Assembly (NCBI GenBank): GCA_947631395.1
Contig: CANRLF010000022.1
Span: 1 to 32,830, forward strand
DNA: 32,830 bases
Reading direction: 5' to 3'
Source of the DNA: an uncultured Oscillospiraceae bacterium
Lineage (GTDB): Bacteria; Bacillota; Clostridia; Oscillospirales; Oscillospiraceae
Notes under the pieces: model-generated
The model's input: only the letters and a program-made list of their open reading frames with translations
Database searches by the model: none
Told to the model about the DNA's origin: nothing
Shown here: positions 1 through 32,830 of the stretch, piece by piece
How the letters are laid out: every line of letters starts with the position of its first letter
How positions within the stretch are numbered: position 1 is the stretch's first letter
Translations under genes and position numbers: made by a program

Positions 1-90
1 CGGCTGCTCGCTACGCTTTACCGGGTCCGGACTTCCACCGGACTATATTACCTGCACCGAACTGGCGCACCCTTTGGAGCTATTGTATCA
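1..90 (-). promoter_or_regulatory. Possible FMN-riboswitch-like structured leader (partial, off left edge)
   Basis: Read on the minus strand, this edge carries blocks that resemble the 5' half of the FMN (RFN) aptamer: a TTCGGTGCAGG block, a strong hairpin GTCCGG-TGGAAGT-CCGGAC (P2-like, with the GTGGAAGTCC loop), then CCCGGTAAAGCG and GCGAGC. A TACAAT -10-like hexamer lies at 82-87 just upstream, so transcription would run leftwards out of the window. The spacing between the first block and the hairpin is longer than in the usual aptamer and the 3' half is not visible, so this is a tentative match. If right, a riboflavin transport or synthesis gene should lie to the left. Confidence 0.33.
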
Positions 91-186
91 AATCCCGCGG
101 AAAAATGGTAGTCCCCCGCAAAAAAATAATGACTTTTGCCGCCGGACGTGGTAAAGTTTTCTTAATACAAGAAACGAGGTGATCCT

Positions 187-1293
187 ATGGAGCTCGACCC
201 TGTGTCGATCGCCGAAAAAATCTATACAAAGGCCCTATGTAGCGTGAGGCGCAACGGTGACAGGATACCGTACAGCGCCGAGGACGGCGTATTTGACGAC
301 AAAACGGATACCGACATCTGCTGGTGGACCAACGGCTTCTGGGCCGGTATGCTCTGGCAGCTGTGGGGGTACCGCAACGACCCGCTTCTCAGGGACGCGG
401 CTGTGAGCATCGAGCGAAAGCTCGATAAAAACCTCATGCTCGCCTCCGGCATGGACCACGACAGCGGCTTTAAGTGGCTCCTTACCTCCGGGGCGAATTA
501 CCGCCTCACCGGCGACCCTGACTCCCGGAACCGCCTCCTGCTGGCCGCCACGAACCTGGCCGGCAGGTTCAACCCGGCAGGGCAGTACATCCGCGCCTGG
601 AACGACTCCGGCGATGGGTCGAAGGCCGGCCTTGCCATAATCGACTGCCTGATGAATTTGCCCCTCCTCTACTGGGCCGCCGATGAGCTCAGCGATATAC
701 GCTTCAGGGCCGTCGCCACGGCCCACGCCAAAACGGCCCTCCGGTGCTTTTTAAGGCCCAACGGCTCGGTGAACCACATAGTCGTATTTGACCCCGGGAC
801 AGGCCGTGTCCTCGATACCCCCGGCGGCCAGGGCATGGCCCCCGGCTCCTCCTGGACAAGGGGCCAGAGCTGGGCCATTTACGGCTTCACCCTGTCCTTC
901 ATCCACACCGGCGACGCCGAATTTCTCTCCGGGGCCCGGCGTGTCGCCGACTACTTCATATCAAATCTCCCCGCCTCCGGCCTCGTACCCGTGGACTTCG
1001 ACCAGCCGCCGGAGCTCGACTGGGAGGACGACTCCGCCGCCGCCTGCGCCGCCTGCGGGCTCCTGGAGCTCGAGAGGCTCACCGGCGAGACCCGCTACCG
1101 CCACATCGCCTTGCGGCTCCTGCTGGCCCTTGCGGAGAACCGGTGCGACTTCCGCTCCGACCGCGACGGCATCCTCACCCACTGCACGGCGGCCTACCGC
1201 GACAGCCGCCACAACTACAATATAATCTACGGTGACTACTTCCTCGCCGAGGCCATACTGAAGCTGTGCGGAAAGGGGACCTTCCTTTGGTGA
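187..1293 (+). CDS. Glycoside hydrolase family 88 (unsaturated glycuronyl/rhamnogalacturonyl hydrolase)
   Basis: This is a 368-aa cytoplasmic enzyme of the (alpha/alpha)6-barrel GH88 family, with no signal peptide. Family members hydrate and release the unsaturated uronic acid left by polysaccharide lyases. Visible family signatures are the N-terminal WWTNGFWAGMLW segment, the HDSGFKW segment (position of the first catalytic Asp), RAWND, and IIDCLMNLPLLYWAA (second catalytic Asp), followed by SSWTRGQSWAIYGF and YGDYFLAEAI. The ATG is preceded by GAGGTGATCCT. The next gene starts inside its stop codon (GTGA overlap), so the two are translationally coupled. An inverted repeat TTTCTT-aatac-AAGAAA at about 158-175 could be an operator. 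GH88 and GH105 are hard to separate by eye; GH88 is preferred on the motifs. Substrate is unknown. Confidence 0.88.
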   Translation: MELDPVSIAEKIYTKALCSVRRNGDRIPYSAEDGVFDDKTDTDICWWTNGFWAGMLWQLWGYRNDPLLRDAAVSIERKLDKNLMLASGMDHDSGFKWLLTSGANYRLTGDPDSRNRLLLAATNLAGRFNPAGQYIRAWNDSGDGSKAGLAIIDCLMNLPLLYWAADELSDIRFRAVATAHAKTALRCFLRPNGSVNHIVVFDPGTGRVLDTPGGQGMAPGSSWTRGQSWAIYGFTLSFIHTGDAEFLSGARRVADYFISNLPASGLVPVDFDQPPELDWEDDSAAACAACGLLELERLTGETRYRHIALRLLLALAENRCDFRSDRDGILTHCTAAYRDSRHNYNIIYGDYFLAEAILKLCGKGTFLW

Positions 1294-2411
1294 CGAGAAA
1301 GCTCTGGCTCGACACGATGCTCCGTACCGCGGACCCGGTGCTCACCGCCCTTGCCAACGGACACCTCCACCGGTGCCTTCCCATGGCCTTCCACCCCGAC
1401 CGGGCGGAGTTTGCCCATCTCGAGGCCTTCGGCAGGACGCTGGCCGGCATCGCCCCCTGGCTCCGGCTACGCCCGGACGGGGAGGAGGGCGAGCTTCGTG
1501 ACAAATATCTCGATCTCGTCCGCGTGTGCATGGACATGGCCACGGATCCCTCAAGTCCCGACTACATGAACTTCACTACCGGCTACGGCCAGGCGCTGGT
1601 GGACGCGGCGTTCCTGGCCCACGGCATAATGAGGGCCCCGGAGGAGCTGTATTTCGGCCTTGATGAGCGCGTCCGGCGTAACATCGTGGCGGCCCTCCGG
1701 GCCACCAGGCGCTTTACGCCCTACCGCTCCAACTGGCTGCTCTTCTCCGCCATGATAGAGGCCCTTTTGAAGCTCGTCGGCGAGGACCACATCATCTCCC
1801 CGGTGGAGGACGCCCTGACGAGCTTCACCGGCTGGTACGTCGGCGACAGCCTCTACTCCGACGGCGACATGTTCCACCTGGATTTCTACAACAGCTTCGT
1901 CATCCACCCCATGCTGCTCGACATCCTCCCGGTGTTCTCGGAGGAGCCCCGCTGGTCGGAGCTTCTGGAAAAGGAGCGCGCCCGGGCCTCCCGTGCCGCC
2001 GCCATACTCGAGCGCCTCATCGCCCCTGACGGCTCCTGGCCCGTGGTGGGCCGGTCCGTGACATACAGGTGCGGCGCCTTCCAGCTCCTGGCCCAGGCGG
2101 CCCTTCAGGGCCTCCTGCCCGACGGCGTCTCACCGGCCCAGGTCAGATGCGCCCTGACCGCCGCCATAGGCCGCTCCCTCACCGCCGACTCCTATGACAG
2201 CGACGGCTTCCTCCTCCCCGGCGTCGCCGGCGTCCAGCCGTCCCTGGCCGAGGGATACATAAGCGTCGGGAGCCTCTACCTTGCCGAGACCGTCTTCCTC
2301 CCCCTCGGCCTCCCCGGGTCCCACCCCTTCTGGTCCTCCCCCGACACCCCCTGGACCCAAAAACGCCTCTGGTCCTCCGAAGATCTCCCCGCCGACCGCG
2401 CGACAGACTAA
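1290..2411 (+). CDS. DUF2264 domain-containing protein
   Basis: The protein is about 373 aa and matches the DUF2264 family: an N-terminal AHLEAFGRTLAGIAPWL segment, then YMNFTTGYGQALVDAAFLA, RSNWLLFSAMIEA, and the signature YSDGDMFHLDFYNSFVIHPML. These proteins are predicted alpha-helical toroids found in polysaccharide-utilisation loci. Their activity is poorly defined, and a role in uronide or pectin breakdown is inferred from company such as GH88. The start chosen is GTG at 1290, overlapping the GH88 stop as GTGA, with AAGGGGA about ten bases upstream. TTG at 1287 is an equally placed alternative, while the GTG at 1266 would swallow the ribosome site. No convincing plus-strand terminator follows. 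Confidence 0.83.
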   Translation: MTRKLWLDTMLRTADPVLTALANGHLHRCLPMAFHPDRAEFAHLEAFGRTLAGIAPWLRLRPDGEEGELRDKYLDLVRVCMDMATDPSSPDYMNFTTGYGQALVDAAFLAHGIMRAPEELYFGLDERVRRNIVAALRATRRFTPYRSNWLLFSAMIEALLKLVGEDHIISPVEDALTSFTGWYVGDSLYSDGDMFHLDFYNSFVIHPMLLDILPVFSEEPRWSELLEKERARASRAAAILERLIAPDGSWPVVGRSVTYRCGAFQLLAQAALQGLLPDGVSPAQVRCALTAAIGRSLTADSYDSDGFLLPGVAGVQPSLAEGYISVGSLYLAETVFLPLGLPGSHPFWSSPDTPWTQKRLWSSEDLPADRATD

Positions 2412-2438
2412 AAAACGGGGCCGCCCACCGGCGGCCCC
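2411..2438 (-). terminator. Rho-independent terminator of the sigma/unknown operon
   Basis: A 9-bp stem GGGGCCGCC / GGCGGCCCC with a 4-base loop is followed on the minus strand by GTTTTTT. It lies 74 bases beyond the stop of the unknown gene at 2513. The same 22-bp hairpin occurs at 4233-4254. On the plus strand it is followed by A residues, so it is weak for the GH88/DUF2264 transcript. Confidence 0.75.
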
Positions 2439-2447
2439 AAAAAGCAC

Positions 2448-2507
2448 CTCAAATTTCGCGTTCGCGGACGCGAGTAAATTTAAGCACGTCCCCCTTGTCG
2501 AAAAAGA
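2448..2507 (-). repeat. Fragment of the 194-bp hairpin element (third copy, degenerate)
   Basis: The block GCACGTCCCCCTTGTCGAAAAAG (2484-2506) matches the corresponding part of the full copies at 8209-8402 and 29283-29475. It is preceded by a degenerate stem (AAATTT-CGCGT-tcgcgg-ACGCG-agt-AAATTT) in the place of their central hairpin. The outer inverted arm and the other hairpins are missing. Strand is given relative to the copy at 8209. The fragment lies between a terminator hairpin (2417-2438) and the 3' end of the gene at 2513. Confidence 0.6.
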
Positions 2508-2512
2508 TCTAA

Positions 2513-3685
2513 TTAGAATTTATACATCCCGCAGTTTATGCTGACCTCCTCCGGGTCCTCGTCCTCCTCAGGCCCGTTCTCGCCGTCGCCGATGTAGTCC
2601 ACGTCCTCGCAGACGGCCCGGGCGGCCTCGATCTGGTCGTCGCTGCATATCACCGCGTCGCAGTGATGTATGGCAAGGCCCGCCCTTATCTCCCCGTCCG
2701 TCAGCTTACCGTCCAGCTCCACCGCGTCGCAGTCCATCACCGTCACAAAGCCGTATCTCGACAAAAAGGGCTTATTTACCTTGACCTCGTCCTGCTTATA
2801 TACAAGCTCCCCGCGGTAGGTGAAAACATCCTCGCACTCAGGCGACAGCTTCAAAAAGCTCTCCTCCAGCTCCTCGGGTATTATCGCCCTTCCCGCCACG
2901 TGGAGGTACTCAAGCTCCGATAGAAGCTCCGCCTCCCGCCTCGTCACCGCTAGCCCCCCGTCGACCCAGAGCCTTTTTCCCTTTCTGATAAGGGCCCTTG
3001 TCAGCGTCCGGCTCCCGTCCACGTAGACCGCGCCCTCGGGGAGAACTATAAGCTCGGCGTCACTTGAAAGCTCTAAAAGCGGCATGGCCTTCTCAATGAG
3101 CTTTTCGGGCACGACTGCCTTTTCGCAGGCAAAGACCGCGCCGGACTTTATCAAAGCGTCCAGGTCCGCGCCCTCGTCGATGATCACCGCGTCGCTGGTG
3201 AAAACCTTCTTCCCAGCCCAGCGGAGGCCGGATAGCTTATTGAGCTTTACGTCGTCCTCCACCAGGACATAGCCGTCGGGGTAGACCGTCTCGGCGCCCG
3301 TCACATGGACCCTGTTGGCCAGGGACCGGGGGCAGGTGACGCGGCCGATCACGTGTACGGCGGCGTATGCGTCCAGCGCCTCCCCGGCGCCCTCCTTCAC
3401 GGCGAGGTTGCCCGTCACGATGAGCACCGTGGGTTCGCTCGGCATATCCCCGGCCTCCAATGTGAAACTCCCCGTCTTGGACACCACCCGTGCCCCGTCA
3501 GGCACACTTATCACCGAGCCCGTGTTGAACCTCACCCCGTGGCTCAGCAGTACACGGTTTGCCTCGGGCGTCACCAGCATGGAGCCGCAGTTCACCCGTA
3601 CCTCGCCGTAACCAGCCAGCGCCTCCTCGGTGACACCGGTGGCGTCACAGGTACCGCAGTTTATTTTAAGCTTTTTTCCTTCCAT
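2513..3685 (-). CDS. Unrecognised repeat protein with INCG motifs, sigma-factor partner
   Basis: I do not recognise this 390-aa soluble protein. It has no signal peptide or membrane segment. The N-terminus has short beta-like repeats (KINCGTC, RVNCGSM, RFNTGSV at roughly residues 7, 30 and 52). The middle is built of ~45-residue units that each end in a strand-helix pattern such as AVVPEKLIEKAMPLL, AIIPEELEESFLKL and AVICSDDQIEAA. The acidic tail (GPEEDEDPEE) ends in SINCGMYKF, repeating the N-terminal INCG motif. This is consistent with a beta-solenoid or LRR-like fold. It is co-transcribed with the sigma factor at 3692: the AAGGAG site overlaps that gene's last codon and stop, and the gap is six bases. 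It could be a sensor, scaffold or target of that sigma factor; this is inference from position only. Confidence 0.8.
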   Translation of the reverse strand: MEGKKLKINCGTCDATGVTEEALAGYGEVRVNCGSMLVTPEANRVLLSHGVRFNTGSVISVPDGARVVSKTGSFTLEAGDMPSEPTVLIVTGNLAVKEGAGEALDAYAAVHVIGRVTCPRSLANRVHVTGAETVYPDGYVLVEDDVKLNKLSGLRWAGKKVFTSDAVIIDEGADLDALIKSGAVFACEKAVVPEKLIEKAMPLLELSSDAELIVLPEGAVYVDGSRTLTRALIRKGKRLWVDGGLAVTRREAELLSELEYLHVAGRAIIPEELEESFLKLSPECEDVFTYRGELVYKQDEVKVNKPFLSRYGFVTVMDCDAVELDGKLTDGEIRAGLAIHHCDAVICSDDQIEAARAVCEDVDYIGDGENGPEEDEDPEEVSINCGMYKF

Positions 3686-3691
3686 TTTATA

Positions 3692-4159
3692 TCACTCCTT
3701 AAAATAATTCCTTTTGATCCGGGCCCTTGCGGACCTTAAGCGCGACCTCACGGTTGATGGCTCAAGACCGAACATGCGCCCCAGCTCCTTGGAATCGAAC
3801 CCGGCGAAATACCGAAGATAAAATAGCTCCCGCTCCGTATCCGGCAGCTTTCCTATCTCTGTAAGCACCGCTCCCCGGTCAAAGTCCTCCTCGAAGGGCT
3901 TCTCCGGTATCTCCACGTCCGTTGTCCTCGCTCTACGGCGCTGATCAATGAACATGTTCCTGGCCGTCTTTTTGAGCCACGCTCGCCTGCCCCGATCGTC
4001 CAATGGCGCAAGCACGTTTATGTTCACCATTGCCCGTAAAAAGGTCTCCTGGGCGATGTCCTCCGCCGCCTGTCTCTCCCCGGTGAGCCTCTCGGCAAAC
4101 CCGGCAAGCCAGCTCCAGTATTTTTCATAAAGCTCCGGCGTATTATCACCGTCCTTCAT
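3692..4159 (-). CDS. RNA polymerase sigma-70 family (ECF-like) factor
   Basis: This is a compact two-domain sigma factor of ~155 aa. Region 2 contains ERQAAEDIAQETFLRAM and RRAWLKKTARNMFIDQRRR. Region 4 contains LPDTERELFYLRYFAGFDSKELGRMFGLEPSTVRSRLRSARARIKR, a typical ECF helix-turn-helix. No anti-sigma factor with a membrane segment is present; the partner gene downstream is the INCG-repeat protein at 2513. I prefer ATG at 4159. An in-frame GTG at 4180 would add seven residues, but it lies where transcription would begin if the ECF-type promoter at 4187-4213 is used. Neither start has a strong Shine-Dalgarno site. The stop TGA forms part of the ribosome site of the next gene. Confidence 0.87.
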   Translation of the reverse strand: MKDGDNTPELYEKYWSWLAGFAERLTGERQAAEDIAQETFLRAMVNINVLAPLDDRGRRAWLKKTARNMFIDQRRRARTTDVEIPEKPFEEDFDRGAVLTEIGKLPDTERELFYLRYFAGFDSKELGRMFGLEPSTVRSRLRSARARIKRNYFKE

Positions 4160-4186
4160 CTGTCTTTCGAGAGCTCTCACCTTATA

Positions 4187-4213
4187 GACGTTTTAAAAAT
4201 CCCATGTGTTGAC
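4187..4213 (-). promoter_or_regulatory. Possible ECF-type autoregulatory promoter
   Basis: The minus strand reads GTCAAC, 17 bases, CGTCTA, which resembles ECF promoters (AAC-type -35, CGTC-type -10). It lies directly upstream of the sigma gene and suggests positive autoregulation. No good SigA promoter is seen in the same interval. The match is short and could be chance. Confidence 0.35.
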
Positions 4214-4227
4214 TTTATTTTAAAAAT

Positions 4228-4254
4228 TTAACGGGGCCGCCCACCGGCGGCCCC
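4228..4254 (-). terminator. Terminator downstream of PPi-phosphofructokinase
   Basis: The hairpin GGGGCCGCC-GGTG-GGCGGCCCC at 4233-4254 is identical to the one at 2417-2438. On the minus strand it is followed by GTTAAATTTTTA. It lies 27 bases after the pfp stop codon and just upstream of the sigma-factor promoter, so it separates the two minus-strand units. Confidence 0.65.
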
Positions 4255-4280
4255 AAATGTTATCGCGAATAAATGAAATT

Positions 4281-5510
4281 TTATGCCTCCGGGCAATAGA
4301 TGTGATACGGCTGGCCCTCGATATATATGGGCGTGAGCTCCGCCTGGATGAGGGGACGGGCGTAATTCAAAAACGCCGGGAGCATGTCGGTGTAGGTATC
4401 GTTCACCCACTCTAAGGGGACCTTCTTTTCAAGGTTCGCCACCTCGGATATGGGATGGAGCTCGGTGATGCACTGATAGGGCTTGTTCGACACCCTGCGG
4501 AGCGCCACCATCTCGCCGGTGTGGCCCTGGAAGGCCGCCTGTGCCGCGGCTCCGCCCACCTGATAGGCCTCGGTGATGTCCGTGCGGCTTGTGAGGTGCG
4601 ACGCGCAGCGTTGTAGCGTGGAAAGCTCTATGGAACGGGTCTTTGTGTCAAGGTTGCGCTCCACAACGCCCGCCAGGTACCTCGCCGTACCGGTCAGGTT
4701 CTTGTGGCCGAAGGCGTCCACGCGCCTGGGGTCATCGGAGAGCTCGCAGACGTACCTGCCGTCCTCCATCTTCACGCCCTCGGAAACGGCGATGACGATG
4801 CTGGGCTTCGTCTCTTGCATCTTGCGGACCTTCTCCACAAAGCGGTCAACATGGAAAGGCACCTCGGGAAGGCATATCATGTCCACGCCCTCGCAGTCCT
4901 CGCCTCTCGCCAGGGCGGCGGCGGCGGTGAGCCATCCGGCGTTACGTCCCATTATCTCAACTATGGTCACGTACTTTGAACCGTACACCGTGGCGTCGCG
5001 GATGATCTCCTTCATAACGACCGATATGTACTTGGCCGCGCTGCCGTAGCCCGGGGTGTGGTCGGTGATCATAAGGTCGTTGTCGATGGTCTTGGGTACG
5101 CCCATGAAGCGTATGTCGGAGCAAACGTGCTCACCGTAATCGGCCAGCTTCCCTATGGTGTCCATGGAGTCGTTTCCGCCGATGTACATGAGGTATCCCA
5201 CATCCAGCTCCTCAAGGAGCGCCATAAGCTTCTTGTACGGCTCCTCATCCTCACGCCAGTCGGGGAGCTTATAGCGGCATGAGCCCAGATAGCTGGATGG
5301 AGTGCGCTTGAGGAGTTCTATCTCAAGGCCCGTCTTGAATTTCTCGGAGAGATCCACATACTTGCCCTTCAAAAGTCCCTCTACGCCGTGGAGCATACCG
5401 TAGACGTGCTCGGCTCCCCTTGCGCGGGAGGCCTCGTACACGCCCGCGAGCGAGGAGTTTATGACCGAAGTGGGACCGCCGGACTGACCTACCATGACGT
5501 TCTTACCCAT
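4281..5510 (-). CDS. pfp: Pyrophosphate-dependent 6-phosphofructokinase
   Basis: The 409-aa enzyme phosphorylates fructose 6-phosphate to fructose 1,6-bisphosphate in glycolysis and is reversible when PPi is donor. Visible motifs are VGQSGGPTSVINSS (residues 7-20), YIGGNDSMDT with GGND at 111-114, PKTIDND at 139-145 and IMGRNAGWL. The Asp in GGND and the Lys in PKTIDND are the residues that mark PPi specificity in this family (ATP enzymes have GGDGS and PGTIDND). The ATG at 5510 has AAGGAGG seven bases upstream. The gene is monocistronic, with its own promoter (5584-5612) and terminator (4233-4254). PPi use is inferred from these residues. Confidence 0.92.
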   Translation of the reverse strand: MGKNVMVGQSGGPTSVINSSLAGVYEASRARGAEHVYGMLHGVEGLLKGKYVDLSEKFKTGLEIELLKRTPSSYLGSCRYKLPDWREDEEPYKKLMALLEELDVGYLMYIGGNDSMDTIGKLADYGEHVCSDIRFMGVPKTIDNDLMITDHTPGYGSAAKYISVVMKEIIRDATVYGSKYVTIVEIMGRNAGWLTAAAALARGEDCEGVDMICLPEVPFHVDRFVEKVRKMQETKPSIVIAVSEGVKMEDGRYVCELSDDPRRVDAFGHKNLTGTARYLAGVVERNLDTKTRSIELSTLQRCASHLTSRTDITEAYQVGGAAAQAAFQGHTGEMVALRRVSNKPYQCITELHPISEVANLEKKVPLEWVNDTYTDMLPAFLNYARPLIQAELTPIYIEGQPYHIYCPEA

Positions 5511-5583
5511 GCTGTTTCCTCCTTAATGTTATTTTAATTCATTTTGCCCTTTTTTCGGTGGGCCCAAATGCCCAGTTTTGTAT

Positions 5584-5612
5584 ATTATACCAGAACCGCC
5601 GCCAATTAGCAA
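5584..5612 (-). promoter_or_regulatory. SigA-type promoter of pfp
   Basis: The minus strand reads TTGCTA, 17 bases, TATAAT, with an extended -10 TGG directly before TATAAT. It predicts a ~70-base 5' leader ending in AAGGAGG and the pfp ATG. Confidence 0.7.
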
Positions 5613-5691
5613 CAACGATTGATGAAAAAATCCGCAAATTTATTATATTTTGACGGATTTTACATATTTATTGTTTTTCAATAAATTTTTA

Positions 5692-5720
5692 TTGACATTC
5701 GCTATTCGATGTGTTATTAT
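5692..5720 (+). promoter_or_regulatory. SigA-type promoter of the DUF2975 operon
   Basis: The plus strand reads TTGACA, 17 bases, TATTAT, then GAAAGGAG and the ATG at 5744. This is a near-consensus promoter. The XRE protein encoded in the same operon may bind here. Confidence 0.8.
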
Positions 5721-5743
5721 CACGGTGAAAGGAGCTGAAAAAT

Positions 5744-6247
5744 ATGGGACAAAAGGAATTATCCCTACTTCTTCGGGCGGTCGTCGCTCTGCTGGCGGTA
5801 TTTTTGGCGGCGGCGCTGATATTCTTCCTGCCGCCGCTGACACATGAGGTGGAGTTATTCTGCCTTGACCGGGGCATGAGCGAGCTTCTGGCCTCGGCGC
5901 TGGGCGGGTGCGCCTTCCCGGCCGTCGTCGCCCTGTCCGCCGTGCCCTGCTTTGCCGCCCTGTGGCTGGCCTTCGCCATATTTACCCAGATCGGCAAGAA
6001 CAACAGCTTTTGCGCCGAGAACGCCCGCCGCCTTCGCATCATAAGCCGCCTTGCCCTGACGGACACGTTTATCTACGCCGTCCTGGCCGTACTGCTCTTC
6101 GCCCTCGGCGCCAGGCACCCCTCAATAGTACTGGTTTTCGTATCCGTCGTCCTTTGCGGCGCGGCTGTCACCGTCTGCGCGGCGGCCCTGAGCCACCTGA
6201 CAAAGAAGGCCGCTGACCTCAAGACCGACAGCGACCTGACAATATGA
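5744..6247 (+). CDS. DUF2975 membrane protein
   Basis: The protein is 167 aa and has four predicted membrane helices (about residues 8-30, 45-75, 92-115 and 122-150). The conserved IGKNNSFCAENARRLRIISRLAL loop between helices two and three is characteristic of DUF2975. The function is unknown. DUF2975 genes are regularly followed by a small Cro/CI-type regulator, as here (9-base gap), so the pair probably forms a membrane-protein/regulator module. The ATG follows a good AAAGGAG site and a near-consensus promoter. Confidence 0.85.
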   Translation: MGQKELSLLLRAVVALLAVFLAAALIFFLPPLTHEVELFCLDRGMSELLASALGGCAFPAVVALSAVPCFAALWLAFAIFTQIGKNNSFCAENARRLRIISRLALTDTFIYAVLAVLLFALGARHPSIVLVFVSVVLCGAAVTVCAAALSHLTKKAADLKTDSDLTI

Positions 6248-6256
6248 GGTGACGCC

Positions 6257-6463
6257 ATGATAACCGTGAATTTGGACGTGATGCTCGCGAAGCGCAAGAT
6301 GACCCTGACGGAGCTGGCCCAGGCGGTTGACATAACTATCGCCAACCTGTCCATCCTCAAGACCGGCAAGGCCAAGGCCGTGCGCTTCTCCACCCTTGAC
6401 GCCCTCTGCCGGGCCCTCAACTGCCAGCCCGGTGACATCCTGGAGTGGGTAGAGGAGAGTTAA
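6257..6463 (+). CDS. Small XRE-family regulator (YozG-like)
   Basis: This 68-aa protein is essentially one Cro/CI helix-turn-helix: MLAKRKMTLTELAQAVDITIANLSILKTGKAKAVRF, then FSTLDALCRALNCQPGDILEW. It is the length of the YozG-like family that accompanies DUF2975 proteins. The gene lies 9 bases after DUF2975 with GAGGTGACGCC before its ATG, and one base before the DUF4173 gene. It probably controls this operon from the promoter at 5692-5720; no operator was identified. Confidence 0.9.
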   Translation: MITVNLDVMLAKRKMTLTELAQAVDITIANLSILKTGKAKAVRFSTLDALCRALNCQPGDILEWVEES

Positions 6464-6464
6464 A

Positions 6465-7850
6465 ATGGACGAAAAGGAAGAAAAGCTCACTCAGGCCGAA
6501 AAGGCCCCCGAGGCGCCGAGACTCGAAAAAAGCGACATTCCCGCTCTCATACTGGCCCTCGCCCTGTCGTCTTTGTGGTTTTACGTGTTCTCCTTTAAAA
6601 ATCTCCTCTGCGTCCCCGCCTGGGGCACCACCGCCTTCGTGCTGGCGGCCCTTGGCGCGGAGGCGGTGTGCCTTCGCGGTAAGCTCCGGCCCACGAAGGA
6701 CGGCGTTTTCCTCACGGTCTCAACCGTCCTCCTCGCCCTGGCCCCCGCCATATTCCCTGACACCTCGCTCAGGATGCTGGACCTTATGGCCCTTTCGTTC
6801 CTAACCCCCGCCGCGGCCCTGGCCCTTGCCGGCAGGAACTTTCCCGCCATGTCCGCCGGTGTGATACCCGAGACCTTCAGGCTCTTCATCCCCAACCTCT
6901 TCCGCCACATCCCGGTGCCCTTCCGCTCCCTTCGCCGGCGGGGCAAAAGCTTCAACGGCCTCTGGGTCGTTGTTCTGACCCTCGTGGTGCTCCTCCCGGT
7001 GCTGATGGTCATACTCTCCCTTTTAAGCTCCGCCGACGAGATATTCAGATCCGTCCTGGGTTCCGCCGGTGACGCTATCATGGACGCCCTCACCCACGCG
7101 GACAACCTGTGGCTTCTTTTGCGGGTGCTTATTTTCGCCCTCATGCTCTTCTCCTTCCTCTACTCCCTTTCACGGCCCGTAAAGCCCGGAGAGAGCGTGA
7201 AGGCCGACGTAGCCCCCCTGCCAACCCTCGCCTTCGTCGCCGGAGTCTCTGTCCTCGATGTTATCTACGCCGTATTCGCCGTGATACAGATAGTCTTTCT
7301 CTTCGGCGGGGCCGAGACAGCCGTTTTAAACGGCGGCTACGCCCAGTACGCCCGGAGCGGCTTTTTTCAGCTCGTGGCGGTATCTGCCATAAACCTCACC
7401 GCCGCCTTCATCTGCGCGGGGACCGGCAAGCGAAGCCGCCTTCTGCGCGTGCTCGTATATATCCTCATCGCGCTCACGGGCCTCATCCTCGCCTCGGCCC
7501 TCACCCGCATGTGCCTCTACATCGGCGTCTACGGCATGAGCCTTCTGCGGGCCGGGACGCTCCTCATAATGGCCTGGCTTACGCTGGCCCTCGTCGCCGC
7601 CGTGTTCAAAACATCGAAGCCGGAGGCCAAGATATTCCCCTCCCTCTTCGCCCTCGCCCTCGCGGGGCTTGTGATCTTCAACTACGTGAACATCGACGCC
7701 CGCATCGCCGACTTTAACTACCGCGCCTACAACTCCGGCCAAATATCCGATTACGACTACGACTATCTCCTCTCCCTTGGCCCCACCAATGATACCACCC
7801 TCCCCCTTCCCTGCCGCCCCCTTATCCCAAACTCCCCTCCGACGCCGTAA
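6465..7850 (+). CDS. DUF4173/DUF4153-type polytopic membrane protein
   Basis: The 461-aa protein starts with a charged cytoplasmic segment (about residues 1-22, rich in Lys and Glu), then has roughly ten to twelve hydrophobic helices to about residue 415. The tail FNYVNIDARIADFNYRAYNSGQISDYDYDYLLSLG resembles the conserved end of DUF4173 proteins, which carry an N-Y-x-N/S-x-D-x-x-I-A signature after the last helix. A SSADEIFRSVL amphipathic segment near residue 190 also fits. Function is unknown. The start codon is one base after the XRE stop, so the three genes are co-expressed. The last ~15 residues are proline-rich and may be variable. Confidence 0.75.
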   Translation: MDEKEEKLTQAEKAPEAPRLEKSDIPALILALALSSLWFYVFSFKNLLCVPAWGTTAFVLAALGAEAVCLRGKLRPTKDGVFLTVSTVLLALAPAIFPDTSLRMLDLMALSFLTPAAALALAGRNFPAMSAGVIPETFRLFIPNLFRHIPVPFRSLRRRGKSFNGLWVVVLTLVVLLPVLMVILSLLSSADEIFRSVLGSAGDAIMDALTHADNLWLLLRVLIFALMLFSFLYSLSRPVKPGESVKADVAPLPTLAFVAGVSVLDVIYAVFAVIQIVFLFGGAETAVLNGGYAQYARSGFFQLVAVSAINLTAAFICAGTGKRSRLLRVLVYILIALTGLILASALTRMCLYIGVYGMSLLRAGTLLIMAWLTLALVAAVFKTSKPEAKIFPSLFALALAGLVIFNYVNIDARIADFNYRAYNSGQISDYDYDYLLSLGPTNDTTLPLPCRPLIPNSPPTP

Positions 7851-7891
7851 AACACTGAAATCTCTTATTAATTCATATTTTGGAGAACATT

Positions 7892-8269
7892 ATGACAGGT
7901 ACAAGAAAAGTCAGAACAGTTGATCTCATATATATCGCCCTCGGCGCGGCACTTATGGCAGTGTGCTCCTGGATAAGCGTACCCGCCGCCGTGCCCTTCA
8001 CCATGCAGACCTTCGGGGTATTCACGGTGCTTTTGTCTTTAGGCCCCAAACGAGGCACATCGTCGGTGGCGGCCTATCTCCTCTTAGGAGCCGTGGGCGC
8101 GCCGGTATTTTCCAATTTCGGCGGCGGTCCCGGGGCGCTCTTCGGGGCCACAGGCGGGTATCTCATGGGCTTTTTGTTCACCGGCCTTGCCTACATGCTG
8201 GGTCAGCCTGTCGAAAAAGGCCTGCGGCCTTTTTCGACAAGGGGGGAACGTGCGGGAAACTGCGCGTGA
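7892..8269 (+). pseudogene. bioY: bioY biotin-transporter S component, 3' end replaced by repeat element
   Basis: From the ATG at 7892 (GGAGAACATT upstream) the product reads as BioY, the membrane S component of ECF-type biotin transporters: VDLIYIALGAALMAVCSWISVP, VPFTMQTFGVFTVLLSLG, YLLLGAVGAPVFSNFGGGPG and GATGGYLMGFLFTGLAYMLG. After about residue 105 the frame runs straight into the 194-bp element at 8209 and stops at 8269, adding unrelated residues. BioY proteins usually have about 180-190 residues, so the last two helices are missing, and no remnant of them is seen before the terminator at 8409. The gene is 41 bases after DUF4173 and may be its operon partner. Loss of function is likely but not proven. 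Confidence 0.82.
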
Positions 8270-8402
8270 ATTTTGCGAAATTCACGCGCAATTTCCCTGC
8301 TGTCGCCCTGCGCGCGCCCCGTTGGGGCACACTTGAGCGACAAAAGGTATTTTTTCCGACGTACATGCCGCCGGAAAAAATGCTCGATTTGAGTTTTTGA
8401 TA
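8209..8402 (+). repeat. 194-bp hairpin element, copy A (interrupts bioY)
   Basis: The element begins TGTCGAAAAAGG and ends GTTTTTGATA, imperfect terminal inverted repeats. Internal order: palindrome TGTCGAAAAAGGCC-tgc-GGCCTTTTTCGACA (8209-8239); conserved AACGTGCGGG; central stem TGCGCGTGAATTT-tgcg-AAATTCACGCGCA; a TGTCGC...GCGACA arm enclosing CCCC-gtt-GGGG; a TTTTTTCCG...CGGAAAAAA arm; and ATTTGAG. The same order and near-equal length (193 bp) occur inverted at 29283-29475. No transposase is encoded. It could be a MITE-like non-autonomous element or a structured RNA cassette. I do not recognise a named family. Confidence 0.85.
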
Positions 8403-8432
8403 AAAATCCCGGACGGTTTTTATGCCGTCCGG
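8403..8432 (-). terminator. Terminator of the feo-linked operon
   Basis: The stem CCGGACGG-8 nt-CCGTCCGG (8409-8432) is followed on the minus strand by GATTTTTA. It lies seven bases beyond the stop of the gene at 8439 and directly abuts repeat element copy A. Confidence 0.75.
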
Positions 8433-8438
8433 TTAATT

Positions 8439-9182
8439 CTATTTTCCGTATACCTGTTCTATCTCCTCGATTAAGCTTCGCGGCATGCTTCTTGGTCCCC
8501 GCACCGCGTAAACGCCGTGGTCACGGAGCATATCCACGCCGATCTCATGGCTGTCGTACCGGCGAAGGAGCTTTAAACGCATGACCCTCTTCATGGTCAC
8601 GTTCCCGTCCTCGTAAGCGTGGGGGATGTTGACCTCAATAGCCTCGCACTTATATCTTATTCTCCGCTCCGGCGCGGCCATATATATGTAGACCCGGTCG
8701 CCCACGGATATATTACTGCTCTGCTTCCAGATAAAGGGCCGGTCCATGTCCTGCCTCAGAGCCTTTTCAAGGTCGTAGTAGGCGGGGTTTGCGGGTATGA
8801 GCCAGTCGCGAATTTTTCCGGACCTCCCGCCGGTGAGTGTGTAGCTTATATCCACCAGGGCGCATATGTCGCAAAAATCCACCGTCCCGTCAAGGAGCAC
8901 CGTTATCCAGCTTGCGTGATTTAAGTGGTAGCCCGGGAATATCCCCATCCCGTCCCGCAGAGAGCCGGCCAGAATGGGGTCGCACTTGAGATTTATTATG
9001 TCAACCTTCTTCTCCCCCGGGAGGCCCAGCTTATTTGCCGGTATGTCCATAAAAAGGGCATACCATTTTTTACTGCCCTCATGTCTTAAGACCCCGTAGG
9101 TGGGCGCCGTGGCGAAGGGCCGGTCGGGGACGGTGCCGTAGGTCCTCTTGGCGTAGGCCAGGACCCTCTCCTTCACGGTCAA
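8439..9182 (-). CDS. MmcQ/YjbR-domain protein with C-terminal EVE/PUA-like domain
   Basis: The 247-aa protein appears to be a two-domain fusion. Residues 1-115 match the MmcQ/YjbR (CyaY-like fold) family: YGTVPDRPF, WYALFMDIP, INLKCDP, and GIFPGYHLNHASWITVLLDGTV. Residues ~140-245 (DWLIPANPAYYDLEKAL, FIWKQSSNISVGDRVYIYMAAP, CEAIEVNIP) look like an EVE/PUA-like domain, a fold that often binds modified bases or RNA. Neither half has a known biochemical role here. The gene overlaps the end of the upstream 486-aa gene by four bases (ATGA), so it is the last gene of the feo-linked operon. The YjbR assignment is firm; the EVE-like one is moderate. Confidence 0.78.
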   Translation of the reverse strand: MTVKERVLAYAKRTYGTVPDRPFATAPTYGVLRHEGSKKWYALFMDIPANKLGLPGEKKVDIINLKCDPILAGSLRDGMGIFPGYHLNHASWITVLLDGTVDFCDICALVDISYTLTGGRSGKIRDWLIPANPAYYDLEKALRQDMDRPFIWKQSSNISVGDRVYIYMAAPERRIRYKCEAIEVNIPHAYEDGNVTMKRVMRLKLLRRYDSHEIGVDMLRDHGVYAVRGPRSMPRSLIEEIEQVYGK

Positions 9183-10639
9183 AGAAGCGTCACCTCCATG
9201 TCCTCCACAAGCTTTTCCAGAAATATAAATTCCCAGCGCACGGGCGTTTTCTCAAACCTCAGCCGGGAGCCGGCCACGCATATCCGTTTTCCCTCCCACG
9301 TCTCGCTCTCTCCCGGAACTCTCGTCATGGCAAACACCGCCATACTGGAGCTTTTGCCGTCCTTCCGCCTCGGGCTGTCCCCCTCCATGGCGTCCCGCAG
9401 GGAATAGCTCTCCCGCGAAAGCTCCGGGGTCAGCACGTACCGAAGCGTGGTCGTATGCGTCGGCCACTCCATATCCTTATCCCGGAAGGTTTTGGGGTCC
9501 AGTGTCTCCTCCGACGCCTCCACCACGGTCAGCGTGACCTCCTCCATAGTGCGGGGATTTTGAAGGTTCACACTCTCCCCCGCCTCCGGGGTGTCGAAGG
9601 TGCCGCCCGAAAGCTCGCTCCTCTCCTGAGAAAGGCGGAGCTTCATGTCCCTCACCTCTCTCTTCCCGCCCTCCGGCCATTTGAAGGACATACGCCAGAT
9701 AGACCAGGGGCAGTCAAGCTCAAGGCCGTAGTGCTCCAAAATAAATTTAGCCGTGGGATTCTCCTCGGCGTACTCCGGGTCAAAAATGCCCTCCGGCACC
9801 CAGCCCGCGCCGACGCCGCTCTTTTGGCGGAGCGTCGCCCCGTCGACCGTAAGTTCACCTCGAAAATCCACGGCCAGCGGATTCTCCCGGTGGTCTACCT
9901 GTCCGCCGGAAGCCTTGAATTTTTCAAAAAAAGCCCGCAGCGCCCCCGCGTCTATCTTATCGCAGATATCCACAACTATTCCCTCGGAGCACACATAGGC
10001 CGCCGGCACGAAAAATGTCCCGCCGCCCCAGTCAAACCGCCTGTCGAGCCTTATCTCCCGGCCCGCTTTGCCGCGCACAGCGGAAAATCCGCCGTCAAGG
10101 GTGACCTTCCACTCACGTCTTACCGGCTCGGCCTCCATCGCCTCGTAATACTCCTTCGAAAACCTGAGGGCACTCATGTCGAAGTCCCACTGGAGCCTGA
10201 ATATGTATTCAAGGGGCTCCGGCATGGGCGTGATGCCGAGCTTGTCCTTTAATACCTCAAATACCGCCCGCGAGGCCTCGTCCGGAGGGTTATCCCGTAC
10301 AAATTCCTCAAACTGCTCCTTATCGAACATCCACGCCTGGTCAAGGGCCGCCATGTTCCCGGAGGCCACAAGGAGCCTCAGCATATCCTCAAAGCTCCCG
10401 GCGATGGGCCGCACGTAGCCCTCCCGCCCGGCCATGGGGCTCACCGCGAAAACCGTCTCCCCAAATCCCCGGACAAAGCAGTAGTGTATCCCGTCCACCC
10501 CGGCCCGGCCTATTATCTTGGCCCCCTTCGGGGTGCAGAAGTAGGGCTCACTCTCCCCGCCCTCAATAAATCCGGCGGAGGCCAGAGAGACGCCAAGCTT
10601 TTTATATTTTTGATAAAACGTCATTTTCGTTACCTTCAT
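9179..10639 (-). CDS. Unrecognised 486-aa cytoplasmic protein in feo operon
   Basis: I cannot assign this protein to a family with confidence. It is soluble and has no signal peptide. The first ~130 residues (FYQKYKKLGVSLASAGFIEGGE through MLRLLVASGNMAALDQAWMFDKEQFEEFV) loosely recall a SUKH/SMI1-KNR4-like layout. The rest is rich in beta strands and in Trp/Phe and acidic residues, for example FDWGGGTFFVPAAYVCSEGIVVDICD and CPWSIWRMSFKWPEGGKREVRDMKL. The start at 10639 overlaps the preceding stop (ATGA), with GGAGG just upstream. An ATG at 10624 (MTFYQ) with AAGG is a possible alternative. Its fixed place between a metal-binding protein and a YjbR/EVE-like protein is the only functional hint. 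Confidence 0.8.
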   Translation of the reverse strand: MKVTKMTFYQKYKKLGVSLASAGFIEGGESEPYFCTPKGAKIIGRAGVDGIHYCFVRGFGETVFAVSPMAGREGYVRPIAGSFEDMLRLLVASGNMAALDQAWMFDKEQFEEFVRDNPPDEASRAVFEVLKDKLGITPMPEPLEYIFRLQWDFDMSALRFSKEYYEAMEAEPVRREWKVTLDGGFSAVRGKAGREIRLDRRFDWGGGTFFVPAAYVCSEGIVVDICDKIDAGALRAFFEKFKASGGQVDHRENPLAVDFRGELTVDGATLRQKSGVGAGWVPEGIFDPEYAEENPTAKFILEHYGLELDCPWSIWRMSFKWPEGGKREVRDMKLRLSQERSELSGGTFDTPEAGESVNLQNPRTMEEVTLTVVEASEETLDPKTFRDKDMEWPTHTTTLRYVLTPELSRESYSLRDAMEGDSPRRKDGKSSSMAVFAMTRVPGESETWEGKRICVAGSRLRFEKTPVRWEFIFLEKLVEDMEVTLL

Positions 10640-11019
10640 TCAGCCTCCACGACCTCAAATCTCCCCACGCCGTATCCCGCGTCGTGTATTGCCCGTCGTA
10701 TTTTCTCCTCGTCCGGCCTCGTTTTGCTGAGTATCCGCGCGGTCTTAGTGTCGATCCTCACCACGGTCCAGACGCCCTCAAGGGCGTTTAAGGCGTTCTC
10801 CACGGTGACGGCGCAGTTTTGACACGTCATCCCCGTTACCTCCGCCCTTATTTCAAATGGGTAATTGGTCCTCTTCCTGTCCGCCACGGCGTTTGCCTTG
10901 GCGCATTTTGAGCAGTCCCCACAGCAGGAGCTCGTTTTCTTTCTCCTGCCGTTCAGCCACACCGCCAGCCCCAGCACGGCGATCACGCACAGGATAATAA
11001 TTATGTCAACCGGTTTCAT
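10636..11019 (-). CDS. FeoB-associated Cys-rich membrane protein fused to HMA domain
   Basis: The 127-aa protein has one N-terminal membrane helix (about residues 4-24, DIIIILCVIAVLGLAVWLNG). A Cys cluster CCGDCSKC at about 33-40 is the hallmark of FeoB-associated Cys-rich membrane proteins. A C-terminal heavy-metal-associated domain (about 55-122) carries the metal-binding loop GMTCQNCA. It probably sits in the membrane beside FeoB and handles metal ions on the cytoplasmic side; the ion (Fe2+ or Cu+) cannot be read from sequence. The gene begins ten bases after feoB and overlaps the next start by four bases. The usual small FeoB-associated protein lacks the HMA domain, so this is a fusion worth noting. 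Confidence 0.87.
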   Translation of the reverse strand: MKPVDIIIILCVIAVLGLAVWLNGRRKKTSSCCGDCSKCAKANAVADRKRTNYPFEIRAEVTGMTCQNCAVTVENALNALEGVWTVVRIDTKTARILSKTRPDEEKIRRAIHDAGYGVGRFEVVEAE

Positions 11020-11029
11020 CCGTTTCGCC

Positions 11030-13375
11030 TCAAAGAATTAATATAAGTATCCCCCGGACTATAAGCGCCACCAGCCACGCTAAAACGCACTGCCAGACCA
11101 CCACTCCCGCGGCCCAGCGCCCTCCCAGCTCCCGCTTTACGGAGGCTATGGCCGCCACGCATGGGGTGTAGAGGAGGCTGAACACCAAAAGCGCCCCGGC
11201 CGAGACTGTATCCATCACCGCGGCCAGTCCCCCCTCGGTGGCGAACAGGACCTCCAGCACCGACACCACGCTCTCCTTTGCCATAAAGCCGCTTATGAGC
11301 GAGGTGCATATCCTCCAGTCCCCGAGCCCCAGCGGCTTGAAGAGCGGCGCGATAGCCCCGGCGATCTTCGCCATTATGCTCTGCTCAGAGTCGGTGACCA
11401 GGTTAAAGTGCAGATCGAAGCTCTGCAAAAACCACACCACCACCGTGGCTATGAGTATAACGGAGAATGCCTTTTGTAAAAAATCCTTCGCCTTCTCCCA
11501 CATGAGCTGAAGTGTGCTCCGTGCGCTTGGCATACGGTAGTTCGGAAGCTCCATGACGAAGGGCACCGCCTCGCCCCGGAAAAGGGTCTTTTTATAGAGG
11601 AACGCTATAAGTATCCCCACCGCGATGCCCAGGACGTATATCGACGTCATAACCAGCCCGCCCTTCCCCGGGAAAAATGCGCTGACGAAAAAGGCGTATA
11701 TCGGCAGCTTCGCCGTACAGCTCATAAATGGCGTCAGGAGTATGGTCATCCTCCTGTCCCGCTCGCTTGGCAGTGTCCTTGTGGCCATCACCGCCGGCAC
11801 CGTACAGCCAAAGCCTATGAGCATCGGAACGATGCTCCGGCCCGAAAGGCCGATTTTCCGCAGGAGCTTATCCATGAAGAACGCCACCCTGGCTATGTAC
11901 CCCGAGTCCTCCAAAAGCGATAGGAAGAAGAACATCACAACGACTATGGGCATAAAGCTCAAAACCGAGCCCACACCCTCGAAAATGCCGTTGACCACAA
12001 GATCGTGCAGGACCTCGTTGACCCCGGCGGAGGTCATGGCGTTGTCAACTATCTCCGTAAGGGCCCCTATCCCCAGCTCCATGAGCTCCTGGAGCCACGC
12101 GCCGATTACGTTGAACGTCAGGTAAAATACCAGCCCCATTATGGCCACGAAAACAGGGATCGCCGTATATTTTCCCGTGAGTATTTTATCCAGCTTCTCG
12201 CTCCTTATGTGCTCCCGGCTCTCCCTCGGCTTTTTTACGCACTCCCGGCACACGTCGCCTATAAATCTGAAGCGCATGTCCGCTATGGCGGCGCTCCTGT
12301 CTAAGCCCCGCTCCGTCTCCATCTGGACCGTTATGTGCTCCAAAAGCTCCTTCTCGTTTTCGTCAAGCTCCAGCCTGTCTATGACCCGCTCGTCCCCCTC
12401 GATGGCCTTTGCCGCGGCGAAGCGCGCGGGTATGCCCGACTTCTCCGCGTGGTCCTCGATGAGGTGCACCACCGCGTGAAGGCACCGGTGGACCGCTCCC
12501 CCCGCGTCGTCCTTGGCGCAGAAGTCCACCTTCACCGGCTTTTCCTGATATTTCGCCACATGGACCGCGTGGGATATAAGCTCCTCTATACCCTGATTTT
12601 TCGCCGCCGAGATAGGCACCACCGGCACTCCCAGCCGCGCCTCCATGGCGTTCACGTCGATGGAGCCCCCGTTGCCCGTGAGCTCATCCATCATGTTGAG
12701 GGCCACCACCATTGGCCGGTCCATCTCAAGTAGCTGCATGGTCAGGTACAGATTTCTCTCGATATTGGTGGCGTCCACGATGTTTATTATGGCGTCGGGC
12801 CGCTCGTCCAGCACGAACCGCCGGCTGACTATCTCCTCGCTTGAGTATGGCGACATGGAGTAGATGCCCGGAAGATCCGTTATCTTCGTGTCCGGATGGC
12901 CCAGTATCGCCCCGTCCTTCCTGTCCACCGTGACGCCCGGGAAGTTTCCCACGTGCTGATTTGCCCCCGTCAGCCTGTTAAAAAGCGTGGTCTTGCCGCA
13001 GTTTTGGTTGCCCACCAGGGCGAAGGTCAGCACATGCCCCTCCGGGAGCGGCTTCTCCGTGGCCTTCTCGTGGTGTACGCCGGGCTCGCCGAAATACGGG
13101 TGGTCCACCTTTCGCTTTTTCCCCTGCTTTACCGGCTCCGCGGCGGTGAGCTCCACGGGCTCTATTTCTATCTGCGCCGCGTCGTCAAGCCTTAAGGTCA
13201 GCTCATAGCCGTGTATGCTCACCTCCACCGGGTCGCCCATGGGCGCGAATTTCACCACCGTGACCTCCGCCCCCGGCGTGACGCCCATATCAAGAAAGTG
13301 CTGCCTCAGCGCGCCCTCACCGCCCACCGCGGTGACGCGCCCGCTCTCGCCTGTTTTCAGGTCCTTAATGGTCAT
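11030..13375 (-). CDS. feoB: Ferrous iron transporter, FeoA-FeoB fusion
   Basis: The 781-aa protein imports Fe2+ across the cytoplasmic membrane. Residues 1-75 are a FeoA SH3-like domain (LKTGESGRVTAVGGEG, HFLDMGVTPGAEVTVVKFAPMGDPVEVSIHGYELTLR). A basic linker leads to the GTPase: G1 GNQNCGKTT (about 122-130), the NFPGVTVDRKDG switch, G3 DLPG and G4 NMMD. Membrane helices and the Nramp-like core follow from about residue 390 (SGYIARVAFFMDKLL, GRSIVPMLIGFGCTVPAVMATRTL, FMSCTAKLPIYAFF). FeoA and FeoB are usually separate genes; fusions occur in some Clostridia and Bacteroidetes. It heads a four-gene unit ending at 8439. A palindrome TTGTTTAACAA upstream at about 13401-13411 could be a metal-regulator operator, though it is not a Fur consensus. 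Confidence 0.95.
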   Translation of the reverse strand: MTIKDLKTGESGRVTAVGGEGALRQHFLDMGVTPGAEVTVVKFAPMGDPVEVSIHGYELTLRLDDAAQIEIEPVELTAAEPVKQGKKRKVDHPYFGEPGVHHEKATEKPLPEGHVLTFALVGNQNCGKTTLFNRLTGANQHVGNFPGVTVDRKDGAILGHPDTKITDLPGIYSMSPYSSEEIVSRRFVLDERPDAIINIVDATNIERNLYLTMQLLEMDRPMVVALNMMDELTGNGGSIDVNAMEARLGVPVVPISAAKNQGIEELISHAVHVAKYQEKPVKVDFCAKDDAGGAVHRCLHAVVHLIEDHAEKSGIPARFAAAKAIEGDERVIDRLELDENEKELLEHITVQMETERGLDRSAAIADMRFRFIGDVCRECVKKPRESREHIRSEKLDKILTGKYTAIPVFVAIMGLVFYLTFNVIGAWLQELMELGIGALTEIVDNAMTSAGVNEVLHDLVVNGIFEGVGSVLSFMPIVVVMFFFLSLLEDSGYIARVAFFMDKLLRKIGLSGRSIVPMLIGFGCTVPAVMATRTLPSERDRRMTILLTPFMSCTAKLPIYAFFVSAFFPGKGGLVMTSIYVLGIAVGILIAFLYKKTLFRGEAVPFVMELPNYRMPSARSTLQLMWEKAKDFLQKAFSVILIATVVVWFLQSFDLHFNLVTDSEQSIMAKIAGAIAPLFKPLGLGDWRICTSLISGFMAKESVVSVLEVLFATEGGLAAVMDTVSAGALLVFSLLYTPCVAAIASVKRELGGRWAAGVVVWQCVLAWLVALIVRGILILIL

Positions 13376-13412
13376 AAATATGCCCTCTTATCAGTAAGTC
13401 TTGTTTAACAAA

Positions 13413-13443
13413 TATAATATATATCCGCCCCGGAAAAAGTCAA
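13413..13443 (-). promoter_or_regulatory. Promoter of the feo operon
   Basis: The minus strand has TTGACT followed after 16 or 18 bases by TATATT or TATTAT in an AT-rich run. The palindrome TTGTTTAACAA lies just downstream (13401-13411), where a repressor could block initiation. Exact -10 choice is ambiguous. Confidence 0.5.
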
Positions 13444-13464
13444 GTGAAAGCCCCCGAAAACCGC

Positions 13465-13497
13465 AAAAAACCCTCCCGCCTTCGTAAGACGGGAGGG
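13465..13497 (-). terminator. Terminator of the flavodiiron/rubredoxin unit
   Basis: A 12-bp stem with ACG loop (CCCTCCCGTCTT / AAGGCGGGAGGG) is followed on the minus strand by TTTTTT. It lies seven bases after the rubredoxin stop and separates that unit from the feo promoter. Confidence 0.88.
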
Positions 13498-13504
13498 ACA
13501 TCCT

Positions 13505-13663
13505 TTACTCGGCCTCTTCGAAGCTGTCCTTGCCCACGCCGCAGACGGGGCAAACGAAATCCTCGGGAAGGTCCTCGAACTTGGTGCCGGGGGCGATGCC
13601 GTTGTCGGGGTCGCCGACAGCCTCGTCATATTCCCAGCCGCAGACAGAGCAAACGTATTTCAT
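13505..13663 (-). CDS. Rubredoxin
   Basis: This 52-aa protein is a classical one-iron rubredoxin electron carrier. It starts [20 protein letters not shown] and ends [17 protein letters not shown], with the two Cys-x-x-Cys knuckles 29 residues apart, the normal spacing. It probably delivers electrons to the flavodiiron protein encoded 28 bases upstream for O2, NO or peroxide reduction. The ATG at 13663 has AAGGAGA eight bases before it. The gene is followed by a strong terminator. Overlapping longer frames on this strand lack any family features. Confidence 0.95.
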
Positions 13664-13691
13664 ATGATTTATCTCCTTTCAGATTTTTGAC

Positions 13692-15482
13692 TTACTTTAT
13701 GGGCTCGAAGTCCGCCGCGCCGTGCTTGCACAGCGGGCAAACAAAGTCCTCGGGGAGCTCCTCGCCCTCATATACATATCCGCACACCTTGCAGACCCAG
13801 CCCTTCTTGCCCTCGGTCTTGGGCTTGGGCTTTACGTTGTTCTGATAGTAGGTGTATGTCATGGTCTCCTTATCCGATATGACCCTGGCCTCGGTTACGG
13901 AGCAGACGAACATGCCGTGGGTGTCCATGTCGATGTACTGCTCCACCTTCAGCGACATGAATGAGTTTATGTACCTGGGCAGGAACACAAGGCCGTTGTC
14001 GCTCCTCAGCACCTCGGTGCCCTCGAACTTGTCCACGTTGCGGCCGCTTCGGAAGCCGAAGGACTCAAAGACCGAGAAGGGCGCCTCGACAGACAGGCAG
14101 TTTACGTTCATCTTCCCCGTCTGCTTGATGATGTGGTGGGAGTAGTTGTCCTTGTTTATGCACACGGCCACCCGGTTGGGCGTACTTGTCACCTGTGTTA
14201 CGGTGTTGACGATAAGGCCGTTGTCCCGCTTTCCGTCATTTGATGTCACCACATATAGCCCGTAGCCTATCTTGAAAAGGGCCGTCAGGTCGTTTTTATT
14301 CGCCGTCTCGCCGTTGCGGGCCACATAGTCCCGGGTGAGCTCCTCCGCCAGGGCCTCCACCTGCCCGCGGCTTTCGTCGTTGAGGGCCGAGGTTATGCGC
14401 ACCGTGGTGTCCGTCCAGGTGATGTTCTTGCACCCCTCCATCATGCCCTTCATAACCTTTGCGGCCATAGGCGCCCAGGAGCCGTTTTCCATAAGTCCCA
14501 CGGTGCGGTTTTTAAAGCCCCTCTCCGTCAGGTGGTTTATGAACTCCCGCATGAAGGGGAATATCTCCGCGTTATATGTGGTGGTCGCGAGGACCAGCTT
14601 CCCGTAGCGGAACGCGTCCTCCACCGCCTCAGCCATGTCGCTCCTGGCAAGGTCCGTTACCACCACCTTTGGACAGCCCCGCTGCTTGAGCTTTTCCGCC
14701 AGAAGCTCCACGGCCTTTTTGGTGTGCCCGTAGACCGAGGTGTACGCGATGACGACGCCCTCGCTCTCCACGCCGTAGCTGGACCAGATGTCGTAGAGGT
14801 TCAGATAGTACCCCAAATTCTCCGTCAGCACCGGCCCATGGAGGGGGCAGATGATCTGAATATCCAGCCCCGCGGCCTTCTTCAAAAGCGCCTGTACCTG
14901 AGCGCCGTATTTGCCCACGATGCCGATGTAATAGCGCCGCGCCTCACATGCCCAGTCCTCCTGGACGTCCAGAGCGCCAAATTTGCCAAAGCCGTCGGCG
15001 GAGAAAAGCACCTTGTCCAGGCTATCGTAGGTCACTATGACCTCCGGCCAGTGTACCATAGGCGCCGTAACGAAGGTCAGCGTGTGCCGCCCGAGCGTCA
15101 GGGTGTCCCCCTCCCCCACAACGATCCTCCGGTCCTCGAACTCCGTTCCGAAGAAATTCTTCATCATGTTGAACGCCTTCTGCGAGGACACCACCGTCGC
15201 CTTGGGATAGGCCTTCATAAAGCCCATGATGTTTGCTGAGTGGTCCGGCTCCATGTGCTGTACTATAAGATAGTCCGGCGCCCTTCCTTCCAGCGCCTCA
15301 GAGAGGTTGTCCAGCCATTCATGGGTGAAATTCCTGTCCACCGTGTCCATGACCGCCACCTTGTCGTCAAGGATGACGTAGGAGTTGTACGCCATGCCGT
15401 TGGGCACCACATACTGCCCCTCAAAAAGGTCCACCTTGTGGTCGTTCACACCGATGTATTTTATATCCTTTGTGATGTTCAT
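13692..15482 (-). CDS. Multidomain flavodiiron protein (MBL + flavodoxin + flavin reductase-like + short-spaced rubredoxin)
   Basis: This ~596-aa cytoplasmic enzyme is of the A-type flavoprotein family, which reduces O2 to water and/or NO to N2O. The N-terminal metallo-beta-lactamase-like diiron domain has H76-x-E78-x-D80-H81 (QHMEPDHS), H144 (PMVHWPE), D163 (SADGFG) and the CPLHGPV histidine. A flavodoxin domain follows (VIAYTSVYGHTKKAVELLAEKL). From about residue 400 there is a flavin-reductase-like domain (LFKIGYGLYVVTSNDGKRDNG, MNVNCLSV). The C-terminus has a rubredoxin-like module [22 protein letters not shown], in which the Cys pairs are only 14 residues apart instead of about 29. The ATG at 15482 has GGAGG seven bases upstream; an in-frame TTG at 15488 is less likely. 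It is co-transcribed with rubredoxin. Confidence 0.93.
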   Translation of the reverse strand: MNITKDIKYIGVNDHKVDLFEGQYVVPNGMAYNSYVILDDKVAVMDTVDRNFTHEWLDNLSEALEGRAPDYLIVQHMEPDHSANIMGFMKAYPKATVVSSQKAFNMMKNFFGTEFEDRRIVVGEGDTLTLGRHTLTFVTAPMVHWPEVIVTYDSLDKVLFSADGFGKFGALDVQEDWACEARRYYIGIVGKYGAQVQALLKKAAGLDIQIICPLHGPVLTENLGYYLNLYDIWSSYGVESEGVVIAYTSVYGHTKKAVELLAEKLKQRGCPKVVVTDLARSDMAEAVEDAFRYGKLVLATTTYNAEIFPFMREFINHLTERGFKNRTVGLMENGSWAPMAAKVMKGMMEGCKNITWTDTTVRITSALNDESRGQVEALAEELTRDYVARNGETANKNDLTALFKIGYGLYVVTSNDGKRDNGLIVNTVTQVTSTPNRVAVCINKDNYSHHIIKQTGKMNVNCLSVEAPFSVFESFGFRSGRNVDKFEGTEVLRSDNGLVFLPRYINSFMSLKVEQYIDMDTHGMFVCSVTEARVISDKETMTYTYYQNNVKPKPKTEGKKGWVCKVCGYVYEGEELPEDFVCPLCKHGAADFEPIK

Positions 15483-15526
15483 TTCCAAACCTCCATAAAA
15501 AAGGTATCAAGATCGGTACATCCTTT

Positions 15527-15555
15527 ATTTTATCACATTCTCCCCCCATAAGCAA
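15527..15555 (-). promoter_or_regulatory. SigA-type promoter of the flavodiiron/rubredoxin unit
   Basis: The minus strand reads TTGCTT, 17 bases, TAAAAT, about 45 bases upstream of the flavodiiron ATG. Confidence 0.6.
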
Positions 15556-15623
15556 CACAAATTCCCCTCCCCAACCCCAATTTTTATTTCCCCCCACCCC
15601 CCATCCCGCCCCCAGGCAAAAAA

Positions 15624-15762
15624 GGCTCCCCGTTTCAATGGGGAGCTGTCGAGCGCAGCGAGACTGAGGGGTTCCCGCCCGCAGGCGAAAAATCAGCGGC
15701 CCTCCGGGCCGCACCTCTCTCGCCCTCCCCACCCGAGCGTGGGGAGGGGCAGGGGTGAGGTG
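15624..15762. repeat. Paired-hairpin (REP-like) repeat unit
   Basis: The unit reads GGCTCCCC-gtttcaat-GGGGAGCT, then GTC-GAGC-gcaGCGA-GAC, then TGAGGGGTTC, CCGCCCGCAGGCG, and a CCCTCCCCACCCGAGCGTGGGGAGGGGCAGGGGTGAGGTG-type tail split here by a GCGGCCC-tccG-GGCCGC hairpin. It matches units at 20445, 20984, 26802, 26901, 27228 and 32778. It occupies the gene-free interval 15556-15814; nothing else was recognised there. Confidence 0.8.
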
Positions 15763-15814
15763 TGAGACTTCCAGCTCCGGAAGCACCCCAATAAATGCCT
15801 CTCCCCCCCTAACC

Positions 15815-15842
15815 AAAAACGGGAGGGTCTTACCCCCTCCCG
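15815..15842 (-). terminator. Terminator of the spoIIA operon
   Basis: The stem CGGGAGGG-7 nt-CCCTCCCG (15820-15842) is followed on the minus strand by TTTTTGG. It lies about 65 bases beyond the sigF stop codon. Confidence 0.78.
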
Positions 15843-15906
15843 CCTCATCAAAATCACCCCGCCAGATCCTCCACGCTCGCCCCTGCACCCCCTCCCGCCT
15901 CACTCG

Positions 15907-16605
15907 TCATCCAAGATACGATCTCAGCTCCTCCATAGCCCGTTTTTCAAGGCGCGAGACCTGCACCTGTGATACGCCCAGGACTCTCGCGGCGTCCGAC
16001 TGCGTCATGCCGCGGTAATATCTGAGGACTATCACCGTGCGCTCCCTTGGCTGGAGCTTCCCTATCGCCTCCCTCAGCGCCACCCGCTCCAGGACCCGCT
16101 CCTCCTGGCCGTCGTCACCGAGCATCTGCTCCAGGGTAAATCCCTCCTCGCCGGTCTCCCTCTGGAGCGACTCTGAGGGCGCGGTGGCCAGCTCGCAGGC
16201 GGCGATGTCCTCCGGCGTGAGCCCCGTCCTGGCGGCGATCTCCGAGACCGTCGGCTCCCTCCCAAGGGACTGTTCCAGCTGGAGCCTCGCCACGCGGACG
16301 CTCTGCGCCCTCTCCTTCATGCCGCGGCTCACCTTGATCGCCCCGTCGTCCCGCAAAAACCGCCTTATCTCCCCGGAGATCTTCGGCACCGCGTAGGTGG
16401 AGAACCTGGTGCCGAAGCCCTCGTCGTAGCCTCGGACGGCCTTGATGAAGCCCACGCATCCCAGCTGATACAGGTCATCCGCCTCCACGCCCCGGCCGAA
16501 GAACCGCCGCGCCACGCTCCAGATGAGCCCGGAATTTTCCCGTACCATCTGCTCCATGGCCCCGTCGTCCCCGGCCCTGGCCGCCTCCAGAAGGCCCCCG
16601 GTCAT
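15907..16605 (-). CDS. sigF: Sporulation sigma factor SigF
   Basis: The 232-aa sigma-70 family protein directs forespore-specific transcription after septation. Region 2 is intact (NSGLIWSVARRFFGRGVEADDLYQLGCVGFIKAVRGYD, TRFSTYAVPKISGEIRRFLRDDG). Region 3 follows (KVSRGMKERAQSVRVARLQLEQSLGREPTVSEIAARTGL). Region 4 ends the protein (LQPRERTVIVLRYYRGMTQSDAARVLGVSQVQVSRLEKRAMEELRSYL). The start overlaps the spoIIAB stop by four bases (ATGA), the conserved spoIIA gene order. Activity should be held in check by SpoIIAB until SpoIIAA is dephosphorylated. SigG has a similar layout, but its gene is not in a spoIIA operon. Confidence 0.96.
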   Translation of the reverse strand: MTGGLLEAARAGDDGAMEQMVRENSGLIWSVARRFFGRGVEADDLYQLGCVGFIKAVRGYDEGFGTRFSTYAVPKISGEIRRFLRDDGAIKVSRGMKERAQSVRVARLQLEQSLGREPTVSEIAARTGLTPEDIAACELATAPSESLQRETGEEGFTLEQMLGDDGQEERVLERVALREAIGKLQPRERTVIVLRYYRGMTQSDAARVLGVSQVQVSRLEKRAMEELRSYLG

Positions 16606-17042
16606 CTGAAGGTCCGGCGTTTTTCTATCTTTTTCCGCATGGTCACCGTTGTGCCGGAGCCCACTGTCGAGCGGACCTTCAATGTGTCCATGAAGCTCTC
16701 CATGATAGTAAAGCCCATGCCGCTCCGGTCCTCCCCGCCCGTGGTGAACAGCGGCTCTCTGGCCCGCTCCACGTCCTGGATGCCCCGGCCCTTGTCCTTC
16801 ACCTGTATCTCCAGCGTCTCCTCGTCAATGATCCTCACCCGCATATGTATGACGCCTATCGAGTCGGGATAGGCGTGTACGATGCAGTTCGTCACCGCCT
16901 CCGATACCGCCGTCTTTACGTCCCCCAGCTCCGTCATGGTCATATCGAGCTGTGAGGCAAAGGCCGCCACCGCCGCCCGCGCGAAGCCCTCATTGGTGGA
17001 CCTCGACGGAAATTCCAGCCGCATACTGTTCAATTCCTTCAT
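16602..17042 (-). CDS. spoIIAB: Anti-sigma F factor / SpoIIAA kinase
   Basis: The 146-aa GHKL-family serine kinase binds and inhibits SigF and phosphorylates SpoIIAA. Visible ATP-binding boxes are the N box VKTAVSEAVTNCIVHAY, the G1 box VKDKGRGIQDV and the G2 box GEDRSGMGFTIMESFMD, followed by VRSTVGSGTTVTMRK. The length and N-terminal MRLEFPSRSTNEGFARAAVAAF match the family. The gene overlaps spoIIAA and sigF by four bases on each side, so all three proteins are made in a coupled ratio. Confidence 0.97.
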   Translation of the reverse strand: MKELNSMRLEFPSRSTNEGFARAAVAAFASQLDMTMTELGDVKTAVSEAVTNCIVHAYPDSIGVIHMRVRIIDEETLEIQVKDKGRGIQDVERAREPLFTTGGEDRSGMGFTIMESFMDTLKVRSTVGSGTTVTMRKKIEKRRTFR

Positions 17043-17404
17043 TTGTGCGCCTCCCCGCTGATTTTCCCCGGATACTCCGCCTCCGCGGCGGCGCTGTCCG
17101 GGGTTATTTCTATCATCCTGTCTATCCCCGAGGCGTCCAGCACCCTTAGCGGCTGGCTCTGGACGTTCTCCACGAACAGCCGTCCCCCCAGCGCGTTCAT
17201 CCGCTTATACGCCCTCAGGATCACCGCGATACCCGATGAGTCCATGAAGCGCAGCTCTCTGAGGTCCAGCACGCAGTCCCTCGGAAGCGCCTCCTCGATG
17301 CGCTCCTCCATCTGGTCTAAGAGCTGCCTGGCCTCGTGGTGATCCAGCTCCCCTGACAGCCTCAGCTCCAGCCGCCCTCCGTTTTGTGTGGATGTAAGCT
17401 TCAT
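17039..17404 (-). CDS. spoIIAA: Anti-sigma F factor antagonist
   Basis: The 121-aa STAS-domain protein, in its unphosphorylated form, releases SigF from SpoIIAB. The phosphorylatable serine sits in the conserved FMDSSGIAVIL loop (Ser57 by alignment with the family). The ATG at 17404 with AAAGGCGACGAC upstream gives the normal family length (B. subtilis 117 aa). An in-frame TTG at 17425 would add seven residues and lies in the T-tract of the valS terminator, so it is rejected. It is first gene of the operon. The promoter is unclear because the valS terminator ends only about 25 bases upstream. Confidence 0.95.
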   Translation of the reverse strand: MKLTSTQNGGRLELRLSGELDHHEARQLLDQMEERIEEALPRDCVLDLRELRFMDSSGIAVILRAYKRMNALGGRLFVENVQSQPLRVLDASGIDRMIEITPDSAAAEAEYPGKISGEAHK

Positions 17405-17420
17405 GTCGTCGCCTTTCTTA

Positions 17421-17462
17421 CACAAAAAAATATCCGTGTACCCTCAAGTACACGGATATTTT
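17421..17462 (-). terminator. Terminator of valS
   Basis: The minus strand has AATATCCGTGTAC-TTGAGG-GTACACGGATATT followed by seven T residues, a 13-bp stem. It lies between the valS stop and the spoIIAA start. Confidence 0.9.
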
Positions 17463-17490
17463 AAAGCCTGTCCGATAAATTTTTTGTCAA
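17461..17490 (-). promoter_or_regulatory. Possible promoter inside the valS-spoIIAA junction
   Basis: TTGACA lies ten bases after the valS stop, with TTTAAA 19 bases further on. The resulting transcript would begin at the foot of the valS terminator stem. Known spoIIA operons use SigH; a convincing SigH -35/-10 pair was not found. Confidence 0.25.
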
Positions 17491-17499
17491 ACCGGGGAC

Positions 17500-20109
17500 T
17501 TATTTCAGGGCTTCAAGGGATTTTTCCAGATTTTCTATGAGCGAGCGGAGCTTTTCCGCCTTCTCCCTCTCTGTCCGGACCACGTTCTCCGGCGCTCTGG
17601 AGATGAATGCCTCGTTTGAGAGCTTCTTCATCTGCCCCTCCAAAAAGCCCCTGTTCTTCTTGAGCTCCTTCTCTATCCTCTCCCGTTCCGCATCAAGGTC
17701 CACAAGCTCCCTGAGCGGCAGGAACACACGGGCTGAGTGGGTGACCACGGTTACCATGCCCTCCCGCTCCTCGTCCTGACTTTCGGCGGTGACCTCCACC
17801 TCACTGGCCGAGGCCAGGCGCATGATATACGGCGCGCCCGCCCTGAAGTGCTCCGGTGTGGCGGTGGAGATTATGACCTTCGATCTCCTGCTCGGCGGCA
17901 CGTTCATGGCGCTCCGCTTTGACCTTATGGCGCTTACGGCGTCCATGACCTTCTCAAGATCCGCCTCCTCCTCAGGGAAGCTGAGCTTTTCGTCATAGAC
18001 CGGGTAATCCTCGATTATAAGGGCCGACTTTCCGTGGGGCAGTGCCTGATATATCTCCTCTGTGATGAATGGCATGAAGGGGTGCAAAAGCTTCAGCACG
18101 TCCGTCAGCACGTATAAAAGCACCCGCTGGACGTCCTCGTCCCCCTCGGCGAGCCTTGGCTTTGAAAGCTCGATATACCAGTCGCAGAAGGTGTCCCAGA
18201 TAAAATCGTATATCTTCTGGGCGGCGATCCCCAGCTCAAAGCGGTCAAAGTTGTCGTTGACCTCTCCCATAAGCGCGTTGAGCTTTGACAGCACCCACTT
18301 GTCCGGAAGCTCCAGCTTATCCGGAAGCTCGGCGTCCTCCACCGTCAGGTTCATCATCACAAAGCGGCTGGCGTTCCATATCTTGTTTGCGAAGTTGCGC
18401 ATGGCCTCGCACCGCTCGGTGTAAAACCGCATGTCGTTTCCGGGGGAGTTGCCGGTAATGATATTGAACCTCAGCGCGTCCGCGCCGTACCGGTCGATCA
18501 TCTCTATGGGGTCCACGCCGTTGCCGGCGGATTTGGACATCTTCTTGCCCTGGGGGTCCCGGATAAGCCCGTGTATGAGCACCGTCTTGAAGGGCGCCTT
18601 GCCCGTGTGCTCCATACCCGAGAAGATCATCCTGGCCACCCAGAAGAATATGATGTCATAGCCCGTGACGAGCACGTCCGTGGGATAGAAATACTCAAGA
18701 TCCTCCGTCTTGTCCGGCCAGCCAAGTGTGGAGAATGGCCAGAGAGCGGAAGAGAACCAGGTATCCAGCACGTCCGGGTCCCTTTCGATGTTCTTTGAGT
18801 GGCAGTGTTCGCACTCGGTGGGATCGGTGCGGCTCACCGTCATGTGGCCGCAGTCATTGCAGTACCAGGCCGGTATCTGGTGGCCCCACCACAGCTGCCT
18901 GGAGATGCACCAGTCGCGGACGTTGTGCATCCAGTTAAGATACGTCTTGGCAAAGCGGTCGGGGACGAATTTTATGGTCCCGTCCTCAACAACGCGTATG
19001 GCTTCCCGCGCCAGCGGCTCCATCTTCACGAACCACTGGTCCGAGGCCAGCGGCTCCACGTCGGAGTGACACCGGTAGCAGGTGCCCACGTTGTGTACGT
19101 GGTCCTCTATCTTGACTAAATATCCCTGCTCCTCGAGGTCCGCCACAATGGCCTTACGGGCCTCGTACCGGTCCATGCCGTTGTACTTCCCGCCGTTTAT
19201 TATCCTGCCCTCGCCGTCGATGACAAGTATCTGCTCCAGATCATGGCGCAGTCCCACCTCAAAGTCGTTGGGGTCGTGGCAGGGCGTCATTTTCACACAG
19301 CCGGTGCCGAAGGTCCTGTCCACATACTCGTCGGCCACGATGGGTATCTCCCTGTTCACCAATGGCAGGATGCACGTCTTGCCCACAAGGTCCGTGTACC
19401 GCTCATCCTCCGGGTTCACCGCGACGCCCGAGTCGCCAAGCATCGTCTCTGGCCTCGTTGTTGCCACCGTCACGTATCCCGACCCGTCAGAGAGCGGATA
19501 CCGGATGTGCCAGAGCTTGCCCGGCTTCTCCTCGTACTCCACCTCCGCGTCCGAAAGGGCCGTGGTGCAGTGGGGGCACCAGTTTATGATCCTCTTGCCC
19601 TTGTAGATAAGCCCCTTTTCGTATAGGGAGCAGAACACCTCCCTTACGGCCTTCGAGCACCCCTCGTCCATCGTGAAGCGTTGGCGCTCCCAGTCGCAGG
19701 AGGAGCCCAGTGTCTTGAGCTGCTCCACTATCCTGTCGCCGTACTTGTTTTTCCAGTCCCAGACCCTGTCGAGGAACTTCTCCCGCCCCAGGTCAAAGCG
19801 CGTCAGCCCCTCGCCCCTCAGCTGCTCCTCCACCTTTATCTGGGTGGCGATGCCCGCGTGGTCATAGCCCGGGAGCCACAGCGCCGAGTAGCCCATCATG
19901 CGCTTATACCTGATGAGCACGTCCTGAAGCGTCTCGTCAAAGGCATGTCCCAGGTGTAGCTGTCCCGTCACGTTGGGTGGCGGGATAACTATTGTGAAGG
20001 GCTTTTTCGACCGGTCCCTCTCCGCGTGGAAATATCCCCCGTCCACCCACATCTGATAGACGCGCTTCTCCACCGATTTTGGGTCGTACACCTTCGGTAA
20101 CTCTTTCAT
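17500..20109 (-). CDS. valS: Valyl-tRNA synthetase
   Basis: The 869-aa class I synthetase charges tRNA-Val. It shows the HIGH-type motif HLGHA (residues 52-56, after PPPNVTGQL), the CP1 editing domain ([22 protein letters not shown]), the KMSKS loop in [20 protein letters not shown], the anticodon-binding domain ([13 protein letters not shown]) and a C-terminal coiled coil ([26 protein letters not shown] to the end). The length is normal for bacteria. The ATG at 20109 is chosen because AAGGAGAG stands eight bases upstream; an 18-codon upstream extension runs into the T-box leader. Expression is controlled by the T-box at 20145-20375 and ends at the 17421-17462 terminator. Confidence 0.97.
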
Positions 20110-20144
20110 ACGATCAACTCTCCTTCCAAATTGCGGGGCAAAAA

Positions 20145-20375
20145 GAAATTCGCCCCAAGCCAATGCTCAGGGCGAATGAGAGATCATCCGCGGTACCACC
20201 TGAATTTCCACGCGCGCGTGGACACTCAATACCCTGTAACGGGAGCTCCCGTCGGGGACTACATATCACCCCCGCGGCTCCGGGACGACCTTTCAGCACT
20301 TCCCGCCAGAGCCTCGCACCCCCCGGCTCCTCTCTGTGACGTCCCGCGCCTACTTCTTCCCCTCAACGCCATTTT
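20145..20375 (-). promoter_or_regulatory. T-box leader of valS
   Basis: The minus strand contains the T-box core GGTGGTACCGCGG (20188-20200), which pairs with the uncharged tRNA acceptor end. It is followed by a terminator stem ATTCGCCC...GGGCGAAT and TTCTTTTT (20141-20177). Upstream, CGGGACG / CGTCCCG forms the base of stem I, enclosing an AGAGAG loop-E-like sequence. GTC at 20287-20289, beside the stem base, is a suitable valine specifier codon. Uncharged tRNA-Val should therefore favour antitermination and valS expression. The core and terminator are clear; the specifier assignment is by eye. Confidence 0.93.
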
Positions 20376-20380
20376 GGGTT

Positions 20381-20409
20381 ATTATATGCGTATTTCACCC
20401 ATTTGTCAA
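20381..20409 (-). promoter_or_regulatory. Consensus SigA promoter of valS
   Basis: The minus strand reads TTGACA, exactly 17 bases, TATAAT: a perfect consensus. It places the transcription start just before the T-box stem I. Confidence 0.92.
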
Positions 20410-20444
20410 CCCATATTTTCTCCCACCCCCACCCCCAAGCGCAA

Positions 20445-20626
20445 GGCTCCCCTTCGTAAGGGGAGCTGTCGGCCGCAGCCGACTGAAGGATCGAGGCCGT
20501 AGTCGTGCGCACCCCCTCCTCCCTCGCCCCACCCTCCCCACGGGCTCGCCTTCCCCGCCCGGGCGGGGAAGGGCAGGGATGAGGTGGGATAAGCGGCGCC
20601 AGCCGCAACCACATTCCCCCGTCCCC
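20445..20626. repeat. Repeat module A, copy 1
   Basis: The module begins GGCTCCCC-ttcgtaa-GGGGAGCT and GTCGGC-cgca-GCCGAC. It continues with ATCGAGGCCGTAGTCGTGCGC, a CCTTCCCCGCCCGGGCGGGGAAGG perfect palindrome, CAGGGATGAGGTGGGAT and GCGGC-gcca-GCCGC. It is nearly identical to 20984-21160 and 26901-27080. The interval 20410-21163 has no credible gene; it is filled by this array (A-B-C-spacer-A). Confidence 0.88.
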
Positions 20627-20767
20627 AAAAAAGGTTGCGCCTTGCGGCGCGTATTAAAAACCGGGAGGGTTTAGAACCCTCCCCTACGTCAATTTTGGAA
20701 AATTTACACAAATAACCGGTAGGGGCAGGTTCCAAACCCGCCCGCTCCCCCGTCCCGCCCGCAGGCG
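20627..20767. repeat. Repeat module B, copy 1
   Basis: The module starts AAAAAAGGTTGCGCCTTGCG and contains two hairpins, GGGAGGG-tttagaa-CCCTCCC and a GGCAGGTTCCAAACCCGCC stem, then CGCCCGCAGGCG. It matches 27081-27221, where the second stem is a perfect GGCGGGTT...AACCCGCC. Confidence 0.85.
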
Positions 20768-20769
20768 CC

Positions 20770-20923
20770 AAGGCTCCCCTCTCTGAGGGCTGCGCCCGCA
20801 GGCGCGTTTCGGAGCGCAACCGCCCGTAGGGCGGCTCTTAGCGCGGAGATGAGCTGTCACGAAGTGACTGAGGGGAGTCCGTACCCAGACTCCTCCCCCT
20901 ACCCCCTCCTCAGAGAGGAGGGG
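20770..20923. repeat. Repeat module C, copy 1, split by ~60-bp insert, plus adjoining hairpin
   Basis: The module C start GGCTCCCCTCTCTGAGGG is separated from its second half, GAGCTGTCACGAAGTGACTG, by about 60 bases that contain their own short palindromes (GCGCCCGCAGGCGC, CCGCCCGTAGGGCGG). After it, CCCCTCCTC-aga-GAGGAGGGG (20903-20923) is a perfect hairpin that looks like an inverted first arm of the same module. Uninterrupted copies are at 26802 and 27228. Confidence 0.7.
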
Positions 20924-20983
20924 CAACCCCCGCCCGCAGGCGCAAATAAAATCTGCGCCGCAAGGCGCAACCTCATTCTCTTA

Positions 20984-21160
20984 GGCTCCCCTTCGTAAGG
21001 GGAGCTGTCGGCCGCAGCCGACTGAAGGGTCGAGGCCGTAGTCGTGCGCAACCCCTCCTCCCTCGCCCCTACCTCCCCCGCGGGCTCGCCTTCCCCGCCC
21101 GGGCGGGGAAGGGCAGGGATGAGGTGGGATCCGCGGCGCCAGCCGCAACAATATTCCCCC
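20984..21160. repeat. Repeat module A, copy 2
   Basis: The sequence is almost the same as 20445-20626, including the GTCGGC-cgca-GCCGAC stem and the CCCGCCCGGGCGGG palindrome. It ends within a few bases of the GH2 stop codon and may act as the 3' end structure of that transcript; no T-tract is present. Confidence 0.88.
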
Positions 21161-21163
21161 CGC

Positions 21164-24007
<2,844 letters not shown>

Positions 24008-24021
24008 TTATGGCGTATTTC

Positions 24022-25017
24022 TCAACCGTACCGCGTCACGAACCGCTCCACCGTCCGCCAGTAGAGCTCCGGCTCCGTGGCCGCCGACATGCCGTGGGCC
24101 GCCCCCGGAACGCTCAGCTTCTCCTTGATCCGGCTGGCGCAGGCATCATAGACCCTGTCCAGCATCTCATACGGCACGAATGTATCCTCCTCGCCGTGGA
24201 TGAACAGCATGGGCACCTTCGCCGACTCAAGGGCCTTCACGCTCGAGGCCTCGTCAAAGAAATACCCCGCCCTCAGCTTACAAAACATGCTCGCCGTGTG
24301 TAGCAGCGGGAACGCCGGCATGTGAAAGATGTTCTTCAGCTGGAGCCTGAACTCATCCCACACGCTTGAGTACCCGCAGTCCTCCACGATGCACTTCACA
24401 TTCTCCGGCAGGTCCTCTCCGGATGCCATCATCACCGTGGCCCCGCCCATGGACACGCCGAACAGGACGATCCGCGCCTCCGGGTCCGCGGCTATCAGGG
24501 AATTTATCCATTTCAGCACGTCCCCGCGCTCAAGCCACCCCATGCCTATGTACTTCCCGTCGCTCTCCCCGTGGGCCAGGGCGTCCGGCGTCTGCACCGA
24601 AAAGCCCATGTCGTAAAAGGCCCTGGCGTAGGCGGCCATATCCGAGGCCCTGCCCGTGTAGCCGTGGAAAACGATGGCGTAACTGTGCCCCTCGTTTCTG
24701 ATCATCCGCCCCTGCCTATGTGACACGTCCTCTCCGTCCCGGACCTCCAGCGACACCTTCTCGCCCTGGCTTGCGTACCACCTTGCGGCCTCCGCGGCGT
24801 ACTCGTTCCACGCCCTTGTCTCGTCCGTCGCCTGTATCTCAGGCCCATCGCCGATGCCCTGTACCCCTCCGGCGTTGAAAAGGTCGCTCATCGTCAGCTT
24901 CGCCTCCGGGTACAGCCCGAACTCAAACAGGAAATTTCCCGCGAACATCAGTGCCCCGATCAGCAGTACGGCTATCACCGCCAGCACCGCCGTGATTATT
25001 TTCCCGCGCTTTTTCAT
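24022..25017 (-). CDS. Membrane-anchored alpha/beta hydrolase (serine hydrolase)
   Basis: The 331-aa protein has an N-terminal anchor (KKRGKIITAVLAVIAVLLIGALMF, residues 2-28), which places the enzyme outside the membrane. The alpha/beta fold shows the oxyanion segment VFHGYTGRASDM, the nucleophile elbow GVSMGGATV, a later acid (HGEEDTFVP) and the catalytic His in VPGAAHGMSA. This resembles the BAAT/YqkD-like group of acyl hydrolases with unknown natural substrate. It starts 18 bases after the MBL hydrolase gene and is followed closely by the GH2 gene, so all three may form one transcript. Confidence 0.85.
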   Translation of the reverse strand: MKKRGKIITAVLAVIAVLLIGALMFAGNFLFEFGLYPEAKLTMSDLFNAGGVQGIGDGPEIQATDETRAWNEYAAEAARWYASQGEKVSLEVRDGEDVSHRQGRMIRNEGHSYAIVFHGYTGRASDMAAYARAFYDMGFSVQTPDALAHGESDGKYIGMGWLERGDVLKWINSLIAADPEARIVLFGVSMGGATVMMASGEDLPENVKCIVEDCGYSSVWDEFRLQLKNIFHMPAFPLLHTASMFCKLRAGYFFDEASSVKALESAKVPMLFIHGEEDTFVPYEMLDRVYDACASRIKEKLSVPGAAHGMSAATEPELYWRTVERFVTRYG

Positions 25018-25035
25018 GGGCCTCCGCCTCTCTAT

Positions 25036-25737
25036 TTATCTCTCCTGTTCCCCGTCGCAGAGGAACGTGGCGACCCCCATATCCACCGCCAAAACGCTTT
25101 TCCCGAATACCGTAGTTTTCTCCCCCCGGGCTCTCCCGGCGATTATCTCCCTGGCCGCCCCGATGAGCTCCTCTATGATCCCCGGCCTGAGCGGCCGCGA
25201 GCCGTGGGACGGGTAAATCTCGTCAAACTGCCCCGCCATTGTCAAAAGCCTCTCCAGGCTTGCCAAATACGCGTCCATCTGCCTCTGGGGCCCGAACATG
25301 AATATCCTCCCGTCCTGGACCGGGTCCCCGGAAAACAGCCTCCTGTTGTGGATGTCCAGCACCGCCACGCTCCCCGGCGTGTGCCCCGGCATCGCTATCA
25401 CCATAAGCGGCCTGTCCCCCAGGTCGATAATATCCCCGTCCCATATGGGCACGAACCTCCCGGCGCCACCCTGGCATTTATAATAATTCGTGGCCTCCGC
25501 CGGACTCATGTAAAAGCTCTCAAACTGCCCGTTGCTTCCGATGTGATCCATGTCGGCGTGGGTGTTCAACAGCTCCACCGGCCTCTCCGTCAGCCCCTCC
25601 GCCAGGTCCCTGGCGTTTCGCGTCTCCATGCCGCTGTCAATAAGCAACGCCCTGTCCTCCCCCTCAAGCAGAAAGAACCTGACCCCCTCCTCCTCAAAGC
25701 TCCAGGTCCTCTCATCTATCCTCACATTCCTGACCAT
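25036..25737 (-). CDS. MBL-fold metallo-hydrolase
   Basis: The protein is about 233 aa with the metallo-beta-lactamase fold. It shows HADMDH (the H-x-H-x-D-H zinc motif with Ala/Met fillers, here N-T-H-A-D-M-D-H), AMPGHTPGS (second His), FSGDPV (bridging Asp) and YPSHGSRPL (last His). It resembles glyoxalase II/lactonase-type hydrolases; the substrate is unknown. I chose ATG 25737 (MVRNVRID). The upstream in-frame ATG at 25764 overlaps a TATAAT -10 hexamer, so it would lie at or before the transcription start. If another promoter is used, the longer 242-aa form has its own GGGGGAG site. Confidence 0.83.
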   Translation of the reverse strand: MVRNVRIDERTWSFEEEGVRFFLLEGEDRALLIDSGMETRNARDLAEGLTERPVELLNTHADMDHIGSNGQFESFYMSPAEATNYYKCQGGAGRFVPIWDGDIIDLGDRPLMVIAMPGHTPGSVAVLDIHNRRLFSGDPVQDGRIFMFGPQRQMDAYLASLERLLTMAGQFDEIYPSHGSRPLRPGIIEELIGAAREIIAGRARGEKTTVFGKSVLAVDMGVATFLCDGEQER

Positions 25738-25762
25738 ACTCTCCACCCCTTTCCTTACCCCC

Positions 25763-25791
25763 ATTATACTACTCCCCCCACAAATTGAAAA
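25763..25791 (-). promoter_or_regulatory. Promoter of the MBL/hydrolase/GH2 unit
   Basis: The minus strand reads TTTTCA, 17 bases, TATAAT, with the final bases of the -10 shared with an in-frame ATG (25764). Confidence 0.55.
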
Positions 25792-25813
25792 GCCAAATTT
25801 CCGTTTCCCCCAC

Positions 25814-25849
25814 CAAAATAAATATCCCGGACCCTCGTCCGGGATATTT
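25814..25849 (-). terminator. Terminator of the PdaB-like gene
   Basis: A 13-bp stem AAATATCCCGGAC-gagg-GTCCGGGATATTT at 25820-25849 is followed on the minus strand by ATTTTGG. It lies seven bases after the deacetylase stop. Confidence 0.82.
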
Positions 25850-25856
25850 GATACGT

Positions 25857-26636
25857 TCAGCCCGGGAACTGCCGCCCCGTGTGGTCTATGGTGTACGGCT
25901 CCGGCAATATGAGCTGTGATATTGGCACAATCTCATATCCCTCGGCGATAAGGAACCTGATAATGTCCTCCAGCGCCTCCGGCGTGTGAAGCGCCGCGTT
26001 GTGGAACAGCACTATCGACCCCGCCCTCACCCTGCTCGTCACCCTCTTATAGATCTCCCCCGCCGAGATCTCCTTCCAGTCCAGCGAGTCCACGTCCCAC
26101 TGTATCGGCTCCACTCCCATCGACCTCACGGCGGCGATCACATGGTCGTCGTACTCCCCGTAAGGCGGCCTGAACAGCGTAGGCCGCGTTCCCGTCACGG
26201 CCTCTATCTTGTCCGAACACGCGTTTATGTTCTCCACTATCTTATCCGCACTTAGACTGTTGAAGTGCGCGTGGTCGTTCGAGTGGTTCATCACCTCGTG
26301 TCCCGCGTCGTGAAGCGCCTTTACCGACTCCGGGTATTTGTCCACCCAGCTGCCCACCACGAAAAACGTCACCTTCACATCGTATTTGCCCAAAATATCA
26401 ATGAGCGTCTGCGTGTCCTCATTCCCCCACGCCGCGTCAAAGCTCAGCGCCACCACCTTCTGATCCCTCTCCACGCTGTAAATCGGCAGCTGCCTCGTAT
26501 TCGCCGCCGACAGCGCCATCGGCGCCTGAGACACCAGCAATATCGCCCCGATCCCCAGCGCCGCCGCCCCTATCCAAATACTCCTCTTCTGCTTCCCCGT
26601 AAGCCTTTTGTACGCTTCCCTGATCCTTCTGATCAT
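25857..26636 (-). CDS. PdaB-like polysaccharide deacetylase
   Basis: The ~259-aa protein has a basic N-terminus and a membrane anchor (about residues 18-45), then a NodB homology domain. Motif 1 is SFDAAWG (65-71), motif 2 HSNDH (118-122) and motif 3 RPPYGEY (156-162), with IQWDVDSLDWKE and SIVLFHN later. Motif 1 has FDAAW instead of the usual T-F-D-D, the pattern seen in the sporulation protein PdaB, which is needed to keep spores and cortex intact. Activity as a true deacetylase is therefore uncertain. The ATG at 26636 is chosen; a GTG at 26651 would add five residues. The gene stands alone, with terminator 25820-25849. Confidence 0.85.
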   Translation of the reverse strand: MIRRIREAYKRLTGKQKRSIWIGAAALGIGAILLVSQAPMALSAANTRQLPIYSVERDQKVVALSFDAAWGNEDTQTLIDILGKYDVKVTFFVVGSWVDKYPESVKALHDAGHEVMNHSNDHAHFNSLSADKIVENINACSDKIEAVTGTRPTLFRPPYGEYDDHVIAAVRSMGVEPIQWDVDSLDWKEISAGEIYKRVTSRVRAGSIVLFHNAALHTPEALEDIIRFLIAEGYEIVPISQLILPEPYTIDHTGRQFPG

Positions 26637-26801
26637 CACTCTCACCCCCACCCCCCATCCTATGCCCCCCCACCCCCCATTATACCCCCACCAAAATGTC
26701 CCGCCCCCCTGTCGCTAATTTAAATCCCCACCCAAAAAAGGTCCCGCCTTACGTCGCTGATTGAAATTCCCACCCACCTACCCCCGCCCGCAGGCGAAAA
26801 A

Positions 26802-26848
26802 GGCTCCCCTCTCTGAGGGGAGCTGTCGCGAAGCGACTGAGGGGAGTC
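26802..26848. repeat. Repeat module C, copy 2
   Basis: The module reads GGCTCCCC-tctctga-GGGGAGCT, GTCGC-gaa-GCGAC, TGAGGGGAGTC, followed by CGCCCGCAGGCG. It starts the second array (C-A-B-C), which fills the gene-free interval 26740-27275. Confidence 0.88.
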
Positions 26849-26900
26849 CGCCCGCAGGCGCAATTAAAATCCGCGCCCCCGGCGCAACCCTGTTCTCTCA

Positions 26901-27080
26901 GGCTCCCCTTCGTAAGGGGAGCTGTCAGCGAAGCTGACTGAGGGATCGAGGCCATAGCCGTGCGCAACCCCTCCCCCTCGCACCACCCCCCCCGCGGGCT
27001 CGCCTTCCCCGCCCCGGCGGGGAAGGGCAGGGATGAGGTGGGATAAGCGGCGTAGCCGCAACCATATTCCCACCGTCCCC
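26901..27080. repeat. Repeat module A, copy 3
   Basis: The same order of blocks as copies 1 and 2, but its second stem is GTCAGC-gaa-GCTGAC, a compensated change relative to GTCGGC-cgca-GCCGAC. The central palindrome has a one-base change (CCCGCCCCGGCGGGG). Confidence 0.88.
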
Positions 27081-27221
27081 AAAAAAGGTTGCGCCTTGCG
27101 GCGCATATTAAAAACCGGGAGGGTTTAGAACCCTCCCCTACGGCAATTATAGAAAAATCTCCCAATCGCCCCGTAGGGGCGGGTTCCAAACCCGCCCGCA
27201 CCCCCGTCCCGCCCGCAGGCG
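27081..27221. repeat. Repeat module B, copy 2
   Basis: Matches 20627-20767, including GGGAGGG-tttagaa-CCCTCCC and a perfect GGCGGGTT...AACCCGCC stem; the linker between stems is diverged. Confidence 0.85.
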
Positions 27222-27227
27222 AAAAAG

Positions 27228-27273
27228 GCTCCCCTCTCTGAGGGGAGCTGTCACGAAGTGACTGAGGGGAGTC
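27228..27273. repeat. Repeat module C, copy 3
   Basis: The second stem here is GTCAC-gaa-GTGAC, again a compensated variant. It ends the array about 70 bases before the antiporter promoter. Confidence 0.88.
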
Positions 27274-27340
27274 TACCTCCCCCCTCGCAAAATGTACAAT
27301 TTTTTTACATTCCTCGCCCCATCCCCGGATAGTTTGAAGA

Positions 27341-27369
27341 TTGTTTTTTTCTTTTCCGGGGTGTAGAAT
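27341..27369 (+). promoter_or_regulatory. Possible promoter of the antiporter gene
   Basis: TTGTTT, 17 bases, TAGAAT. Arms CCCCGGA (about 27323-27329) and TCCGGGG (about 27355-27361) flank and enter it and could form an operator or leader hairpin. Confidence 0.4.
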
Positions 27370-27402
27370 TGATTTCCCAAAAATGATGGGAGGTCATTAT
27401 AT

Positions 27403-28704
27403 ATGTATATCCTTATCGAAATGTCCCTGGCTCTGCTTGCCGGACTTCTGATGTCCCGGCTCGCCAAGGTACTGAAGCTCCCCGCCGTCACGGCCTATCT
27501 GGTGGCCGGCGTACTGCTGGGCCCCTTCTGCCTCGGCGCTCTCAATATAAGGGGCCTCGGCTTCGTTTCCCTGGATGAGGTGGAGGGCCTTGACCTCATC
27601 TCCCAGGTCGCCCTCGGCTTCATCGCTTTCACCATCGGCAACGAGTTCCGCCTGGATCAGTTAAAGCACATGGGCCGTCAGGCCATCACCGTCGGCATCC
27701 TCCAGGCCGTGATCACCACCGCCCTGGTGGACGCCGGCCTCATCGCTCTGCACTTCATCTCCCCCAGGCTCATTTCCATACCCTCGGCCATAACATTAGG
27801 CGCCATCGCCGCGGCCACCGCCCCGGCGGCCACCCTCATGGTGGTGCGTCAGTACAAGGCCAACGGCCCCCTGACGAAGCTCCTCCTGCTCGTCGTCGCC
27901 ATTGACGACGCCGTGGGCCTCATGCTCTTCTCCGCCTCCTTCGGCGTGGCCACCGCCATCGAAAAGGGCATCATCAGCCTCAAGACCATCCTCCTTGAGC
28001 CCGTCATCGAGATCGTCCTGTCCATCCTCCTCGGTGCCCTGGCCGGATGGCTCCTCCACAGGTTCGAGAAATACTTCCACTCCCGCTCCAAGCGCCTCTC
28101 CCTGTCCATCGCCTGTGTCCTCGCCACGGTCGGCCTCTCCATGGCTGAGTTCGAGGTCGCCGGCGTCCACATCGGCTTCAGCCTCCTTCTCGTGTGCATG
28201 ATGGCCGGCACCGTGTTCTGCAACATCTGCGACTTCTCCCAGGAGCTCATGGGCCGTATCGACGACTGGACCGCCCCCGTATTCGTCCTCTTCTTCGTCC
28301 TCTCCGGCGCGGAGCTCGATATGCGCATCCTCTCCCAGCCCATGGTCCTGCTCATTGGCGTCGTCTACATCATCTTCCGCTCCCTGGGCAAATACATCGG
28401 CGCTTACAGCAGCTGCGCTATGACCAGGTGCGCCCCCAACATAACAAAGTACATCGGCATTACCCTCCTGCCCCAGGCCGGCGTGGCCCTTGGCATGGCC
28501 CTGACCGCCACCCAGCTCATGGACGGCGCCGTGGTCCGCAACGTGGTGCTCTTCTCGGTCCTCGTCTATGAGCTCATCGGCCCGGCTCTTACCAAAAAAG
28601 CCCTCATGGCCGCCGGCGAGATCCAGCCCGAGGGCCGCACCAGCGCCCGCCGCCGCAACGGCCCCGTGGCCGTCTTTCACCTCGGCCACCACAAGGCGCA
28701 GTGA
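27403..28704 (+). CDS. Cation:proton antiporter (CPA2 family)
   Basis: The 433-aa polytopic membrane protein has 12 or so helices and the Na+/H+ exchanger fold. Typical segments are LAKVLKLPAVTAYLVAGVLLGP (helix 2), QVALGFIAFTIGNEFRLDQLK, ATAPAATLMVVRQY and the paired-Asp core VVAIDDAVGLMLFSASFG, the ion-binding site of this family. It probably exchanges Na+ or K+ for H+. It lacks the C-terminal TrkA-N/RCK domain found in KefB/C relatives and ends in a short basic tail. The ATG has GGAGG nine bases upstream. The next plus-strand gene is a LysR-type HTH with its own promoter. Confidence 0.9.
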   Translation: MYILIEMSLALLAGLLMSRLAKVLKLPAVTAYLVAGVLLGPFCLGALNIRGLGFVSLDEVEGLDLISQVALGFIAFTIGNEFRLDQLKHMGRQAITVGILQAVITTALVDAGLIALHFISPRLISIPSAITLGAIAAATAPAATLMVVRQYKANGPLTKLLLLVVAIDDAVGLMLFSASFGVATAIEKGIISLKTILLEPVIEIVLSILLGALAGWLLHRFEKYFHSRSKRLSLSIACVLATVGLSMAEFEVAGVHIGFSLLLVCMMAGTVFCNICDFSQELMGRIDDWTAPVFVLFFVLSGAELDMRILSQPMVLLIGVVYIIFRSLGKYIGAYSSCAMTRCAPNITKYIGITLLPQAGVALGMALTATQLMDGAVVRNVVLFSVLVYELIGPALTKKALMAAGEIQPEGRTSARRRNGPVAVFHLGHHKAQ

Positions 28705-28817
28705 CCCTCTTCTCCCCCTCCGGGACCTGTATGTCGGTCCTACCATTAAGAATTTGAAACAATTTGTCGTAAATTGATACTATTTTTGGAAAATTGATTT
28801 GTCTTTGGAATAAGTTG

Positions 28818-28893
28818 TTGCGCAAAATGGTTTTTAGTGGTATACTTTTTCTGGAATAAAGACCTAAGGACTCGATAAATGTCTTACCTTAGA
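28818..28893 (+). promoter_or_regulatory. Promoter and leader inverted repeat of the LysR-type gene
   Basis: TTGCGC, 17 bases, TATACT with an extended -10 TGG (28818-28846). The leader contains CTAAGG...CCTTAG (about 28864-28892), able to form a hairpin just before the start codon. Upstream (28740-28810) is an AT-rich stretch with two AAATTGAT direct repeats, possible regulator sites. Confidence 0.6.
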
Positions 28894-28904
28894 CAGAAAA
28901 AGGG

Positions 28905-29186
28905 ATGGGCAATTTGAAAATACAAAGCATGAGGGAGTTTATCACCCTCTCGGAACTTAAAAACTTTAACTACGCGGCTGAGAAGCTTTTCCTCTCCCAG
29001 CCGACTCTCTCCCGCCACATAAAGGAGCTGGAGGAGGAGCTTGGCGTGACGCTGTTCAGCCGCTCCACCCGCAGAGTCGAGCTCACGGAGTACGGACTGT
29101 ACTTCCTGCCCTTCGCCAAGCGCATCGTCTCGGCTGAGGACGAGTATACCGTTGGCCTTGCCCGTATGCGCAAGGCCGCCGAATAG
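28905..29186 (+). CDS. Stand-alone LysR-type winged-helix DNA-binding domain
   Basis: The product is only 93 aa and matches the N-terminal HTH of LysR-type regulators: MREFITLSELKNFNYAAEKLFLSQPTLSRHIKELEEELGVTLFSRSTRRVELTEYG, then the start of the linker helix to residue 93. Full LTTRs have about 290-300 residues, and no effector domain follows. A terminator begins six bases after the stop, so the short form looks fixed. It may bind DNA without an inducer domain or interfere with a full-length paralog. The ATG at 28905 directly abuts AAAAAGGG; TTG at 28914 would be better spaced and give MKIQSMREF. The antiporter gene upstream is a possible target. Confidence 0.85.
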   Translation: MGNLKIQSMREFITLSELKNFNYAAEKLFLSQPTLSRHIKELEEELGVTLFSRSTRRVELTEYGLYFLPFAKRIVSAEDEYTVGLARMRKAAE

Positions 29187-29191
29187 CCCCC

Positions 29192-29226
29192 AAAACGGCG
29201 TGAGATCCCTGTCTCACGCCGTTTTT
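29192..29226 (+). terminator. Terminator of the LysR-type gene
   Basis: The stem AAAACGGCGTGAGA-6 nt-TCTCACGCCGTTTTT starts six bases after the stop codon. Confidence 0.88.
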
Positions 29227-29245
29227 ATTGTCATCTTTTCAAAAG

Positions 29246-29277
29246 AAATGGCGTGAAATCCTGATTTCACGCCATTT
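29246..29277. terminator. Second GGCGTGA-type hairpin, left of element copy B
   Basis: AAATGGCGTGAAAT-cctg-ATTTCACGCCATTTT is a near-perfect hairpin related to 29192-29226 and 29483-29511, with T or A tails on both sides. It lies six bases from the element. Confidence 0.65.
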
Positions 29278-29282
29278 TAGCT

Positions 29283-29475
29283 TGTCAAAAAACTCAAATT
29301 TTATATTTTTCCGACGACATGTGCGTCGGAAAAAATCCCTTTTGTCGCCCCAGTGTGCCCCAAAGGGGTGCGCGCAGGGCGACAGCAGGGCAATTTTCTC
29401 TGAATTTCGCAAAATTCAGAGAAAATTGCCCGCACGTTTCCCTTGTCGAAAAAGCCCGTCAGGGCTTTTTCGACA
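29283..29475 (-). repeat. 194-bp hairpin element, copy B (inverted relative to copy A)
   Basis: Read on the minus strand, the element begins TGTCGAAAAAGCCC-tga-CGGGCTTTTTCGACA and ends GTTTTTTGACA. It has the same order as copy A: AACGTGCGGG, the central stem, the TGTCGCCC...GGGCGACA arm with CCCC-ttt-GGGG, the TTTTTTCCGACG...CGTCGGAAAAA arm, and ATTTGAG. The central stem is AATTTTCTCTGAATTT / AAATTCAGAGAAAATT, against TGCGCGTGAATTT / AAATTCACGCGCA in copy A. Both arms change together while the TGAATTTTGCGAAATTCA core is constant. Confidence 0.87.
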
Positions 29476-29482
29476 GTCTCAA

Positions 29483-29513
29483 ATGGCGTGAGATCCCGAT
29501 CTCACGCCGTTTT
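29483..29513. terminator. Third GGCGTGA-type hairpin, right of element copy B
   Basis: AAATGGCGTGAGAT-cccg-ATCTCACGCCGTTTTTTT is seven bases from the element. It is placed directly after the GNAT stop codon on the minus strand and can end that operon (tail ATTTGAG), though its T-tract is stronger for plus-strand transcription. Confidence 0.7.
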
Positions 29514-29514
29514 T

Positions 29515-29940
29515 TTATTTTGTCCATTTCATCCCCACGTGCGGTATCCCGTCCTCAAGGTACGGCTCGGTGTACACCTTAAAGCCGCTCCTCTCGTAAA
29601 AGGGCCTTGCGTACATCTGGGCGCTTATAAATATCTCCCTGGCCCCCAGCTCCCTCACCGCCGTGTCGATGCCTACCGCCATTATCCTGCTGCCCAGTCC
29701 CTCCCGGCGATAGGCCGTGACGACCCGGCCTATGTGCGGCCCGTCTATGTCGTATACCCGCAGACACGCCACCACGCCCCGTTCGTCCCGCAGCCACACG
29801 TGCCACGACACCTTGTCCTTCCCGTCCGGGTCCTGATAGACGCATTTCTGCTCCACCACGAACACCCTGGAGCGCAGCTCCAGTATGTCATACAGCTCCT
29901 CCGCCGTGAGCTCATTGAAATGCTTTACAAATATCTCCAT
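29515..29940 (-). CDS. GNAT N-acetyltransferase (ElaA-like)
   Basis: The 141-aa protein matches the ElaA-like branch of GNAT acetyltransferases. It has ELYDILELRSRVFVVEQKCVYQDPDGKD near the N-terminus, then VACLRVYDIDGPHIGRVVTAYRREGLGSRIM with the R-x-x-G-x-G acetyl-CoA loop, and the C-terminal FYERSGFKVY and DGIPHVGMKW. The substrate is unknown. Its start overlaps the stop of the GTPase-NYN fusion by one base (TGATG), so it is translationally coupled to it. Confidence 0.9.
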   Translation of the reverse strand: MEIFVKHFNELTAEELYDILELRSRVFVVEQKCVYQDPDGKDKVSWHVWLRDERGVVACLRVYDIDGPHIGRVVTAYRREGLGSRIMAVGIDTAVRELGAREIFISAQMYARPFYERSGFKVYTEPYLEDGIPHVGMKWTK

Positions 29941-32498
29941 CAGTCCGTGATACCTCTGTTGTAGTCCCTGAGATAGTCCTCGATTGCCCGCTCTATGGCC
30001 TTGACCTCCGCCTCAAAGGCGCCTGCCGGGACCCTCAGTGCCCCGTTGCCCAAAATTATCATCTGCTCCGCCCCGTCCGAGGTCGCCACCCGCACGTTGT
30101 GGCGCTTTGACAGGTCATACGTGGCCCGCTCGATATACATGTCCGCCGTCTCGGCCTCCTTGGTGTATACCACGCTCACCCCGCCCAGATGCTCAACGGA
30201 CCCTGGGTTGTTCTTCACCTTGTACGCGTCAAATACGACTATAACGGCGCACTGCCGGAAGCCCTGATAGTTGCGCATCCTCTCTATCAGCTTCTCCCTG
30301 GCCGCGTCGAGGCTCTGGGCGGCCAGCTTTTTAAGGTCCTCCCAGGCGAAGATTATATTGTACCCGTCCACCAGCACGAACTCAAGTCCGTCCTTTTGCG
30401 GGGCGGGCCTTCTTTTTGCGGTCTTTTGCTCCGCCGGCGTCTTTGGCGCGGGACGAAGCGCCTCCTCCCCGCGCCCGATCTTCCCGTATGTCCGCTCGAA
30501 TATGGCCATGAGCTCCTTGTCCGTGGCGGCCAGCTTCACGTATCTCGCCGCCGCCTCCCGCGCCGGGTCCGGCGGCTTTGGCGGGTCAAGTGTGCTCTCC
30601 AGGTGCATACGCCCCGGCACCTCGTACCAGGGCACCACGACCCCCGCCCCGTGGGAGCAGAACACGCTGTCCGGTGAATTGTCCAGATCCGCCTGAGGGT
30701 CGTAGCCAATGGCCTCCACCACCTCGTCCTGCCGAGCGCAGGGCTCGTATCCGTGGAAAACGAAGCTCACTCTCCCCTGTCCCCTGGTGTAGGCCGTCAC
30801 CTCCCCCGGGTAGTCCCTCAGGGCCGACACCGGCCCCGAGCCCGTCAGCACCGCCATATCCTCCGGCCCGGCCGACTGCTCGAACACCGCCCCCATGCGC
30901 TGAAGGTCCGTCATGGCCCTGCCCACGCTCATCTGCGGGAGCTCTATCCTGAAATCGTACCAGGGCTCCAGCAGTACGCTCCTGGCCCTCATCAGCCCCT
31001 GCCGCACCGCCCGGTATGTCGCCTCCCGGAAATCCCCGCCCTCGGTGTGCTTCAGGTGCGCCTTCCCGGCGGACAGCGTTATCTTTATATCCGTTATCGG
31101 CGAGCCCGTCAGCACCCCCAGGTGCTGTTTTTCGTGCAGATGCGTGAGTATAAGCCTCTGCCAGCTCCGCGCCAGCGTGTCCTCAGGCACGTTCGCCTCG
31201 ATCTCCACGCCGGAGCCCCTCTTTCCGGGCTCCAATATAAGATGTACCTCCGCGTAGTGCCGCAACGGCTCATAGTGCCCCACGCCCTCTACCCGGTCCG
31301 CGATTGTCTCTCTGTATATTATCCTCCCCGGGCCGAATTTCAGCTCCAGCCCGAACCTCGACATGGCGAGCCTGCTTATCACCTCGAGCTGCACCTGGCC
31401 CATGATCCTCGCGCTTAGGCTCTGTGTCCTGGGCTCCCATATGAGCCTGAGCTCCGGTTCCTCCTCCTCCAACTTTCTAAGCTCCGCCACGGCCCTGTGG
31501 ACGTCGCACCCCGCCGGCAGGAGCACCGAGTAATTCAGTACCGGCTCCAGGGCCGGCGCCCTGCCGTCCGGCTCCTCGCCAAGCCCCTGCCCCGCGAAGG
31601 TCGCCGAAAGGCCCGTTACCGCCACGATGTCCCCGGCCTCCGCCTCCTCCACCGCCGTGAATTTGGCCCCGGAGTACACCCTCAGCTGTGTGACCTTCTC
31701 CTCCCAGTCCGGCCCCGCCACGGTGTCCCTTACGCGCAGTTTCCCGCCTGTGACCTTCAGGTGCGTGAGGCGCTTGTCCTCCTCGTCCCTCGATATTTTG
31801 AATACCCTCGCGGCGAATTTCTCCCCCGGCGTCGCCACCGGCGCGAACCGCTCAAGTCCCGCCAACAGCTCCTCCACGCCCCTCAGCTTCAGCGCCGCGC
31901 CGAAGAAGCACGGGTACACGTTCCCCCGGCAAAAGGCCCTGTCCACCGCCGCCTCAGTCACGTCCCCCCGCTCCAGGTGCTCGTCCAAAAGCTCCTCATC
32001 GCAAAGCGCCAGCGCCTCCGGGTCGGGACTCTCCGGGTCGAAGAAGCCGTCCCCCAGCGCGCCCGTGAGTTCCGTCAGGATCCCCTCCCTGTCCGCCCCG
32101 GGAAGGTCCATCTTGTTTATAAAAAGCACCGTGGGGATGTTCCTCCCCCGCAACAGCTTCCAAAGCGTCCTCGTGTGGCTCTGGACGCCCTCCGGCGCCG
32201 ATATGACGAGTATGGCGCAGTCCAGCACGTCCAGCGTCCGCTCCGCCTCCGCCGAAAAATCCACATGCCCCGGCGTGTCAAGGAGCGTCGCCGTCTTTTC
32301 CCCCAGTGTCAGCCGGGCCTCCTTGGAGAATATGGTTATCCCCCGCTCCCGCTCCAGGGCGAAGTTGTCAAGGAACGCGTCCCCGTGGTCCACCCTCCCC
32401 AGTTTCCTTATGTCCCCGGCGCTGTATAAAAGGGCCTCTGAGAGCGTGGTCTTTCCCGCGTCCACGTGGGCCAGTATACCGATCACCGTCTTACGCAC
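29940..32498 (-). CDS. Tet(M)/EF-G-like translation GTPase fused to YacP/Rae1-type NYN nuclease domain
   Basis: The ~852-aa fusion starts with a translation-factor GTPase: G1 GILAHVDAGKTTLSEALL, switch ERERGITIFS, G3 DTPGHVDF and G4 INKMDLP. Domains II-V follow in EF-G/Tet(M) order, including GQVQLEVISRLAMSRFGLE and an EF-G IV-like region with YRAVRQGLMRARSVLLEPWYDFRI. After a basic linker (about 670-700), residues ~705-852 form a NYN domain with acidic sites in VDGYN, VVFDAYK, ADMYIE and ATSDGAEQ, as in YacP/Rae1, a ribosome-dependent mRNA endonuclease of Bacillus. The fusion plausibly binds the ribosomal A site and cuts mRNA or rescues ribosomes (inference). GTG 32498 is preferred because AAAGGGGG precedes it; ATG 32516 lacks a site. 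A tetracycline-resistance role is not implied. Confidence 0.88.
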   Translation of the reverse strand: MRKTVIGILAHVDAGKTTLSEALLYSAGDIRKLGRVDHGDAFLDNFALERERGITIFSKEARLTLGEKTATLLDTPGHVDFSAEAERTLDVLDCAILVISAPEGVQSHTRTLWKLLRGRNIPTVLFINKMDLPGADREGILTELTGALGDGFFDPESPDPEALALCDEELLDEHLERGDVTEAAVDRAFCRGNVYPCFFGAALKLRGVEELLAGLERFAPVATPGEKFAARVFKISRDEEDKRLTHLKVTGGKLRVRDTVAGPDWEEKVTQLRVYSGAKFTAVEEAEAGDIVAVTGLSATFAGQGLGEEPDGRAPALEPVLNYSVLLPAGCDVHRAVAELRKLEEEEPELRLIWEPRTQSLSARIMGQVQLEVISRLAMSRFGLELKFGPGRIIYRETIADRVEGVGHYEPLRHYAEVHLILEPGKRGSGVEIEANVPEDTLARSWQRLILTHLHEKQHLGVLTGSPITDIKITLSAGKAHLKHTEGGDFREATYRAVRQGLMRARSVLLEPWYDFRIELPQMSVGRAMTDLQRMGAVFEQSAGPEDMAVLTGSGPVSALRDYPGEVTAYTRGQGRVSFVFHGYEPCARQDEVVEAIGYDPQADLDNSPDSVFCSHGAGVVVPWYEVPGRMHLESTLDPPKPPDPAREAAARYVKLAATDKELMAIFERTYGKIGRGEEALRPAPKTPAEQKTAKRRPAPQKDGLEFVLVDGYNIIFAWEDLKKLAAQSLDAAREKLIERMRNYQGFRQCAVIVVFDAYKVKNNPGSVEHLGGVSVVYTKEAETADMYIERATYDLSKRHNVRVATSDGAEQMIILGNGALRVPAGAFEAEVKAIERAIEDYLRDYNRGITD

Positions 32499-32527
32499 CC
32501 CAGCGCCCCCTTTCATCGACTTCGGAT

Positions 32528-32556
32528 ATTATACTACCTTTACCCGCGAAACGCAA
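32528..32556 (-). promoter_or_regulatory. SigA-type promoter of the GTPase-NYN/GNAT operon
   Basis: The minus strand reads TTGCGT, 17 bases, TATAAT. Transcription would begin about 20 bases upstream of the preferred GTG start, consistent with that choice. Confidence 0.72.
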
Positions 32557-32604
32557 CCGCCGTCCCCCCGGCCAAAAGTAGTTTTTATTCGACAAAACCT
32601 CCTA

Positions 32605-32743
32605 TTTACAATTTGTCCCATTCGTAGTACTATTAAATCACAGCTTAACCGATCCTCGAAATTTTACCTATCGAGAACCGTAAGCTCATATCTTTATCCC
32701 ACAACCCTATTTCCGGCGGGCCCCCAGCCCGCCCCCTTTTTTT
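32605..32743 (+). ncRNA. Candidate orphan small RNA with own promoter and terminator
   Basis: A promoter-like TTTACA, 17 bases, TACTAT (32605-32633) is followed about 80 bases later by a strong terminator GGCGGGC-cccca-GCCCGCC-CCC-TTTTTTT (32715-32743). No plausible reading frame lies between. The transcript (about 32640-32743) can form a long-range stem AGCTTA (32642-32647) / TAAGCT (32681-32686) enclosing CTCGA / TCGAG (32655-32659 / 32671-32675). It is divergent from the GTPase-NYN promoter. I do not recognise a known RNA family. The terminator, facing plus with no upstream gene, is the main support. Confidence 0.5.
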
Positions 32744-32777
32744 ACAAAAATCCCCCCACCCCCGCCCGCAGGCGCAA

Positions 32778-32827
32778 GGCTCCCCTCTCTGAGGGGAGCT
32801 GTCGGCGCAGCCGACTGAGGGGAGTCC
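32778..32827. repeat. Repeat module C, copy 4, at window edge
   Basis: GGCTCCCC-tctctga-GGGGAGCT, GTCGGC-gca-GCCGAC, TGAGGGGAGTC, preceded by CGCCCGCAGGCG and followed by the start of the same linker. The array probably continues past the right edge. Confidence 0.88.
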
Positions 32828-32830
32828 GCC

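Follow-up and report, generated by a model that had tools for sequence, protein, structure and literature searches.

The window analysed here, that is, the whole stretch of 32,830 nucleotides from one contig of an uncultured Oscillospiraceae genome, contains two copies of a short, MITE-like element in opposite orientation, together with a truncated bioY-like gene and several terminator-like hairpins (Table 1).

Table 1. Positions of the two element copies, their parts and the features adjoining them in the window.
Feature	Position	Strand	Description
Copy 1 of the element	8204..8402	+	CAGCCTGTCG...GAGTTTTTGATA; 199 bp; right end worn
Conserved core of copy 1	8244..8381	+	ACGTGCGG and hairpins 2, 3 and 4; model R1, 132.1 bits; model R2 match at 8340-8418
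Hairpin 1 of copy 1	8209..8239	+	TGTCGAAAAAGGCC..GGCCTTTTTCGACA; A-tract/T-tract stem, read from the sequence
Terminator-like hairpin adjoining copy 1, outside the element	8409..8432	.	Terminator scan
bioY-like ORF	7880..8269	+	PF02632, profile positions 3-71 of 140, residues 37-106 of 129
Copy 2 of the element	29279..29480	-	Minus strand GAGACTGTCG...TTTTTTGACAAGCT; 202 bp
Conserved core of copy 2	29304..29441	-	Model R1, 138.1 bits; model R2 match at 29258-29345
Target hairpin beside copy 2, one repeat	29246..29277	.	AAATGGCGTGAAATCCTGATTTCACGCCATTT, 32 bp
Target hairpin beside copy 2, other repeat	29481..29512	.	AAATGGCGTGAGATCCCGATCTCACGCCGTTT, 32 bp; terminator-like
Third similar hairpin near copy 2	29192..29226	+	Directly 3' of the ORF ending at 29186

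The two copies lie where the initial annotation had placed them and align end to end, with the same four hairpins in the same order. The exchange in the central stem is also as described there, with CTGCGCG..CGCGCA in one copy against TTTTCTC..GAGAAAA in the other around TGAATTTTGCGAAATTCA. That said, while the location was right, the ends had been drawn too short, as judged against the CAG..CTG ends of the IS described below, and the two 32-bp hairpin repeats around copy 2, which differ from one another by a paired A-T to G-C change, had been missed. Neither copy encodes a transposase, both being too short for one, and both stay below the roughly 300 bp taken as the upper size of such a MITE. 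By inspection, hairpin 1 of copy 1 is terminator-like on both strands, although the terminator scan did not call this hairpin of the element. A target duplication was looked for in the flanks of copy 1 and none was seen; its right end is worn (TTTTTGATA). Upstream, the match of the bioY-like ORF to the BioY domain is confined to the first half of the latter. The gene breaks off about 10 bases or less from the start of copy 1, and the reading frame continues into the copy, with its stop codon inside the element. Elsewhere in the window we find an 858-aa ORF (29940-32516, minus strand) with elongation-factor-G-like domains and a C-terminal YacP-like NYN domain, and a T-box leader (RF00230, 118.5 bits; 20165-20375, minus strand) just upstream of the ORF at 17500-20163.

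Far from being limited to two copies, the element is present in dozens of copies in its own genome. In particular, a DNA search of this genome (2,568,431 bases on 62 contigs) gave 65 matches, self-inverted ones counted, and the covariance model R1, built from 26 copies, gave at least 70 matches at E<=0.01 and at least 38 over the full model at 89 bits or more, counts that rest on the 150 of 1189 first-look candidates that were scored. The R1 scores of the window copies (132 and 138 bits) are circular if taken alone, R1 having been built partly from both of them; the independent model R2, built only from other genera, matches both as well (2.4e-9 and 1.1e-7), and the window copies are therefore beyond chance. 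Among 60 relatives, R1 finds the family at E<=0.001 in 30 of the 34 genus genomes, counting the own one, and in 1 of 26 others, with copy numbers per genome being lower bounds, since in many genomes the limit of 55 candidates to be scored was reached; the relatives named here are uncultured Oscillospiraceae MAGs from 'Lapin' samples. Across the order, weaker relatives are found with R1 at E<=1e-6 in 38 of 394 genomes and 19 of 168 genera, 3 of the 38 genomes belonging to the genus of the window and 35 to other genera. In a draw across the phylum, R2 matched only 2 of 398 genomes, namely the own genome and one of the same family, which argues that its matches are not due to chance; the four same-order genomes among those listed gave no match, and this draw, made under strict filters and with few members of the order, gave no sign of the family outside the order.

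The counts below refer to two sets of copies. The genus set comprises 154 copies that fit a strict core pattern, 150 of them with both flanks, and it under-counts worn copies. Left out of it were 14 listed records from other phyla and 6 viral loci, none of which matches R1, as well as 8 further loci from other phyla that match no model. Carriage by viruses was considered and rejected, the core pattern in the 6 viral contigs being ascribed to chance, as 0 of 6 match R1. In the wider family set, 56 of 90 loci pass the hairpin-4 filter, with 52 distinct ones counted and 49 having flanks; in the alignment A5, 44 of 46 candidate stretches were entered. As for individual variants, L028 (G000:C47:5055 onward) carries an insert of about 100 bp within the apical loop of hairpin 3, and the hits of 200-243 bases in L128, L136, L139, L153, L172 and L198 may hold similar inserts, while L064 (G000:C10:38191-38274) is a short copy without hairpins 2 and 3 in which both IS-type ends are present.

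The interior of the element is occupied by a folded core, consisting of hairpins 2-4 and of stretches lying partly outside the stems, namely CGTGCGG, CCTGC, CGCGC and, with one change, ACAAAAGG, and these parts do not vary among the 26 copies first aligned; the divergent copy L320 departs from these with CGTGCGA. In the same 26-sequence alignment, which was not fitted to the structure and in which related copies inflate the shuffle test, 98.8% of the cells are paired as compared to 77.0% after shuffling, double changes occur at 25 of 40 pairs, and the covariation score is 0.560, against 0.166 for shuffled alignments and 0.194 for the best slid control. Four of the five covariation measures exceed all 500 shuffles, and the slid controls as well, while the fifth, dealing with further pair types, stands at 46 against 43.3 and is reached by 86 of the 500 shuffles. 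The alignments A3 and A4, being fitted to the model, were not used for this claim. The hairpin-4 region is conserved across genera: the 20 order-wide relatives and 10 copies of G042 that were read have the same kind of hairpin 4, and many of them carry an extra hairpin 5, followed by CTCTGCGAGGC. A known RNA family was considered for the core and rejected, since Rfam 15 gives only sub-threshold matches at the element; the gathering search of the window gave no match there, the T-box leader being its only hit, and when the search was relaxed, 7 loci of the genus and 12 from other genera yielded only matches below the gathering scores.

IS1182 elements may target palindromes, and this was the reason for which PF13751 was tested. 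The ends of the element, CAGACTGTC..AAAA and TTTTTTGACAAGCTG, match those of IS1182 elements of about 1.5 kb in the genus, one of which resides in the own genome. There, the 3' end motif GTTTTTTGACAAGCTG is found with at most 2 mismatches at 32 sites, against 1 for the reversed control, and on contig C2 two such sites delimit an element of 1511 bp (CAGTCTGTCAAAAAAC..CTTTTTTGACAAGCTG), which carries the only PF13751 gene of this genome. Its 506-aa transposase contains DUF772 and DDE domains and scores 378.5 bits with NF033551 (IS1182 transposase; cut-off 270), meaning that a transposase with matching ends, as had been envisaged in the initial annotation, is present in the same genome as part of an autonomous IS1182-family IS. 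The IS-type end pair was found at 4 of the 17 PF13751 loci examined out of 20 (in G000, G001, G011 and G013) and was not found at the other 13; NF033551 was applied to the own-genome IS, and the other three ISs were assigned by PF13751. The four ISs with MITE-type ends measure 1499-1511 bp and hold open frames of at least 506 aa, which leaves no room for the core of the MITE, and a search with R1 within the C2 element gave no match. The MITE and the IS have only their ends in common, and the interior of the former is not derived from the latter. Copy number does not clearly track the presence of the transposase: PF13751 is matched in 10 of 19 copy-rich genomes of the genus (in one below the curated cut-off) and in 4 of 15 copy-poor ones, and the search gave no match in 9 of the 19 genus genomes with at least 37 copies, several of them nearly complete.

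What is more, the MITE and the IS leave the same mark, namely a flanking direct repeat that is a whole, often terminator-like hairpin, with the hairpin setting the length of the repeat. Direct repeats with a score of at least 28 flank 44 of 150 copies, as compared to 0.6 expected from swapped flanks, and 12 of the 44 lie in the own genome; the other 106 copies have no repeat at this score. A stem of at least 10 pairs is found in 34 of the 44 repeats and in 3.0% of random 34-mers, a threshold which we prefer to one of 7 pairs (43 of 44 repeats) because 31-32% of random 34-mers pass the latter. A T-run lies on the proper side in 27 of the 44, against 6% in the control. The aligned repeats are 18 to 53 bp long and mostly follow the hairpin, a few of the longer values including bases of the element; the strong repeat of 53 bp at L013 is not a hairpin. 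All four ISs with the shared ends are flanked by whole-hairpin repeats of about 21-31 bp. The host repeat in which the C2 IS lies has a further copy to the right of L025, and there the target (gggaatacatacagtattccc) is present once and undivided. In the other genera, direct repeats with a score of at least 36 flank 13 of 49 copies, with 0.2 expected, and 12 of the 13 are palindromic by inspection (G218 gives 6, G302 2 and G377 2).

Five of 102 flank pairs, many of which are the same place twice, were inspected for empty sites. One of these is clean: in L003 the element is flanked on either side by GGCGGACTTGAGTCCGCC, while the orthologous site L172 lacks the element and has a single hairpin, GGCGGACAAACGTCCGCC. 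In the pair L201/L163 the site is empty with no hairpin there, L207/L226 suggests replacement of a hairpin, L190 keeps only a stem like hairpin 1 where L169 has a full copy, and L143/L241 gave no answer. At the site orthologous to that of copy 2, a divergent member of the family lies in reverse orientation in G018 (L320) and L322 holds another repeat, while no element was seen in the 230-251 bases available from L321, L323, L326 and L328. The suggestion that the element is MITE-like is upheld by its many copies, discrete ends, target duplications, orthologous empty site and covariation, and by the IS with matching ends. Two further observations concern the flanks themselves. A second, unrelated dispersed repeat of about 100 bp (taatatctaattaaaataagacattcgcg...gggaatacatacagtattccctgcgg) occurs in the right flank of L025, on G000:C2 near 174400 and in L322, and one of its copies is the target of the IS1182 element. 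In L115, L188, L162, L159 and L148, paired changes or an inverted loop set the two duplicates of the target hairpin apart, which suggests rapid rewriting of palindromes in these genomes.

We believe it highly probable, judging from these sequence comparisons, that the element is a MITE whose mobilisation is provided in trans by a DDE transposase of the IS1182 family; this enzyme would recognise the element by its ends of about 15 bp, CAG(A/C)CTGTCRAAAA and TTTTTTGACAAGCTG. IS1272, a member of the same family, is described as targeting terminators and other stem-loops and replacing them without duplication (PMC4923244, PMC5678879), and Figure 13 of PMC5678879 includes a hypothetical pathway b, in which joining at both 5' feet would duplicate the whole stem-loop. 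The repeats seen here fit this pathway: an IS1182-family transposase acting in trans on the ends of the MITE would join them at the 5' feet of both stem-loops, with the whole hairpin being duplicated as a result. Following such an insertion, both neighbouring genes would retain a terminator, and for this reason the insertion would be nearly harmless, which could explain the dozens of copies per genome. In crude gene calls, by which 21 of the 154 copies lie inside a predicted ORF and 18 are without a neighbour, convergent genes flank 47 of the 115 placed copies, as compared to 51 of 257 element-free gaps (Fisher p=4e-5), and divergent genes flank 17 of the 115, as compared to 69 of 257; the enrichment between convergent genes is in line with insertion at gene ends. 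More tentatively, the folded core may not be needed for transposition, since the ISs have no room for it, and it may be kept for activity as a terminator or insulator, as an RNA, or as a DNA fold that binds a protein, and DNA template switching may help to bring about the paired changes in the long stems.

What, then, maintains the core? RNA helices tolerate G.U but not A.C, and isolated mismatches can therefore be compared on this basis. As a control, 37 tRNAs from the examined loci give 40 G.U against 5 A.C in a positional count, which replaces pairs drawn by ARAGORN, a biased source in that ARAGORN draws standard pairs only. In the genus, the element gives 31 G.T against 43 A.C in distinct contexts, an excess that is not significant (p=0.2), with G.T to A.C being 6:14 in hairpin 1, 23:28 in hairpin 2 and 2:1 in the outer part of hairpin 4. 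The other genera give 10 against 21 (0:10 in hairpin 4, 2:5 in hairpin 5 and 8:6 in the strongest upstream hairpin). Pooled, 41 G.T and 64 A.C contexts stand against 40:5 in the tRNAs (Fisher p=9.6e-9); in raw cells, A.C outnumbers G.T by 89 to 38 in a 162-copy set that includes the 8 other-phyla loci. As G.T is not favoured over A.C, the long stems are unlike RNA helices read from the strand on which the element is given here. That said, a G.U preference would equally be missing from a structure that has to fold on both strands, or from palindromes rewritten by template switching, a mechanism described for RNA genes in PMC8794818.

It is possible, if doubtful, that the paired changes come mainly from such template switching, with little structural selection, and that the core is a mere passenger. 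The changes consist of Watson-Crick pairs with few intermediates, and the pooled mismatch counts just given are those that one would expect under this mechanism, as are the duplicated target hairpins with paired changes or an inverted loop at L115, L188, L162 and L159. However, template switching leaves unexplained the invariant stretches that lie partly outside the stems, as well as the covariation without complementarity in the loop of hairpin 4 described next, and a search for the common hairpin 1 loops in inverted form found none.

Hairpin 4 behaves differently from the long stems. Its third pair is A.C in 80 and A-T in 42 of the 126 classed genus copies (122 in all), A.C in 32 and A-T in 18 of 56 copies in the other genera (50 in all), and never G.T in either. 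As for its loop, 125 of the 126 classed copies of the genus and 50 of 52 from the other genera have T..C or C..T as the first and last bases, so that the loop ends covary without being complementary. The pattern used admitted only C or T as the first base (and, in the other genera, as the last too), yet no genus copies are added to the 126 when any first base is admitted; the register is then shifted in 26 of them, and no loop pattern fits 28 of the 154 copies. Read on the opposite strand, these features become G.U/A-U and A.G/G.A, as in RNA, and we regard them as a lead only, because the cells cannot be counted as independent. A functional structured RNA transcribed from that strand, which would hitch-hike on IS1182 ends and use hairpin 1 as its terminator, nevertheless seems to us rather unlikely as the identity of the core. 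The hairpin 4 pair and loop ends speak for it, as do the persistence of the hairpin-4 region across genera, the 15 A.C against 2 G.T distinct contexts in hairpins 4 and 5 of the other genera (p=0.002) and the covariation score, while hairpins 1 and 2 of the genus have no wobble preference, and neither the outer hairpin 4 of the genus nor hairpin 1 of the other genera leans toward A.C. Moreover, several of the contexts fall at one position and are thus not independent, a fixed A opposite a free C/T would look alike, and the promoter scan gave one weak match in copy 2 and none in copy 1. As regards the mobile structured RNA proposed in the initial annotation, the core is conserved and covaries, but a G.U preference of the kind known from RNA helices is missing in the long stems, and hairpin 4 with its loop is the only part that points to an RNA, one on the opposite strand. 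The fullest version, in which the core is a new order-wide structured RNA of the opposite strand, with covarying A.G/G.A in the hairpin-4 loop, that adopted IS1182 ends, spreads as a mobile non-coding gene, inserts into terminators and sits harmlessly in 3' regions, we consider unlikely; if it were true, each copy would be harmless in the 3' regions, with both neighbours still terminated.

It is likewise rather improbable that the element persists by supplying transcription terminators and so insulating neighbouring genes. The enrichment of copies between convergent genes agrees with such a role, as do the A-tract/GC-stem/T-tract make-up of hairpin 1 by inspection and the retention of just a stem of this kind at L190. 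That said, insertion duplicates a terminator, which means that the neighbours already own one, hairpins 2-4 are left unexplained, and hairpin 1 escaped the terminator scan. Finally, REP/BIME-type repeats, which are similarly high-copy, intergenic and multi-hairpin and which are moved by a REP-associated tyrosine transposase (RAYT), a Y1 (HUH) partner that leaves no target duplication, are a highly improbable reading and were set aside on the direct target duplications and on the inverted, DDE-type ends, which the element shares with a DDE IS.

Returning to a MITE moved by an IS1182-family transposase, the literature searched on IS1182 and on repeats of this bacterial group yielded no whole-hairpin duplication by IS1182 beyond the hypothetical pathway, nor this repeat. 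For IS1182 elements, ISfinder gives direct repeats that range from 0 to about 60 bp, and such duplications may therefore already be recorded there. The present copies are natural cases that fit a route of transposition proposed, in the accessible text of PMC5678879, only on paper (Fig. 13, pathway b). They also offer a non-coding folded core which is spread over several families of one order, is unrelated to the IS that probably moves it and covaries strongly, with no G.U preference in its long stems, and this is a caution against taking covariation in mobile palindromes as proof of a functional RNA.

Several known systems resemble the element in part. The SMR-A repeats of Haloquadratum are likewise short mobile repeats that insert within palindromes, but they are archaeal and, as far as the accessible text of PMC3119063 goes, have no target duplication and ends unrelated to known transposons. 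IStrons (PMC4227781) likewise combine a structured RNA with a DNA transposon, theirs being a group I intron. In the present element, by contrast, no Rfam family was matched. We know of no link between IS1182 and the bcr elements of the Bacillus cereus group. The latter are also dispersed and MITE-like, with conserved secondary structures and transcription being described for some of their 18 families (PMC3446304); they belong to another host group and are set apart here by description rather than by sequence comparison. The ISMac2 MITEs that Methanosarcina acetivorans carries (160 and 169 bp; PMC3852290) are likewise short, free of a transposase and partnered with an IS1182 element. In our reading, their entries give 26 and 25 for the inverted repeats and 4 and 0 for the direct ones, and so differ in having no whole-hairpin duplication, and the accessible part of that paper mentions no folded core. 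IS1272 and TnSha1, also of the IS1182 family, likewise have a transposase that targets stem-loops, often terminators, but IS1272 deletes or replaces the stem-loop (PMC4923244, PMC5678879), whereas here the whole stem-loop is duplicated. In short, IS1182 MITEs (PMC3852290) and the targeting of terminators by the IS1182 family are already known, while the recurrent duplication of a whole hairpin by both MITE and IS, and the order-wide folded core, are new as far as the literature searched shows.
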